A stretch of 46,482 nt of DNA from positions 1 through 46,482 of the IMG/VR virus record IMGVR_UViG_3300035670_000367; one strand, written 5' to 3'. Origin of the DNA: a virus. The position numbers and the translations under genes are program-made. This document shows, one piece after another, positions 1 through 46,482 of the stretch. The notes under the pieces were generated by a model. The model did no database searches, was not told the origin of the DNA, and saw only the letters and a program-made list of their open reading frames with translations. The stretch's first letter is position 1; the number at the start of each line of letters is the position of its first letter.

Positions 1-2
1 CA

Positions 3-821
3 TCCGCTCACTCAATGCAGTTCGTAGGACCACCTTTTACATTTTCATTTAAACAAATTGGTACGAACTGCGGAACGTTGTCCGCGCATTCTGCTGTAGA
101 AGCGGAGAACGTTGTTTATTGGATGTCAGATGGAGCTTTTTACCTGTTTGACGGAGTCGTGAAGGAAATTCCATGTTCAGTACAAGATTATGTATTTCAA
201 GATTTAAATGAAGATGAGCATTCTATTATTTATGCTGGAGTTAATTTAGATTTTTCAGAAGTGAATTGGTTCTATGCATCTGGTAGTTCAACTGCAATAG
301 ATAGAGTTGTAACTTATAACTATCTTGAAAGAGTATGGACTATTGGAACTTTAGCTAGAACAACTTGGGCTTCTAAAGATATATTTGCAAATCCACTTGC
401 AACTAAATATATGCCAAACTCAACAACTCTTGCACAACCAACTGTTATTGGATTAACAGCAGGTGTGTCCACTTTATATGATCAAGAAAAAGGAGTAAAT
501 GATGATACAAGTCCAATTACAGCTTACATTGAATCTGGGGACGTAGATATTGTAGATGGAAATAATAATTTATTTATTAAACGATACATACCTGATTTTA
601 AAGATCAACAAGGTGCATTAAATATTCAATTTTTAGTTAGACAATATCCAGGTTCAGTTCAAACTGTTGCATCTAGTACAGTTGTATATTCAACAACAAC
701 TAAAGTAGACTTTCGCGCGCGCGGAAGACAAGCTGCAATTAAAATTGTAAGTTCAGATGTTGATACTAAATGGAGATTTGGAACATTAAGAATTGATGGT
801 CAAGAGGATGGTTTAAGATAA
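3..821 (+). CDS. Tail / packaged-DNA stabilisation-like protein, 5'-truncated
   Basis: The frame is open to the left edge, so only the C-terminal part is present. The first in-frame ATG, at 15, is internal rather than a start. The sequence is beta-rich, and its C-terminus (WRFGTLRIDGQEDGLR) resembles the end of proteins annotated in podoviruses as gp10-like stabilisation or tail-nozzle proteins. These sit at the head-tail junction and plug the portal channel. The gene lies upstream of a fibre-like gene and ends in a 1-base overlap (TAATG) with the next. The role is inferred from this C-terminal resemblance and from context; no catalytic motif is visible. Confidence 0.6.
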   Translation, partial: SAHSMQFVGPPFTFSFKQIGTNCGTLSAHSAVEAENVVYWMSDGAFYLFDGVVKEIPCSVQDYVFQDLNEDEHSIIYAGVNLDFSEVNWFYASGSSTAIDRVVTYNYLERVWTIGTLARTTWASKDIFANPLATKYMPNSTTLAQPTVIGLTAGVSTLYDQEKGVNDDTSPITAYIESGDVDIVDGNNNLFIKRYIPDFKDQQGALNIQFLVRQYPGSVQTVASSTVVYSTTTKVDFRARGRQAAIKIVSSDVDTKWRFGTLRIDGQEDGLR

Positions 822-1003
822 TGGCTAAACTAGATCAACCCAGATTAGCAAACGCTACACCTGTTTATAGTCAACAACAGATGGACCAGATTATTAGAAC
901 ACTAGAGCAGATGGTGTTACAATTAAATAATACCTTTACACAAGATGTGCAAGATACAGCTGAAGCTCAAACTTGGTATATGTCTGGAAGGAATGGCTGT
1001 TAA
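821..1003 (+). CDS. Small conserved phage protein, 60 aa
   Basis: It starts inside the stop codon of the tail gene and ends in the same kind of overlap with the fibre-like gene, so it is coupled to both. The protein is mostly helical and rich in Gln (PVYSQQQMDQIIRTLEQMV), with no cysteine pairs, membrane segment or catalytic motif. Its position between two virion genes suggests a small structural or assembly component. No function is assigned. Confidence 0.7.
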   Translation: MAKLDQPRLANATPVYSQQQMDQIIRTLEQMVLQLNNTFTQDVQDTAEAQTWYMSGRNGC

Positions 1004-2235
1004 TGAGTCTTTGTAATAATGTAAATATAGGTAATGGTGAGTTAGTTACCTTTGGTGGTAACAATCTAGATGCATTTGGAAGACTTCGAGTTTCAAATCC
1101 TCTTACAATCTTTGATAGTAAAAGTATTATGTCAAAGAATAATCTATTTGATGAATCAACAGCTAATGGCGGAACAGTTACTTATACAGCTAACAAATCA
1201 ACAGTTAATTTAAATGTAACTGAAGCATCAGGTTCAAAGACTATAAGACAATCTAAAAGAGTAATGTCTTATCAACCAGGTAAATCATTGCTTATTTTTA
1301 ATACCTTTGTAATGAATACACAGACTGAAAACTTAAAACAAAAGGTTGGATTATTTGATGGTAATAATGGAATATTCTTTCAAGATACAGGTACAGGTTA
1401 TCAAATCGTAAGACGTACTTATACATCAGGTGCAGCTGTAGATACTGAAATTAATCAATCAGCGTGGAACGGGGATAAACTAAATGGAACAGGTGCAAGT
1501 GGATTTACGTTAAATGCAGCAACATCAAATATATTATTTATAGATATTGAATGGTTAGGAGTAGGTTCAGTTAGAGTTGGATTTGTTATTAATGGTCAAT
1601 TAATTACAGCGCATACATTTAATAATGCTAATAGTTTAACAACTGTTTACATGCAAACAGCAAATCTTCCTATTAGATACGAAATAGAAAGAACTGGAAC
1701 ATTAACAGCAGGAACTTATACATTACAACAAATATGTTCTTCTTGTATTTCTGAAGGAGGTTATTCACCAGAAGGAGTACAACAAATGATTGGAACAACT
1801 CAAATTAATGCAGGAGTTAATTTAACAACAGCTAATACTTATTATAATATAGCAACTATTAGAATTAAATCAGGAAGACCGTATGCAGTCATTGTTCCTG
1901 CAGGAACAGATGTTTTAAATATATCCAATAATGATTTTGAATGGGGATTATTTATTAATGCAACACCTTCATCAGCATTTTCATATACAAGTTTTAGTGA
2001 TAACGTAGAATATGACTTAACGACTGTTGATTTAACTGCAACAGGCACAAGAGTTGCAGGTGGATATATGGGTGGAAAAACCGCACCAAGTACAATTGGT
2101 GGAGATGCGTTTGCTTTTGCATATCAACTCGGACAAACAATTGGTGGAACATCTGATACTTTAACATTAGGTGTAAGAGCAGGATCAGCAAATGGAGATG
2201 TATCTGGTTTAATTAAATGGTATGATTTAACATGA
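1003..2235 (+). CDS. Tail fibre / virion structural protein
   Basis: I place the start at ATG 1003 (410 aa), which overlaps the previous stop by one base and follows the purine-rich GGAAGG at 986-991. A longer TTG-initiated reading is possible but less likely. The N-terminal motif DAFGRLRVS followed by LTIFDSK, and then a segment on the pattern VMSYQPGKSLLIF, is typical of structural proteins of marine T4-like and T7-like phages. The rest is Thr/Asn/Gly-rich beta sequence, as in fibre or baseplate-type proteins. It is likely exposed on the tail and involved in host contact. Its exact place in the virion is inferred. Confidence 0.65.
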   Translation: MSLCNNVNIGNGELVTFGGNNLDAFGRLRVSNPLTIFDSKSIMSKNNLFDESTANGGTVTYTANKSTVNLNVTEASGSKTIRQSKRVMSYQPGKSLLIFNTFVMNTQTENLKQKVGLFDGNNGIFFQDTGTGYQIVRRTYTSGAAVDTEINQSAWNGDKLNGTGASGFTLNAATSNILFIDIEWLGVGSVRVGFVINGQLITAHTFNNANSLTTVYMQTANLPIRYEIERTGTLTAGTYTLQQICSSCISEGGYSPEGVQQMIGTTQINAGVNLTTANTYYNIATIRIKSGRPYAVIVPAGTDVLNISNNDFEWGLFINATPSSAFSYTSFSDNVEYDLTTVDLTATGTRVAGGYMGGKTAPSTIGGDAFAFAYQLGQTIGGTSDTLTLGVRAGSANGDVSGLIKWYDLT

Positions 2236-2570
2236 GCAACGTATATAAAAACGCTTTTTATGATCCGACGACCACGGCTAGTACAACCGTGTATACTTGT
2301 AATGCAACTGCACGCGCGATTATTCAAAACATTCAAATTGCAAATGAATCAGGTTCTAAAGTTGTTAGAGTATCTGTTTATGATTCGTCAGCAACTACAA
2401 CTTACATTGTAGCGTATGCATCTATTACAGGACCGATGACATGTAATTTAGCAAATGGCCCAATTATATTACAAGAAGGAGATGCGCTATTACTTGACAC
2501 CAGTATAACAACTAGTGTAAGTGGTACTATATCAATAATGGAAGTGAATAGAGGATCATTAACGACGTAA
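2232..2570 (+). CDS. Small virion-associated beta protein
   Basis: This 112-aa protein overlaps the fibre-like gene by ATGA and the next gene by TAATG. It is almost entirely short beta segments rich in Thr, Ser and Val (TTASTTVYTCNATARAIIQ), with a C-terminal segment IILQEGDALLLDTSITT of the kind seen in small tail-tip or fibre-accessory proteins. No catalytic residues are seen. A structural role is inferred from composition and position. Confidence 0.6.
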   Translation: MSNVYKNAFYDPTTTASTTVYTCNATARAIIQNIQIANESGSKVVRVSVYDSSATTTYIVAYASITGPMTCNLANGPIILQEGDALLLDTSITTSVSGTISIMEVNRGSLTT

Positions 2571-2743
2571 TGAAAGAAATAAAAGTAATTTGTGATTCAG
2601 AAATCACAATTAGAAATATAAAGACAGGACACGTTTATAAAAACGAAGAAGAGGTTAAAGCAGATCTAAATGCTAAACCTGAAGATATTAAACGCGATGT
2701 TAAAATCATAGTTCCTACCATTCCACTATTCAGTAAAACATGA
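2570..2743 (+). CDS. Small protein before the glyco/methyl block, 57 aa
   Basis: ATG 2570 overlaps the previous stop, and the TGA at 2741-2743 overlaps the next start (ATGA), giving an unbroken reading frame of 57 codons. It begins MKEIKVICDSEITIRN and continues with HVYKNEEEVKADL. The product is charged and soluble, with no membrane segment. Coupling at both ends is the main evidence that it is real. Function unknown. Confidence 0.65.
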   Translation: MKEIKVICDSEITIRNIKTGHVYKNEEEVKADLNAKPEDIKRDVKIIVPTIPLFSKT

Positions 2744-3363
2744 CACTTTCAAATGAGTGGAGAAGAATGCAGCACTATAGAAATATGGGTCTGAAATTTA
2801 ATAAAGTTTTAGATATTGGTGCTTTTGAAGGTATCTGGGCCCAGAATTTTAAGAACATATATCCTGATGCAGATGTCTTAATGATTGAAGCAAATGAAGA
2901 AAAAGAAGAAATATTAAAAAAGATTGGTCCTTATAAAATAGCATTACTAGGCAAAGAGAATAATAAAGAAGTAGACTATTATAAATGTTTAGATGGTTTG
3001 CAAACAGGCAATACTATTTATAAAGAAAATACAGATTTTAAATTTGCACCAGTAAAGAAAAAAACAATAACTTTACCAACTTTATTAAATTCAGAAGATG
3101 GTTATGATTTAATTAAGATGGACGTACAAGGATCTGAATTAGATATTATTCAAGGCGCTGTACCTATTATAAAAAAGACAACTCATTTAATTCTTGAAAC
3201 ACAGATTCTTAACTTTAATGATAAAGCACCAAGACTTACAGATATAGTTTGTTATTTAAATACATTAAATTTTTCATTAATTGATGTAATTGACTTACAT
3301 TATTCTTTAAATAACATATTATTTCAAATAGATGTTTTATTTGAAAGAAGAATAAATGATTAA
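2740..3363 (+). CDS. FkbM-family SAM-dependent methyltransferase
   Basis: A Rossmann-type class I methyltransferase of 207 aa. The SAM-binding motif I is VLDIGAFEG at about residues 23-31, followed by an acidic residue at the end of strand 2 (VLMIEAN). The FkbM signature DLIKMDVQGSELDIIQGA lies near residues 122-139. FkbM enzymes usually O-methylate sugars or small molecules. It is the first gene of a four-gene block with a second methyltransferase and two glycosyltransferases, which suggests modification of a glycan on the virion or host surface. The substrate cannot be read from the sequence. Confidence 0.85.
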   Translation: MTLSNEWRRMQHYRNMGLKFNKVLDIGAFEGIWAQNFKNIYPDADVLMIEANEEKEEILKKIGPYKIALLGKENNKEVDYYKCLDGLQTGNTIYKENTDFKFAPVKKKTITLPTLLNSEDGYDLIKMDVQGSELDIIQGAVPIIKKTTHLILETQILNFNDKAPRLTDIVCYLNTLNFSLIDVIDLHYSLNNILFQIDVLFERRIND

Positions 3364-4057
3364 ATATCATACCCCTATTACAGAAATTTATGATTTCCTT
3401 GGTAAGTTTATTACTAAAGGTATGAAAGTATTAGAGCTTGGACCTGGAGTTCTTCCTTTTCCATATGCAACTCATTTTTGTGGTTGGTTAGATTCTGAAA
3501 GAGAAAAGTTATCTAATTATAAAGTTGTTGATTTTTCTAAAGATAAATTTCCATATGAAGATAAAGAATTTAATTTTGTTTATGCAAGACACGTTTTAGA
3601 AGATTTATATAATCCATTTAATTGTATAGAAGAAATGTCTAGAGTTGCAAAAGCTGGTTTTATTGAATGTCCATCTCCATTAGCTGAAGTATCTAGAGAA
3701 TCTGAAAATTGGAAAGATGAAAATTATAAATTCAAATGGAGAGGATATAATCATCATCATTATTTTATTTGGAATGATGGTCAATTGAATTTTTTACATA
3801 AATTTCCAGTTGTTGAACATATGCAAATAAATGAAGAAGATCGTGTATTAGAACTTTTAAAAGATAAGTATAATTGGAATACTTATTATCTGTGGAAAGA
3901 TAACATAAAATATAAACATCACGAACACCCAAAAGATTATTTTGCACCAGGTAATAATGAATATGCAGAATTAGTGGTAAAAGGAGTTAATAGTTCAATA
4001 ATTAATGCTGGAAACTTTAAGAAAAAAATGCTAAAGATAGAGAGTGAAAGAAGTTAA
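3356..4057 (+). CDS. Class I SAM-dependent methyltransferase
   Basis: It overlaps the FkbM gene by 8 bases. Motif I is VLELGPGVLPFPY near residue 25. The segment DKFPYEDKEFNFVYARHVLE at about 62-81 matches the post-motif region of type-11 methyltransferases (acidic strand 4, then H-x-L-E). The C-terminal half is His/Trp/Tyr-rich (YNHHHYFIWNDGQLNF) and does not match a family I can name. It is probably a sugar or small-molecule methyltransferase working with its neighbours. Substrate unknown. Confidence 0.75.
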   Translation: MIKYHTPITEIYDFLGKFITKGMKVLELGPGVLPFPYATHFCGWLDSEREKLSNYKVVDFSKDKFPYEDKEFNFVYARHVLEDLYNPFNCIEEMSRVAKAGFIECPSPLAEVSRESENWKDENYKFKWRGYNHHHYFIWNDGQLNFLHKFPVVEHMQINEEDRVLELLKDKYNWNTYYLWKDNIKYKHHEHPKDYFAPGNNEYAELVVKGVNSSIINAGNFKKKMLKIESERS

Positions 4058-4060
4058 AAT

Positions 4061-4993
4061 ATGAATCCTAAAGGTGGAACAGAGATCTTAAAAGAACAAC
4101 TTATTGCTCAACTACCAGAAGAATCATTAGATGGAATTAATCTAATTGGTTCTATTTGTCATCCATCACTTGTTAAAGAAGATAAGATAAACATTCTTTG
4201 GCAACATTTAAGTTATGATCAGCCCAATGTTAGGTTAATGCAAGATCGTAAATTCGTAGATTCCATTGATTACTTTATCTATGTTAGTCATTGGCAGTAC
4301 AATAGATTTAGAGAAATTTATAAAATTCCAGAATACAAATCTTTTGTAATTAAGAATGCAACTCATACATTTGATATAGTTGAAAAACAAAAAGATAATA
4401 AAATAAAATTATTATATACCTCAACTCCTTGGCGTGGACTTGCAGTATTAATTAAATCCATTGAGATATTAAACAAAACAAGAGAAGATTTTGAGGTTGA
4501 TATTTATTCATCTACTAAAATATATGGATCAAAATTTGATGAAAATGAAAAAGATAAATTTGAAGTATTATTTGATAAATGTAAAAATACACCTAATGTT
4601 AATTATCTTGGTTATGCAGATAATGATTCAGTAAGAGTTGCAGTACAAAAAGCTCACATTTATGCTTATCCCTCTATCTTTGAAGAAACATCTTGTCTTG
4701 CTGTTATAGAAGCGATGTCAGCAGGATGTCATGTTGTTACAACTAACTATGGTGCTTTACCTGAAACCTGTGGTGAGTTTGCAACGATGATTGAATTTGA
4801 TTCTAGTGGCCAGAATTTAATTGAACGATATGCAGAAACATTAAACTCTGTCATTGACAATTATAAAAATAATTTATATAAGGATGATTTAGAAATGCAA
4901 ATTAAATACTATAACAAAAATTATTCCTGGGAAACCAGAATACAAGAATGGAAAAACTTTTTAAATTATGTCAGAACAGAAAAAACACGTTAA
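4061..4993 (+). CDS. Glycosyltransferase family 4 (GT-B)
   Basis: 310 aa. The N-terminal GG of NPKGGTEILKEQL is the usual donor-side glycine loop. The C-terminal domain has LLYTSTPWRGLAVLIKSIEI, then YLGYADNDSVRVAVQKA and the GT4 E-x7-E region SIFEETSCLAVIEAMSAG. The product transfers a sugar from a nucleotide-sugar donor. It is shorter than most GT4 enzymes because the N-terminal domain is compact. It lies 3 bases after the methyltransferase and overlaps the next gene by 26 bases. Confidence 0.85.
   Translation: MNPKGGTEILKEQLIAQLPEESLDGINLIGSICHPSLVKEDKINILWQHLSYDQPNVRLMQDRKFVDSIDYFIYVSHWQYNRFREIYKIPEYKSFVIKNATHTFDIVEKQKDNKIKLLYTSTPWRGLAVLIKSIEILNKTREDFEVDIYSSTKIYGSKFDENEKDKFEVLFDKCKNTPNVNYLGYADNDSVRVAVQKAHIYAYPSIFEETSCLAVIEAMSAGCHVVTTNYGALPETCGEFATMIEFDSSGQNLIERYAETLNSVIDNYKNNLYKDDLEMQIKYYNKNYSWETRIQEWKNFLNYVRTEKTR
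4854..4882 (+). promoter_or_regulatory. Possible intragenic sigma70-type promoter
   Basis: TTGACA at 4854-4859, a 17-base spacer and TATAAG at 4877-4882 lie inside the end of the GT4 gene, about 85 bases before the next glycosyltransferase. The match is strong, but the DNA is AT-rich coding sequence, so chance is a real alternative. Confidence 0.3.
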
Positions 4994-5714
4994 GCTATTT
5001 ATAGCAACACCAGCATTCGGTCATCAAGTAACAACCAATTATGCAAACAGTTTATTAAAGTTTGTATCAACATCTCATCCAAGATTAGCAGTAGCATCAG
5101 CAGTACACATGCAATCAGGAATGGCTTTAGTTACTCAAGCTAGAAATAATTGTGTAGCTTATTTTCTTAATTCAGACTGCACGCATTTTTTATTTATAGA
5201 CGCGGACATTGGATTTGAACCAGAAGCAATCTTTAGATTAATAGAAAAAGACGTACCTTTATGTTTAACACCATATCCAGTTAAAGGTTATGGTAAAGAT
5301 AATCAATTACAATTCATAGTTCATTTTCCAGATAAAAATAATGTAAGAGTAGATAAAGATGGCTTTGCAGAAATAGTTGCAGGACCTACCGGATTCATGA
5401 TGATTAAAAGAGAAGTCTTCACTAAACTTGCAGAGAAATATCCAGAACGAAAAACAGTTAATAAACAATTAGTAGGTAATAAAGTAGAGACTATGGAAAA
5501 AGGTTGGTATACCTTCTTTGAAACAGCACAAGATCCTGAAAATGGATACCTTGGTGAAGACATTGCTTTCTGCAGATTATGGACTAATATTGGTGGTAAA
5601 ATATACGCGGATACACAAACGCCGCTCACGCATTTCGGATCGCATGCATTTCATGGTAGTTTAAGCACAATGTTTGCTAAACAAAAACCGATTGACGATA
5701 AGAAAAAAGAGTAG
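4968..5714 (+). CDS. GT-A-like glycosyltransferase
   Basis: 248 aa. It begins with KLFIATPAFGHQVTTNYANS and carries a D-x-D metal site in THFLFIDADIGFEPEAIF at about residue 72, the hallmark of GT-A nucleotide-sugar transferases. A later GEDIAFCRLW segment resembles the acceptor-side ED motif. Similar proteins occur in many marine phage tail regions. It is the last gene of the glyco/methyl block; transcription may continue into the virion genes 48 bases downstream. Donor and acceptor are unknown. Confidence 0.75.
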   Translation: MSEQKKHVKLFIATPAFGHQVTTNYANSLLKFVSTSHPRLAVASAVHMQSGMALVTQARNNCVAYFLNSDCTHFLFIDADIGFEPEAIFRLIEKDVPLCLTPYPVKGYGKDNQLQFIVHFPDKNNVRVDKDGFAEIVAGPTGFMMIKREVFTKLAEKYPERKTVNKQLVGNKVETMEKGWYTFFETAQDPENGYLGEDIAFCRLWTNIGGKIYADTQTPLTHFGSHAFHGSLSTMFAKQKPIDDKKKE

Positions 5715-5762
5715 TAAATTATACCTTTTTCAGGTTTTTGAGCCTGCCTTAACTTAACAACT

Positions 5763-7262
5763 ATGGCAATAGCAAGATCACAAATGTATAGACAATTATA
5801 TGGAATAGGTAACCTAGTAAAACGTGAAGAATACGGTTTAGGTAGTAAACTTAAAAAATTTGTAAGAAACGTTATACCAAATGAAGTAGCAGAGATTGCA
5901 GTTAAAGCTGCACCATTTGTTGCTCCATTTAATCCATTATTAGCAGGCGCAATGTCTGCTGTAGGTTCTTTTGATCAAACTGGTAGAATTGGAAGTAGTA
6001 TTAAAGCTGGTTTAATAAATTATGGTTTAGGACAAGTAGCAAGATTTGCTGGTGGTGCAGGATTTCAAGGGGGTATTGATCCTTTTGCTGGATATAGTTC
6101 AGCTGGAAGTTTTGGTGGTTTAGGAAGTTTATTTACAAGTCCGATAGGAACACAAACTGGATTTCAATTAGGACAATATGATTTCTTTAAACCTTATTCA
6201 GGAACTCCAACTCAAGATCTTTTAAAAGCACCTACTACAGGTTATACAGGTGGTGTTGATTTAGCTCCATCAGAATTAACCGGTGGAAGAACTGCTGCTG
6301 AATTACAAAGTTCATTGGTAAGTGGAGGTGGTTTAAGTCCTACTGAAACAGGTAGATCTGCTTCTGAATTAATAAAAACATATGGAACACAACCTGGAAC
6401 ACAACCTGGTTATATAGACTTAATTCAAAAAGCTGGTTCATTAGATCCTAATGTTTCTATTTCACAAAGATTTGATGCAGTTAAGGATTTAAGTCAAAAA
6501 GCTTTACAAGACATTTATACAAAACCTGTAAGAAATGCTGCAGGAGAAATAGTTGATCGTGAATTAGATAAACAAGCATTAATTTCTACAGCAGTTACAG
6601 CAGCTACTTATGCTGATGCAATAGGACTTTTAAGTAAAGCAGGTGACCCTAATCCTGAAAAAACATTAAGCGAAGCAGATTATCAAAGATTAAGAGTTGA
6701 CCCAGAAAAAGTTAGATATGCTTCTTTAACACCACAAGCTTTTGGAATAAGAAATTTATCAGCAGATGGTGGCATAATGAATGATATGCAAAGTGGTGTT
6801 TTAAGTATTACTTTAACTCCGGCTAACAGAGAAAAATTTCAAGTTGGTGGTATGAAAAGAGACATGTCTAATAATAGAATATCTCAAATCATACAATTAA
6901 TAAGAGATGCTGAATCTGTGGGTGATAAAGAAAAAGCAGAGGAATTAAGGTTAGACTTATTTAGAGAAACCAAAAAAGCAGATGGTGGTAGAATAGGTTA
7001 TTTTATGGGTAGTGAAATACCTGTGAGACAAAATCAAGGTGGAGTAACAGAATTAGATTTAAGAAATAAAGGAGGATTCATTCCAGTTGGAATTAAAGAA
7101 AAAGCAGACGATGTTCCTGCGATGTTAAGTAAAAATGAGTTCGTATTTACAGCAGATGCAGTAAGGGGTGCTGGAAAAGGAAGTATTAACAAAGGTGCTC
7201 AAAAGATGTATAAGTTAATGAAGTCTTTGGAGAAAAAAGTAAAAAAACAAAAGGTTAAATAA
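5763..7262 (+). CDS. Virion protein with DDVPAMLS C-terminal motif
   Basis: 499 aa. The N-terminus has an amphipathic to hydrophobic stretch (AVKAAPFVAPFNPLLAGAM), and the middle is Gly/Ser/Thr-rich. The C-terminus carries DDVPAMLSKNEFVFTADAVR and then a Lys-rich helix, a module repeatedly seen at the ends of large structural proteins in marine phages. A GGRIGYFMG segment near residue 415 is another shared motif. Together with the next three genes it probably forms the internal or ejected part of the virion. It ends directly before the next ATG. Exact role unknown. Confidence 0.6.
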   Translation: MAIARSQMYRQLYGIGNLVKREEYGLGSKLKKFVRNVIPNEVAEIAVKAAPFVAPFNPLLAGAMSAVGSFDQTGRIGSSIKAGLINYGLGQVARFAGGAGFQGGIDPFAGYSSAGSFGGLGSLFTSPIGTQTGFQLGQYDFFKPYSGTPTQDLLKAPTTGYTGGVDLAPSELTGGRTAAELQSSLVSGGGLSPTETGRSASELIKTYGTQPGTQPGYIDLIQKAGSLDPNVSISQRFDAVKDLSQKALQDIYTKPVRNAAGEIVDRELDKQALISTAVTAATYADAIGLLSKAGDPNPEKTLSEADYQRLRVDPEKVRYASLTPQAFGIRNLSADGGIMNDMQSGVLSITLTPANREKFQVGGMKRDMSNNRISQIIQLIRDAESVGDKEKAEELRLDLFRETKKADGGRIGYFMGSEIPVRQNQGGVTELDLRNKGGFIPVGIKEKADDVPAMLSKNEFVFTADAVRGAGKGSINKGAQKMYKLMKSLEKKVKKQKVK

Positions 7263-8147
7263 ATGGCAGAAACAACAACGATATCAAGACCAGCCCCGTA
7301 TTTAGAAGCAGCGGGTCAATCATATTTAGATCTACTAACTAAAAGAGTTGCGCAAGCTCCAACAGCTGCAGAACTACAGGCAATGTCTCCACAAATTGCT
7401 GGGCAGAATGTTTTAACACAACAAGCTCAACAACAAGCTGCAACACAAGCAGGACTAGGTGCATTAACTTTTGATCCTACAACTGGAGCAGTTACAGGAG
7501 TTGGAACAGGAACAGGTATTGCAGGGTATGAACCATTTTTACAACAAGCTCAACAGTATACAGGACCACAAGCTTATCAACAGTTTATGTCTCCTTATCA
7601 ACAAGATGTTATATCAACTACTCTTTCTGAATTTGATAGACAAAGACAAATTGCACAACAACAAATTGGAGCGCAAGCTATTCAACAAGGAGCATTTGGT
7701 GGAGCAAGAGAAGGTATTCAACAAGCAGAATTTGGTGCACAAACTTTACAAGATAGAGCAGCTTTAGAAGCTCAATTAAGACAACAAGGATTTCAACAAG
7801 CAAATATTTTAGCTGCACAAGCATTTGGTCAACAAGGACAACTTGCTACACTGCAACCTACTTTAGAAGCACAACAAGTTCAACAATTAGGAGCTGCAGG
7901 AACACAAAATTTAGCTTACCAACAAGCAGTACTAGATGCACAAAGACAAGCTGCACAATTCCAATATCAAGAACCTTATACAAGATTACAGGCTCTTGGA
8001 TCAGGAATTGGTGGTTTGTTAGCTGGATATCCTCAACCAGGATTTTCACAAGTAAGTACTCCTCAACAACAAGTTAGTCCTTTAAGCACGGCTCTTTCTG
8101 CTGGTGCCGGTATTTATGGATTAAGTAGTTTATTTGGAAGAGGATAA
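7263..8147 (+). CDS. Gln/Ala-rich internal virion (ejection-type) protein
   Basis: 294 aa and extremely rich in Gln and Ala. The conserved core is YEPFLQQAQQY, then FMSPYQQDVISTTLSEFDRQ and GAQAIQQGAFGGAREGIQQA. This core recurs in proteins of many podoviruses that sit between tail and internal virion genes and are thought to be DNA-ejection components. A long helical coiled segment runs from about residue 95 to 235, and the C-terminus is Gly/Ser-rich. It starts one base after the previous stop codon. The ejection role is inferred from family context. Confidence 0.6.
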   Translation: MAETTTISRPAPYLEAAGQSYLDLLTKRVAQAPTAAELQAMSPQIAGQNVLTQQAQQQAATQAGLGALTFDPTTGAVTGVGTGTGIAGYEPFLQQAQQYTGPQAYQQFMSPYQQDVISTTLSEFDRQRQIAQQQIGAQAIQQGAFGGAREGIQQAEFGAQTLQDRAALEAQLRQQGFQQANILAAQAFGQQGQLATLQPTLEAQQVQQLGAAGTQNLAYQQAVLDAQRQAAQFQYQEPYTRLQALGSGIGGLLAGYPQPGFSQVSTPQQQVSPLSTALSAGAGIYGLSSLFGRG

Positions 8148-8149
8148 AT

Positions 8150-9877
8150 ATGTACAACATATTTAAAAGACCTATGTTTAAAATGGGTGGCATGACTCAA
8201 GGAACAGGAATCATGTCTCACGTAGAATCAAGACCAAAATATTTTGGTGGAGGAAGAATCATGGCTCAAGGAGGTTATGATCCTAGAGGAGTTTACTTCG
8301 GTCCTGGACCAGATCCAAGAGGAACTTATTTTGGACCAGAGCCAAGATCAACAGGAACTACAGGAATGTTTGATCCATTTAATCCTAATCCAAGGCCTAC
8401 AACTACAACAGGAGTTCTTCCTGCTGAAGAAAGAGGATTAGCTGCAAGACAAAAAATAGCAGAACAAGCTACAAGATTTGGAAGAGCTGTTCCAAAAATA
8501 ACATCTACAGCATTAGGATTTGGAAGAGGATTTTTAGGACCCGCAGTAACTAGTGGTCTAGGAGTCACAGGACTTATTGCAGCACCTATTGCAGCTGTTG
8601 GAGCACTTGCATATGCTGGTAGAGCTAGAAATCAATCTGAACTAGATTATATTAAAAATACTATTCCACCATCTGAAGCATCTTCAGAAGGAGAATATGA
8701 TGCTTATATGGCTGGAAAAACTGCAGCTTATAATGAAGGAGTTGCAAAAGGAGAAAAAGAACTTTCTTTCTTTGAAAGTGTTACAAAACCTACAACACCA
8801 GAAACAACAGGTCCTACACCATCAATAACTGGTTTAAATCAATTTAAAGGAATGACAGGAAGAGGAACTATTACTACATCAGTTGATCCTGTAACTGGTG
8901 ATGTTGTTGATAATACAACAGGAGAAGTTGTTAAATCTGAAGAAATACCAGTTTCTAAACCAGATGCAGCTAGACCAGCTACTTACAAAGAAACAGATCC
9001 AAGAGCTGAAATTAAAAAAGAAATCGAACTTATAAAAGAATCAGTAGGTGACGAAGCAAGTGGAGGAGAACTTGCTTTAATAGTTTCAAGAGCATTAGCT
9101 ACTCCTGGAACAATAGCTGATAAAATTAGAGCTGCTACAGAACTTGCAATTCCTCTTGTTAAAGAGAAAAGAAAAGGCAGAAGAGAGATAGCATTAAAAG
9201 CTTATGAAGCTTTCAAGGACAAAGAAAAAACTCAAATAGCTGCAGGTAAAAGAGGAGAAACTGGACAGATAATAGATCAATATGTTGCAGGTAGAATTAA
9301 AGCTGGTGATAAAAGAGATCCAGCAATTATTGCAAATGAATTTATAGAAGATAGGTTTTTAGGTGCTGGAAAAGAAGAAGGTGCTCTTCAAAAAGTAATT
9401 TTTAGTGAAGATTATAAATCTACAATTAAACCAGCTATAGATAAATTAAATAAATATGAACGTCAAAAACAAATAACTGGTAAACTATCAAAAGAAGAAC
9501 AAAAAATGTTAGATGACGCTAAATTTACAGTTGATCAATATATTAAAAAATATCCACAATTTAAACAATACATAACAACTGAGACTCTTGCCACTGGAGG
9601 AAGAGTTGGTTTAGCTGAAGGAACACAACCTGAACCAGTAATAGAAGAAACTGTAATGAAAGAAGGTCCTTCTGATGTAGCTATTAAACCTGTAAATAAA
9701 TTAAGTTATCCAGAATTAAGAGATAGATTACCTAAAGAAATTACTGACGATATAGTTCAGTTAATAGCAAATAGTGAAGAAGCTTTACAAGATTTTGCTT
9801 ATATAAGAACTCAAAGAGATATTAATGATTTTAATGTTAAGTACGGTGTTAATTTAATATTGCCAGCAACAAGGTAG
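8150..9877 (+). CDS. Internal virion protein with central membrane segment
   Basis: 575 aa. The N-terminus has RPMFKMGGMTQGTGIMS and repeated P-R-G-x-Y-F-G-P elements. A hydrophobic segment (GLGVTGLIAAPIAAVGALAY) near residues 140-160 could insert in a membrane. A charged helical region follows, with a second GGRVGLAEGT motif near residue 485. N-terminal Met/Gly motifs of this kind are common in uncultured marine phages. An ejection or internal core role is likely from position. Start ATG 8150 lies two bases after the previous stop. Confidence 0.55.
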   Translation: MYNIFKRPMFKMGGMTQGTGIMSHVESRPKYFGGGRIMAQGGYDPRGVYFGPGPDPRGTYFGPEPRSTGTTGMFDPFNPNPRPTTTTGVLPAEERGLAARQKIAEQATRFGRAVPKITSTALGFGRGFLGPAVTSGLGVTGLIAAPIAAVGALAYAGRARNQSELDYIKNTIPPSEASSEGEYDAYMAGKTAAYNEGVAKGEKELSFFESVTKPTTPETTGPTPSITGLNQFKGMTGRGTITTSVDPVTGDVVDNTTGEVVKSEEIPVSKPDAARPATYKETDPRAEIKKEIELIKESVGDEASGGELALIVSRALATPGTIADKIRAATELAIPLVKEKRKGRREIALKAYEAFKDKEKTQIAAGKRGETGQIIDQYVAGRIKAGDKRDPAIIANEFIEDRFLGAGKEEGALQKVIFSEDYKSTIKPAIDKLNKYERQKQITGKLSKEEQKMLDDAKFTVDQYIKKYPQFKQYITTETLATGGRVGLAEGTQPEPVIEETVMKEGPSDVAIKPVNKLSYPELRDRLPKEITDDIVQLIANSEEALQDFAYIRTQRDINDFNVKYGVNLILPATR

Positions 9878-9884
9878 GTTTACC

Positions 9885-12800
9885 ATGGCAACAGCTTTTG
9901 AAGAATTATTAGCTTCCACACAAACAGAAGATACATCCACAGAAGAAGTTCTTCCTACAAAAGGAACTGCTACAGCAGGTGATTATTTACTAGATGTTGT
10001 AAGAGCTCCCCTTAAAGGAGCAAGCAAAGCAGTTCAAGGTTTATTACAGCTTGGTGTTCTTCCAATAGACTATTTAGCAAATACAAATTTAATAAATGGT
10101 ATTGATGATATTTTTAATAAAATTACTCCAGATACAAAGACAGGCATTGGAGATATTGCAGCAACTCTTGTTCAATATGGTGCTCCATTAGGGGTAGCAA
10201 CAAAATTAGCTGGTGGTATAAAATTTTTAAACAGAGTTACAGAAACAAAAAAACTTTCTTCTTTAAATGCTTTAGGTAAAACAGGAGAACTTGTTAGAAG
10301 AGCTGGTTATTATGGAACAATCGGAGGCATATCTGATTTTGTTGCATCTGTACCAGGTGATGACAAAACATTATCTGAAACATTTGGGTTTACCGAAACT
10401 TCTGAAAAAGACATAGATCAATTAGAAGGAAGTGATAAAGCAAAAGAAGTTTTAAAAGAAAAATTAAAATTTGGAGCTGAAGGCACGGTCATTGGGGGTG
10501 CTATCCCTTTATTAGCTCCAGCCGGATCTTTAGGTATAAAATATGGGTTAGTTGCAGCAAAACCGATTACTTATGTTGGTGGTCAGGCTCTAAGAGCAGT
10601 AGATTATGCAGTTGTAAATCCATTATCAAAATTAATCGCTGGAACAGATAGTGCTGGTTTAATTCCAAAAATAATAACTAAAGGTGGTGAATTAATAGAT
10701 ACTGCCATTACTAAAACAGGATTACCGAAAATGGAAGATTGGAAATTTAGTTCTCGTGAAGGTAGTTTTGGTAACAAAATAATTAAAGCACTGGATACCG
10801 TAAAAAATCAATTTGCATCGGCAGGCCCATTAGGTCCTGTTCTTAAATCTCAAAAAGATAAAATTGATTTAGAAATTTTAGCCAAACGAGACACCATTGG
10901 TAAGTATGCTGATAGAATAGATAATACATTAGAAGATATAGTAAATAATTTTAAAACAAAATTATTTAATGAAGGAGAATCTATGTTGTCTCTTCAAGTA
11001 GAAAAAAATAAAATATTTGATTATTTAACTGCAAGTAAAGATCAAGCAGAAAAAGCATTTCAACAAATTAATCCAGCTGTAAGAAATGAAGCTAAAACTT
11101 TAAAACAAATATTAAAAGAATCTAATTTAGAGTACGGTAAATTTTTATCAACAGAAGCTGGAGATTCTTATAAAAAAATAGGACAAGATATTATTCAAGA
11201 TGCTGATAGTTTTTTTAGACAAAGATTTGCAGCATTTAATAATCCTAAATTTAGATTTGATCCCACTACAAATAAAGAAGCGGTAGAAACAATGGAAAAA
11301 GTTATTAATTCAAATAAAGATTTAAGAATGATTGTTAAACAAGCAGCAAAAACAACCGATGAATCTTCTGATGCTTATAAAACTGAATTAAAAAAACAAG
11401 CTAATAATAGATTAGAAGAATTAAAAAAAAGAATAATTTATTCTGATAAATCTCCAGAAGTTCAAATAAATGAATTGGCTAAATCTTTTAGAATAGATTT
11501 AGATAAAGGAATATTAAAACCAGGAGAACAGTTACCTGATGTTGTTAAAAAATTATTTTCTTCTCCGGAAGATGCTGTCATTGCAGGTAAAAAAATACCT
11601 GTAACTGATTACAGATCAGCTTTAATAGATACACTTACTCAACAATCTAAAGATATATATTCTACAAGATTTTTTAATTTTGTAGAAAAGTTTGGTTTAG
11701 AAAATAATATTGTATTTAGAAATTTAGATGAAGCTATAGCTAAAGGAAAACCTACAAATAATTTACAAGTTATACAACAAAGAGGTCCAGAGTTATTTTA
11801 TAAATCAAGTGATTTATTTAATAAAAATTATTATACAACACCTGAAATAGCTAACGCTTTATTAGAAACTAAAGCTGGTTTAGATAAATTGTTTGACATA
11901 CCTTTTTACAAAAGTTTAATGACTGTTAAATCAGCAGCGCAGGTTTTTAAAACCATATTTTCTCCAGTTACTCAAGTCAGAAACGTATCTACCGCTTCAT
12001 TTTTTCCATTAGCAAGTGGTTTAATAGGAGGAAGAGTATCTTTAAAAGATTCATTTAAACTTGTAGCAGAAGATATTTTTACTGGATCTAAAACTAATTT
12101 AGAAAATTTAGTTAATTATATTGAGGACGGAATAAAAAGAGGAATTTTAGATCAAAACATACAAGTAAATGAAGTTAGAACTATTTTAGAAAGAGCAAGA
12201 GGTGGTAAAATAAATTTTGAAACGTTTATGAATACTCCAATTGTTAAAAAATTAACTGATATTTATCAAGGGGGTGATAATATTTGGAAAATATACTCTG
12301 ATAAATTTTATCAATCAGCATTACAACCTGCAATTAAAAATTTTGATGATGTCGCAGATTGGTACAGAACAGTTGCTAAACAAGAATATATACCTATTAA
12401 TCCTTTAACTGGTCAAACAAAATCGTTAGATGAAGCTATAAAAGATATATCAGCATATCTTGTAACAAACACAATACCAACTTATAGCAAAGTTCCTCAA
12501 ATTATAAAAAATTTAAGAGCTCTTCCTTTTGGAAATTTTATAGCATTCCCTGCAGAAATATTAAGAACAAGTTCTAATTTATTAGCTTTAGGAGCTAGAG
12601 AACTTACAAGTACAAATCCTTTTATAAGACAAATGGGGGCTAGAAGATTAATAGGAACAGCAGCAACATTTGGAGGAGTTGGAACAGTAATTCAACAAAC
12701 TGCTCAAGCTATTACAGGAGTGAATCAAGATATTATGGATTCTTTTCAAAGATCGTTTGCTCCTGAATATCAAAAAAACTCAACATTAATTCCATTAACT

Positions 12801-13994
12801 CAACCAGATGAAAATGGAAAATTTAAATATGTTAATTTTTCTTATTCAAATCCATACAATTCAATACTGCAGCCTATAAATGCAGTGTTAAAATCTTACG
12901 GTGATGGAACATTAAATAAAGACAGTGTTGACAAAATTGTTTTAAATTCTTTATTTGGAAATCCTGTAACAGGAAGACCAGGAGCTTTGACTGAATTCTT
13001 TTCACCATTTGTAGAAGAATCTATAGGTACTGAAAGGGCTTTTGATATAATATTTAGAGATGGACGAAAACAATCAGGAGGTAGAGTTTTTTATCCAAGA
13101 GATGATTTACAAACTAAAATAGCAAGAGGTTTAGAACATGTAGTAGAAGGATTAACCCCTGGAGCTTTTACTTCTGCTCAAAGAGTATGGGAAGGTGCTA
13201 CTGGTAAATTTACTGATTCAGGAACATTGAGAGATAGTAAAAATGAATTAATAGCATTAATGTCTGGTGTAAGAGTAGAAGAAGCTAAACCAAAATCAAG
13301 TATGCCTTTTATTATAAATGCTTTTAATGAAGATAAAAGAAATATTGGAAGTAAATTTTCTGCTGTTGCTTATAATGCTGGATCTTCGCAAGAACAAAAA
13401 ATAGATGCTTATAAAAATTTTATATTAGATTCTTTTAATTCTCAAAACCGATTGTATCAAACTATAAAAGATGCTCAACAATTAGGTGTAGATGAAGGTG
13501 ATTTAAGAACTATTTTATTTCAACGTTTAAAGAATAGAACAGACGTTAATAATTTATTAAACGGTGTATTCAAACCACCTTCTTATAGTATAGATAGATT
13601 TAGAAGTTTAATCAGTAGATTAGAATCTGAAGATCCTATGGCAGCAGCTAAATTTGAAAATCAAATAGATGTTGTAAAAGATATTTATAAAGATCTTCAA
13701 AATGAATTAAGAGGATATGATTTAGGAACTCCTTATGGAGATTTAGAGGATAAAATAAATAGGATATTAACTCCCTCTGTAAGGACTTTTAGAAGAGCTC
13801 CAACAACCCCTATTTTAAGTAGACCAATTGAACCTAGAGTAGAGTTACCTACTAACATAGCCTCAAGACCTGTTGAACAAACAGTAGTTGCTACACAACC
13901 ACAACAACAGTTCATTGCAGGTAATTTAGGTCAACAATATAATTTACTGCCTACTTCGGCTGAAAAATTAGAATTTTTAAATAGGGTAGTATAA
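9885..13994 (+). CDS. Large internal virion / DNA-ejection protein, 1369 aa
   Basis: This is the largest protein in the window, in the place where T7-like phages keep gp16-type and P22-like phages gp16/gp20-type ejection proteins. It has several amphipathic or hydrophobic stretches (GTVIGGAIPLLAPAGSLGIK near residue 200; TASFFPLASGLIGG near 705), long helical regions and a Pro-rich C-terminal tail. I see no lytic transglycosylase signature (Glu-Ser followed by an NxxG-type loop) and no peptidase motif. Its start follows GGTTTACC, a poor ribosome-binding site, so translation may depend on coupling. Confidence 0.6.
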   Translation: MATAFEELLASTQTEDTSTEEVLPTKGTATAGDYLLDVVRAPLKGASKAVQGLLQLGVLPIDYLANTNLINGIDDIFNKITPDTKTGIGDIAATLVQYGAPLGVATKLAGGIKFLNRVTETKKLSSLNALGKTGELVRRAGYYGTIGGISDFVASVPGDDKTLSETFGFTETSEKDIDQLEGSDKAKEVLKEKLKFGAEGTVIGGAIPLLAPAGSLGIKYGLVAAKPITYVGGQALRAVDYAVVNPLSKLIAGTDSAGLIPKIITKGGELIDTAITKTGLPKMEDWKFSSREGSFGNKIIKALDTVKNQFASAGPLGPVLKSQKDKIDLEILAKRDTIGKYADRIDNTLEDIVNNFKTKLFNEGESMLSLQVEKNKIFDYLTASKDQAEKAFQQINPAVRNEAKTLKQILKESNLEYGKFLSTEAGDSYKKIGQDIIQDADSFFRQRFAAFNNPKFRFDPTTNKEAVETMEKVINSNKDLRMIVKQAAKTTDESSDAYKTELKKQANNRLEELKKRIIYSDKSPEVQINELAKSFRIDLDKGILKPGEQLPDVVKKLFSSPEDAVIAGKKIPVTDYRSALIDTLTQQSKDIYSTRFFNFVEKFGLENNIVFRNLDEAIAKGKPTNNLQVIQQRGPELFYKSSDLFNKNYYTTPEIANALLETKAGLDKLFDIPFYKSLMTVKSAAQVFKTIFSPVTQVRNVSTASFFPLASGLIGGRVSLKDSFKLVAEDIFTGSKTNLENLVNYIEDGIKRGILDQNIQVNEVRTILERARGGKINFETFMNTPIVKKLTDIYQGGDNIWKIYSDKFYQSALQPAIKNFDDVADWYRTVAKQEYIPINPLTGQTKSLDEAIKDISAYLVTNTIPTYSKVPQIIKNLRALPFGNFIAFPAEILRTSSNLLALGARELTSTNPFIRQMGARRLIGTAATFGGVGTVIQQTAQAITGVNQDIMDSFQRSFAPEYQKNSTLIPLTQPDENGKFKYVNFSYSNPYNSILQPINAVLKSYGDGTLNKDSVDKIVLNSLFGNPVTGRPGALTEFFSPFVEESIGTERAFDIIFRDGRKQSGGRVFYPRDDLQTKIARGLEHVVEGLTPGAFTSAQRVWEGATGKFTDSGTLRDSKNELIALMSGVRVEEAKPKSSMPFIINAFNEDKRNIGSKFSAVAYNAGSSQEQKIDAYKNFILDSFNSQNRLYQTIKDAQQLGVDEGDLRTILFQRLKNRTDVNNLLNGVFKPPSYSIDRFRSLISRLESEDPMAAAKFENQIDVVKDIYKDLQNELRGYDLGTPYGDLEDKINRILTPSVRTFRRAPTTPILSRPIEPRVELPTNIASRPVEQTVVATQPQQQFIAGNLGQQYNLLPTSAEKLEFLNRVV

Positions 13995-14215
13995 TGGCCA
14001 ACGGAAAAGAACCTAAAACAACAGGAGAACATATAGTAGCATTATATGGCCATATAACTGGCTTAAAAAGAGATTTAAGAGAACTTCGGGAAGAGTCTTC
14101 ACAAATGCATGAAAAATTTGAAAGAAAGTTTGATGCTCTTACTTGGTGGATTATAGCTGGACTTGGTTCAACGATTGCAATTTTGGTTGGAATAGCTTTT
14201 CATCTATTAAAATAA
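13994..14215 (+). CDS. Small C-tail-anchored membrane protein (holin/XhlA-like)
   Basis: 73 aa, starting inside the stop codon of the large virion gene. The N-terminal half is charged and coiled (EHIVALYGHITGLKRDLREL). The C-terminus is a single membrane helix (WWIIAGLGSTIAILVGIAFH) with almost nothing after it. This layout resembles haemolysin XhlA-like and some holin-associated phage proteins. A lysis role is possible but not shown: the lysis enzymes are 10 kb away. Confidence 0.55.
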   Translation: MANGKEPKTTGEHIVALYGHITGLKRDLRELREESSQMHEKFERKFDALTWWIIAGLGSTIAILVGIAFHLLK

Positions 14216-14224
14216 AAGGTTGCG

Positions 14225-14244
14225 TATAGTTTAAAAAAACTATA
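14225..14244 (+). other. Perfect 8-bp AT-rich hairpin before speD
   Basis: TATAGTTT and AAACTATA form a perfect stem around AAAA. No U-tract follows, so it is not a classical terminator. It lies between the end of the virion operon and speD and could be an operator or transcript-end structure. Confidence 0.4.
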
Positions 14245-14254
14245 TTAGGCGATT

Positions 14255-14827
14255 ATGAATAAACTTTTAGTACACAAACATTTAATTATTCGTGCTGAAG
14301 CTAAAAATCCTCCAATGGATGTTGCTGTTCTTCGCAAGTGGTTTCAAAAATTTATTAATGAAATTGGAATGAAAGTTATGATGGGTCCATATATTAAATA
14401 TTCTCACATGGTAGGTAATCGAGGAATCACAGGAGCAGCTATCATAGAAACAAGTCATATAGTAATGCATGTTTGGGATGAACCCGATCCCGCCTTATTA
14501 CAATTTGATGTCTATTCCTGTGGCGAGTTTGACCCTGAAACAATTTGTAATAAAATAAAAAAAGATTTTAATACTACAAAAATAGAATATAAATTTCTAG
14601 ATCGTGAACATGATCTACAAGAAATACATACTTTAACATATACAGATCCGATAGTTAAAAATTATGAGAATAGAGAAATAGAAAAGAAAAATAATGCATT
14701 ATTAAAAAGTAGAAAAGAAGTTGAGATTAATGGTAGTGGGACTCATGGATATAGAATTAAAGAAGGTATTCATAAAGGCACAGTTGTTGGCCATATTACA
14801 AGAGAAAAATCAGTACTTGAAAATTAA
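14255..14827 (+). CDS. speD: S-adenosylmethionine decarboxylase proenzyme (SpeD-like)
   Basis: 190 aa. The bacterial-type AdoMetDC core is clear: a processing segment with S67-H68 (ETSHIVMHVW), a second histidine at 72, and C89 in FDVYSCGEF. By comparison with known enzymes, S67 would become the pyruvoyl group, H72 would assist processing and C89 would be the proton donor. The glutamate that normally precedes the serine is Thr66 here, with a glutamate one position earlier. The enzyme would decarboxylate SAM for spermidine synthesis, although SpeD-fold proteins that act on arginine or ornithine are known. A charged C-terminal extension of about 50 residues is extra. It stands apart from the virion operon, with hsp20 next. 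Confidence 0.85.
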   Translation: MNKLLVHKHLIIRAEAKNPPMDVAVLRKWFQKFINEIGMKVMMGPYIKYSHMVGNRGITGAAIIETSHIVMHVWDEPDPALLQFDVYSCGEFDPETICNKIKKDFNTTKIEYKFLDREHDLQEIHTLTYTDPIVKNYENREIEKKNNALLKSRKEVEINGSGTHGYRIKEGIHKGTVVGHITREKSVLEN

Positions 14828-14834
14828 TAAATAA

Positions 14835-14906
14835 TCATTATATCTCCTCTAGGTTGCATCATGTGGATGGACCAATTAACTTGCTTAACAAAGGAGATAA
14901 TTATGA
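14835..14906 (+). promoter_or_regulatory. Possible RNA thermometer masking the hsp20 ribosome-binding site
   Basis: TATCTCCT at 14841-14848 is perfectly complementary to AGGAGATA at 14892-14899, which contains the hsp20 Shine-Dalgarno sequence. After a small internal loop, TCAT at 14835-14838 can pair with ATGA at 14903-14906, covering the start codon. The loop between holds a second hairpin (CATC 14857-14860 with GATG 14866-14869, extended by GGT/ACC). RNA thermometers that hide the ribosome-binding site are a known control of small heat-shock genes. Function here is inference. Confidence 0.5.
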
Positions 14907-15325
14907 CAAACCTAGAAGTTTTCAATAATTTAAATAAGCAACTATTCAACGGATCAACAAAGTTTTTTGATGATGCGTTTGAAAATATTTTTGACACGTG
15001 GTCAAAAGTACAATCATTCCCTTTCTATAACGTAGTAAAATACTCAAAGGGTAAATACGGATTAGAAATCGGTTTAGCTGGCTACAACAAAGAGAACGTA
15101 CTTGTAGAAGTTAAAGATGGTATCTTAACAATAGAAGGAAAAGTAGAAGATAAGAATGTAGACTATGTACAAAAAGGTCTAGCATTTAGAAAATTTTTCA
15201 AACAGTTTGAATTAGCTAAAGACGTAATAGTTGATGAAGCTGAAATGAAAGATGGTCTACTTAAAATCAAACTTGGTTTTAACGAACCTAAAGATATTGA
15301 AGGCGTTAAAATAGATATTAAGTAA
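14903..15325 (+). CDS. Small heat-shock protein, Hsp20/alpha-crystallin family
   Basis: The start is ATG 14903, 6 bases after AAGGAG. The protein is 140 aa, normal for IbpA-like sHSPs. The N-terminal arm is Phe-rich, followed by an alpha-crystallin domain with GLEIGLAGYNKENVLVEVKD and the conserved GLAFRKFFKQFEL and MKDGLLKIKL segments near the end. The C-terminal I-x-I-type tail is weak (VKIDIK). It would hold unfolding proteins during infection. Marine phages are known to carry hsp20. It lies between speD and a tiny membrane protein. Confidence 0.9.
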   Translation: MTNLEVFNNLNKQLFNGSTKFFDDAFENIFDTWSKVQSFPFYNVVKYSKGKYGLEIGLAGYNKENVLVEVKDGILTIEGKVEDKNVDYVQKGLAFRKFFKQFELAKDVIVDEAEMKDGLLKIKLGFNEPKDIEGVKIDIK

Positions 15326-15408
15326 TGAGTATACCACTACAACTTTTATTTATTTTTACAGTTGCTGCGGCAATCGTATTTTTAATTATTTATAATAATT
15401 ATAAGTAA
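15325..15408 (+). CDS. 27-aa single-span membrane peptide
   Basis: The ATG overlaps the hsp20 stop (TAATG). The reading is MSIPLQLLFIFTVAAAIVF followed by LIIYNNYK: one membrane helix and a short basic end. The overlap and clean hydrophobic profile support a real micro-gene, but nothing indicates its role. It ends about 30 bases before the convergent helicase gene. Confidence 0.5.
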   Translation: MSIPLQLLFIFTVAAAIVFLIIYNNYK

Positions 15409-15440
15409 TGATGCCTTATAACCAAGAGGAAAATGATTGG

Positions 15441-16883
15441 TTAAATCCAGTCCTTTAATTCTTCGCCCATTACTTTAGAAGCTATATCAACTTTTTTGCG
15501 GAGGGCATCTACTATTTTTTCATCTACAGTGCCCTCTGCAATAATATCAATATAAGTCATTTTTCTTTTTTGCCCGGCTCTATTTATTCTTGCCTCTGAT
15601 TGAGTTCTTTTTTCTAAATCATAACCATTAGAATAATAAATCATTACATTACCTGCAGTGAGTGTAATACCATAACCTCCTGTTTGTGGTGTTCCAATTA
15701 AAAATCTAACTTTACTATTTTCATCTTGAAATAGTTTTATATTATTTTGTCTAATTTCACTTGGTGTATCTCCATAGTAAGTCACATAAGAATCAGGACC
15801 ATATTCTTTTTTAATTGCTTCAACTATTACTTCAATATCATATTTATAATGTGCCCATATAACAGCTTTGTTTTCTACTTCACTTAATATATCCATCAAA
15901 GCATCTAATCTTTCATTTTTTATTTTTTGTATAGTTCCATCATCTGATTTAAAATGGCCACAAGTAATCTGATGCAATCTCATTAATTGAACAAGAGCAG
16001 TAGCAGTTGTCATAAGTTTACCATCTAGCTGTGCTAAAGCTAATTGTTTCATAGATTGATAAATTTTTTGTTGTTCTTTTGATAGTTGAATAATTCTTTT
16101 TGTAAAAGAATGAGATGGTAAATCCAAACAATCTTCTTTTAAAACTCTATAAGAAAACTGCTCTATTCGTTGTGATAGTTCATCTAAATTTTTATAACCC
16201 ACTACTATTTGAACTGAACGACCTCCAAAGTTGGCTGTTCTTAAAACAGAATATCTAGATTTAAAAGCGTAATAAGAAGTGTAATCTAATAAACCTTCAT
16301 TTAAAAATTCACATTGTTTATATAAATCTAAAGGAGATTTAGTAACAGGAGATCCTGTTAATATTCTTCTATACTTTGCAGATTTACCTAACTGAACAAT
16401 AGATCTTGTTCTGATAGCATCTGGATTTTTAATAGTGGTAGATTCATCTATTGCCATTAAAGTTTCGTGGCAGCTTAAAAATTTATTTGCAAATGTTACA
16501 CCATTTTTTGTAGATAAAGCTTCTACATTCATAACCAAAATATGAAGATCTGTTCCTGTTTCAAATAATGCATCCACCTCTTTAGACACTATTTCATTAC
16601 CTTTCATAAAGGATGCTTTCCATAGCACCATCTTTTTTTCTATATGTGTTGGCATATGATTTGGAATTTCTATATCAAACCAGTTTTGATAAACTCCTTT
16701 TGGAGCAACAATTAAAGCACCATTAATTTTTCCCTTATCATATAGCATGGCTATATTATCAATAAGAACTTTTGATTTACCTGTACCCATCTCCATGAAA
16801 TAAGCGAAATGAGCTTTATTCCAGGACTTTTCTAACGCAGTTATTTGATGTGCGTATGGTTTAGTTTTAAACTTGTAATTCAT
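15441..16883 (-). CDS. SNF2/DEAD-like superfamily 2 helicase
   Basis: 480 aa. Walker A is MEMGTGKS at residues 30-37, motif II is DEST at 146-149, and motif III is LTGSPVTKSPLDLY at about 175. The C-terminal domain has GTPQTGGYGITLTAGNVMI and then YDLEKRTQSEARINRAGQ, typical of SNF2-like phage helicases. It probably remodels or unwinds DNA during replication or recombination. It is the only large gene on the minus strand apart from small terminase, and has its own consensus promoter at 16915-16944. Confidence 0.85.
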   Translation of the reverse strand: MNYKFKTKPYAHQITALEKSWNKAHFAYFMEMGTGKSKVLIDNIAMLYDKGKINGALIVAPKGVYQNWFDIEIPNHMPTHIEKKMVLWKASFMKGNEIVSKEVDALFETGTDLHILVMNVEALSTKNGVTFANKFLSCHETLMAIDESTTIKNPDAIRTRSIVQLGKSAKYRRILTGSPVTKSPLDLYKQCEFLNEGLLDYTSYYAFKSRYSVLRTANFGGRSVQIVVGYKNLDELSQRIEQFSYRVLKEDCLDLPSHSFTKRIIQLSKEQQKIYQSMKQLALAQLDGKLMTTATALVQLMRLHQITCGHFKSDDGTIQKIKNERLDALMDILSEVENKAVIWAHYKYDIEVIVEAIKKEYGPDSYVTYYGDTPSEIRQNNIKLFQDENSKVRFLIGTPQTGGYGITLTAGNVMIYYSNGYDLEKRTQSEARINRAGQKRKMTYIDIIAEGTVDEKIVDALRKKVDIASKVMGEELKDWI

Positions 16884-16914
16884 AATATTTTACTTTATCT
16901 TTCTATAAAAATGC

Positions 16915-16944
16915 ATTATATCATAACTATAATTTAATTGTCAA
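16915..16944 (-). promoter_or_regulatory. Consensus sigma70-type promoter for the minus-strand helicase
   Basis: Read on the minus strand: TTGACA (16944-16939), an 18-base spacer, TATAAT (16920-16915). Both hexamers are perfect. Transcription would start about 25 bases before the helicase ATG. Confidence 0.75.
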
Positions 16945-16954
16945 GTAAAGAAAG

Positions 16955-17311
16955 ATGGACACAACAGTATACGTAATACAAGAATTACCAGGAACTAGAG
17001 CTGGTCAACCTAAATTTAATATTATGGGTGCAGCCAAATATGGTAAACTAAAAGTATTATTACCTGAATATTCTCAAATGGTGTTGAGTCCAGGACCTTT
17101 AATACTTAAATTAAGATCATTATTAAAAGATTATACTGAAAAAGATTATTTACTACTTACAGGTGATCCTGCAATTATAGGTGTAGCATGTTCTATTGCT
17201 GCAGATATTACAAACGGTAGATATAATTTATTAAAATGGGATAGACAAGAACAAGTTTATTATCCAATAGAAATTAATTTATTTGAGAAAGGACTTGTTG
17301 AAGAAAATTAA
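16955..17311 (+). CDS. Conserved phage protein of unknown function, 118 aa
   Basis: It starts divergently from the helicase, after AAAGAAAG. The protein is a mixed alpha/beta fold without cysteines: YVIQELPGTRAGQPKFNIMG, then LSPGPLILKLRSLLKDYTEK and LLLTGDPAIIGVACSIAADI. I recognise it only as a type of protein found near replication genes in marine phages. No motif gives an activity. A TATAAT-like element at 16928-16933 could serve as its -10. Confidence 0.65.
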   Translation: MDTTVYVIQELPGTRAGQPKFNIMGAAKYGKLKVLLPEYSQMVLSPGPLILKLRSLLKDYTEKDYLLLTGDPAIIGVACSIAADITNGRYNLLKWDRQEQVYYPIEINLFEKGLVEEN

Positions 17312-17324
17312 TTTATCCTACATC

Positions 17325-17353
17325 TTGACATATTTATAATTTTACATTATAAT
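17325..17353 (+). promoter_or_regulatory. Consensus sigma70-type promoter for the replication operon
   Basis: TTGACA at 17325-17330, a 17-base spacer and TATAAT at 17348-17353 are perfect. It precedes the first replication gene by about 50 bases and probably drives 17.4-24.7 kb. A 13-codon reading frame (17361-17402) lies in the leader. Confidence 0.8.
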
Positions 17354-17406
17354 TAGTTTCATGAAAAAAATAGAAAGAAAACAAACAATAAACAGAAAGT
17401 AATAAA

Positions 17407-17964
17407 ATGATAGAAAGTATGATTAACTTTGAAGAAGATCAAGCAGAGTCAATAACACAGGCTAATGATGCTAAATCTTTATCTGATCAAGTTCTTAAAT
17501 TAAGAAACCTTGAAGATAAAATTGCTTTGGCAGAAAACAATTTAAAAAAACTACAAGAAGAAGCAGATATTCTTTCTGGTGATGTGATTCCTACAATGAT
17601 GCAAGAAATGAATATTTCAACTTTGAAATTAGCAGATGGTTCCGCTGTAGAAGTGAAACCCATCTACGGTGCTTCAATTTCCGCTGAAAGGAAAGAAGAA
17701 GCATTTAACTGGCTTCGTACAAACGGCCTAGGTGATCTTATTAAAAATGAGGTTACCGTTTCTTTTGGTCGCAACGAAGATAACAAGGCAATTGCTTATG
17801 CAAACCTTGCGGCAGAGCATGGATATCAACCGTCCCAGAAATTAAAGGTTGAACCTATGACTCTCAAAGCATTGGTCAGGGAGCGTATCGAAGCTGGGAA
17901 AGATATGCCCTCTGATCTATTTAACGTGTTCGCAGGAAACAGAACAAAAATAACAAGGAAATAA
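17407..17964 (+). CDS. DUF7173-like replication-region protein
   Basis: 185 aa. A coiled-coil N-terminal half (KLRNLEDKIALAENNLKKLQ) is followed by a conserved core: STLKLADGSAVEVKPIYGAS, EAFNWLRTNGLGDLIKNEV, TVSFGRNEDNKA. The C-terminus has the VEPMTLKALVRERIEAGKDM segment of this family. Such proteins usually precede a possible ssDNA-binding protein and helicase/primase genes in podoviruses, as here. The biochemical role is unknown. It is the first gene after the 17.3 kb promoter. Confidence 0.65.
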   Translation: MIESMINFEEDQAESITQANDAKSLSDQVLKLRNLEDKIALAENNLKKLQEEADILSGDVIPTMMQEMNISTLKLADGSAVEVKPIYGASISAERKEEAFNWLRTNGLGDLIKNEVTVSFGRNEDNKAIAYANLAAEHGYQPSQKLKVEPMTLKALVRERIEAGKDMPSDLFNVFAGNRTKITRK

Positions 17965-17966
17965 AC

Positions 17967-18779
17967 ATGAACAAAGCACAAAGTACAATGGACCAAGGAA
18001 CAAAAAAGTCCAACGCAGTATCTGAGAAAGTAGCTGCGGGAGCTTTAGCTGTAAGCTTCTTTGAAGCAGATGCAGATAAAGGTCTTGGTAATTTAGGTCA
18101 TGAGGATCTAGCATTACCATTTCTTAAAATACTAGGACAACTATCTCCAGAGGTTAACAAGAGAGATGGTAAATATGTTCAAGGTGCAGAACCTGGAATG
18201 ATTTACAACTCTGTAACTGGAGAACTATTTGATGGTGAAAAAGGAATAGATGTTTTACCATGTCATTACAAGTTAGAGTATATCGAATGGCAAGACAGAG
18301 GTGAAGGTTCTGGCGCTCCAGTTGGAATTCATCCATCATCAAGTGATGTAATGACTAAAACAAAGAGAGATGCTTCTTTCAAAGATAGATTACCAAACGG
18401 TAATTATATTGAGAAAACTGCAAGTCATTTCGTAATTGTTTGTGGTCAAACTCCAACTACAGCTTTAATTGCTATGAAATCTACACAATTAAAGATTAGT
18501 AGAAAATGGAATAGTATGATGGCTGGTATTAAGATGAAAGGTAAGAATGGATTATTCACTCCTGCATCTTTTAGTCATGCATATAAATTAAGAACAGTTC
18601 AACAATCAAATGATAAAGGCACTTGGTTTGGTTGGGAAGTTAATAAAGTGGGACCTGTAGAAGATCCTTCTTTATACCAACAAGCTAAATCATTTGCTGA
18701 AAGTGTTTCAAGAGGAGACGTAAAAGTGAAACACGGTGAGACTAATGGATCTGAAAAAGGATCTGAAGCTCATTTCTAA
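17967..18779 (+). CDS. Possible ssDNA-binding protein
   Basis: 270 aa, starting two bases after the previous stop with AAGGAA as ribosome-binding site. It has a Gly/Asp-rich N-terminal region (GLGNLGHEDLALPFLKILGQ), a beta-rich centre including KTASHFVIVCGQTPTTALIA, and an acidic, flexible C-terminus ending GSEAHF. An OB-like beta core with an acidic tail ending in an aromatic residue is the pattern of T7 gp2.5-type binding proteins. Position just before primase supports this. It is an inference from pattern and place, not a recognised domain. Confidence 0.45.
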   Translation: MNKAQSTMDQGTKKSNAVSEKVAAGALAVSFFEADADKGLGNLGHEDLALPFLKILGQLSPEVNKRDGKYVQGAEPGMIYNSVTGELFDGEKGIDVLPCHYKLEYIEWQDRGEGSGAPVGIHPSSSDVMTKTKRDASFKDRLPNGNYIEKTASHFVIVCGQTPTTALIAMKSTQLKISRKWNSMMAGIKMKGKNGLFTPASFSHAYKLRTVQQSNDKGTWFGWEVNKVGPVEDPSLYQQAKSFAESVSRGDVKVKHGETNGSEKGSEAHF

Positions 18780-18796
18780 TTCCTTTCGTTACAATA

Positions 18797-18820
18797 ATGT
18801 GGGCAAGCAATTGCCCACAT
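18797..18820 (+). terminator. Strong hairpin with GCAA loop between ssDNA-binding and primase genes
   Basis: ATGTGGGCAA and TTGCCCACAT form a perfect 10-bp stem closed by a GNRA-type GCAA loop. No U-tract follows, so complete termination is unlikely. It may act as an attenuator or protect the 3' end of the upstream message, allowing more binding protein than primase. Confidence 0.5.
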
Positions 18821-18838
18821 CACAATATAAAGGGCTAA

Positions 18839-20473
18839 ATGGAAAGAAATTTTATAGAGTATTTTACTGGGTTGCAAAGAAACTTTGGTTTTGCAGATTT
18901 AACAAAAAACATAAAAGATCCAACTACAGGTAAATTAAAACCAGAATACGGTTGGTCAAAGCAGCCAATAGCTGAACAAGACTATTTAGATCATTTAAGT
19001 GGTAATAAATCTATAGGTATACAACCTTGTAATGATGAAGGTATGGCAAGGTTTGGTGCTATAGATATTGATTCAAAAGATTATAAAGATTTTTCAATAA
19101 AAAAATATTTAGATTTAATAAAGAAATATGATTTACCTTTAATTCCAATTAAATCAAAAAGTGGTGGACTACATCTTTATATATTTTTAAAAGAACCGGT
19201 TAAGGCAATAATTATTAAGAAATTTTTAGAAGGTTTATTGTTCACACTACAACTACCTTTAAGAATAGAAATTTTTCCAAAGCAAACAGAACTAGGTAAA
19301 GATGCTGAAGGAAATTTTATTAATGGTAATTTTATTAATCTTCCTTACTATAATAAATCAGAAAGAGTAGCTGTTAACTTTGATGGTAAACCATTTACAT
19401 TTGAACAGTTTATAAAGGTAGTAGAAGCAAACTTAAAAACAGAAAAAGAATTAGAAGAGTTTTCATTAGCCCACGTGAAAACTGTACTACAGGGAGGCCC
19501 ATCTGAATTTGACGATGGTCCTCCTTGTCTACAGATGATGACTAAAGATGAGTTGGATGATGGAAGAGATAGATGGCTATATAACTATATGGTGTTTGCT
19601 AAAAAGAAATACCAGGATAAGTGGGAAGAAATGGTTATTGATGCTCCTAAAAAATATTTTTTAAAAGATTCTAATGGATTAGTTATTGATGATTGGGGTG
19701 AGAAAAAAGTAAGAGATAAAATTAGATCTTGGAAAAAAGATTCTACTAAAGGTTATACATGTACTCAAGAACCTATTGTAAACTTTTGTATGAAAACAGA
19801 GTGCGCAAAAAGAAAATATGGATTTTTATCCGACAAGAAAGCTTTGTTTCCTAAATTATCTAGTTTAGTTAAAATTAAATATCCAGAACCTGAATACACA
19901 TTTAATGTTGAATTACCTAATGGTGATTCTAAAAATGTAAAAGCAAAACATATTAAACAAATAGTATTACAAGAAGAAATAAGATCTATTATTGCAGCTG
20001 CTGCAGATTTTGTTCCACCAAAAGTAAAATCAAATGAATTTCAAGAAGTGTTAGATAATTTATTTCCTCCTAAAGAAGAACTACTTCCTCCTAAAGGAAC
20101 TACTCCTGATGAACAATTAGCAGAGTATTTAAAAGAATATATTAATGGGCCACAAGCTAAATCCAATGCCTCATTTAAAACTGGAGCTGTATTAATAGAA
20201 GGTGATTATGCTTATTTTAAATATCAAAGTTTTTACAATTCTTTAAAGAATAAGGATTGGAGATTAGATAAATCTAAAACAGCTGAAAAAATAATACAGA
20301 TTGGTGGCGATAAAGAAACTAAAATTAATATACCTAAAAGATTTCCTAAAAAACCAGGAGAAAAAGAATCTCATGATCCAATTGATGTAATACAAATACC
20401 TATTAGCAAGTTTAAAATTAAAACTTCTAAAGTTGAAATGATACCTGTCAAATCTAAAAAGGATATATTCTAA
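18839..20473 (+). CDS. AEP primase-polymerase, TOTE-like
   Basis: 544 aa. The three archaeo-eukaryotic primase motifs are visible: DIDSKD with D76 and D78 (metal ligands), SKSGGLH at 106-112 (nucleotide-binding S-x-H type) and RIEIFPKQ at 142-149. The arrangement WSKQP, IGIQPCND and RFGAIDIDS matches the TOTE-type AEP group. A Cys-containing segment (YTCTQEPIVNFCMKTEC) near residue 315 may bind zinc. It would prime replication for the polymerase encoded downstream. It ends one base into the helicase ATG. Confidence 0.8.
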   Translation: MERNFIEYFTGLQRNFGFADLTKNIKDPTTGKLKPEYGWSKQPIAEQDYLDHLSGNKSIGIQPCNDEGMARFGAIDIDSKDYKDFSIKKYLDLIKKYDLPLIPIKSKSGGLHLYIFLKEPVKAIIIKKFLEGLLFTLQLPLRIEIFPKQTELGKDAEGNFINGNFINLPYYNKSERVAVNFDGKPFTFEQFIKVVEANLKTEKELEEFSLAHVKTVLQGGPSEFDDGPPCLQMMTKDELDDGRDRWLYNYMVFAKKKYQDKWEEMVIDAPKKYFLKDSNGLVIDDWGEKKVRDKIRSWKKDSTKGYTCTQEPIVNFCMKTECAKRKYGFLSDKKALFPKLSSLVKIKYPEPEYTFNVELPNGDSKNVKAKHIKQIVLQEEIRSIIAAAADFVPPKVKSNEFQEVLDNLFPPKEELLPPKGTTPDEQLAEYLKEYINGPQAKSNASFKTGAVLIEGDYAYFKYQSFYNSLKNKDWRLDKSKTAEKIIQIGGDKETKINIPKRFPKKPGEKESHDPIDVIQIPISKFKIKTSKVEMIPVKSKKDIF

Positions 20474-21975
20474 TGATTAAAAAAGTATTAGGTCCTCCTG
20501 GAACAGGTAAAACAAGAAGATTACTTAATGAAGTAGATAACTATTTAAAACAAGGAGTACCTTTAAATAAAATTGGTTATTTCGCTTTCACAAGAAAAGC
20601 TGCTAATGAAGCAAGAGAAAGATTTTTAAAGATAAATAAAAATTATAACAAAACAGATGTCAAATTTTTTCAAACATTACATTCTCTAGCTTTTCATACA
20701 CTAGGTATGAGTGAAGATAATGTTATGCAGCCAGTTCATTATGAACAAATAGGTAAAGAATTAAGTATTCGAGTTAACTACTCAAGTGATTCTGAAGAAA
20801 GTTGTTATATGAATTGTGACAATGAATATTTTAAACTTATTAATAAAGCTAGAGTTAAATGTATATCTATTGAAGATGAATTTAATACTAATGAATGGAG
20901 TAGAAGTATAGATTTAGATACCTTAAATCATATTAATTTAAATTTTATAAACTATAAGAAAGCTTACAATTTAGATGATTATACAGACATGATTGAAAAG
21001 TTTGTAGTTAACTCTGACAAATGTCCTGTATTTGAAGTTATATTTATAGATGAAGCACAGGACTTATCTCCAATACAATGGAAAATGTTTGATGTTTTAA
21101 AATCTAAATCTAAAGACTTATTTTTAGCAGGAGATGATGACCAAGCTATATTTGCATGGGCTGGAGCTGATGTTAATAGATTCATTGATGAACCAGCAGA
21201 AGAAGAGATATTACAACAATCAGAACGTATACCTTTGGCTGTCCAAGAATTGTCTAACACAATATTAAATAGAATACAGGGTAAACGAAAAGAAAAAATA
21301 TATCATGCAAAAAAAGATAAAGATGGAAATGTAGTACAAGGTAATGTGACCACTATATTTGATATAGATAATTTAGACTTAACACAGGATAAATGGTTAA
21401 TATTAACAAGGACAACTTATAGGTCTGATGAAATATCTGAATTGTTAAAAGAAAAAAGATTATATTTTAAGAATAGATATGGAAAAAGTATAGATCATAA
21501 ACTTTATAAATCTGTATTAAAATGGACTGAACTAACCACAGGAAGTGAAATATCAATAGCAGACTGTAAAGACATATATGAATATTTAGATCAAACTTTT
21601 GATGAAAAGAAATTTGAAAATAGAAGTTCTGTAAAAATAGAAGATCTTGGATACTCTCCTGGTGTAACCTGGTTTGATGCATTTACAAATTTAGATCAAG
21701 AAAAAGAATTATATATAAGAACGTTATTAAGTAATGGAGAAAAATTATCTGAAGAACCAAGAATAGAAGTATCAACCATTCATGCAGCAAAAGGCGGTGA
21801 ATGTAGAAATGTTATTCTTATTTTAGATAATGCAAGGAAAATAAGAGAGTCTATGGAAACAAGTATAGACAAACAGGATGAAGAACATAGAGTTTGGTAC
21901 GTTGGTGTAACAAGGTCTATGGAAAATCTTTATATATTAAAATCAAAAAAAGAATGGAAAGGTTATCAACTATGA
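20473..21975 (+). CDS. UvrD/PcrA-like superfamily 1 DNA helicase
   Basis: 500 aa. Walker A is GPPGTGKT at 7-14, motif Ia includes FAFTRKAANEA, motif II is DEAQD at 193-197, and motif III is GDDDQAIFAWAGA at 220-232. C-terminal motif V is STIHAAKGGE and motif VI is VWYVGVTRSMENLYIL. This makes it a complete 3'-5' type SF1 helicase, smaller than cellular UvrD and closer in size to phage Dda-like enzymes. It probably serves as replicative or recombination helicase next to the primase. It overlaps both neighbours. Confidence 0.9.
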   Translation: MIKKVLGPPGTGKTRRLLNEVDNYLKQGVPLNKIGYFAFTRKAANEARERFLKINKNYNKTDVKFFQTLHSLAFHTLGMSEDNVMQPVHYEQIGKELSIRVNYSSDSEESCYMNCDNEYFKLINKARVKCISIEDEFNTNEWSRSIDLDTLNHINLNFINYKKAYNLDDYTDMIEKFVVNSDKCPVFEVIFIDEAQDLSPIQWKMFDVLKSKSKDLFLAGDDDQAIFAWAGADVNRFIDEPAEEEILQQSERIPLAVQELSNTILNRIQGKRKEKIYHAKKDKDGNVVQGNVTTIFDIDNLDLTQDKWLILTRTTYRSDEISELLKEKRLYFKNRYGKSIDHKLYKSVLKWTELTTGSEISIADCKDIYEYLDQTFDEKKFENRSSVKIEDLGYSPGVTWFDAFTNLDQEKELYIRTLLSNGEKLSEEPRIEVSTIHAAKGGECRNVILILDNARKIRESMETSIDKQDEEHRVWYVGVTRSMENLYILKSKKEWKGYQL

Positions 21976-22196
21976 GCAATAAAGCGTTTTTTAAACAGGT
22001 GGGAGGAAAACATTATAAAAAATATAAAATACAACCTTCTTTATTTATCAATAAAAATAAGATACTGTTTGCAGAAGGTAATGCAATTAAATATATTTGC
22101 AGGCACCAAGATAAAGGAAAGAAACAAGATTTGCTAAAAGCTATACACTATATAGAAATGATTATTGAAAGGGATTATGAAAGTACCTCTATTTGA
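21972..22196 (+). CDS. DUF3310 (SaV-like) protein
   Basis: The start is ATG 21972, overlapping the helicase stop (ATGA); the protein is 74 aa. The signature is clear: FKQVGGKHYKKYKIQPSLFI and then EGNAIKYICRHQDKGKKQDL with KAIHYIEMIIE. This family is common in phage replication regions and is thought to be a nucleotide-kinase-associated or regulatory protein; no activity is established from the sequence. It overlaps the DNA polymerase start by 20 bases. Confidence 0.8.
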   Translation: MSNKAFFKQVGGKHYKKYKIQPSLFINKNKILFAEGNAIKYICRHQDKGKKQDLLKAIHYIEMIIERDYESTSI

Positions 22197-24033
22197 AGCA
22201 CAAAAGGAATGGGTTGAACCAGAAGAATTTCCGGATCTACGTTCTTATGATGAAATTGCAGTTGATTTAGAAACAAGAGATCCTGATCTAAAGAAAAAAG
22301 GATCAGGTTCAGTTATAGGTAATGGAGAAGTAATTGGTATAGCTGTTGCTGTACCAGGAAGATCTTTTTATTTTCCCATAGCCCACGGATCAGGGCCAAA
22401 CATGGATAAGAAAAAAGTTTTAGAATGGTTTAAAGATACCATGGCAACACCCTCATTAAAAATATTTCATAATGCAATGTATGACGTTTGTTGGATTAGA
22501 CAAATGGGAATTAAAATTAATGGTTTGATTGTAGATACTATGATTGCAGCATCTTTAATTGATGAAAACAGATTTCAATACAGTTTAAATATGTTGTCTT
22601 GGGACTATCTTGGTTATGGTAAAAGTGAAGCAGCTTTAAATGAAGCAGCAAAATCAAGAGGATTAGATCCTAAAGAAGATATGTGGCAATTACCAGCTAT
22701 GGAAGTTGGTGCATATGCTGAAAAGGATGCGGAACTTACTTTAGAACTATGGCAAATATTTAAAAAAGAAATAGTTCATCAAGACATAGAATCAGTATTT
22801 AGTTTAGAAACTGATCTATTTCCTTGTCTAGTTGATATGAGATTTAAAGGAGTAAGAGTTGATATAGAACGTGCACACAAGCTGAAACAACAATTAACAG
22901 CACAAGAGCATGAATTGTTATTAAAAGTAAAACAAGAAACAGGGATAGAACCGCAGATTTGGGCTGCAAGAAGTATTGCAACAGTCTTTGATAAACTTGG
23001 TTTACCTTATGACAGAACCGAGAAATCATCAGCGCCTTCCTTTACGAAGAATTTTTTACAAGAACATTCTAATCCTATAGTGCAAATGATTGCTAAAGCA
23101 AGGGAAATTAATAAAGCGCATACAACTTTTATTGATACAATCATTAGATACGAGCACAAAGGTCGTATTCATGCAGAGATCAATCAAATAAGATCTGATC
23201 AAGGTGGAACTGTTACAGGAAGATTCAGTTATAACAATCCAAATTTACAGCAACTACCAGCAAGGAACAAGGATCTAGGACCTTTAATTAGATCTTTATT
23301 CCTACCAGAAGAAGGTCATACATGGGGTTGTTTTGACTATTCACAACAAGAACCAAGATTGGTTGTGCACTATGCATCTTTATATAAGTTTCCATCGGTA
23401 TATGATGTTATTGAATCTTATAAAGAAAATCCTGATACAGACTTTCACCAGGCTGTTGCTGACATGGCAAACATTCCAAGATCACAAGCTAAAACAATTA
23501 ACCTTGGATTGTTCTATGGTATGGGTAAAACTAAACTACAAGCTGAACTTGGTGTATCTAAAGAAAAGGCTGCAGAACTGTTTGAACAGTACCATGCTAA
23601 AGTTCCATTTGTAAAACAATTAACTAATGCTGCTTCTAACAGAGCACAAGAACGTGGACAAATAAGAACGTTGCTTGGTAGATTATGCAGATTCCATTTA
23701 TGGGAGCCTAATCAATTTGGTATGCATAAAGCATTGCCTCATGAAGAAGCACTCCAGGAACACGGACCAGGGATTAGAAGAGCTTTCACATACAAAGCTT
23801 TGAATAAATTAATTCAAGGATCAGCAGCGGACATGACAAAAAAATCTATGTTAGAATTGTATAAACAAGGTATAGTTGCTCATATACAAATTCATGATGA
23901 ATTAGATTTATCTGTTGAATCTCCAGAACATGCTAAAAAAATAATTGAGATTATGGAAAATGCTGTACAATTAGAAGTTCCAAACAAAGTAGACTACGAA
24001 TCTGGTGAAAACTGGGGTGATATCTATGATTGA
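22177..24033 (+). CDS. polA: DNA polymerase, family A with 3'-5' exonuclease
   Basis: I choose ATG 22177 (618 aa) after GAAAGGG rather than an in-frame TTG 12 bases earlier. The exonuclease domain has D30/E32 (IAVDLETRD), HNAMYDVCWIRQMG and the Exo III segment GAYAEKDAE. The polymerase domain has motif A FDYSQQEPR (D387), O-helix RSQAKTINLGLFYG (K439, Y447) and motif C HDE (573-575). There is no 5'-nuclease domain, as usual in phages. The residue equivalent to E. coli F762 is leucine (L443). This is the replicative enzyme of the operon. Confidence 0.95.
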   Translation: MKVPLFEAQKEWVEPEEFPDLRSYDEIAVDLETRDPDLKKKGSGSVIGNGEVIGIAVAVPGRSFYFPIAHGSGPNMDKKKVLEWFKDTMATPSLKIFHNAMYDVCWIRQMGIKINGLIVDTMIAASLIDENRFQYSLNMLSWDYLGYGKSEAALNEAAKSRGLDPKEDMWQLPAMEVGAYAEKDAELTLELWQIFKKEIVHQDIESVFSLETDLFPCLVDMRFKGVRVDIERAHKLKQQLTAQEHELLLKVKQETGIEPQIWAARSIATVFDKLGLPYDRTEKSSAPSFTKNFLQEHSNPIVQMIAKAREINKAHTTFIDTIIRYEHKGRIHAEINQIRSDQGGTVTGRFSYNNPNLQQLPARNKDLGPLIRSLFLPEEGHTWGCFDYSQQEPRLVVHYASLYKFPSVYDVIESYKENPDTDFHQAVADMANIPRSQAKTINLGLFYGMGKTKLQAELGVSKEKAAELFEQYHAKVPFVKQLTNAASNRAQERGQIRTLLGRLCRFHLWEPNQFGMHKALPHEEALQEHGPGIRRAFTYKALNKLIQGSAADMTKKSMLELYKQGIVAHIQIHDELDLSVESPEHAKKIIEIMENAVQLEVPNKVDYESGENWGDIYD

Positions 24034-24035
24034 TT

Positions 24036-24695
24036 ATGTCTTATCTTAATGCTAACATTCCACCGATTTATTGTAAAATAAGAAGGGAGTATCTCTATGA
24101 CTTACGAAAACATCAAGGCGAAACTGAAGATTGTGTGGTCTTTGCTATTGCAAGTATTCCAGGGCGTGCAATCCTATTTCATGCTTTACTTACGAATGGT
24201 GCAATATATTGGAGACTTCCTATCAGTGCTTTTCTTCAAAGAAGAATCGGCATTGATGTGCATAGCCCACAAATGGAACATCAAGATCTCGAAGATCTTC
24301 AGTTGTGGAATTCATTTAGTTATTATCCTGCTATTACTTGTTTTGATTTTTTAGTAGGACAACGTTGTAAATATTTAAACAAAGATAAAAAATTTATTTA
24401 TGGAGAATATTTATTCACAATTGATTGGGCTCATCCAGAACCTAATATCATCGATACTGAACATTCTGAAATTCCCGATCAACATAAGTGTGCTCATGTT
24501 TTGGCTCTTGATAACGGTAATTTTGCAGCTCAGCCTAATAATCGTATTTTGTGGAGTATTCCTAGCTTTACAACTTCAACACATTGGCCGGATTATAAAG
24601 TTCAAACTACAGAGTGGAATGTCGAAAATAAAGACTGGAAAACAGATGATACGGATGATATGTTTTACCAAGTAAATGAATCTAAAAAAAGTTAA
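24036..24695 (+). CDS. Conserved phage protein of unknown function, 219 aa
   Basis: ATG 24036 lies two bases after the polymerase stop; a TTG start at 24030 would overlap it. The sequence is Trp/His/Tyr-rich (IPGRAILFHALLTNGAIYWR, WNSFSYYPAITCFDFLVG) and looks like a compact globular enzyme or binding protein. I cannot place it in a named family, although the type recurs after polA in marine phages. It is probably co-transcribed with the replication operon. Confidence 0.65.
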   Translation: MSYLNANIPPIYCKIRREYLYDLRKHQGETEDCVVFAIASIPGRAILFHALLTNGAIYWRLPISAFLQRRIGIDVHSPQMEHQDLEDLQLWNSFSYYPAITCFDFLVGQRCKYLNKDKKFIYGEYLFTIDWAHPEPNIIDTEHSEIPDQHKCAHVLALDNGNFAAQPNNRILWSIPSFTTSTHWPDYKVQTTEWNVENKDWKTDDTDDMFYQVNESKKS

Positions 24696-24748
24696 TTGTA
24701 TTAACAACCTCGCAGTTGGATGCTGCCTCTTAAATCACTGTAAATGCC

Positions 24749-25354
24749 ATGATAATAAAGACTACAATAATAAGGTATTTGATTATAGCTCTAGTAGCAT
24801 TTGTATTAGGTACATTCTTTCCCAACCCAGTCGCCAAGAACAAGGCCCAGGGTGAAGCAATCGCCTGGGCCAAAAAACTAGGGTTTGGACCTCCTAGGTT
24901 TGAGTACTCAAACGACAAAGAATTCATATCCTCCCTCAATAACTGTATTAATTACCTAAATTTTAACATCCCAAGACGAGAAAGAATAAACACAGAACTA
25001 ATAATAGCGCAGGCTATTGTAGAAAGTGACTACGGAAGATCACGTTTTGCACGAGAAGGTCACAATTTATTTGGTATAAGGGTATGGTCGAAAGAGGGAA
25101 TGTTGCCATTATTACAACCGGAGTCAATAGATTGGCGTGTAAGAGTCTTTAAAAACAAGTGCGAATCTGTTAGATATTATATAGAAATTCTAAATACAAA
25201 AAGAGTGTATGCAGAATTTAGAAGAGTTAGAGAAATTACATTGAATAAAAATCCTATTGCAATGGCTAAAACTTTAGATAACTTTTCTACAAATAAACAA
25301 TATGAAAAACGTGTAATAGAGGTAATACTTAAATTAAGAAATGAAGCTAAGTGA
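24749..25354 (+). CDS. Glucosaminidase-type endolysin with N-terminal signal anchor
   Basis: 201 aa. Residues 6-25 form a hydrophobic N-terminal segment (IIRYLIIALVAFVLGTFFP) that would act as a signal anchor. The catalytic region AQAIVESDYGRSRFAREG with E92, followed by HNLFGIRVW, matches the Bax/FlgJ-like mannosyl-glycoprotein endo-beta-N-acetylglucosaminidase fold. It would cleave peptidoglycan glycan strands from the periplasmic side, in the manner of SAR-type endolysins. The ribosome-binding site is weak. It overlaps the M15 peptidase start by 14 bases. Confidence 0.8.
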   Translation: MIIKTTIIRYLIIALVAFVLGTFFPNPVAKNKAQGEAIAWAKKLGFGPPRFEYSNDKEFISSLNNCINYLNFNIPRRERINTELIIAQAIVESDYGRSRFAREGHNLFGIRVWSKEGMLPLLQPESIDWRVRVFKNKCESVRYYIEILNTKRVYAEFRRVREITLNKNPIAMAKTLDNFSTNKQYEKRVIEVILKLRNEAK

Positions 25355-25802
25355 AAATTTTACATTAGATGAATTAACAAAATCACAAGAAGCAATACGA
25401 CTTGGTATTCCTAATGAACCTAATGATGAACATATTACAAATTTAATTTTACTTTGTAAAAATATACTACAACCAATTAGAAATCATTTTAAAATTCCAG
25501 TATCTATTTCTTCAGGCTATAGATCAGCAGCTTTATGCGAAGCCATAGGATCAAGTAAAAACAGCCAACACACACGTGGTGAAGCCGCAGACTTTGAACT
25601 GTTTGGCATACATAATAAGGAGGTAAGTGATTGGTTGGTTAAAAATCTTGATTACGATCAATGTATATTAGAGTTTTGGACACCCAACGACCCTAACTCT
25701 GGATGGATACATTGCAGCTACACTATTGATAAACCAAATAGAAAACAATATTTAAAAGCTAGTAAAGAGAATGGTAAAGTTGTATATTCATCAATAATAT
25801 GA
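25341..25802 (+). CDS. Peptidase M15-family endolysin
   Basis: 153 aa. The zinc site is H77 and D84 (SQHTRGEAADFEL) and H124 (GWIHCSY), preceded by the typical SSGYRSAALCEAIGSS loop with R61. This is the M15_3 / DD-carboxypeptidase-like fold used by many phages to cut peptidoglycan cross-links. No signal peptide is visible, so export would need a holin. It is directly coupled to the glucosaminidase gene, giving two complementary cell-wall enzymes in one operon. Confidence 0.9.
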   Translation: MKLSENFTLDELTKSQEAIRLGIPNEPNDEHITNLILLCKNILQPIRNHFKIPVSISSGYRSAALCEAIGSSKNSQHTRGEAADFELFGIHNKEVSDWLVKNLDYDQCILEFWTPNDPNSGWIHCSYTIDKPNRKQYLKASKENGKVVYSSII

Positions 25803-26005
25803 AAAATTTAACAATTGATTCATTAATAGTTCATGGTATTTGTCCAGGCTGTAAAGAATTAGCTGCATTGGTTTCTATTCTAGATAATGTTTATAAGTGT
25901 ACAAATTGTGGAGATGAATTGGTACAACACGTAAATGGTGTAATTAAATATTTACCTATGAATAATAAAAAGGCACGCAAAATAGTATATGGCAAAGAAA
26001 AGTAA
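25799..26005 (+). CDS. Small zinc-ribbon protein
   Basis: 68 aa, ATGA-coupled to the peptidase. Two CxxC knuckles (CPGCKE near residue 15 and CTNCGD near 34) form a zinc ribbon, followed by a basic tail. Such proteins often bind nucleic acid or act as adaptors. There is no further indication of its role. Confidence 0.7.
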   Translation: MKNLTIDSLIVHGICPGCKELAALVSILDNVYKCTNCGDELVQHVNGVIKYLPMNNKKARKIVYGKEK

Positions 26006-26123
26006 TCCATACGGAACCGGCCTATATCATAAAAGAACAAAACCAAAAAGAAAAGGTAGACATTCTAAACGTCCAAATAAAAGAAACACTCACAAGTTGT
26101 ATAGAGGACAAGGTCGACGATAG
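25989..26123 (+). CDS. Very basic 44-aa protein (KRTKPKRKGRHSKRP type)
   Basis: It starts inside the zinc-ribbon gene and reads MAKKSNPYGTGLYHKRTKPK, then RKGRHSKRPNK and ends LYRGQGRR. About half of the residues are Lys, Arg or His. Proteins with this GTGL-x-x-KRT / RGQG layout recur in many podoviruses. It probably binds nucleic acid. It ends 3 bases before a consensus promoter. Confidence 0.7.
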   Translation: MAKKSNPYGTGLYHKRTKPKRKGRHSKRPNKRNTHKLYRGQGRR

Positions 26124-26126
26124 TAT

Positions 26127-26155
26127 TTGACATCTAGTATAAATTATACTATAAT
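26127..26155 (+). promoter_or_regulatory. Consensus sigma70-type promoter for the small-gene operon
   Basis: TTGACA at 26127-26132, a 17-base spacer and TATAAT at 26150-26155 are perfect. Transcription would start about 23 bases before the ribbon-helix-helix gene. The spacer contains the palindrome TAGTATAAATTATACTA, which could be an operator over the promoter. Confidence 0.8.
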
Positions 26156-26184
26156 CCTACAAAACAAATAAAGAAAGGTTATAA

Positions 26185-26358
26185 ATGACTGATATAAGTA
26201 AATATAAAAATGTAACCTTATCTAAAGAGGCTTATGCCAAGTTAGATAAGATACGAAAATTAATTGTGCCAAACACAATTATGAGTAAATCTAAAACCGT
26301 AGACATTTTAATTAATGAGAAAGAGAAGAATTTACATGGTAAAAGTGCTTCAAAGTAA
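26185..26358 (+). CDS. Ribbon-helix-helix-like regulator, 57 aa
   Basis: It follows AAAGAAAGG with good spacing. A short beta strand (YKNVTLS) is followed by helix A (KEAYAKLDKIRKLI) and helix B (SKSKTVDILINEKEK), the Arc/MetJ-type ribbon-helix-helix pattern. RHH proteins bind operators as dimers. As first gene after a promoter whose spacer is palindromic, autoregulation is plausible. The fold assignment is from pattern only. Confidence 0.6.
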   Translation: MTDISKYKNVTLSKEAYAKLDKIRKLIVPNTIMSKSKTVDILINEKEKNLHGKSASK

Positions 26359-26683
26359 TTTAAATGTTTCAGTTGAGGACAGAAAAACAACTCCAGAACA
26401 AAGATTGTGGAAAGCAGTTCTTGCTCAAATGTTGTATGATGCTCTTTCTAATTTTAATAACAAACTCACAAATAGTGATGATAAGAAAGCAGCAGAGTTT
26501 TGGCTAACTCATAAAACAAAAGATCTTGTTGATGTATGTACTCATGCAGGGTTTGATCCAGACTATGTAATCAGCAAATCAAAAAAACTTATAAACTTAA
26601 AAAACTTAAAACGATTAGGTATCGTTTGGAACCATGAAAGGAAAACTAAACATGAAAGTAATATGTCCAGAGTGCAAAGGTAA
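26336..26683 (+). CDS. Small conserved phage protein, 115 aa
   Basis: I prefer ATG 26336 because it has AGAAG upstream; an in-frame ATG at 26315 would overlap the RHH gene further. The core TPEQRLWKAVLAQMLYDALS and then VDVCTHAGFDPDYVISKSKK resembles a family of phage proteins with a W-x-AV-x-x-QA-DA start and a C-x-x-AGFDP end. The function of that family is not known to me. Confidence 0.65.
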   Translation: MVKVLQSNLNVSVEDRKTTPEQRLWKAVLAQMLYDALSNFNNKLTNSDDKKAAEFWLTHKTKDLVDVCTHAGFDPDYVISKSKKLINLKNLKRLGIVWNHERKTKHESNMSRVQR

Positions 26684-26816
26684 TGGTTATATAACTGTTT
26701 ATTATCAGGGAGAAAATAAACCTGATTATAAAGATTGCAAGTATTGCAATAACCAAGGGGAAATAAAAGATAAGGATATTGAAAGACTAATGAACTATGA
26801 AAGGATACTACAATGA
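26652..26816 (+). CDS. DnaJ-type zinc-finger peptide, 54 aa
   Basis: ATG 26652 has AAAGGA upstream at 26638-26643. Cysteine pairs CPECKGNGY and CKYCNNQGE match the CxxCxGxG half-site of the DnaJ zinc domain. A helical tail follows. It may bind nucleic acid or a protein partner. It overlaps its neighbours on both sides. Confidence 0.65.
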   Translation: MKVICPECKGNGYITVYYQGENKPDYKDCKYCNNQGEIKDKDIERLMNYERILQ

Positions 26817-26929
26817 CTATATCTGGATATAAAAAAGCTATAGCTAAATTGTTAAAAGCATATCACAAGAAGTGGGATTGCTTTGGAAAAGAGAGAAAGA
26901 AAAATGGATCTAAAAAATCACGAACCTAG
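26813..26929 (+). CDS. Basic 38-aa peptide
   Basis: ATGA-coupled to the zinc-finger gene. It reads MTISGYKKAIAKLLKAYHKK and ends in a Lys/Arg-rich tail. It is amphipathic and basic, so nucleic acid or membrane binding is possible. Support rests on coupling and composition. Confidence 0.5.
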   Translation: MTISGYKKAIAKLLKAYHKKWDCFGKERKKNGSKKSRT

Positions 26930-26996
26930 TTTTTGGGTATTAATACTTGTTATTATTTGGTTGATAATGATCTTAACTATCATCGTATATAAATGA
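26904..26996 (+). CDS. 30-aa single-span membrane peptide
   Basis: It starts within the previous gene and ends in an ATGA overlap with the next. After MDLKNHEPS comes one hydrophobic helix (FWVLILVIIWLIMILTIIVY). Size and topology fit a minimal membrane effector. No function is assigned. Confidence 0.55.
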   Translation: MDLKNHEPSFWVLILVIIWLIMILTIIVYK

Positions 26997-27274
26997 GCAA
27001 AAAGAGAAGAAATAAATTATACAGAAGCGCACTTGGAATGCTTTCTGTTAATAGATTCATTAAACAATTAGTAAACCATGGAGTAGGTACCAGTGAAAAA
27101 TTTGGTCCTGTTTTTGCATATTTTGAGTTATTAAAATTTTGTAAAAAAAGAGTGGAGTTCAATGAAGAACTTGTACCAAAATGTTTTAGTGAAATAGAAC
27201 AAATCAACAAAAAGTTAGGACAAGATCCAACTATTTACAATACAGGAGAGTTATATGAACCAGATGCAAGATAA
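26993..27274 (+). CDS. Unknown protein, 93 aa
   Basis: Basic N-terminus (MSKKRRNKLYRSALGML), then an all-helical body with three cysteines and a segment GVGTSEKFGPVFAYFELLKF. It overlaps both neighbours. No family is recognised. Confidence 0.6.
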   Translation: MSKKRRNKLYRSALGMLSVNRFIKQLVNHGVGTSEKFGPVFAYFELLKFCKKRVEFNEELVPKCFSEIEQINKKLGQDPTIYNTGELYEPDAR

Positions 27275-27419
27275 AGGACCTAATGATTTAGAGGCCATCA
27301 TAAATAAACTTGAAAGAGAAAACTATAGATTAAAAATGGAAATAGAAATGCTTAAAAAAGATATGGCATTTCTACGAGAAGAATACCAGGCAAGAGCTCT
27401 AGAGAAGAGGGACTGGTGA
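27255..27419 (+). CDS. Coiled-coil peptide, 54 aa
   Basis: It overlaps the previous gene and has AGGAG at 27244-27248. Residues 12-50 form a continuous heptad-like helix (DLEAIINKLERENYRLKMEI and following). It is likely an oligomeric accessory protein. No function is assigned. Confidence 0.55.
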   Translation: MNQMQDKGPNDLEAIINKLERENYRLKMEIEMLKKDMAFLREEYQARALEKRDW

Positions 27420-27643
27420 AAAAAGAAAAACAATTAAAGAATATCTACGATGATTTTTTAGAATTCTTAATTAAAAAATTAGTTCAGTACGAAGACTCGC
27501 AGTTGATAGCATCGACGATGATTGCGCAGGCTTTACGATTATATAAATCAACTTTAACTGACAAAGAATACAGAGAGATGATGAATACCGTTATTAAAAC
27601 TTCAAGGACCATTAAACCTTTTGTAATAAAAACTTTACACTAA
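27416..27643 (+). CDS. Helical protein with GTG start, 75 aa
   Basis: The GTG start overlaps the preceding TGA stop (GTGA), a typical coupled arrangement. The protein is helical (IYDDFLEFLIKKLVQYEDSQ), without cysteines or membrane span. No family recognised. Confidence 0.6.
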   Translation: MKKEKQLKNIYDDFLEFLIKKLVQYEDSQLIASTMIAQALRLYKSTLTDKEYREMMNTVIKTSRTIKPFVIKTLH

Positions 27644-28557
27644 TGATAATAAACTTAAATAAATTTCAAAAAATAACTAATTTAAATTTTGATTTAACTG
27701 ATGAAAGACCTATTATTTATTTCTTAATTAAGGTCAATGATGATACTTCAAGATATAAAAGAGTCAATGGTCAATATGTTGAAGATAGAGATGGAAACTT
27801 TGTTATTGATGAAGGTTATGATCCATTTGAACTTAGAAAAAGAATATTAATTTATATTGGTGAAACCATTAATTCATTAGCTAGAATACATGAACACTAT
27901 TATGCAGGTAAAAAAGGAAAGAGTAAACGTCTGTCAAAAGGAATAGGAAATAAATTTAACTACATTCGTATTATGAGAGGATTTAAACGATTTAGTTATG
28001 ACAGTGTAAGATTACATGAAGAAACAAAATTAGTAAGAAAATATCTTCCGGAAGAAAATCAATCATCACGGGTTACGGAAAAATCTAGAATGATTATATT
28101 AAATAGTAACGGAAAGGTGGTTCCTCAAGATTTATTTTATCCATATAAAATTCACGGACGAGATTATTATAAAGCATTTAGAGCCTGGGAAGCTGAAGAC
28201 ATATCTATTATTGAAGGTGATATAATTTCAGCTGAAAGAACAAATAAAGTTGGCATTGTAAATCACAAGACCAATAATAATTCTTTTTACAGCAACAAGA
28301 ATGGAGCAAAATTACCTTTTCATCAATGGTTTAAATCAGTTGTTATTTGTAGACATAAAAAACAATTAGAAGCAATGGCAGTTTGGAGAAGAAATTTAAA
28401 TACATGGACCAAATTATATGCTCCTGAGTTTTATGATGATAAATTAGTTAGAGATAGAAAATATGATAGAAGTAAAAATTCAGAACGCAAATTAAAATAT
28501 GACAGAGCTTATCGAAAAATGGTAAGGAACAACAGAAAGGAAACCATATGCACATAG
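27643..28557 (+). CDS. GIY-YIG-like endonuclease with an insertion
   Basis: 304 aa. The first strand PIIYFLIKV (24-31) stands in for GIY; after an unusual insertion of about 38 residues comes ILIYIGETINSLARIHEHY (68-86), with the YIG-type strand and R81. An HEETKLVRKYLPEEN segment (125-139) supplies the metal-binding glutamate and the usual Y-P-x-x-N end. The C-terminal half is basic and may bind DNA. It may be a homing, repair or genome-degrading nuclease. Both ends overlap neighbours, so it is integrated in the operon rather than freshly inserted. Confidence 0.65.
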   Translation: MIINLNKFQKITNLNFDLTDERPIIYFLIKVNDDTSRYKRVNGQYVEDRDGNFVIDEGYDPFELRKRILIYIGETINSLARIHEHYYAGKKGKSKRLSKGIGNKFNYIRIMRGFKRFSYDSVRLHEETKLVRKYLPEENQSSRVTEKSRMIILNSNGKVVPQDLFYPYKIHGRDYYKAFRAWEAEDISIIEGDIISAERTNKVGIVNHKTNNNSFYSNKNGAKLPFHQWFKSVVICRHKKQLEAMAVWRRNLNTWTKLYAPEFYDDKLVRDRKYDRSKNSERKLKYDRAYRKMVRNNRKETICT

Positions 28558-28889
28558 AAGAAAAAAGACAATTAGAAATAGAGTTAAGAAAAATGGAAGT
28601 AAATTATCTTAGAAATAAATTACATTTAATGGAAAAGATAAATGAAGAAATGATTTATACAAAAGAAAAAATAAAAGAAGCTGTTTATTTTAATAGAAGA
28701 TTTAGACAAGCTGATTTTTGGGAAAAATATATGTTTACATTAATAAGAATAACTTACTTAATTGATTTTTATTATGCTTATCGTTTTAAAAAAAATTTAA
28801 TTAAAAAATACTGGGCTTTGAAAGAATTAAAAATTAAAACACAAAGAGCCATTGACTTTTTAGATCCAAATGTAAAAGAATATTTATGA
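28548..28889 (+). CDS. Helical coiled-coil protein, 113 aa
   Basis: It overlaps the nuclease gene by 10 bases. Two long helices rich in Lys and Glu (EEKRQLEIELRKMEVNYLRN) flank an aromatic stretch with ADFWEKYMFTLIRITYLIDF. It is not clearly membrane spanning. Unknown function. Confidence 0.55.
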   Translation: MHIEEKRQLEIELRKMEVNYLRNKLHLMEKINEEMIYTKEKIKEAVYFNRRFRQADFWEKYMFTLIRITYLIDFYYAYRFKKNLIKKYWALKELKIKTQRAIDFLDPNVKEYL

Positions 28890-29023
28890 AACATTTAATA
28901 CTATTTTTACTTTTACTAAACTGTTCAAAGGATGTATCATTTGATCCAACAGTTACTATCAGTAAAGAAATAGTAAAATTTTTATATAATGAATCGACAA
29001 AAGAAAAACCGGTAATGGAATGA
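28886..29023 (+). CDS. Small lipoprotein-like peptide, 45 aa
   Basis: ATGA overlaps lie at both ends. The N-terminus MKHLILFLLLLNCSKD looks like a lipoprotein signal with Cys13, although Asn before Cys is atypical. A short soluble tail follows. Small outer-membrane lipoproteins of this size occur as outer spanins, but no matching inner spanin is evident next to it. Confidence 0.55.
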   Translation: MKHLILFLLLLNCSKDVSFDPTVTISKEIVKFLYNESTKEKPVME

Positions 29024-29715
29024 AACTAAATAAAAAATTTATATATCCGACAAGCAGCAGATCCTTGGTTAAAGATGAAAGACACTATGATGTCAATGCA
29101 ACGAAGCTTCCATCAGTGACAACGATACTCCAGGCTACACAACCTGAAGAAAAAAGATTAGCCCTTGCAGCATGGAAAACAAGAGTTGGAAATGTTGAAG
29201 CAGATAAAGTTAAAAATGATGCAGCAAGTAGAGGTACTGCGATGCATACACACCTGGAGAAGTTTTTATTAGGTGAAGGATACTTGGATCTAACGACCGA
29301 GGGGCAAGCATCACGGACCATGGCCGATGAGATTATCAATAAAGGTTTAAAGAATAGACTTGCAGAGTTTTGGGGTTTGGAAGTAACTTTATATTATCCG
29401 GAACTTTACGCAGGCGCAACGGATGTGGTTGGAATTTATGATAATGAAGAGTCTATAGTTGATTTCAAACAAAGCAATAAACCAAAACGAAGAGAATGGA
29501 TAGAAGATTATAAATTACAATTAGCTGGTTATGCATTAGCACACAATGAAGTTTACGGGACCAATATTATGAAAGGTGTTAATTTAATTTGTACAAAAGA
29601 TAATTTTTATCAAGAATTTATTTTTGATGGTGAAGAATTTAAACAAGCCAAGTATGAATTTTTAAGAAGAGTAGATCAATACTATGCTCAAAAAAGCAAG
29701 GAAAATAGCGGTTAA
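29020..29715 (+). CDS. PD-(D/E)XK exonuclease (RecB/Cas4-like)
   Basis: 231 aa. Conserved elements in order: SVTTILQAT, then GTAMHTHLEKFL (73-84), E121 (GLEVTLYYPEL), D135 in YAGATDVVGI, D148-x-K150 (SIVDFKQ) and QLAGYA (167-172). This is the standard phage RecB-like nuclease set and would process DNA ends in replication, recombination or host DNA breakdown. The gene ends just before a consensus promoter. Confidence 0.9.
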   Translation: MKLNKKFIYPTSSRSLVKDERHYDVNATKLPSVTTILQATQPEEKRLALAAWKTRVGNVEADKVKNDAASRGTAMHTHLEKFLLGEGYLDLTTEGQASRTMADEIINKGLKNRLAEFWGLEVTLYYPELYAGATDVVGIYDNEESIVDFKQSNKPKRREWIEDYKLQLAGYALAHNEVYGTNIMKGVNLICTKDNFYQEFIFDGEEFKQAKYEFLRRVDQYYAQKSKENSG

Positions 29716-29724
29716 TTTAATGTA

Positions 29725-29753
29725 TTGACATATATTATAGGATAATATATAAT
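29725..29753 (+). promoter_or_regulatory. Consensus sigma70-type promoter
   Basis: TTGACA at 29725-29730, a 17-base spacer and TATAAT at 29748-29753 are perfect. Initiation would fall near 29760, so an ATG at that place would give a nearly leaderless message; the better start for the next gene is 29784. Confidence 0.8.
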
Positions 29754-29783
29754 TGGGCCATGAAAGAAACAAAGGAGAATAAT

Positions 29784-29969
29784 ATGATGTGTATGAACTG
29801 TGAAGGTAAAGGTTATCTTGAGGATGTTATTTCAATAGGTGTATCTGTTGGAGATCCTTATTTGGAACCTCATCTTGAAAGATGTGATGAGTGTAAAGTG
29901 TATGCTAATGATGAAGAAGCATTAAAAGAAAGTATTAACCAGGAGATGATTAATGAAGCTACCGTTTAG
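29784..29969 (+). CDS. Small zinc-finger protein, 61 aa
   Basis: ATG 29784 follows AAAGGAG at 29771-29777 with a 6-base spacer; an upstream ATG at 29760 coincides with the expected transcription start and is less likely. Residues CMNCEGKGYL and CDECKV form a DnaJ-like zinc knuckle, then an acidic tail. It resembles the protein at 26652 in design. Confidence 0.7.
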   Translation: MMCMNCEGKGYLEDVISIGVSVGDPYLEPHLERCDECKVYANDEEALKESINQEMINEATV

Positions 29970-30309
29970 TTTATGGTCTGATGATGTTGGTAAGAAAGTT
30001 TATAGAGTAACTAAAACCTATCACTTAACTATCGAACAATATGTAAAAGCAAATGACAAAGATGAAGCTTTTGATATTAGTCTAGATAAAGGTGGAATTA
30101 ACTTTGACAGAATAGATAAACTTATAACTAATGAAGACTTTCAGTTCTGTGAAACAACTTATGTTGATGCTGAACCAGGAGACACTGACATTGAGTATAA
30201 AGGTACAATCATTAAAGATACTGATGATGATATTAAATGTGATTACTTTGAACCAGAGTTTAAAGACACAATAATTCCATTTAATAAAAAATTTGGGAGA
30301 CATATATGA
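29953..30309 (+). CDS. Acidic protein of unknown function, 118 aa
   Basis: It overlaps the zinc-finger gene by 17 bases and the next by ATGA. After a short basic start comes an Asp/Glu-rich beta/alpha body (YRVTKTYHLTIEQYVKANDK; DTDIEYKGTIIKDTDDD). Strong negative charge suggests a DNA mimic or an inhibitor-type small protein. That is only an impression from composition. Confidence 0.55.
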   Translation: MKLPFSLWSDDVGKKVYRVTKTYHLTIEQYVKANDKDEAFDISLDKGGINFDRIDKLITNEDFQFCETTYVDAEPGDTDIEYKGTIIKDTDDDIKCDYFEPEFKDTIIPFNKKFGRHI

Positions 30310-30482
30310 TTGAATTTTTTGTTGAGTTTTATAACTTCATATTATCTGGCGCTGCAGTCAGTTTACTTGTTGCAGTATTATTTATATGGTATTGTGTTTA
30401 TAAGGATATGAAAGATAGACAAAAGTTTGATGATAAATATAGAAAGAGTAGAGAACTAACTAACAAGGAGTGGAAACGATGA
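30306..30482 (+). CDS. Single-span membrane protein, 58 aa
   Basis: ATGA overlaps on both sides. One hydrophobic helix at about 12-32 (ILSGAAVSLLVAVLFIWYCV) is followed by a charged cytoplasmic tail (YKDMKDRQKFDDKYRK). It could be a lysis accessory or membrane anchor. No direct evidence. Confidence 0.6.
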   Translation: MIEFFVEFYNFILSGAAVSLLVAVLFIWYCVYKDMKDRQKFDDKYRKSRELTNKEWKR

Positions 30483-30625
30483 AACAGTCTATAACAATAA
30501 AAGATAATAAAGGTAAGGAACGTACATTTTCTAAATTAGATGAATTGGTACAATTTTTAGATAGTTTTAAAATGTCTTTCTTACCAGATAGATTTACTTA
30601 TAAAATAAACAAGGAGAAAAAATGA
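30479..30625 (+). CDS. Small unknown protein, 48 aa
   Basis: It is coupled by ATGA to both neighbours. It begins MKQSITIKDNKGKERTFSKL and continues with a short helix; it is basic and soluble. Function unknown. Confidence 0.55.
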   Translation: MKQSITIKDNKGKERTFSKLDELVQFLDSFKMSFLPDRFTYKINKEKK

Positions 30626-30846
30626 CACTAGAACAACTGTCTGAAAAGATGATTGATGATTGGAAAGCAGGTAACTATACAAAATGTTACAATGATTTTG
30701 ATGCAATGCTTTCTGGACGTGAGATGAAAGAAATCTTTATCGAAGAAGCTAAAAAGAAAGCTGATGTAGGTGAACCAGGAGACATTTTGTTTCATGCAGA
30801 GCAGCTTGAAGAGTGGATCGATGAAGGTATAGCTAATCTACAGTAA
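30622..30846 (+). CDS. Small helical protein, 74 aa
   Basis: It has a good AAGGAG site inside the previous gene. Core: LSEKMIDDWKAGNYTKCYND then GREMKEIFIEEAKKKADVG. It is acidic and helical, of a type common in marine phages, without known function. It is the last gene before the 450-base non-coding region. Confidence 0.6.
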   Translation: MTLEQLSEKMIDDWKAGNYTKCYNDFDAMLSGREMKEIFIEEAKKKADVGEPGDILFHAEQLEEWIDEGIANLQ

Positions 30847-30852
30847 ACATAC

Positions 30853-30912
30853 GGCCCGATATCATACACACCCTCGCAGGAACGTCTACCCGGGGAGACT
30901 CGGGGTCGGGCC
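30853..30912 (+). ncRNA. Possible structured RNA element
   Basis: A 7-bp outer stem GGCCCGA (30853-30859) with TCGGGCC (30906-30912) encloses two mutually exclusive inner hairpins: GTCT/AGAC (884-887 with 896-899) and CCCG/CGGG (889-892 with 901-904). The element is far more GC-rich than its surroundings. It is too short for a tRNA and lacks a T-loop. I do not match it to a named RNA family. Confidence 0.4.
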
Positions 30913-31140
30913 ATTACCTACAATAATCAGGGATCAAGACTCAAGAACCAAGGCCCAAGGAACAGGGAAATATAAGAAAAGATATATAAATCAATAACTT
31001 ATTCCATTGTAGCCTCTGTAAGGACTTTTTGGAGGGTAAAATTATTTTTTTTTGAAAAAAATTTTTGGGAAAAAAAGTGCCCAAAAGCACTACAATCTGA
31101 CTAAGTCATTGATTTATATGAATAAAATGACGAAAAAAAA

Positions 31141-31171
31141 GGCTACAATTGTAGGTCATTGTAGCTTTTTT
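31141..31171 (+). terminator. Intrinsic terminator
   Basis: GGCTACAAT (31141-31149) pairs with ATTGTAGCT (31158-31166) around an 8-base loop and is followed directly by a U-tract to 31171, with an A-run before it. It would end transcription from the 29.7 kb operon. The stem arms are also copies of the repeated ATTGTAG motif. Confidence 0.7.
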
Positions 31172-31296
31172 GCAAATAAGCTAGTAAAATCAAGGGTCAT
31201 TTTTCCTACAAAAAACCTACAATTTGACCTCTCTAGCTGTCTGGTCCTACCTTTTTTGGTTTGAATAGAATTTAATTAGGGTATAAAAAAGTTCTT

Positions 31297-31554
31297 ATGA
31301 AAAAATTCCCATATGAACTGTATAAAATTAGTTGGGAAGATATATGCAGCGATTCTGGATGGGCCACAAATCTAGAATTTGACAGAATGGATGTAAGTCA
31401 TTGTATTTCAATTGGTTTTATTTACAAAAAGAATAAAGATTATGTTTGGATCTTCTCAAGCTATGAGATAGACAGCTTGGGCGAAATTACATACGGAGAT
31501 CGTACTGTAATTCCCGCAAATAACATCAAAACAATGGAGAAAATCAATGGCTAA
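31297..31554 (+). CDS. Unknown small protein, 85 aa
   Basis: It begins after a TATAAA-containing region with no strong ribosome-binding site. It has an alpha/beta pattern (YELYKISWEDICSDSGWATN; VWIFSSYEIDSLGEITYGDR). Overlaps the next gene by 8 bases. I know similar small proteins in marine phages but not their role. Confidence 0.6.
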   Translation: MKKFPYELYKISWEDICSDSGWATNLEFDRMDVSHCISIGFIYKKNKDYVWIFSSYEIDSLGEITYGDRTVIPANNIKTMEKING

Positions 31555-31705
31555 AAAACCTAAAAATGAAAGTATCCAAGATATCCTAGATAGAATTCAA
31601 GAGGATATTGATTCAATAAGAGACAAGGCGGATGAGTTAGAAAATCACGATTGTGATTCTGACTCTGATTGGTCTGATGAAGACGAAGACGAAGATTCTG
31701 AATAG
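31547..31705 (+). CDS. Small protein with acidic Asp/Glu/Ser tail, 52 aa
   Basis: It starts MAKKPKNESIQDILDRIQED and ends in a run of Asp, Glu and Ser from residue 35. The last 61 bases overlap, in antisense, the end of the small terminase gene, so the acidic tail here and the Ser-rich tail there are the two strands of one repeated GA/TC-rich tract. Function unknown. Confidence 0.6.
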   Translation: MAKKPKNESIQDILDRIQEDIDSIRDKADELENHDCDSDSDWSDEDEDEDSE

Positions 31706-32253
31706 TTAACTAGAATCTTTTCTTTATTTGAAGGTTGTTGAGGTTTACCCATACGAATATCTAATTGCTTTTGTTTCACGTCAGCTTTGATATCATCAAC
31801 TTCAACTCCTTCAAGTATTGGTGCATATTGATCTAATACTTCTGCTAATCTCTTATCTAATTCCTCTTCAGATAAATCCTCTAACTTACCGGTCCTAATA
31901 ATTTTTTGTTCTACGTAAAGTCCAGCTGCTTTACCTCTAGCTACTTCTGCATTGACTGCAGCACTCCAGGCTTTTGACTCTCTTGCATTATCTCTCAACT
32001 TGGCAAGTTCTGAAATATGTCTTTCAAAAGTAACATCATATTTCTTTTGATATTCAGATCTTAACTGTCCAATGTATTGAACAACTAAAGGATATTTTTT
32101 TGGATTTTGTAGTTCTGATGCAGTGATGACAGCTCTATCTTTTGAATAGCCAGCCTCAATAGCGCATTCAGTTCCAGTCTTTCTTCCTTCGTTTGTGACT
32201 AGTTCAAATGCAAACTTCATTTGCATTTCTGTCAATTTTTTTGGTAATCCCAT
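31645..32253 (-). CDS. terS: Terminase small subunit
   Basis: 202 aa. The N-terminal DNA-binding region KLTEMQMKFAFELVTNEG followed by ECAIEAGYSKDRAVITASEL is a typical Terminase_2 helix-turn-helix, with N-x-x-x-Y-P-L-V-x-x-Y-I after it. A central helical part (ISELAKLRDNARESKAWSAA) would oligomerise, and the C-terminus is a Ser/Glu tail. It recognises the packaging site and recruits the large subunit. It lies on the opposite strand to terL and 4 kb away, which is unusual. No clear promoter is seen, though TTGACA occurs at 32291-32296 on the minus strand. Confidence 0.8.
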   Translation of the reverse strand: MGLPKKLTEMQMKFAFELVTNEGRKTGTECAIEAGYSKDRAVITASELQNPKKYPLVVQYIGQLRSEYQKKYDVTFERHISELAKLRDNARESKAWSAAVNAEVARGKAAGLYVEQKIIRTGKLEDLSEEELDKRLAEVLDQYAPILEGVEVDDIKADVKQKQLDIRMGKPQQPSNKEKILVNYSESSSSSSSDQSESESQS

Positions 32254-32354
32254 AGTAATACTTGACTTGACGTAACATTTAGTTTATAGGTTGTCAAGGG
32301 AGTTGGCTTACGAAAGAGTTCTCCACACTCTGGATACTGGGCTCCCACTAAATT

Positions 32355-32591
32355 ATGATAAACGGTCAAACACTAGCTTCAGTTTTAGATAAACTAATCA
32401 CAAAGTCAGAGGTTGCAAAGAATGCAAGGATACAAGTTCAAATGCCTAATGGTGATTTACATGACATTACAGAAATAAAATTAATGGAAAATATGTTGAT
32501 TGGTCCATTTGAAACTCACAGATTAGTGTTAATCACTGAACCACAGAAGCACAAAATGTCTAAAGTAATACGTTCATCTCAAGTGGTTTAA
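32355..32591 (+). CDS. Small conserved protein, 78 aa
   Basis: Divergent from small terminase. Sequence MINGQTLASVLDKLITKSEV, then NARIQVQMPNGDLHDITEIK and a beta-rich end. It is a compact alpha/beta protein of a type found in marine phages. No motif gives an activity. Confidence 0.6.
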   Translation: MINGQTLASVLDKLITKSEVAKNARIQVQMPNGDLHDITEIKLMENMLIGPFETHRLVLITEPQKHKMSKVIRSSQVV

Positions 32592-32607
32592 TTACGTTAA
32601 ATTTTAT

Positions 32608-32970
32608 ATGAAACCAGAGTCAAAATTTTGGCTTGAAGTTAAAAAGAATATTAAAGAAATTTCCTTTACAAGGCTTGAATCTTGGGCCTCTGCTGGTGTT
32701 CCAGATCTATTGTGCTGCAATAAAAATGGAAAGTTTTTCACAGTTGAATTGAAAGTAACTTCCAGTCAAGGAATAAGATTCTCTCCACATCAAATTGCAT
32801 TTCACGTGAAGCATCCACACAATACTTTTATCTTAAAAAAGGCCCTCGGTCCTTTGTCCATAAAACTTTATACAGGTTCCGATATCCTCAAACTTGCGGG
32901 CCGTGAAGCTTGCACCCCTGTCGCCGAATCATGGGCCAAGGTCCAGGAAGTCTTTGTCAATGTGACATAG
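32608..32970 (+). CDS. VRR-NUC / PD-(D/E)XK-type nuclease
   Basis: 120 aa. The nuclease core is GVPDLL with D33, KFFTVELKV with E47 and K49, and the following SPHQIAFH helix, the layout of VRR-NUC and Holliday-junction-resolvase-like phage enzymes. It would cut branched or damaged DNA, perhaps before packaging. Its last codons and stop lie within the first copy of the GC-rich repeat, so the repeat forms the gene's 3' end. Confidence 0.75.
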   Translation: MKPESKFWLEVKKNIKEISFTRLESWASAGVPDLLCCNKNGKFFTVELKVTSSQGIRFSPHQIAFHVKHPHNTFILKKALGPLSIKLYTGSDILKLAGREACTPVAESWAKVQEVFVNVT

Positions 32971-33080
32971 TGTCGCAGTGTGATATTTTTGTCACACGAA
33001 ACACTTGTGGGCGGGTCCCACCCAGTGTGCCTTGCTCCCTGGCTCTTGGCACACGAAACACTTGTGGGCGGGTCCCACCC
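32962..33080 (+). repeat. Composite repeat unit 1 (one A palindrome, two B copies)
   Basis: Element A is an imperfect version, GTGACATAGTGTCGC at 32962-32976. Element B occurs twice as an identical 31-base direct repeat at 32993-33023 and 33050-33080; its centre is a GTGGG/CCCAC stem around CGGGT. Between the copies, GTGTGCC (33025-33031) can pair with GGCACAC (33048-33054). A GC-rich CTGCCTG microrepeat follows to 33137. Confidence 0.85.
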
Positions 33081-33174
33081 GGAGTTAAAAAAATTACACT
33101 TGCTTGCGCCTTGTTGCCTGCTGCCTGCTGCCTGCTTGCGCCTTTTAATTTTTAGTTTTTATTTTAGGGAAATT

Positions 33175-33199
33175 CAGGGCCCGATGAACACGGGCCCTG
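33175..33199 (-). terminator. GC-rich hairpin at the end of cassette 1
   Basis: CAGGGCCCG and CGGGCCCTG form a perfect 9-bp stem with a 7-base loop, 8 bases beyond the stop of the minus-strand gene. No U-tract follows in that direction, so termination may be partial or need a factor. A T-rich block (TTTTTAGTTTTT, 33150-33161) beside it recurs next to the hairpin of cassette 2. Confidence 0.5.
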
Positions 33200-33207
33200 T
33201 TACAACG

Positions 33208-33453
33208 TTAGGAAGCTTTTGCAAATTTATCTTTAAGGTCGATTCTGCCTTCAACTAGCAGAAGGTATTCACCCCCGCTGCTGCCGTGGGGCTCTCTCCA
33301 TACTTCGAAGAAATCCCCATCCTTCTCCCGTCTTAAACGGGTTACTATCTTACCCTGCCAGCTTTGGGCCTCAACTCTCAGTGAGTGATGCGCTCTAGCT
33401 GTAGGCTGAGTCTTTCTTGCAGACTCAGATATCCTTCCATAAAAGTGACTCAT
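33208..33453 (-). CDS. Conserved phage protein, MSHFYG type, 81 aa
   Basis: Begins MSHFYGRISESARKTQPTAR and has a central beta pattern (RVEAQSWQGKIVTRLRREKD). Short proteins starting M-S-x-F-Y-G with a W-x-G core are spread among phages of several groups. Function unknown. ATGA-coupled to the zinc-finger gene above it and last in a three-gene minus-strand unit. Confidence 0.65.
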   Translation of the reverse strand: MSHFYGRISESARKTQPTARAHHSLRVEAQSWQGKIVTRLRREKDGDFFEVWREPHGSSGGEYLLLVEGRIDLKDKFAKAS

Positions 33454-33692
33454 ATTCTTACCTCCTTTATTTCTTTTAGTTTTTTACTTCCACAATCAAT
33501 GCATTCACCATTACCTTCGCAGGTGTACTCTCCACACTCCTCGCATTCTAGATAACATTCCTTGATTGTTTCAATTTCACACTCAATGCACTTGTAACCT
33601 TCTTCATCTTCTAGCCAAGCAGGTATTCTATTTACAAATAACCCAGTGCCAAATGAAGTGTCCCTTCTGCACCATAAGCATGTATTAGTCAT
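33450..33692 (-). CDS. Multi-cysteine zinc-binding protein, 80 aa
   Basis: It has five CxxC pairs (CLWC, CIEC, CEEC, CIDC and one spaced pair) and the phrase GTGLFVNRIPA found in similar marine phage proteins. It probably binds two or three zinc ions and acts as a protein or nucleic acid adaptor. Overlaps both neighbours by ATGA. Confidence 0.65.
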   Translation of the reverse strand: MTNTCLWCRRDTSFGTGLFVNRIPAWLEDEEGYKCIECEIETIKECYLECEECGEYTCEGNGECIDCGSKKLKEIKEVRI

Positions 33693-33859
33693 TTTACATT
33701 ACCTATTAAGTTGTATAGATTTTGAAATTCTTCTTTTGCATCTACTTCCGAAAAACTCCAATCTATATTAGTGTTAACAAGCAGCATCGCTTTAAGCTTA
33801 ATCAATTGAAGCTTAAGCTTGCGATTCTGTCTAGTTAACTTTGTTATTGTTTTTTTCAT
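33689..33859 (-). CDS. First gene of cassette 1: basic helical peptide, 56 aa
   Basis: It starts about 20 bases after the expected transcription start of the 33.9 kb promoter, following CGAAAGAG, and ends in an ATGA overlap. The N-terminal half is a basic helix (KKTITKLTRQNRKLKLQLIK); the rest includes NIDWSFSEVDAKEEF. Unknown function. Confidence 0.6.
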   Translation of the reverse strand: MKKTITKLTRQNRKLKLQLIKLKAMLLVNTNIDWSFSEVDAKEEFQNLYNLIGNVK

Positions 33860-33886
33860 ACTTTTTTCTCTTTCGTTATTGATTCA

Positions 33887-33916
33887 ATTATATCCTACAA
33901 TCTCCCATCTTGTCAA
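33887..33916 (-). promoter_or_regulatory. Consensus promoter of cassette 1
   Basis: On the minus strand: TTGACA (33916-33911), an 18-base spacer ending GATTGTAGGA, then TATAAT (33892-33887). The GTAGGATATAAT context is shared with the 34.7 kb promoter on the other strand. The leader contains CGAAAGAG. Confidence 0.8.
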
Positions 33917-33982
33917 ATCTAATCTTGAGCCCTGCTGCCTGAACCCTGATGCAGGGCACATGCAACCTGAGGTTATGTCAAT

Positions 33983-34031
33983 GCGACATAATGTCGCAGG
34001 TACACTAAACACTTGTGGGCGGGTCCCACCC
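33983..34031 (+). repeat. Composite repeat unit 2 (A + B)
   Basis: Element A is the perfect palindrome GCGACATAATGTCGC (33983-33997). After 9 bases comes the 25-base B core at 34007-34031 with its GTGGG/CCCAC stem. An A-rich tract and a GCTTGC microrepeat follow (34032-34070). Confidence 0.85.
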
Positions 34032-34101
34032 GTAAAAAAAAGAAAAAAATTAGAGCTTGCTTGCTTGCGCCTTATTATTTTTAGTTTTTAATTGGAGTTG
34101 T

Positions 34102-34122
34102 GGCGCCCGTTGTTCGGGCGCC
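34102..34122 (-). terminator. GC-rich hairpin at the end of cassette 2
   Basis: GGCGCCCG and CGGGCGCC form a perfect 8-bp stem with loop TTGTT, 8 bases beyond the stop of the last minus-strand gene. The T-rich TTTTTAGTTTTT block (34079-34090) stands beside it, as in cassette 1. There is no clear U-tract. Confidence 0.5.
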
Positions 34123-34130
34123 GTTGTGAA

Positions 34131-34319
34131 TTATACTTCGTTAACTTCTTCAATCACGGGCGGGAAAAAATACTCCTGCTCCGTGTGTTCATCGGGCCGC
34201 TCCCAGTCCTTCGTGTTAGCCAAAGCAATTTCCTTGGCTTCCTCTGGACTGTCAGCCTCTACTTCATAGAACATATAGTCTCTATAGTAGGCTACGATGG
34301 AGTAGGTTTTTTTAGTCAT
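34131..34319 (-). CDS. Small protein, 62 aa
   Basis: I choose the ATG at 34319, 7 bases after GAAGGAG; an upstream in-frame ATG at 34340 would ignore that site. Sequence MTKKTYSIVAYYRDYMFYEV, then EADSPEEAKEIALANTKDWE: a small beta-alpha fold with aromatic strands, similar to short phage proteins of unknown role. It overlaps the previous gene by 8 bases. Confidence 0.6.
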   Translation of the reverse strand: MTKKTYSIVAYYRDYMFYEVEADSPEEAKEIALANTKDWERPDEHTEQEYFFPPVIEEVNEV

Positions 34320-34437
34320 CTGCATTCTCCTTCGGGTCAAATTTTATAATTACATGCATTCCATCTTCATGCTCTGCAGTAACTTCAAATTCAACACCAG
34401 ACTTTTCTAGTGCTTTCAGCACTTCGTCCATAGTCAT
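34312..34437 (-). CDS. Small acidic protein, 41 aa
   Basis: ATG 34437 follows CGAAAGGA with suitable spacing. Sequence MTMDEVLKALEKSGVEFEVT and on to KFDPKENADD. A hairpin of AGACTGAC with GTCAGTCT (34459-34466 and 34487-34494) lies upstream in the message. Function unknown. Confidence 0.55.
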   Translation of the reverse strand: MTMDEVLKALEKSGVEFEVTAEHEDGMHVIIKFDPKENADD

Positions 34438-34543
34438 GTGTTTTCCTTTCGTTGTAGAAGACTGACAGTGGCAAACGACCCAGACCGTCAGTCTCCCCAT
34501 TTGTTACGGTAGTCACCCGTCTCACCAGAAACGATCTGTACAA
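34391..34543 (-). CDS. Possible TTG-started 50-aa protein, first in cassette 2
   Basis: A reading frame from TTG 34543, 5 bases after AAAGGAG, gives LYRSFLVRRVTTVTNGETDG then LGRLPLSVFYNERKTHD and a basic tail. It sits 30 bases from the expected start of transcription, as the first genes of the other cassettes do, and its leader shares CGAAAGGAG. It overlaps the 41-aa gene in another frame by 47 bases. An ATG at 34564 is an alternative start without a ribosome-binding site. Confidence 0.5.
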   Translation of the reverse strand: MYRSFLVRRVTTVTNGETDGLGRLPLSVFYNERKTHDYGRSAESTRKVWC

Positions 34544-34579
34544 TCTCTCTCCTTTCGGATTCATCTGGCTGCAATTAAA

Positions 34580-34608
34580 ACTATATCCTATGTTATCCCA
34601 TAACACAA
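34580..34608 (-). promoter_or_regulatory. Probable promoter of cassette 2
   Basis: On the minus strand: TTGTGT (34608-34603), a 17-base spacer ending ACATAGGA, then TATAGT (34585-34580). Weaker hexamers than its neighbours, but the TAGGATATA context matches the promoters at 33.9 and 34.7 kb. It abuts element A of repeat unit 3. Confidence 0.55.
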
Positions 34609-34609
34609 T

Positions 34610-34695
34610 GCGACATAGTGTCGCAGGCCCACTAAACACTTGTGGGCGGGTCCCACCCACAAAAAACACTAAACACTTGAGGGCGGGTCCCACCC
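34610..34695 (+). repeat. Composite repeat unit 3 (A + two B copies)
   Basis: Element A is GCGACATAGTGTCGC (34610-34624). The B core occurs at 34634-34658 and again at 34671-34695. In the second copy GTGGG has become GAGGG, which weakens the stem. An A-rich tract follows, then the promoter of cassette 3. Confidence 0.85.
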
Positions 34696-34729
34696 GGGGA
34701 AAAAAAATAAAAATAATTAACTTTAGAGC

Positions 34730-34759
34730 TTGACAACATAGGACAATGTAGGATATAAT
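34730..34759 (+). promoter_or_regulatory. Consensus promoter of cassette 3
   Basis: TTGACA at 34730-34735, an 18-base spacer ending AATGTAGGA, TATAAT at 34754-34759. The leader is about 24 bases long and contains CGAAAGGA as ribosome-binding site for ATG 34790. Confidence 0.85.
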
Positions 34760-34789
34760 AATCGCATAACAACAACGAAAGGATAAAAC

Positions 34790-35362
34790 ATGAGACCAAT
34801 AAGAAAACAAGAACTTGATTATTTAGATCGACTTATCAATAACAAGTTCCAAGAAAAGCAAAGCGCAATACGATCACAGTGCGAACTAGAAGTTGAAAAG
34901 CAATTAGAAAAGGACTTTACAAAGTTTTTATCTACTTTGAAACTTGAAAAGCTTTTAAAAGAAGCTGAACAAGCTGAAAAGGACTTTGAAGACTTTAAAC
35001 GTAATAAAGACAATAAAGAACAAGAACTGTCATCTATAGCGTTTAAAAAAAGAACTGCTTTGTCAGAAAAAATTAATCAGTGGTCTAATATTAGAGACTG
35101 GTCAATAACTAGTAGACATGACAACGTAGACGAAGCTATGAGTAATTTAAAAAAAGCTTGTAGACAAGAACTTGAAGAGAAATATAAAAACTCTGAAAAG
35201 GGCAAGTTCTTTAAATATCTTCAAAATGGAATTGAAGACGCTAGAAATACGTTATACTCTGGCTTGTCTATTGATGACGTTTGGAAAAACTTGGAAAGCA
35301 TATTCAATAAAGCACAAATTGAAGTACGTGTGCCAAAGTCCTTTGCACAAATTGCTAAATAA
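34790..35362 (+). CDS. Coiled-coil moron-like protein, 190 aa
   Basis: It is a stand-alone gene with its own perfect promoter, an AAAGGA site and a strong terminator, placed between repeat units 3 and 4. The protein is almost all helix: basic start, coiled coil at about 40-80 (KLEKLLKEAEQAEKDFEDFK), more helix (QWSNIRDWSITSRHDNVDEA), and a short C-terminal segment (EVRVPKSFAQIAK). No enzyme motif or membrane span is present. An independently expressed accessory gene of this kind is often a host-interference or anti-defence factor, but nothing here proves that. Confidence 0.7.
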   Translation: MRPIRKQELDYLDRLINNKFQEKQSAIRSQCELEVEKQLEKDFTKFLSTLKLEKLLKEAEQAEKDFEDFKRNKDNKEQELSSIAFKKRTALSEKINQWSNIRDWSITSRHDNVDEAMSNLKKACRQELEEKYKNSEKGKFFKYLQNGIEDARNTLYSGLSIDDVWKNLESIFNKAQIEVRVPKSFAQIAK

Positions 35363-35380
35363 TTCTTTTCGTTAAGAATA

Positions 35381-35408
35381 AACAACGCCCGGAGTTCCGG
35401 GCGTTGTT
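35381..35408. terminator. Strong bidirectional hairpin between convergent genes
   Basis: AACAACGCCCGG and CCGGGCGTTGTT form a perfect 12-bp stem with loop AGTT. It lies between the ends of the plus-strand cassette gene and the minus-strand pair and could stop transcription from both sides. U-tracts are poor, but the stem is very stable. Confidence 0.65.
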
Positions 35409-35415
35409 GTTAAGA

Positions 35416-35562
35416 TTACTCTGATATTACTTCTAAATCGTCGAGTGAGTTGTCAGTGCCAGTCATGTAGTTTGCTTTGAACTCACACTCCTGGACTGGT
35501 GTTCCTGTTTCTTGAGACAAGGAACAGGAAACAGTTTCAGTTAAATTAATATCTAGTTCCAT
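35416..35562 (-). CDS. Small acidic protein, 48 aa
   Basis: The start at ATG 35562 lies just after the stop of the upstream gene; a longer form from 35607 would overlap it. Sequence MELDINLTETVSCSLSQETG then a Thr/Asp-rich end, with two cysteines. The TTTTTAGTTTTT block also occurs here, at 35568-35579. Function unknown. Confidence 0.5.
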   Translation of the reverse strand: MELDINLTETVSCSLSQETGTPVQECEFKANYMTGTDNSLDDLEVISE

Positions 35563-35563
35563 A

Positions 35564-35908
35564 TTAATTTTTAGTTTTTGTTGAGTACTCAACGTCTCTC
35601 TCAACACTTTTAACTTGTATTCTAATAAATTTTGCTCTTGATAAGTTAGAGCAATTTATAGTTAGTCCTTTATATTTATTTAGTAAGTCTCTAATTTGTG
35701 TTGGTGTAAGTTTTTCACAACCAGCAAAAAGAGGATAACTTACTTTTTCTATAAACATTATTCTAAATATTAACTCATCTATTGTTGAATTGTTTATAGT
35801 GCTTATATGCGTTGCCATTAATACAAAGCCAACTGAATCACACTCATTGTGATTAAAGTCCTTTGAGTTAAAGCTTTCGCACTTATCTCTATATACAAGC
35901 AGTGCCAT
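35564..35908 (-). CDS. Unknown protein, 114 aa
   Basis: It follows a CGAAAGAG leader. Cys-rich N-terminal half (MALLVYRDKCESFNSKDFNH), then hydrophobic helix-forming segments (IDELIFRIMFIEKVSYPLFA) and a basic C-terminus. No family recognised. It is first gene of the minus-strand half of cassette 3. Confidence 0.55.
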   Translation of the reverse strand: MALLVYRDKCESFNSKDFNHNECDSVGFVLMATHISTINNSTIDELIFRIMFIEKVSYPLFAGCEKLTPTQIRDLLNKYKGLTINCSNLSRAKFIRIQVKSVERDVEYSTKTKN

Positions 35909-35943
35909 GTTATTACCTTTCTCTTTCGTTAAATTAAATACAG

Positions 35944-35972
35944 ATTATCAAATGAAATAAATCTTGCTACAA
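35944..35972 (-). promoter_or_regulatory. Possible promoter of the minus-strand pair in cassette 3
   Basis: On the minus strand: TTGTAG (35972-35967), a 17-base spacer, GATAAT (35949-35944). It has a 29-base leader with CGAAAGAG before ATG 35908, matching the other cassettes. The -35 hexamer is weak. Confidence 0.45.
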
Positions 35973-36026
35973 CTATTTGCATTCGGTTTGTGCGTTGCAT
36001 TTATATCACTACTATTACTTGGGGCT

Positions 36027-36069
36027 GCGACACTTTGTCGCACTAAACACATGTGGGCGGGTCCCACCC
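36027..36069 (+). repeat. Composite repeat unit 4 (A + B)
   Basis: Element A is GCGACACTTTGTCGC (36027-36041), with a changed loop but intact arms. The B core at 36045-36069 has one change (CTTG to CATG) outside the GTGGG/CCCAC stem. Conservation of the arms rather than the loop suggests that structure matters. Confidence 0.85.
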
Positions 36070-36229
36070 GAAGAAGAAAGGAAGAGGTCCCAATGGGTTG
36101 GCAAATACCTTTTAAGCAAGGTGGGGGGAGGGGGTAAAACAAAAAAAGGGGTCCCAGACATTACCCTTTAGTGCTGGATTTATACACCCGGGTGGGGTAT
36201 AAACTTTTTAAGGTACCATAATTAACATT

Positions 36230-37714
36230 ATGCTTGATATAGAAAAAATAAAAAATTTAAATAAGATAGCTGACCCTAAAGTAAGAAAGGAAACAAAATT
36301 AAATGTTTTGTATCGTATAGAAAAGGCTAGAAAAAATAATATAAAAAATAATTTTTTAGAATTTGTAAAATATATTTGGCCAGATTTTATTGAAGGCTTT
36401 CATCATAAAGAAATTGCAGATAAGTTTAATAGATTACAAACTGGTGAATTAAAAAGATTAATTATTAATATGCCACCAAGGCATACGAAATCAGAATTTG
36501 CTTCTTACTTTTTACCCGCTTGGATGATTGGAAATAATCCTAAATTAAAAATTATTCAAGCAACCCACACTGCAGAGCTTGCAGTACGTTTCGGTCGTAA
36601 AACTAAAAACTTGATTGATTCATCTGAATACAGAGAAATATTTAATACAAGATTACAAGAAGATTCAAAAGCCGCGGGCCGTTGGGAAACGGATCAAGGT
36701 GGTGAATACTTTGCTGTCGGTGTCCAGGGTGCGGTGACCGGTAGGGGTGCTGATTTATTAATCATCGATGATCCACATTCAGAGCAAGATGTAAATTCAG
36801 CCACAGCTTTTGATAAAGCATATGAGTGGTATACTTCAGGACCACGTCAACGTTTGCAGCCAGGTGGACGTATTGTTTTAGTTATGACTAGATGGTCAAC
36901 AAAAGATTTAACAGCACAACTCATCAAGGCTCAAGCAGCAGAAGAAAAAGCAGATCAATGGGAAGTTGTAGAATTTCCAGCCATTATGCCAAGTGGTAAA
37001 CCTTGCTGGCCAGAATATTGGAAGTTAGAAGATTTACTTGCAGTTAAAGCATCCGCTGGTATTTCAAAATGGAATGCTCAATACATGCAAGATCCAACTG
37101 CAGAAGAAGGAGCAATCATTAAACGTGAGTGGTGGAGAGATTGGACTGAAGATTATATTCCACCTTTAGAACATGTCATTCAATCTTATGATACAGCATT
37201 CATGAAAAAAGAAACTGCGGATTATTCAGCAATTACAACATGGGGCGTGTTTCATTTAAATGAGGACTCGGGCCCACAATTAATTTTACTGGATGCTAGA
37301 AAAGAACGTTTAGAGTTTCCTGAATTAAGGCGCATGGCCCACGAACAATATATGTATTGGCAACCTGAAACAGTTCTTGTTGAGGCAAAAGCATCAGGAC
37401 TTCCATTAACTTATGAACTTCGTAATATGGGTATACCCGTTATAAATTTTTCACCATCTAAAGGTAATGATAAACATGCACGAGTGAATGCTGTTGCACC
37501 TTTATTTGAATCTGGAATGATATGGGCTCCTAAATCTAAACAGTTTGCACAAGAGGTTATTGAGGAATGTGCAGCATTTCCTTATGGAGATCATGATGAT
37601 TTAGTAGATTCTATGACACAAGCGGTTATGCGATTTAGACAAGGGGGATTGATTTCTCACCCAGAAGACTATAGAGATGAAGAACTTCCAAAAACTGAGA
37701 GAAGTTATTATTAA
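36230..37714 (+). CDS. terL: Terminase large subunit
   Basis: 494 aa. The ATPase P-loop is PPRHTKSE at 82-89, where most relatives have PPRHGKS. Walker B is LLIIDDPH with D180-D181, and the coupling-type motif is VMTRWS. The nuclease domain has D321 (SYDTAF), E385 (LVEAKASG) and D456-D457 with D460 (GDHDDLVDSM). It cuts concatemeric DNA and drives it into the head. It begins the head operon. Confidence 0.95.
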   Translation: MLDIEKIKNLNKIADPKVRKETKLNVLYRIEKARKNNIKNNFLEFVKYIWPDFIEGFHHKEIADKFNRLQTGELKRLIINMPPRHTKSEFASYFLPAWMIGNNPKLKIIQATHTAELAVRFGRKTKNLIDSSEYREIFNTRLQEDSKAAGRWETDQGGEYFAVGVQGAVTGRGADLLIIDDPHSEQDVNSATAFDKAYEWYTSGPRQRLQPGGRIVLVMTRWSTKDLTAQLIKAQAAEEKADQWEVVEFPAIMPSGKPCWPEYWKLEDLLAVKASAGISKWNAQYMQDPTAEEGAIIKREWWRDWTEDYIPPLEHVIQSYDTAFMKKETADYSAITTWGVFHLNEDSGPQLILLDARKERLEFPELRRMAHEQYMYWQPETVLVEAKASGLPLTYELRNMGIPVINFSPSKGNDKHARVNAVAPLFESGMIWAPKSKQFAQEVIEECAAFPYGDHDDLVDSMTQAVMRFRQGGLISHPEDYRDEELPKTERSYY

Positions 37715-37715
37715 T

Positions 37716-38633
37716 ATGATTGAGAAAAAAATTAGTTACAGCATTAATATAGAAAAACCTAGTAAAACAAAACCTGTTGAACAAGGTGGTGTTTTAAATT
37801 ATTTAGGAAAACAAAAAACAGTTAATGCTCCTATTCATTGGAGATCATCTCCTAAACATCCAATAGCACATCTTTCATATATTACAAAAGATGAAGAAAA
37901 AATTTTAATAGATTTAAATTTATATGGTTCATTAAAAGGTAAACCTAACAAAGGTCCATTTGGACTTCCATCATTACAAGGATCAGGTGGTGGCGCTGGC
38001 GGTGGAGATGGCGGTGACGGTGGAGGTGGTGGAGGAGATTCATCAGGAGATTCTGATTCAGGAACAGGACAAGATGGTGCACAAAGCGGAGACAATTCAG
38101 ATGGTAATAATGCAGATGGAACAGACGGTGGACCAGGTACAGATGGAATGGGAGGACCAGGAGGTTTTGGTGGAGATGCTGCTCCAGGAGCAGAAGGTGG
38201 ATTTGGTATAGGTCCTGATGCAGCAGCAGAGGCAGCACAAAGTGTAACAGCGGACGATGTATCTGCACAAGCACAAGCTGATCAAGAAAATGCAGCAACA
38301 GCAGAAGCAGCTAACTCTCAAGGAATCGCAAGTACTTTGGGAAACATGGCAAGAGCAGCATTTAATGCATATGCAACTTTTTCACCAACAGGTATTGCAA
38401 TGAATGCAATTAGTAATGCAATTAGTAATGCACAAAGAGGAGTGACAGCTCCAAATGATTTTTCACAAGCAACAGAATCTGTTCAAAGTGGACCAGCACA
38501 AAGTCCATCAGGTGGAGATGGAGGTATATCAAATCTTGTTCCAGAGAAATATCAGTTATATTATGAAACAACTCCACAAAATTTAGATGAATTTACAAGG
38601 AGAATAAGACTTAATCTAGGTCTTCCTATTTAA
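37716..38633 (+). CDS. Glycine-rich virion-type protein
   Basis: I use ATG 37716, one base after the terL stop; the protein is 305 aa. An ordered N-terminal domain of about 85 residues (SINIEKPSKTKPVEQGGVLN; HWRSSPKHPIAHLSYITKDE) is followed by a long Gly/Asp/Ser/Ala-rich low-complexity region and a short ordered C-terminus (YYETTPQNLDEFTRRIRLNL). It stands between terminase and portal, so a head-assembly or virion role is likely. Function unknown. Confidence 0.55.
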   Translation: MIEKKISYSINIEKPSKTKPVEQGGVLNYLGKQKTVNAPIHWRSSPKHPIAHLSYITKDEEKILIDLNLYGSLKGKPNKGPFGLPSLQGSGGGAGGGDGGDGGGGGGDSSGDSDSGTGQDGAQSGDNSDGNNADGTDGGPGTDGMGGPGGFGGDAAPGAEGGFGIGPDAAAEAAQSVTADDVSAQAQADQENAATAEAANSQGIASTLGNMARAAFNAYATFSPTGIAMNAISNAISNAQRGVTAPNDFSQATESVQSGPAQSPSGGDGGISNLVPEKYQLYYETTPQNLDEFTRRIRLNLGLPI

Positions 38634-38774
38634 ATGAAAAAATTAACAAGAACAATACCACCTTTAAGAGGACCCAATCCACAAGGGTTGAATGTTCCAA
38701 ATAAAAAGGTTATAGTAATAAATTCAGGAAAATTAAATGGCAACTATAGACAAAGCACTTCCAAACGAAGTTAG
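38634..38774 (+). CDS. Small basic peptide, 46 aa, overlapping portal
   Basis: It begins one base after the previous stop and runs 38 bases into the portal gene in another frame. Sequence MKKLTRTIPPLRGPNPQGLN then VPNKKVIVINS. The I-P-P-L-x-G-P-N-P-Q element recurs in tiny proteins before portal genes in marine phages. Unknown function. Confidence 0.6.
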   Translation: MKKLTRTIPPLRGPNPQGLNVPNKKVIVINSGKLNGNYRQSTSKRS

Positions 38775-41196
38775 AAAAACTATTGAGATTGAGGGGCCAG
38801 AAGCTTCAATAGAACAAACTATCGAAACTCAAGAACAGATTCCTTCTCAAGGAGATACTGAAATTACACCTACAGAAGATGGTGGTGTTGAAATTAATTT
38901 TGAACCAGCAGCTTTTAATCAAGAACAAACTCCAGATCATTTTGCAAATTTAGCAGAACTATTACCAGAAGAAGTTTTAATGCCATTAGGTTCAGAACTT
39001 TTTCAAAACTATGAAGAATACAGATCTTCACGTCAAGATTGGGAAACTGCTTACACAGATGGTTTAGATTTACTTGGATTTAAATATGAAAGAAGAACAG
39101 AACCATTTAGAGGAGCTAGTGGTGCAACGCATCCAGTTCTTGCAGAAGCTGTAACTCAATTTCAAGCTTTAGCTTACAAAGAATTATTACCGGCAGATGG
39201 ACCTGTACGAACTCAAGTTATAGGTTTGAATGATAGACAAAAAGAAGATCAAGCAAACAGAGTTAAAGATTTTATGAATTATCAAATCATGGATGTCATG
39301 AAAGAATATGAACCTGAATTTGATCAGATGTTATTTTATTTACCATTATCAGGATCTACATTTAAAAAAGTTTATTATGATTCTTTACTTGGAAGAGCAG
39401 TTTCAAAATTTGTACCTGCCGATGATTTAATTGTTCCGTATTCTGCAACATCATTAGATGATGCTGATGCAATAATGCATGTTATTAAAACAACTGAAAA
39501 CGATTTAAGAAAACAACAAGTCAATGGTTTCTATAGAGATATAGAATTATCTCCTGCAATGGATAATGTAGATAATCAATTAAAAGCCAAAGAGAGAGAA
39601 CTAGAAGGAATTAGAAAAGAAAAAAATAATGACATATTTACTTTAATAGAATGTCATGTAAATTTAGACATCGAGGGCTTTGAAGATCGTGATCCCAACG
39701 GGGAAATAACTGGAATTAAACTTCCTTATATTGTGACGATAGAAGAAGGCTCTCGTGAAATTTTATCTATTCGTAGAAACTATAATATTGGAGATCCTAA
39801 AAAGGAAAAAATTCAATATTTTGTTCACTTTAAATTTTTACCAGGTTTAGGATTTTATGGTTTTGGATTAATCCATATGATTGGTGGATTATCTAGAACT
39901 GCAACATCAGCTTTAAGACAACTATTAGATGCTGGAACATTATCTAATTTACCATCAGGATTTAAACAAAGAGGTATTCGTGTCAGAGATGATGCACAAC
40001 CAATTCAGCCTGGGGAGTTTAGAGATGTAGATGCGCCTGGAGGAAACTTAAGAGATGCATTTATGCCTTTACCATTTAAAGAACCGTCACAAACTTTATT
40101 ACAATTAATGGGGGTCGTGGTTCAAGCAGGTCAGCGTTTTGCTTCAATCGCTGACATACAAATAGGGGATGGGAATCAGCAAGCAGCAGTGGGCACGACC
40201 GTGGCTTTGCTGGAAAGAGGCAGCAGAACAATGTCTGCAATTCACAAACGATTGTATGCTTCAATGAAACAAGAATTTAAATTATTATCTAGAGTGTTTG
40301 CACTCTACTTACCTCCAGAATATCCTTATGATGTTGTAGGTGGACAAAGAACTATTAAACAAACTGACTTTGATGATAGAGTAGATATCGTTCCAGTTGC
40401 AGATCCAAATATATTTTCACAAACTCAAAGAATTAGTTTAGCACAAACTCAATTACAACTTGCTCAATCTAATCCACAAATTCATAATTTATATGAAGCA
40501 TACAGAAAAATGTATGAAGCTTTAGGAGTAAGAGATATTGATAAAATTTTAAACGTACCTCAACCACCAATGCCAAAAGATCCTGCATTAGAACATATTG
40601 ATTCTTTATCAGGACAACCTTTTCAAGCATTTAGAGGACAGGATCATAGAGCTCATATCACTGCACATTTAAATTTCATGTCTACAAACATGGCAAGAAA
40701 TAATCCAGTCATCATGGGTGCGCTAGAAAAAAATATTTTTGAACATATTTCTTTGATGGCTTTAGAACAAGTTGAAATAGAATTCACAACTCAACTGCAA
40801 CAACTTCAACAATTGTCTCAAGATCCAATGACTGCACAAAATCCACAAGTGCAAATGCAAGTTCAACAACTGCAAATGCAAATTGAATCTAGAAAAGCAA
40901 TATTAATTGCTGAAATGATGGATGAATTTATGAAGGAAGAACAAAGAATTACATCACAATTTGATAATGATCCTATTGCTAAATTAAAATCACGTGAATT
41001 AGATCTTCAGGCTCAAGAAAATGCTAGAAAAGCTAAAGAAGGACAAGAGAAAATCAACCTTGACAAGATGAGAGCCATGATGAATCAGATGAATACACAA
41101 GAAAAACTACAACAAAATGAAGATTTAGCTGAATTAAGGGCTGCAACTTCAATTGCAAAACAGCAATTTTCTGATATGAACAAGAAAATACAATAA
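38737..41196 (+). CDS. Portal protein, P22 type
   Basis: 819 aa, a length usual for P22-like portals. After an acidic N-terminal region come the recognisable portal segments EPFRGASGATHPVLAEAVTQ, DQMLFYLPLSGSTFKKVYYD and FVPADDLIVPYSATSLDDA. A long helical region follows (FGFGLIHMIGGLSRTATSAL), and the C-terminus is a Gln/Met/Lys-rich coiled barrel (QVQMQVQQLQMQIESRKAIL). It forms the dodecameric channel through which DNA enters and leaves. Confidence 0.9.
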   Translation: MATIDKALPNEVRKTIEIEGPEASIEQTIETQEQIPSQGDTEITPTEDGGVEINFEPAAFNQEQTPDHFANLAELLPEEVLMPLGSELFQNYEEYRSSRQDWETAYTDGLDLLGFKYERRTEPFRGASGATHPVLAEAVTQFQALAYKELLPADGPVRTQVIGLNDRQKEDQANRVKDFMNYQIMDVMKEYEPEFDQMLFYLPLSGSTFKKVYYDSLLGRAVSKFVPADDLIVPYSATSLDDADAIMHVIKTTENDLRKQQVNGFYRDIELSPAMDNVDNQLKAKERELEGIRKEKNNDIFTLIECHVNLDIEGFEDRDPNGEITGIKLPYIVTIEEGSREILSIRRNYNIGDPKKEKIQYFVHFKFLPGLGFYGFGLIHMIGGLSRTATSALRQLLDAGTLSNLPSGFKQRGIRVRDDAQPIQPGEFRDVDAPGGNLRDAFMPLPFKEPSQTLLQLMGVVVQAGQRFASIADIQIGDGNQQAAVGTTVALLERGSRTMSAIHKRLYASMKQEFKLLSRVFALYLPPEYPYDVVGGQRTIKQTDFDDRVDIVPVADPNIFSQTQRISLAQTQLQLAQSNPQIHNLYEAYRKMYEALGVRDIDKILNVPQPPMPKDPALEHIDSLSGQPFQAFRGQDHRAHITAHLNFMSTNMARNNPVIMGALEKNIFEHISLMALEQVEIEFTTQLQQLQQLSQDPMTAQNPQVQMQVQQLQMQIESRKAILIAEMMDEFMKEEQRITSQFDNDPIAKLKSRELDLQAQENARKAKEGQEKINLDKMRAMMNQMNTQEKLQQNEDLAELRAATSIAKQQFSDMNKKIQ

Positions 41197-41205
41197 TTAT
41201 TGTAT
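41188..41205. repeat. 18-bp perfect AT-rich palindrome at the end of the portal gene
   Basis: ATACAATAATTATTGTAT spans the portal stop codon. It has no U-tract of terminator quality. It may be an operator or weak transcript-end structure before the gene at 41234, which also has AAAAGGAG upstream. Confidence 0.4.
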
Positions 41206-41233
41206 AAAATTATAAAAGGAGTATATTATAGCT

Positions 41234-41599
41234 ATGAAAATGGATTCAAAACAAAAAAAGATTGGTAAAGTAATGAGACAGTTCAAAAAAGGTGAACTTA
41301 ACATTGGTCAATCAAAAGAAAAAGTAAAAAACCCTAAACAAGCAATCGCAATTGCTTTGTCTGAAGCAGGAATGTCTAGAAAAAAAATGGCAATTGGTGG
41401 TTCAGTAACAAATAATTTGTCATCAGAAAGATCTACATATGGAAATCAAGTAGATTTTGCACAATTTACAAATCCAGATGGAACTTTAAAAGGTGGAATT
41501 GATGTAGAAGTTTCTAATCCACAAGAAACACAAGTGGAACCAGTAGGTGGACAAAGAAGAATGCTTCCGGAGAAAAAAAGATCAGCGAAGTGGTACTAA
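41234..41599 (+). CDS. DUF6496-like small head-region protein
   Basis: 121 aa. The start at 41234 has AAAAGGAG 12 bases upstream. The core KIGKVMRQFKKGELNIGQSK then KNPKQAIAIALSEAGMS is the DUF6496 pattern seen in small phage and bacterial proteins. KMAIGGSVTNN follows, one of several K-M-x-x-GG motifs in this operon, and the C-terminus is basic. Unknown function. Confidence 0.7.
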   Translation: MKMDSKQKKIGKVMRQFKKGELNIGQSKEKVKNPKQAIAIALSEAGMSRKKMAIGGSVTNNLSSERSTYGNQVDFAQFTNPDGTLKGGIDVEVSNPQETQVEPVGGQRRMLPEKKRSAKWY

Positions 41600-41602
41600 A
41601 CC

Positions 41603-42031
41603 ATGATTCAAATGTTAGGAGCTGTTGCACCTCTTGCAAAGATCCTATTTAATACAATTGATAAAGCTGTTCCTGACAAAGATCTTCAAGAAAAATTAAA
41701 AGCACAATTACAAACTCAATTATTACAGTCTAATACACAAGAATTACAAGCTGCAGCTAAAATTATTGAAGCTGAAGCAAAAGCTGGTTGGTTTGCTAGC
41801 TCATGGAGACCTCTTTTGATGTATGTTTTAATATTTATCTTGGTCTGGAATTATGTTATAGGACCAGTTATAAAAGTATTCACAGGAGCGGTTATCTCCT
41901 TTGAATTACCTGGCGACGTTTGGACATTATTAAATGTTGGACTCGGAGGTTATGTGATAGGTCGTTCAGCAGAGTCGGTTGCAAGAACGATGGCTAACAG
42001 ACCGACAAACAACAACCATGAAAATGGATAG
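41603..42031 (+). CDS. Holin-like protein, 3-TM family
   Basis: 142 aa. An N-terminal amphipathic helix region is followed by a Lys/Gln-rich coil, then membrane segments: SSWRPLLMYVLIFILVWNYV, a short segment near FTGAVISFELP, and DVWTLLNVGLGGYVIGRSAE. The W-R-P-L and GLGGYVIGRS signatures match the GTA-type 3-TM holin family (PF11351). It would permeabilise the inner membrane for the M15 enzyme. It lies in the head operon rather than with the endolysins. Confidence 0.75.
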   Translation: MIQMLGAVAPLAKILFNTIDKAVPDKDLQEKLKAQLQTQLLQSNTQELQAAAKIIEAEAKAGWFASSWRPLLMYVLIFILVWNYVIGPVIKVFTGAVISFELPGDVWTLLNVGLGGYVIGRSAESVARTMANRPTNNNHENG

Positions 42032-42039
42032 GAGATAAA

Positions 42040-42213
42040 ATGAGAAATGATTATAAAATAAGACCAAGAGCTACTATGATGAAGGGTGGAAAAGCAAAGA
42101 GTAAAAAAAGTTTTCCAGATTTAAACAAAGATGGAAAAACAACTTACGCTGATGTTATTACTGCTCGAATGTCAAAAGCTAAAAAAGGCAAAATGATGAA
42201 GGGTAAAAGATAA
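42040..42213 (+). CDS. Small basic protein with EF-hand-like loop, 57 aa
   Basis: It has GGAG 5 bases upstream. The segment FPDLNKDGKTTYADVITAR resembles an EF-hand calcium loop (D-x-N-x-D-G-x-x-T-x-x-D), framed by basic MKGGKAKSKKS and KKGKMMKGKR stretches. Small proteins of this form are common in marine phage head regions. It ends in TAATG, coupled to the next gene. Confidence 0.65.
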   Translation: MRNDYKIRPRATMMKGGKAKSKKSFPDLNKDGKTTYADVITARMSKAKKGKMMKGKR

Positions 42214-42419
42214 TGGCTGGTCTTGGAAAACAAATGAAGGGTAATGGTATTGCCAGAGTACAACTATCAAAAGGTAGTTACCCTGAAGATATGTCTGAAA
42301 AACATGAAGGCATGGAATCTAAAGCTGAAGAAGCTAAAGAATATGCTATGGAAGAAAAAGGATACGAAGAAACCAAATCTGGTAAAATGGTAAAGAAGAA
42401 AAAAAAGAAGAAAAAATAA
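42213..42419 (+). CDS. Small charged protein with poly-Lys end, 68 aa
   Basis: It begins MAGLGKQMKGNGIARVQLSK, continues with a Glu-rich helix (EKHEGMESKAEEAKEYAMEE) and ends in a run of eight lysines. The mixture of acidic middle and basic tail suggests a binding or packing protein. Unknown function. Confidence 0.55.
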   Translation: MAGLGKQMKGNGIARVQLSKGSYPEDMSEKHEGMESKAEEAKEYAMEEKGYEETKSGKMVKKKKKKKK

Positions 42420-42422
42420 TTT

Positions 42423-42932
42423 ATGCCTAAAGAAAAAAATCCTTTTGCAAAACTGTCTAAAGCAGATTTAACAGGAGAAGAAAAAACAGAAAAATTTAAA
42501 GAGTTAGCTAGAGCTCTTAGAGATAAAACTTCAGATGAACCTAGAAGTAATGTTGGTCAGTATGATGAATCTAAATATAATCCAACAAGAAAAAGGTTTA
42601 TTGAAATGGCTAGGAGAAGAGGATTGACAAGTGCAGCAGATATGGAAAAAGCAGAAGGTATTAAAAAAGCTGCTAGAAAAGCTGCATATGCAGCTAAAAA
42701 AGGTTTAACGACAGGTTTAAAAGCAGTGCCAGGTATTGGAACTGCTATGGCAATTTTAGAACCAACTGAAGTAGGCGCTGCAGAAAGAATGTCTGATGAA
42801 TTAAAATCAGGATTAAGTCAAATGGAAGAATACGGAGAAAAAGAAGAATATAAAAAAGGTGGAAGAGTTAAAAAAGCAAAAGGTGGATTGATGAAAGGAA
42901 TGCCAAGAATTGCAAAAAGAGGCTGGAAGTAA
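42423..42932 (+). CDS. Basic unknown protein, 169 aa
   Basis: Helical and Lys/Ala-rich. A segment with IKKAARKAAYAAKKGLTTGL then KAVPGIGTAMAILEPTEVG may be membrane-active or bind DNA. The C-terminus YKKGGRVKKAKGGLMKGMPR carries the GG motif of this operon. One base overlaps the next ATG. Confidence 0.6.
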   Translation: MPKEKNPFAKLSKADLTGEEKTEKFKELARALRDKTSDEPRSNVGQYDESKYNPTRKRFIEMARRRGLTSAADMEKAEGIKKAARKAAYAAKKGLTTGLKAVPGIGTAMAILEPTEVGAAERMSDELKSGLSQMEEYGEKEEYKKGGRVKKAKGGLMKGMPRIAKRGWK

Positions 42933-43162
42933 TGGCTAAACTTTGTCCAAGAGGAAAAGCTGCTGCTAAAAGAAAATTTAAAGTATATCCAAGTGCATAT
43001 GCAAATATGTATGCATCTGCAGTTTGTTCTGGCAAAGTAACTCCAGGTGGTAAAAATAAATCTCAACAAAGAAAAGAAAGATCAAATTACAAACAAGGTG
43101 GAGTTGCAAAAGGTTGCGGGGCGGTGTTAGAAAATAGAAGAAAAGTAACTAAAAAATATTAA
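42932..43162 (+). CDS. Small basic protein of the LCPRGKAAAK type, 76 aa
   Basis: Sequence MAKLCPRGKAAAKRKFKVYP then SAYANMYASAVCSGKVTPGG is a pattern well spread in marine phage genomes, next to DUF5872-like proteins. Cys5 and Cys32 could pair. Very basic, with a GGVAKGCG motif near the end. It may bind DNA in the head. Function unknown. Confidence 0.65.
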   Translation: MAKLCPRGKAAAKRKFKVYPSAYANMYASAVCSGKVTPGGKNKSQQRKERSNYKQGGVAKGCGAVLENRRKVTKKY

Positions 43163-43163
43163 T

Positions 43164-43436
43164 ATGGCAAACGGTCTTAGAAAATGGGTTCAAGAGAAAT
43201 GGGTAGATATTGGATCTAAACGTAAAGATGGTTCTTTTGCTCCATGTGGAAGATCTAAAGGAGAAAAAAGAAAAGGCTATCCAAAGTGTGTACCACTTGC
43301 AAAAGCTAGAGCAATGTCAGAAGGTCAAAGACGATCTGCAGTAGCAAGAAAAAGAGCAGCTAGTAATACAGGACCTAAACCTAAAAATGTTCCAACATTT
43401 ACAAGAAAAAAAATGGGTAATGGAGGATTAGCATAA
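43164..43436 (+). CDS. DUF5872-like small basic protein, 90 aa
   Basis: Core LRKWVQEKWVDIGSKRKDGS, then FAPCGRSKGEKRKGYPKCVP and an AKARAMSEGQRRSAVARKRA helix. This is a recognisable DUF5872-type module, likely with a structural cysteine pair. It ends KKMGNGGLA and overlaps the next gene by one base. Function unknown. Confidence 0.7.
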   Translation: MANGLRKWVQEKWVDIGSKRKDGSFAPCGRSKGEKRKGYPKCVPLAKARAMSEGQRRSAVARKRAASNTGPKPKNVPTFTRKKMGNGGLA

Positions 43437-43711
43437 TGCCAAGTGAAGTTTATAAAAAATTTTATAAAGATTTAGATAAGGCTGCAAAAGAAGCAGAAGA
43501 AAAACAAAAAAAATTTAGAGAAGAAGAAAAAAAAGCAGAAGAAAATTATGCAAAAGTAAGACAAAAAGAAATGGACGATGATAAATATGCTAGATTATTT
43601 CCAGAAGATTCAACACGCGAATATAACCCAGTAGAGCATTATAAAGATGGTGGATTAGTAGGTAGAGGACAAGGTAGAACTATTAAAACTAAAAAAACTA
43701 AAATGTATTAA
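43436..43711 (+). CDS. Coiled-coil small protein, 91 aa
   Basis: Residues 10-50 form a charged coiled coil (DLDKAAKEAEEKQKKFREEE and on). The C-terminus has YKDGGLVGRGQGRTIKTKKT, a motif similar to the ends of other proteins in this operon. Unknown function. Confidence 0.55.
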   Translation: MPSEVYKKFYKDLDKAAKEAEEKQKKFREEEKKAEENYAKVRQKEMDDDKYARLFPEDSTREYNPVEHYKDGGLVGRGQGRTIKTKKTKMY

Positions 43712-43712
43712 T

Positions 43713-44039
43713 ATGGGTGATATTGCATTAAGGGGACAAGGTCGCGCGATGTTTGCTAGAGGTTCAACACCAGCTTGGCAAAGAAAAGAAGGTAAATCTC
43801 AATCAGGTGGATTAAATAGAAAAGGTATTGCATCTTACAGAGCTGCTAACCCTGGATCTAAATTATCTATGGCGGTAACTACAAAGCCATCTAAATTAAA
43901 ACCAGGTTCTAAAGCTGCTAAAAGAAGAAAATCATTTTGTGCTAGAATGTCTGGAATGAAGAAAAGATTAACATCTGCAAAAACTGCAAGAGATCCGAAT
44001 TCAAGAATTAATAAGTCTCTACGTAAGTGGAACTGTTAA
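43713..44039 (+). CDS. DUF6321-like basic protein, 108 aa
   Basis: The recognisable elements are AWQRKEGKSQSGGLNRKGIA, then KAAKRRKSFCARMSGMKKRL and the C-terminus SRINKSLRKWNC. This is the DUF6321 pattern, frequent in marine phage head regions. Strongly basic with two cysteines. It may bind DNA. Function unknown. Confidence 0.75.
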   Translation: MGDIALRGQGRAMFARGSTPAWQRKEGKSQSGGLNRKGIASYRAANPGSKLSMAVTTKPSKLKPGSKAAKRRKSFCARMSGMKKRLTSAKTARDPNSRINKSLRKWNC

Positions 44040-44061
44040 TATAACCAACAGGAGAAAGAAC

Positions 44062-44289
44062 ATGGAAGATACAATAGATGTAGCAAGTAAATTACAGCGT
44101 TTTATGAGGGAACAATTGAAGAATTTAACTACAATTATTACTTCAGGAGGCGTTGACAATATGGAAGACTACAAGTATATCTTAGGCCAAATTCGTGTAT
44201 ACGAATTTTTATTACAGGAAATCTCTAACCTGCTTAACAAGAAGGAGCTAAATGCAGATGCAAAAGGAAACGTTATCAAACTCGACTGA
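44062..44289 (+). CDS. Small helical head-region protein, 75 aa
   Basis: It has AGGAG upstream and reads VASKLQRFMREQLKNLTTII then SGGVDNMEDYKYILGQIRVY. Comparable G-G-V-x-D-M-E-x-Y-K helical proteins occur before GroES-like or scaffold genes in podoviruses. It overlaps the GroES-like gene by 38 bases. Confidence 0.6.
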   Translation: MEDTIDVASKLQRFMREQLKNLTTIITSGGVDNMEDYKYILGQIRVYEFLLQEISNLLNKKELNADAKGNVIKLD

Positions 44290-44713
44290 AGTACCTAAAA
44301 CGGTATTAGGTCTTGAAGAAAAATATAAAGAAGAAGATAAAAAAACTGTAAGAGCAGAAAATATTACTGACTCTTTAATTGACAGTTTACCACAACCGTC
44401 TGGTTGGAGGATTTTAGTATTACCATTTACACCTAAAGACAAAACTAAAGGTGGAATTATATTCTCACAAGAGTCTTTGGATAAATTAAGAATATCTACA
44501 AATTGTGGATATGTCTTAAAACTTGGTCCGTTGGCCTATAACGATAAGGAACGTTATCCAACAGGTCCTTGGTGCAAGGAAAAGGATTGGGTGATCTTTG
44601 CCAGATATGCTGGCTCAAGACTACCAATAGAAGGCGGTGAAGTCCGTCTTTTAAACGATGATGAAGTACTCGGAACGATTAAAAATCCGGAAGACGTATT
44701 GCATCATATATAA
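44252..44713 (+). CDS. GroES-like co-chaperonin
   Basis: 153 aa from ATG 44252, with AAGGAG 4 bases before it; ATG 44258 is equally possible. After a non-conserved 50-residue N-terminal extension, the GroES fold is seen: PSGWRILVLPFTPKDKTKGG with the mobile-loop IIFSQES, then GYVLKLGPLAY, KDWVIFARYAGSRL and LLNDDEVLGTI. Phage GroES homologues replace the host co-chaperonin so that capsid protein can fold. Place before scaffold and capsid fits this. Confidence 0.8.
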   Translation: MQMQKETLSNSTEVPKTVLGLEEKYKEEDKKTVRAENITDSLIDSLPQPSGWRILVLPFTPKDKTKGGIIFSQESLDKLRISTNCGYVLKLGPLAYNDKERYPTGPWCKEKDWVIFARYAGSRLPIEGGEVRLLNDDEVLGTIKNPEDVLHHI

Positions 44714-44728
44714 TCATAGGAGGAAACT

Positions 44729-45742
44729 ATGCCAGAAGATAAAAACAAAGATCCAATGATTGATGTCGGCGAAACAGAAGGTGTCGATGTTGAATTGGAA
44801 TCTAAACAAGAGGAGGTAACACATGAGGTTGTTGAAGACAGTAATAAGTCCAATGACACATCTGCGCAATCAAATGAGCAGCCTGTTGTTCAAGCTAGCA
44901 AACAAGAAACAGAAAACAAGGACCAGGGAACAGATACAGAAGCGAAGAAAGAATTAGAAGATTACAGTGAAGGCGTAAAAAAGAGAATTGCTAAATTAAC
45001 TAAGAAAATGCGTGAAGCTGAAAGACAGCGTGAAGCTGCCATTGAGTATGCACGTAAAATTCAAAATGAAAAAGAAAGTTTAGCAGGACGACTTACTAAA
45101 TTAGATACAGGTTATGTTATTGAAATGGAAAATAGAATTAAATCTTCCATGGAAGCAGCAGCCGCTAAATTAGCACAAGCTAGAACTGATGGTGATTTAA
45201 AAGCAGAAATTGCAGCACAAACTGAAATAGCTAAATTAGGTTATGAAGATGCTAGATTATCTGAAATTAAATCTAAACAAGCATTAGAAACTAAAGTTGA
45301 TAATGCTAAACCCGTTCAGGATTATGTTGATAAGTTAAGGGAACAACCTCAACAGGAACAACCAATCAATCCAGATCCAAAAGCTCAAACTTGGGCTCAA
45401 AAGAATACATGGTTTGGTCAAGATTCTGCTATGACTTATACTGCATTTGATTTGCATAAAAAGCTTGTAGAAGAAGAAGGTTATGATCCACAAAGTGATG
45501 AATATTATGCAGAAATTGATAAAAGAATAAGACTTGAATTTCCGCATAAATTTGCTACTAATACAGCACAAACGACAAATAATTCAAAACCTACTCAAAC
45601 CGTAGCTTCGGCTAGCAGAGCAGGTGGAAAGAGTTCTAGTCGCAAAACTGTAAGACTCACACCGTCACAGGTAGCAATTGCTAAAAAATTAGGTGTGCCA
45701 CTTGAAGAATATGCGAAACAATTAACCACGAAGGAGGTATAG
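44729..45742 (+). CDS. Scaffolding protein
   Basis: 337 aa, with AGGAGG upstream. The acidic N-terminus is followed by a long coiled coil (about 80-180), a segment NPDPKAQTWAQKNTWFGQDS, and a basic C-terminal helix-loop-helix (SSRKTVRLTPSQVAIAKKLG then VPLEEYAKQL). Length, charge pattern and a basic C-terminal helical hairpin fit P22-type scaffolds that bind coat protein through their C-terminus. The place between portal and capsid-like genes supports this. Confidence 0.7.
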   Translation: MPEDKNKDPMIDVGETEGVDVELESKQEEVTHEVVEDSNKSNDTSAQSNEQPVVQASKQETENKDQGTDTEAKKELEDYSEGVKKRIAKLTKKMREAERQREAAIEYARKIQNEKESLAGRLTKLDTGYVIEMENRIKSSMEAAAAKLAQARTDGDLKAEIAAQTEIAKLGYEDARLSEIKSKQALETKVDNAKPVQDYVDKLREQPQQEQPINPDPKAQTWAQKNTWFGQDSAMTYTAFDLHKKLVEEEGYDPQSDEYYAEIDKRIRLEFPHKFATNTAQTTNNSKPTQTVASASRAGGKSSSRKTVRLTPSQVAIAKKLGVPLEEYAKQLTTKEV

Positions 45743-45746
45743 GCAT

Positions 45747-46208
45747 ATGGACAACAACGAAAATAAGACTTCCCGTGCGAGCGAAACTAGGGTTAAAAAT
45801 GAAAGACCCAAAGTTTGGACTCCACCATCATCTCTGGATGCACCACCTGCGCCAGACGGATTTAGACATAGATGGATAAGAGCTGAAAGTGTGGGCTTCG
45901 ATGATACGAAGAACATTTCCGGCAAATTGAGATCTGGTTGGGAACTAGTTAGAGCGGATGAATATCCTGATTCTAATTACCCAAAAGTCAAAGACGGAAA
46001 ATACGCAGGAGTCATTGGAGTTGGCGGCCTAGTGCTGGCTAGGATACCCGAAGAGATCGCGAAATCTCGTGAAGAGTACTTTGCACAAAGGACTAAAGAT
46101 CGAGAAGATGCTATTGCAAACGATCCTCTGAGAGATCAGCACCCAAGTATGCCAATCAGTAAAGAGAGGCAGACTCGTGTAACTTTTGGTGGCTCAAAGA
46201 AGAACTAA
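45747..46208 (+). CDS. Conserved head-region protein, 153 aa
   Basis: Begins after AAGGAGGT in the scaffold end. The core VWTPPSSLDAPPAPDGFRHR, WIRAE, LRSGWELVRADEYPD, then GVIGVGGLVLARIPEEIAKS and MPISKERQTRVTFGG is one of the most common patterns next to scaffold and coat genes in marine podoviruses. It is probably a minor head or completion protein. Exact role unknown. Confidence 0.7.
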   Translation: MDNNENKTSRASETRVKNERPKVWTPPSSLDAPPAPDGFRHRWIRAESVGFDDTKNISGKLRSGWELVRADEYPDSNYPKVKDGKYAGVIGVGGLVLARIPEEIAKSREEYFAQRTKDREDAIANDPLRDQHPSMPISKERQTRVTFGGSKKN

Positions 46209-46231
46209 TTATTTAGTAATTCCTAACCACA

Positions 46232-46248
46232 AAGTTTAAAATAAACTT
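46232..46248 (+). other. Hairpin before the capsid-like ribosome-binding site
   Basis: AAGTTTA and TAAACTT form a perfect 7-bp stem with loop AAA, ending directly before AAGGAG (46249-46254). A 5' stem next to a strong ribosome-binding site can stabilise a highly expressed message. Confidence 0.45.
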
Positions 46249-46263
46249 AAGGAGAACAAAAAT

Positions 46264-46482
46264 ATGGCAAACTCAACAGTAGCCTACGGTTTCAGACCGC
46301 TAGGTAAACTTGGTGGGAATCCAGCTGCAGGCGGACAAGATCAATTTGTGATCGTGGACAACTACAGCTCGTCTATTTTTCAAGGAGACATTGTTAAACT
46401 TAATGCCACAGGTGGAGTTATCGTAGTTGATACTTCAGCCCTGTCTAGTGTATTAGGTGTATTTAATGGTTGCTTGATAGAA
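46264..46482 (+). CDS. Major capsid-like protein, 3'-truncated
   Basis: Only the first 73 residues are present. ATG 46264 follows AAGGAG with a 9-base spacer. The start MANSTVAYGFRPLGKLGG, then QFVIVDNYSSSIFQGDIVKL, is a typical N-terminus of abundant structural proteins after scaffold genes in marine phages. Coat protein is most likely from the portal-scaffold-coat order; a decoration protein is an alternative. The gene runs off the right edge. Confidence 0.6.
   Translation, partial: MANSTVAYGFRPLGKLGGNPAAGGQDQFVIVDNYSSSIFQGDIVKLNATGGVIVVDTSALSSVLGVFNGCLIE

Follow-up and report, generated by a model that had tools for sequence, protein, structure and literature searches.

The 5′ leader of the hsp20 mRNA examined here is very probably a short, two-hairpin RNA thermometer of the ROSE-like kind, with a heat response that is predicted by comparative sequence analysis and by folding models. 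The stretch of DNA that carries it (46,482 nucleotides, hereafter ‘the window’) is a 46-kb IMG/VR virus record with genes for portal, terminase, DNA polymerase, helicase and primase proteins, and the closest DNA near its hsp20 locus in the phage collection comes from pelagiphages. An earlier note on this DNA had proposed an RNA thermometer on a phage hsp20 gene, an interpretation that is correct in class and gene, and incorrect in pairing. The gene assignment is borne out by a Pfam HSP20 match (Table 1) and the comparative evidence for the class is strong, whereas the element itself lies at positions 14852-14902 rather than in the pairing that had been put forward. A phage-borne ROSE-like thermometer on hsp20 would be a known kind of regulator newly seen in phages, and notable for its breadth.

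When the RNA is folded from its inferred start, the minimum free energy (MFE) structure of the leader consists of exactly two hairpins, called hairpins I and II. In hairpin II, the ROSE motif CUU[G]CUU (14880-14886) pairs imperfectly with the Shine-Dalgarno (SD) sequence AAGGAG, and G14883 is predicted to be bulged beside a U.G pair. The two hairpins have a common local motif composed of a Y.G pair, a bulged G and a C-G pair. The anti-SD sequence of the window, CUUGCUU, does not offer the four consecutive U residues paired to the SD that characterize fourU thermometers. We also considered a pseudoknot between the loop of hairpin I and the tail, which was rejected on informal comparison because the loop sequence differs between leaders (AUGUG, AUAGG, UUCG, GAAA) and the tail does not.

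Table 1. Coordinates of the hsp20 leader, its promoter and gene, and related elements in other virus contigs
Feature	Position	Strand	Description
Promoter	14816-14844	+	CTTGAAA, with -35 TTGAAA at 14817-14822; 16-bp spacer; -10 TATATC at 14839-14844
Anti-SD segment of the earlier note, TATCTCCT	14841-14848	+	Overlaps the -10 box; unconserved; probably outside the mRNA
Whole element	14850-14905	+	Match of covariance model R1, trained with the window left out
Hairpin I	14852-14873	+	GGUU[G]CAUC-AUGUG-GAUGGACC; bulged G14856 between U.G and C-G pairs
Hairpin II, candidate thermosensor	14874-14902	+	AAUUA-A-CUU[G14883]CUU-AACA-AAGGAG-A-UAAUU; SD at 14891-14896
hsp20, regulated gene	14903-15325	+	Small heat shock protein, 140 aa; Pfam HSP20, E 1e-11; alignment A1
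dnaK leader elements	L099 8757-8803; L126 10515-10569 (reverse-complement coordinates)	reverse	

Upstream DNA from 80 IMG/VR relatives of the window Hsp20 protein was used to compare promoters and pairings. The -35 context in these relatives is (C/A)TTGAAA, and in all 57 that carry TTGAAA this box is separated by exactly 16 bp from TATATA or TATATC, with hairpin I following 7-8 nucleotides later. Other phage groups often have TATAAATA or a TATAAT-like box at the same position. Downstream of the promoter, the order in relatives is a hairpin, UUAACUUGCUU, AAGGAG and ATG. From the sequence we infer a transcription start at 14851/14852, which is the base of hairpin I. An open reading frame that begins in the hairpin I loop, in frame with hsp20 (ATG 14861, 154 aa), is judged spurious; this start is unconserved, and many relatives carry AUAGG or other loops where hairpin I of the window has AUGUG. 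Directly upstream of hsp20 is the gene for S-adenosylmethionine decarboxylase (speD, 14255-14827), and a speD-like open reading frame was also recognized by eye from the sequence in contig L126 (3561-3938), which bears dnaK.

The earlier note had envisioned a long hairpin that shuts both the SD and the start codon until heat melts it, in which TATCTCCT pairs with AGGAGATA (14892-14899) and TCAT (14835-14838) pairs with ATGA (14903-14906). As read from the sequence, the first complementarity is indeed perfect over 8 bp in the window and in a few close relatives (e.g. L001, L002, L016 and L074), the second pairing can form, and the 8-bp pairing is part of the MFE structure of positions 14828-14910 (-16.5 kcal/mol). 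This fold exceeds chance expectation only mildly (z = -1.89; 10 of 200 shuffles fold equally well). Three further observations weigh against the mechanism. First, TATCTCCT lies partly within the -10 box and ahead of the inferred transcription start, so it should be missing from the mRNA made from the conserved promoter. Second, most relatives with hsp20 lose this complementarity without compensation, an outcome that the earlier note itself had named as refuting, and the longest pairing to the SD averages 5.9 bp in 49 distinct relatives versus 5.7 bp in shuffled sequences. Third, when folded at several temperatures with ViennaRNA, the pairing is still closed at 50 °C, where the unpaired probability of the SD is just 0.19, which is unlike a thermometer. 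For its overlap with the -10 box, its lack of conservation and its lack of predicted melting, TATCTCCT was rejected as a functional anti-SD, and we consider the mechanism built on it extremely improbable. Most simply, the complementarity is a by-product of the -10 box and start region in one sub-clade; an mRNA that reads through from speD could adopt the alternative fold.

The ROSE-like motif, by comparison, is found wherever phage hsp20 genes were sampled. Genes were picked by protein similarity alone, yielding 18 named phage records together with IMG/VR relatives of the window, Mosig, C48C1, Atu_ph07 and S-CRM01 genes. Among those with enough upstream DNA, U(U/C)GC(U/G)...GGA is present in 249 of 249 upstream regions (window-gene relatives 70/70, named phage records 18/18, Mosig 79/79, C48C1 78/78, others 4/4). 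The named records include L206 (OQ572409, ‘Pseudomonas phage Y7’, unverified and unannotated), which was counted even though its gene is apparently bacterial. Its hsp20, the protein product of which we take to be that of P. aeruginosa, resembles chromosomal ibpA of that species and follows a leader that matches the Rfam model ROSE_3 with 69 bits, and the record may therefore include host DNA. The phages sampled comprise cyanophages, pelagiphages, a methylophage, rhizobial jumbo phages and a Pseudomonas jumbo phage; hsp20 has been described as a core gene in T4-like cyanophages (PMC9004378).

Alignment A1 was too diverse for the locus search, and single proteins served as queries instead. At the loci around hsp20 that were collected, the motif is found at 123 of 125 hsp20 starts versus 9 of 422 other SD-led starts, the former count not being independent because some loci were selected by the motif, while the latter is an informative control. 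Two of the nine motif-bearing starts outside hsp20 belong to phage dnaK genes. In addition, a gene-blind scan for the DNA pattern TTAACTTGCTT...AGGAG returned at least 120 stretches, mostly upstream of very diverse hsp20 genes. These sequence comparisons indicate that a ROSE-like leader accompanies essentially every sampled phage hsp20.

The separate small hairpin that the earlier note had seen between its pairing arms is real, and has the strongest covariation of the whole locus. When any base was allowed at the bulge, 229 of 232 distinct leaders were seen to have a hairpin bulged by one base on its 5′ side; in 226 of these 229 hairpins that base is a G, usually flanked by a U.G or C-G pair on one side and by C-G on the other. 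The strict hairpin I motif occurs in 196 of the 232 leaders versus none of 1160 shuffles, and every outer-stem pair of hairpin I exhibits several pair types or compensatory changes among 73 non-redundant leaders. We aligned a more uniform subset of leaders with MAFFT (alignment A3, unfitted to structure) to replace the MAFFT alignment A2, in which hairpin I was misaligned, and used this subset for the covariance model. In A3, 95.6% of the cells are paired, and covariation reaches 0.52 versus 0.18 when shuffled (0/500) and at most 0.14 in slid versions. In the same 73 leaders, the ROSE helix is topped by U-A in 62 cases, A-U in four and G-C in one; beside the hairpin II bulge, the Y.G position holds U.G in 60 leaders and C-G in 13. 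Since the ROSE/SD helix varies little, the covariation support comes mostly from hairpin I.

These data also bear on two readings in which temperature is not the main signal. In one, the leader would combine an mRNA-stabilizing 5′ hairpin with a weakly structured ribosome-binding site, giving a long-lived hsp20 mRNA that is blind to temperature. Hairpin I is indeed stable and lies right where the mRNA is inferred to begin, and a stabilizing function has been suggested for its Pseudomonas counterpart (PMC3669281), but the invariant U(U/C)GCU anti-SD and the compensatory exchanges in the uppermost pair of the ROSE helix would be left unexplained. The near-confinement of the motif to chaperone genes would likewise go unexplained, and we judge this reading to be very unlikely. 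In the other, the element would be the binding site of a ligand or of a putative protein such as Hsp20 itself. Hairpin I holds its bulged-G context (Y.G/[G]/C-G) amid changing sequence, as protein-binding hairpins often do, and IbpA of E. coli is reported to act as a repressor of its own mRNA. Yet the same two-hairpin architecture is a thermometer in vitro in Pseudomonas ibpA, where hairpin II alone is enough (PMC3669281), leaving a binding site as an unlikely primary function. Somewhat more speculatively, there is a small chance that hairpin I, with its copy of the bulged-G motif seen in the sensor hairpin, is a putative Hsp20-binding site by which the phage senses aggregation during infection, and that host ibpA and phage hsp20 cross-regulate through their common element.

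The identification of the leader as a ROSE-like thermometer is also consistent with searches by covariance models. Model R1, which was trained on 25 other leaders with the window excluded, has a single significant match in the 46-kb window (14850-14905, 28.0 bits, E 4e-6). When applied to 13 whole phage genomes, R1 picked up the leader of hsp20 in 11 genomes, including one weak match (E 0.04), but not in C48C1 and HTVC103P, and produced no off-target match better than E 0.008. Neither the window nor 20 relatives gave a match, tRNAs aside, to Rfam models at their own thresholds. With relaxed settings, ROSE_3 (RF02523) yielded sub-threshold matches located exactly on several phage leaders, with 12.6 bits for the window and 34.1 bits (E 0.001) for the best phage copy, from Melnitz; no phage copy reaches the gathering threshold of 43 bits. 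At the window and five phage loci these matches cover the full length of the model (1-69), on the right strand and at the right position, ending near the start codon. Judging from the 69-bit match on the P. aeruginosa ibpA leader in record OQ572409, ROSE_3 apparently models the short ibpA leaders of Pseudomonas. A riboswitch or another Rfam class at this site was rejected, as matches other than ROSE_3 were weak and at the level of chance.

Folding models predict that the window leader melts gradually. The predicted probability that the SD is unpaired rises from 0.06 at 10 °C through 0.25 (37 °C) and 0.31 (42 °C) to 0.45 (50 °C), a curve similar to that of the P. aeruginosa ibpA leader (0.04, 0.18 and 0.35 at 10, 37 and 50 °C), whereas E. 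coli ibpB shows almost zero predicted melting under the identical protocol. ViennaRNA omits the noncanonical pairs and geometry of ROSE elements, so that the melting temperatures are rough; this, together with the result for E. coli ibpB, makes the curve weak evidence.

We propose that transcription begins near 14851/14852, at the base of hairpin I, and that this stable stem with its invariant bulged G probably shields the 5′ terminus and insulates leader folding. On the model of the Pseudomonas leader, in which hairpin II is sufficient by itself for thermoregulation (PMC3669281), we take hairpin I to be a stabilizer. In hairpin II, pairing of CUU[G]CUU with AAGGAG, with the bulged G beside a U.G wobble and a lower stem made entirely of A-U pairs, would keep the SD mostly shut at the ordinary temperature of the host. 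Warming would open the weak pairs near the bulged G and allow ribosomes to load, so that Hsp20 would be produced when host or virion proteins risk unfolding.

Several other candidate elements were noted in the course of this analysis. The window carries a phage GroES/Cpn10 gene (44252-44713, + strand; PF00166, E 9e-8) whose leader (44207-44254) contains CCUGCUU...AAGGAG, with a ROSE-G-like anti-SD (CUGCU), and which is the second-best R1 match in the window at 13 bits, a score that is not significant. Of 44 distinct relatives, 43 retain this CCTGCT, but it falls inside the coding end of the upstream gene. Leaders of dnaK with a ROSE-like anti-SD (UUUGCUU or CUUGCUU, followed by AAGGAG) occur in virus contigs L099 and L126, the first of which additionally has a hairpin upstream in its dnaK leader and an hsp20 gene with an element of its own. 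Contig L174, which also has an hsp20 element, contains a second two-hairpin element (reverse strand, 3189-3250; 26 bits) upstream of an 85-aa open reading frame to which no function is assigned.

If the hsp20 leader works as predicted, then water temperature would directly set the supply of phage chaperone, and the purpose of phage hsp20 would become directly testable. The phage leaders also offer hundreds of natural variants of a minimal ROSE element, with an extension to phage dnaK. Our search of the literature on phage hsp20 and RNA thermometers or ROSE elements found no paper describing phage ROSE elements; this search mostly covered work outside the subscription literature, and we do not claim priority.

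Among the matches listed for bacterial genomes, hsp20 has the pattern upstream in Pelagibacteraceae, other alphaproteobacteria, SAR86 and freshwater beta-proteobacteria, and these leaders show by eye a similar bulged-G hairpin I. Because bacterial hosts carry the same element, phages probably gained the gene together with its leader, keeping the structure while the sequence changed. One contig in the bacterial genome collection, L485, has an hsp20 gene and leader of the window type; it probably represents phage sequence that was binned into a bacterial genome, and could be a hint to the host.

The signature of ROSE-like thermometers is UUGCU facing the SD with a bulged G (PMC3669281, PMC11342760), and the two hairpins of the window leader fall within the range of two to four that these elements have. 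Like the phage leaders, the ROSE-like element of Pseudomonas ibpA (Krajewski et al. 2013, PMC3669281) places two hairpins in a leader of about 50-60 nucleotides before a small heat shock gene, with U(U/C)GCU of hairpin II paired to the SD, a predicted bulged G and an unpaired start codon. The P. aeruginosa leader (OQ572409) also has a hairpin I, AU[G]CC..GGGU. The phage leaders differ in being A-U rich and lacking G-C clamps, whereas the Pseudomonas core is clamped by G-C pairs on both sides. Classical ROSE elements (Bradyrhizobium hspA; E. coli ibpA and ibpB) likewise block the SD of small heat shock genes with a U(U/C)GCU hairpin, and UCGCU can be read from the sequence upstream of both E. 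coli genes, but they are composed of three to four hairpins rather than two. The ROSE-G and ROSE-like elements of ABC transporter genes (PMC12857270, PMC11342760) share the logic of a bulged-G anti-SD with the phage leaders, although ROSE-G uses CUGCU with opposed bulged Gs on bacterial transporter genes, and the window hsp20 leader uses the canonical UUGCU. Finally, the phage RNA thermometers named in PMC10586365 and PMC11182007 are those of lambda cIII, of SPbeta blyA (a fourU element, PMC10586365) and of one sigma-70 leader in Caudoviricetes (Robo-Therm, PMC11182007). These are temperature-responsive leaders in phage genomes, as the hsp20 element is predicted to be, but they are single cases of the fourU or two-state kind on lysis, lysogeny or sigma genes, in contrast to the ROSE-like leaders on phage hsp20.

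Follow-up and report, generated by a model that had tools for sequence, protein, structure and literature searches.

The present analysis identified, in a phage contig of 46,482 bases (the window, i.e., the whole stretch of DNA analyzed, on whose numbering the array units are positioned), an array of small genes divided into putative transcription units by a short repeat of constant orientation, and confirms the original observation of a repeat-bounded array. The window is an uncultured HTVC023P/HTVC027P-like phage, and the same arrangement is present in 145 distinct contigs or loci from a large set of viruses related to those of Pelagibacter (SAR11-type phages). Sequence comparison of these loci establishes the location of the array, the polarity and near-invariance of its repeat, the turnover of its genes, and the presence of homology breakpoints both at the edges of repeats and at the starts and stops of genes. 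On balance, we slightly favor the view that this locus, located beside a gene that resembles those of Holliday-junction resolvases, is a modular island comparable to those with PeSLs in T4-type phages and contains a new element that is strictly polar and probably protein-bound.

In the window, the array interval is bordered on the left by the Hjc-like nuclease gene and on the right by terL (Table 1). The earlier note had placed it between terS and terL; terL is indeed the right border, but the array starts after the nuclease gene and not at terS, two plus-strand genes (a 78-aa ORF and the 120-aa nuclease) lying between terS and the first repeat. The stop codon of the nuclease gene sits within the first palindrome. 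The core (CnTGtGGGCGGGnCCCACCC, 18-20 bp) is present in six copies, all on the plus strand and all inside the interval; the matches to its 23-nt pattern (33001-33023, 33058-33080, 34009-34031, 34636-34658, 34673-34695 and 36047-36069) include four identical copies and two with one mismatch, compared to none in 100 shuffles. An upstream palindrome of the GCGACAnnnTGTCGC type opens each of the four composite units, two of which contain a tandem pair of cores. Searches for the core and the palindrome located these four units exactly where they had been described and found no further copy of either anywhere else in the 46,482-base contig, in agreement with the claim that the repeats occur only between units and in a single orientation. 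The predicted gene layout also held: three minus-strand genes in unit 1, two in unit 2 (two or three had been announced), and a plus-strand gene followed by a minus-strand pair in unit 3. A promoter had been proposed for each unit; unit 1 and the plus-strand gene have perfect ones, but the promoter scan returned none for unit 2, where a candidate is visible by eye only. The nine promoter-like sites of the scan are not above the 9.1 expected by chance. The terminator expected after the plus-strand gene corresponds to a strong hairpin, and hairpins of this type are present twice, flanking an extra copy of the repeat, in two other loci (L038 and L011).

Table 1. Features of the array and of its borders in the window.
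Feature	Position	Strand	Basis or remarks
PD-(D/E)XK nuclease, 120 aa, Hjc-like Holliday-junction resolvase fold	32608-32970	+	motif alignment, predicted fold, position
Composite repeat 1	32962-33080	+	palindrome 32962-32976; two cores (CnTG... form) 33004-33023, 33061-33080
GC-rich hairpin, end of unit 1	33175-33199	-	fold z -5.0
Unit 1 gene, 81 aa	33208-33453	-	family in 16 loci
Unit 1 gene, 80 aa	33450-33692	-	cysteine-rich, orphan
Unit 1 gene, 56 aa	33689-33859	-	orphan
Promoter of unit 1, perfect TTGACA-18-TATAAT	33887-33916 (read 33916-33887)	-	promoter scan
Repeat 2	33983-34031	+	palindrome 33983-33997; core 34012-34031
GC-rich hairpin, end of unit 2	34102-34122	-	fold z -5.9
Unit 2 gene, 62 aa	34131-34319	-	family in 12 loci
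Unit 2 gene, 41 aa	34312-34437	-	relatives carry other genes in its place
Repeat 3	34610-34695	+	palindrome 34610-34624; tandem cores 34639-34658, 34676-34695
Promoter of the plus-strand gene, perfect TTGACA-18-TATAAT	34730-34759	+	promoter scan
Unit 3 plus-strand gene, 190-aa all-helical protein	34790-35362	+	commonest array gene family, 75 loci
Strong hairpin between convergent plus-strand gene and minus-strand pair	35381-35408		12-bp stem
Unit 3 gene, 48 aa	35416-35562	-	family in 32 loci
Unit 3 gene, 114 aa	35564-35908	-	family in 33 loci, both orientations
Repeat 4	36027-36069	+	palindrome 36027-36041; core 36050-36069
terL, right border of the array	36230-37714	+	

The search of metagenomes for the core that had been suggested retrieved 582 copies in the 145 contigs or loci (1-11 per locus), and what lies between them was catalogued. 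All 582 copies are inside the nuclease-terL interval and none is inverted, which excludes the random positions that would have spoken against a modular site. Complete intervals contain 3-9 cores over about 1.3-4.5 kb, with a repeat at both array ends, and tandem empty cores are common. The distance from the last core to terL is nearly constant in the relatives (median of 181 nt). The cores stand between genes in all four relative orientations, their own orientation never being flipped. A mere boundary function does not account for this strict polarity. The core is nearly invariant except at its centre and a few positions, and its stem displays neither compensatory changes nor covariation, as expected of a DNA-protein site. 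The centre base is common to 59% of core copies within a locus compared to 30% between loci. When 257 Gb of genomes from bacteria and archaea were searched for exact copies of the core, none was retrieved, which led us to reject a host-derived element; the repeat has no match among 50,697 named phages, and our literature search found no paper with the core sequence or with an integron-like phage array. One apparent case of arrays at both ends of a contig (L019/L035) was discarded, since both loci seem to come from neighboring parts of a single contig.

The gene content of the array turns over much faster than its flanks: in pairs whose terL are at least 97% identical, the array is alignable over 64% of its length compared to about 90% for either flank. 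This turnover and the presence of some junctions on the repeats support the reading of the locus as a modular site where genes are gained and lost. The small genes enclosed by the same repeats differ between related contigs, and some unit-level edges coincide exactly with the core: an additional unit is present between two tandem cores in one pair (L022/L023) and one unit is missing in another (L012/L013). However, alignment of the terS-terL interval across relatives, proposed as a check, showed that the enrichment of homology breakpoints is no lower at gene starts (3.7x) and gene stops (3.9x) than at repeat edges (2.8x), these breakpoints not being independent events and the conserved core itself making homology blocks end on it. 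For example, L202 shares its repeat-promoter block with its close relative L060, whereas it carries a gene of L200, whose terL is only 74% identical; this swap took place between conserved intergenic blocks and its edges are at the start and stop codons, a single gene and not a whole unit having been exchanged. Identity steps across the repeats show only a slight excess over controls. Furthermore, in sister phages devoid of the repeat, the same region turns over about as much (on few close pairs, whose post-terL region is itself variable), so that turnover caused by the repeat is not supported. Since identity steps are weak and sisters devoid of the repeat are about as variable, the exchange may take place without any role of the repeat. 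The turnover of genes at this fixed spot is real, but the claim that it proceeds by recombination between identical repeats is not supported. In addition, the commonest genes near terL mostly follow the same order in the relatives, so part of what the earlier note had named as its own refutation (same genes in the same order) applies.

The 120-aa protein that heads the array resembles Hjc-type Holliday-junction resolvases by its PD-(D/E)XK motif and its predicted fold, and may cut four-way junctions. Its alignment shows an invariant R-E...PD...ExK motif and the ten best solved folds matching its predicted fold are all archaeal resolvases, mostly Hjc; profile matches (Hjc or VRR-NUC) are weak, the best E-value with Pfam Hjc being 0.0012. 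Its gene heads every array whose left end is present. It also heads the region in relatives devoid of the repeat, and was therefore rejected as a partner exclusive to the repeat.

We propose that the nuclease-terL interval would be a fixed hypervariable island of accessory genes, which a near-invariant, strictly polar intergenic element would divide into transcription units. Units and genes would be exchanged by ordinary phage recombination, with short conserved intergenic blocks (core plus promoter, or terminator hairpin) possibly acting as homology patches, a mechanism already put forward for PeSLs in T4-type phages. The core would be under selection as a putative sequence-specific protein-binding site, directional relative to the chromosome; it would most likely delimit transcription units as a boundary element and would serve as a homology patch only as a by-product.

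A purely regulatory or insulating repeat (an operator or a boundary recognized by a DNA-binding protein of the phage or the host), with turnover due to independent and ordinary phage mosaicism, is rather unlikely in our opinion. The resemblance of the core to a DNA-protein site, the variability of sisters devoid of the repeat and the breakpoints at gene edges agree with it, as does the frequent presence of a repeat just upstream of promoters of either strand (at most 120 nt upstream in 44-49% of host-type promoters compared to 18% for random positions). However, the first repeat of the window is flanked by the plus-strand nuclease gene and by the 3′ end of a minus-strand unit, and no promoter was seen next to it; moreover, repeats found in all four gene contexts never invert, and the edges of some unit-level differences lie exactly at the core. 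A role of the core in replication or packaging (as a pac-like site, an origin or a terminase-binding site), its multiplication beside terL being a coincidence, is improbable: its polarity relative to the genome and the position of its last copy would fit, but so many copies over such distances between unrelated genes would be unusual for such sites, and the array coincides with no extremum of the cumulative GC skew, so that an origin was rejected on this basis. Still less probable is a role of the repeats as RNA hairpins, transcription terminators included. The cores are able to form hairpins, and of the five terminator-like sites of the scan, three on the minus strand overlap cores and one overlaps a palindrome. 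However, intrinsic terminators have a compensated stem oriented with transcription, whereas the core lacks covariation and keeps one orientation although the flanking genes run both ways; units already end in separate strong hairpins, and no Rfam match approaches its threshold.

Quite unlikely too is a dedicated cassette system encoded by the phage, in which a protein acting at the polar 20-bp core, perhaps with the Hjc-like nuclease acting on the palindromes, would load and unload early host-takeover and counter-defence genes unit by unit, with an integron-like logic. It would account for the nuclease gene at the head of the arrays, the repeats of fixed polarity at both ends, the insertion of units at core edges and the tandem empty cores. 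Integrons comprise attI and attC sites and the tyrosine integrase IntI; their attC sites, one per cassette, are imperfect palindromes whose structure and not sequence is conserved, and their cassettes are mostly promoterless single genes in one orientation. The array resembles them by its small genes, its repeats in one orientation and a gene for a recombination-type enzyme at one end. However, (i) Pfam and PHROG searches with 32 proteins encoded at 14.2-33.0 kb and 81 array proteins revealed no integrase (IntI included) among the families listed, (ii) no transposase or attC-like component was recognized, likewise among the families listed, in the 14.2-33.0 kb region of the window, and the array repeat is a short core conserved in sequence, and (iii) the units are multi-gene, in both orientations, and many have their own promoter. 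The presence of the nuclease in sisters without the core, the breakpoints at gene edges, the identity steps not concentrated at cores and the swap of single genes also argue against such a system.

The modular island that we favor has its closest counterpart in the PeSLs (promoter early stem-loops), mobile regulatory cassettes of T4-type phages (Arbiol 2010, Comeau 2014, as cited in PMC4503421). According to PMC4503421, these regulatory elements are conserved and occupy the intergenic regions of small genes, mostly unknown, that are shuffled among related phages; here too, the element is found at many intergenic positions within a variable region, and the genes between its copies are exchanged among relatives. 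The phage group and the sequence are different, and the array is confined to one fixed locus. Compared to the PeSLs, the conserved part appears to be a near-invariant polar core and not the promoter plus stem-loop, and promoters and strong terminator hairpins lie separately around it, promoters being often near the repeat but outside it. Halovirus HF2, a tailed virus, also has a short repeat of which several copies separate small genes (PMC8707807); HF2 repeats carry promoters and were tested as such (PMC8707807), whereas here promoters are separate and the repeat occurs in all gene contexts. The HTVC023P/HTVC027P-type pelagiphages (MN698239, MN698241 and 023Pt_psg01, MW574966) share the order terS, Hjc-like gene, small variable genes and terL. 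The core of the window was not found in these three records; at the corresponding boundaries, psg01 carries a related repeat (GGGCCCACCC...) in five copies, and HTVC027P has only GCTTG-rich repeats in that region.

The early genes of SAR11-type phages are largely unknown, and those of HTVC027P are all of unknown function (PMC12753301). The near-invariant tag locates their shuffling site in raw metagenomes and yields a catalogue of candidate host-takeover or counter-defence genes; the array is also a test case of whether phages exchange genes via dedicated sequence elements, beyond chance recombination. The array genes are probably early host-takeover or counter-defence genes, their early expression being deduced from two HTVC027P genes only. 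Simple ORF calling distinguished 212 gene families in 104 loci; most genes of the array are orphans. A comparison of the cassette proteins with PADLOC gave no match to known defence-system proteins, and one cassette encodes an ArdC anti-restriction protein.

In the window, four composite repeats had been proposed to bound a modular array of accessory genes. These repeats are present as claimed and comprise six cores (near-invariant polar elements of 18-20 bp) on a single strand, where none is expected by chance, and they are confined to the interval between the gene of a 120-aa Hjc-like nuclease and terL, being absent from the rest of the 46,482-base virus contig. A separate palindrome lies upstream of repeats at four places. 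The window terL shares 66-74% DNA identity with those of Pelagibacter phages HTVC027P and HTVC023P and of phage 023Pt_psg01, and no named phage matches the window repeat. Scanning viral contigs twice by motif and once by terL revealed the core in at least 145 non-redundant loci; since the motif itself served to retrieve many of them, its invariance may look somewhat greater than it is, but a smaller earlier set combining motif-fetched and terL-fetched loci gave the same conservation pattern. At up to three mismatches, these loci carry at least 582 copies, all located between the nuclease gene and terL wherever those ends are present (examined in the stretches around each match, the window alone being examined at full length). 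The first core lies a median of 36 nt past the aligned nuclease end and the last one a median of 181 nt upstream of terL, with three to nine cores per complete interval and 11 in one partial locus. The exact core pattern has zero matches in bacterial and archaeal genomes totalling 257 Gb. Overall, the observation is confirmed and extends to an entire group of phages.

The 491 unique contexts give the consensus CnTG(T)GGGCGGGnCCC(A)CCC, with a free centre, one further free position upstream, two slightly variable positions and at least 97% conservation at the remainder. The core is an imperfect palindrome whose direction is conferred by a fixed C/A mismatch. Its arms show no compensatory changes in these contexts, which speaks for probable recognition as double-stranded DNA rather than RNA. 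Sequence resembling ACTAAACAC lies before the core and an A-rich tract after it, and the upstream palindrome accompanies about 37% of non-tandem copies versus 2% of shuffles. Tandem cores make up about one third of neighbouring pairs (median spacing 44 nt). The centre base is identical in 59% of within-locus versus 30% of between-locus comparisons, which fits local duplication or gene conversion but also plain relatedness.

Gene content between the repeats varies far more than the flanks, which bears out the modular array. Where terL identity within a pair is 97% or more, the array aligns over 64% of its length (mean identity 87.6%), compared to 90% (at 98.7%) for the 2 kb after terL and, from just four pairs, 92% (at 94.5%) for the 1 kb leading up to the end of the nuclease. 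Two loci, L011 and L227, have identical terL, yet their arrays are alignable over just 58-69% at 84%. Contigs end within 1.5 kb of terL more often upstream (n = 16) than downstream (n = 4; p 0.01), which fits a population-variable, repeat-rich locus breaking assemblies, other causes being possible.

The earlier note attributed gene gain and loss to recombination between repeats, and some junctions do fall on them. A core, terminator hairpin, gene, promoter, palindrome and core in locus L023 correspond to two tandem cores in L022, one boundary falling just past the first of these and the other at the left border of the second. L013 is devoid of the last unit of L012, the terL-side homology beginning about 12 nt before a core; L018 and L022 are distinguished by a single gene with its promoter, the right junction lying at the palindrome; and L038 and L011 have two copies of a terminator hairpin, one on each side of an additional repeat absent from the window or L227. 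One gene of L202 is 88% identical to one of L200, a locus whose terL is only 74% identical, while the repeat-promoter block of L202 is the one found in its close relative L060; the edges of the swap are the start and stop codons. Among 1,281 clustered breakpoints, 23% lie within 12 nt of a core edge (2.8x), 21.5% within that distance of gene starts (3.7x) and 23% of gene stops (3.9x). Since starts and stops are also enriched, the repeats are one of several favoured boundaries. Furthermore, homology blocks tend to end on the core because it is conserved, and breakpoints from overlapping pairs are non-independent; the enrichment is therefore not readable as crossover at the core. Identity steps of at least 0.10 show only a slight excess across repeats (34% versus 27% across control points), and sisters, related phages with the same region but without the core, lose alignability similarly at the same place for equal terL divergence (0.32 vs 0.27 at terL 80-88%, 0.11 vs 0.03 at 74-80%), in a small sample where the sisters' region downstream of terL is itself variable. 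Recombination at the repeats is thus only a possible mechanism.

The genes on either side of a core show all four relative orientations, and members of some gene families face either way, but all of the at least 582 copies share one orientation and none is inverted. A unit moving freely with its repeat should leave inverted copies. Either local duplication and deletion are the only ways in which direct repeats come and go, or the function of the element is tied to chromosome direction. The closest known kind is the modular shuffling associated with PeSLs (promoter early stem-loops), mobile regulatory cassettes of T4-type phages. By the available tests, the array is not an integron, with which the earlier note had compared it in logic. 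Phage 023Pt_psg01 has a repeat that is related to the core yet distinct from it, present five times at boundaries of the same type, which suggests that sister lineages may possess their own version. Sequence (GCTTGC) similar to the GCTTG-rich repeats of HTVC027P lies behind window cores (33095-33145 and 34056-34073).

The 120-aa protein has an invariant PD-(D/E)XK nuclease motif and matches Hjc and VRR-NUC weakly but repeatedly; among solved structures, the ten best hits to its predicted fold are archaeal Holliday-junction resolvases. Its gene is also found in core-less sisters; it is therefore a core gene of the phage group rather than a proven repeat partner, and its place at the head of a palindrome array is suggestive only. 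In the deposited HTVC027P and 023Pt_psg01 records, this gene either lacks annotation or is overlapped by a gene (gp32) called on the other strand.

Coordinates of features in the window and in related loci
Feature	Location	Strand	Remarks
S-adenosylmethionine decarboxylase	window 14255-14827		Pfam match
Hsp20	window 14861-15325		Pfam match; placed by inspection
TOTE-type primase	window 18839-20473		Pfam match; placed by inspection
304-aa ORF	window 27643-28557	+	GIY-YIG nuclease-like by eye (YIGET..N motif); no PHROG match
Stretch between last repeat and terL	window 36070-36229; matching stretch in L012, L013		starts with a conserved block, GGAAGAGGTCCCATGGGGTTGGCAAATACC in relatives and nearly so in window
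ArdC-type anti-restriction protein, metallopeptidase domain	L218 9234-10160	-	Pfam and PHROG; family in four loci
Hjc-like gene	HTVC027P (L121) 3597-4010	+	59.8% identity (tblastn)
Hjc-like gene	023Pt_psg01 (L122) 4838-5311	+	46.6% identity (tblastn)
GCTTG-rich 7-nt repeats	HTVC027P (L121) 3925-4061, 4815-4872, 5145-5172		after nuclease gene and between leftward units
Related repeat GGGCCCACCC...	023Pt_psg01 (L122) 5336, 6149, 6906, 7689, 7744

By simple ORF calling, the arrays contain 670 genes, some of the short ones being spurious calls, which fall into 212 families, 134 of them singletons. Only seven Pfam families were matched by 81 representatives, including GP88 and ArdC with a metallopeptidase domain; the ArdC-type protein also matched an anti-restriction PHROG, and no PADLOC match was obtained. 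In the equivalent HTVC027P interval, the leftward genes gp33 and gp34 show early-to-middle expression (PMC12753301), and from these genes and from host-type promoters we infer that the whole array would be expressed early. Both perfect promoters of the window (33887-33916, minus strand, and 34730-34759, plus strand) have the same spacer sequence up to TGTAGGATATAAT, and the leaders behind them have AACGAAAGG in common, hinting at a possible common phage-specific promoter type.

Follow-up and report, generated by a model that had tools for sequence, protein, structure and literature searches.

Repeats between the terminase genes

The window (the whole 46,482-base stretch of DNA analyzed) belongs to an AT-rich phage that, judged from its sequence, is a relative of Pelagibacter phage HTVC027P, with which its terminase large subunit (TerL) shares 72% identity. 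Two short repeats, element A (GCGACA-N3-TGTCGC) and element B, lie on the + strand, in the zone between a gene resembling the terminase small subunit (TerS; 31645-32253, - strand) and the TerL gene (from 36230, + strand). Within this zone, an open reading frame (ORF) of 120 aa (32608-32970) resembles VRR-NUC/helicase-associated proteins in PHROG matches only (phrog_2165, E 8e-12; phrog_93, an endonuclease), with no match in Pfam or the PDB. The features are as follows.

32962..32976, - strand: A1, RegA-like box GTGACATAGTGTCGC, overlapping the stop codon of the VRR-NUC-like gene; 1 mismatch to the RegR consensus; TTGACA comes next on the - strand, without a -10
32978..32997, no strand: extra inverted repeat GTGTGA-TATTTTTG-TCACAC, between A1 and B1
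33007..33023, + strand: B1 core GTGGGCGGGTCCCACCC, extended consensus CHTGTGGGCGGGNCCCACCC
33064..33080, + strand: B2 core
33177..33197, - strand: terminator-like GC hairpin, separating B2 from the end of the - strand genes 33692-33208
33887..33916, - strand: sigma70-type promoter TTGACA-18-TATAAT, for the leftward genes 33692-33208
33983..33997, - strand: A2, perfect RegA/RegR box GCGACATAATGTCGC, matching both consensuses without a mismatch; TTGACA comes next on the - strand, with the -10 absent
34015..34031, + strand: B3 core
34102..34124, - strand: terminator-like hairpin GGCGCCCGTTGTTCGGGCGCC, separating B3 from the leftward genes 34500-34131
34580..34608, - strand: promoter TTGTGT-17-TATAGT, directly adjoining A3
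34610..34624, - strand: A3, RegA-like box GCGACATAGTGTCGC, just upstream of the leftward -35
34642..34658, + strand: B4 core, in tandem with B5
34679..34695, + strand: B5 core, with an uncompensated stem change of T to A
34730..34759, + strand: rightward promoter TTGACA-18-TATAAT, for the 190-aa ORF 34790-35362
35382..35413, no strand: bidirectional terminator between convergent ORFs; relatives have terminator-B-terminator instead
36027..36041, - strand: A4, RegA-like box GCGACACTTTGTCGC, upstream of the leftward ORF 35908-35564, with no recognizable -35
36053..36069, + strand: B6 core, ~177 bp ahead of the TerL start
36230..37714, + strand: terminase large subunit, our orientation reference

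A first-pass annotation had counted four copies of A and six of B, and these numbers stand with the proviso that A1 and B5 each carry one mismatch: A is exact at 33983, 34610, and 36027 and has an altered arm (GTGACA) at 32962, and the B core is exact at 33007, 33064, 34015, 34642, and 36053 and has one mismatch (GAGGG...) at 34679. Shuffled versions of the window contain 0.21 copies of A on average (maximum, 2) and none of the B core. The A loops read TAG, TAA, TAG, and CTT, as had been stated, and it is indeed the A1 loop (32968-32970) that provides the TAG at which the 120-aa ORF stops. The arms, said to be kept, are so in most copies, with the exceptions of the altered arm in A1 and a broken stem pair in B5. 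The reported contrast in composition is present (local GC content of 41-43%, versus 26-40% in the rest of the window), and many further copies in related phages bear out that this is a genuine, selected GC-rich repeat pair. The phages carrying it form a large family, uncultured and probably infecting SAR11.

Other conserved sites occur closer to TerL. Window positions 36087-36165 and the same region of HTVC027P share deeply conserved GGTCCC/GGTACC/GGATCC sites, ~70 bp apart, upstream of TerL; these sites, C1 (GAGGTCCCA) and C2 (AAAGGGGTCCCAGA), are also present in phages without B and are candidate pac/cos or late-promoter elements. Between them, at 36118-36140, is a G-rich tract (GGTGGGGGGAGGGGG) that is retained in many B-carrying relatives and could possibly form a G-quadruplex. 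Moreover, a parS-like sequence (TGTTTCACGTGAAAC, the ParB site consensus) exists in 18 of the loci retrieved, several times upstream of TerL (loci include L188:1532, L192:5476, L066:10702/10849, L070, L136, L176, L177, L187, L198, and HTVC027P itself at L237:6414); the closest match in the window has 3 mismatches, which is at chance level.

Distribution and sequence constraint of element B

In the 46,482-base record, B is confined to 33.0-36.1 kb, and every copy is on the + strand. Scans of IMG/VR recovered B in 21 stretches with the exact core and in 57 with a degenerate one, and more were added via TerL homologues. No copy was found outside the VRR-NUC-to-TerL zone in relatives of 59.6 kb and 47.7 kb or in further contigs. 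A search for copies in related phages and in the host, as had been suggested, thus succeeded in the former and failed in the latter: B occurs in 0 of 147 SAR11-family genomes (≤1 mismatch), nor is it present in HTVC027P or in plasmids, and isolated phages yield weak chance matches only. Among the window proteins compared, none is specific to B-carrying phages.

The consensus of 348 distinct B sites is C-H-T-G-T-GGGCGGG-N-CCCACCC, with positions ~92 to 100% fixed except for a free center base and T(-1), which is at 82%. The first-pass annotation had proposed selection on structure and a covariance check of the arms; this check goes against the proposal, as the stem pairs vary without compensation across all 348 sites (for the pair T(-1).A(+11), we count 24 changes to A.A, 23 to C.A, 10 to T.T, 5 to C.T, 1 to A.T, and 0 to C.G), and the supposed loop, CGGG, is invariant, with only the center base varying freely. 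Given the lack of stem covariation and the invariant loop, selection on B appears to act on sequence rather than on a hairpin. With ~19 fixed bases in phages whose TerL is 70% identical, B is among the most constrained noncoding elements here, and its pattern fits a protein touching two half-sites around a free center.

An A-tract comes after B on the + strand, the - strand having the matching T-tract ahead of it. In the gap between the convergent 190-aa and 63-aa ORFs, the window and some other genomes have one bidirectional terminator, whereas others have a terminator, B, an A-tract, and a second terminator; B3 is shielded by the hairpin at 34102-34124, and B4 and B5 sit between divergent promoters. 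Such flanks make B look like a DNA site kept outside transcripts. We consider it very probable that B is a sequence-constrained, orientation-locked double-stranded DNA site, for which we rank a regulatory function first, a role in packaging or replication polarity second, and a recombination boundary third.

Several other identities were tried and rejected. B is not the promoter of a phage RNA polymerase, since + strand genes are not generally downstream and no such polymerase exists among the proteins scanned; CACTAAACACTTGTG within B is not an NrdR box, its spacing being wrong and its left part unconserved; and TTGTGGGCGG, which we take to resemble Tn7 ends, and A, whose likeness to serine-recombinase half-sites is also presumed, were both dropped because no transposase was found among the window proteins scanned and the orientation is wrong.

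Element A and the host regulator RegA

The GCGAC-N5-GTCGC of A is a palindrome of the RegA/PrrA/RegR type. Copies in the window have 0-1 mismatches to the RegR consensus and 0-2 to the RegA consensus (sites GNGRCRTTNNGNCGC and SSGNVRDNHYSNCSS, respectively, as quoted in PMC5506826), and sites recovered by ChIP include GTGACAATTTGTCCC at cydAB (PMC5359404). ChIP of Rhodobacter PrrA gave no strong consensus (PMC4263372); a consensus match alone is therefore weak, and the case rests on genome data.

Read on the - strand, A is often directly followed by TTGAC, in viral and in bacterial loci. At least 119 viral contigs, with GC contents of 31 to 61%, carry the combination A-TTGA, as do 105 bacterial loci, for which ~7.5 would be expected (an estimate from collection size). 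A TATAAT-like -10 box lies exactly 17 bp off at 26 of 107 bacterial and 15 of 138 viral sites, compared with ~1.2 to 1.4 per position in shuffles, although the majority of viral A sites have no consensus -10 at 17 bp, a point against the promoter-unit reading given below. A RegA homologue (called at E below 1e-40) is encoded in 25 of 30 genomes with A-TTGA versus 18 of 74 class-matched genomes (Fisher p ~3e-8, an optimistic value because lineages such as Nitrosomonas and Pandoraea cluster), and the A-TTGA genomes without RegA are mainly single matches in improbable taxa. Palindrome, promoter location, and an encoded RegA, as expected of RegA/RegR boxes, are all found for A.

In the SAR11 family, RegA scores above the curated NF033791 cut-off in 54 of 60 genomes, and RegB was found in the one genome examined. 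The recognition helix, HRRTLQR, is the same in SAR11 as in nearly all aligned beta/gamma/delta carriers (locus L375 excluded). Two findings count against the assignment: the beta/gamma RegA family scores under the curated cut-off, and a perfect A box is present in 1 of 147 SAR11 genomes, such that the targets of host RegA in SAR11 must be degenerate. The box is also present in an isolate, Caulobacter phage CcrSC, with TGCGACGACATGTCGCATTGAC between divergent genes. On balance, and by sequence comparison, A is probably a RegA operator.

The surroundings of A vary elsewhere. NrdR-box-like palindromes (CACTAGATCTAGTG and CACTATATCTTGTG) adjoin A in other phages (L180:1225, L064:2526, L072, and L118), which suggests stacked host operators. 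In many species of Pandoraea (L249, L251, L258, and others), a TTGAC promoter has conserved RegA-like palindromes in tandem upstream of it, and in other phages (L114 and L115), A has TCAA on both sides or is inside long inverted repeats, an arrangement that may reflect divergent use of one A box.

A proposed divergent promoter unit

We favor, with a probability of roughly 0.55, the reading that A and B together form the core of divergent early promoters, with A binding RegA and B binding a putative DNA-binding protein. The pair would be the center of a compact promoter unit in the accessory-gene zone that extends from TerS/VRR-NUC to TerL, in which A would act as operator for the host redox response regulator RegA (ActR/PrrA/RegR family). 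Since A abuts the -35 of leftward sigma70 promoters, its center is near -44, an activator-type position, and host RNA polymerase with phosphorylated RegA would set the expression of accessory genes. B would be a double-stranded, sequence-specific site for a host or phage protein, serving as a second regulator site or an architectural site beside the RegA-controlled promoter; its distance from A, ~33 bp, would equal three helical turns, and flanking terminators would keep it outside transcripts.

The spacing is consistent with such a unit: A and B are 33-34 bp apart in 95 of 171 sites, and the rightward -35, where present, often starts 31-35 bp past B, which places B ~75-80 bp from each start. 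The clearest example is A3-B4-B5, where a leftward TTGTGT-17-TATAGT abutting A3 is followed by B4, B5, the A-tract, and a rightward TTGACA-18-TATAAT. Weighing against this reading, A3 is the only A copy in the window with a full promoter, and B is sometimes present without A or any promoter. In A-less phages (L198, L209, and their relatives), a 17-bp palindrome, TATGCAG-AAA-CTGCATA, exists at a similar distance upstream of B.

HTVC027P has no RNA polymerase of its own and uses that of its host throughout, and its gp33 and gp34, within the TerS-TerL zone, are highly expressed from the early to the middle stage (PMC12753301). From promoter geometry together with this host-polymerase dependence and the expression of gp33/gp34, we infer an early divergent RegA promoter, and with it RegA binding to A, activation, and a regulatory role of B. 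What has been observed is the sequence and distribution of the elements, their orientation, the absence of covariation, the promoter geometry, the co-occurrence with RegA, and the identical recognition helix.

Alternative readings

B could instead be a signal of genome polarity, such as a pac-like packaging start or a replication site, read by TerS or a replication protein, in which case its direction would matter relative to the genome and not to genes. B is co-oriented with TerL in 433 of 435 matches from loci having TerL (a ratio of 433:2, the two exceptions being palindromic self-overlaps), and in sister phages, the variant B' (GTGACCTNNGGGCCCACCC) occupies the same place with a co-orientation of 20:0. 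In 10 instances, a cassette gene and its ortholog differ in orientation relative to TerL, and B keeps its direction; near-complete genomes confine B between TerS and TerL, and B is kept out of transcripts, all as expected of a polarity signal. The copies are, however, spread over 3 kb with intervening genes, which sets them apart from known pac/cos or iteron arrays, TerS differs little between phages that carry B and those that lack it (75% versus 69% identity), and the spacing of B to A and to promoters is fixed. We regard this reading as tentative. Equally tentative is a broader one, by which B copies mark the borders of a swappable terminase-adjacent zone, serve a process that depends on genome polarity (packaging, replication, or polar recombination), and are coupled at fixed spacing to host-redox promoters, amounting to a new kind of orientation-locked DNA signal.

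Alternatively, the A-B units might be dispersed promoter/terminator cassettes whose shared sequence permits the shuffling of accessory genes by recombination. The anatomy resembles that of the promoter-early stem-loop (PeSL) cassettes discussed below, a unit of promoter and stem-loop being repeated between variable genes; cassette genes are almost wholly different among relatives, and B persists through this turnover. One relative (L011) lacks the ~580-bp cassette from B3 to B4, with flanks that overlap exactly at B, and 21 of 121 clean insertion/deletion events are at B, versus 4.6% by chance. When distinct junctions are counted, 4 of 67 are at B, which is not above the null and lends no support to B as the main recombination joint; taken together, the two counts are equivocal. 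The ends of high-scoring segment pairs (HSPs) fall within 60 bp of B in 27% of cases versus 21% for intergenic positions, which may simply reflect a conserved B amid diverging spacers, and recombination alone cannot account for a fixed 17-mer in phages with 70-75% identical TerL. We consider this explanation unlikely.

Far less probable is that A and B act as RNA or cruciform stem-loops, i.e., as terminators, antiterminators, or processing signals. The tandem B1-B2 stretch does fold as RNA better than shuffles (z of -4.1), because B1 pairs with B2; B nevertheless lacks compensatory change and lies mostly outside transcripts, between terminators or promoters, it is not an intrinsic terminator (a GC hairpin plus U-tract), as no U-tract follows it, and neither Rfam nor tRNA scans gave a match. 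We reject this reading, and with it the earlier suggestion of a REP- or MITE-like mobile element, to which we give almost no credence: the repeats are palindromic, short, GC-rich, and intergenic, but they occupy one genomic slot in one orientation and B is in none of the 147 host genomes, no transposase or recombinase was found among the window proteins scanned (a subset of its ORFs), and the comparison of filled and empty sites points to terminator-bounded replacement with no target duplication or transposon-like insertion.

Implications and comparison with known systems

Returning to the favored reading, of a divergent promoter unit under RegA, phages may read the energy state of their host via A. 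If A binds RegA, many uncultured phages of Proteobacteria would use the quinone-redox sensor system RegB/RegA to time accessory genes, and this would be the second two-component system, after PhoB, to be exploited by marine phages. RegA being among the few regulators kept in streamlined SAR11, phage sensing of host energy state becomes directly testable, and B, highly constrained and with no known ligand, offers an entry point to an unstudied process in these abundant phages.

Compared by sequence with proteobacterial RegA/PrrA/ActR/RegR sites (the Bradyrhizobium RegR box and the Rhodobacter RegA ChIP motif), A has the same GCGNC-N5-GNCGC palindrome, is likewise at sigma70 promoters, and faces a host RegA with a conserved recognition helix, but it is in promoters of lytic phages, is a near-perfect palindrome, and abuts the -35. 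Cyanophage Pho boxes, read by host PhoR/PhoB (PMC10976474), are similarly operators of a host two-component system that are carried by a phage and control phage genes; the A-B units differ in that their regulator would respond to redox rather than phosphate, in their hosts, and in having several operators in one accessory zone. The PeSLs of T4-type phages (Arbiol 2010; Comeau 2014), as presented in PMC4503421, are also short repeated promoter/terminator units amid shuffled accessory genes. The likeness is one of anatomy, and the A-B units differ in carrying an operator of the host as well as B with its locked orientation. Mycobacteriophage L5 has stoperators, asymmetric DNA sites that recur in short gaps between genes and mostly face the same way. 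B shares this asymmetry, these short gaps, and the one-way bias, but it is limited to a single 3-kb zone, and its direction is tied to the genome rather than to transcription.
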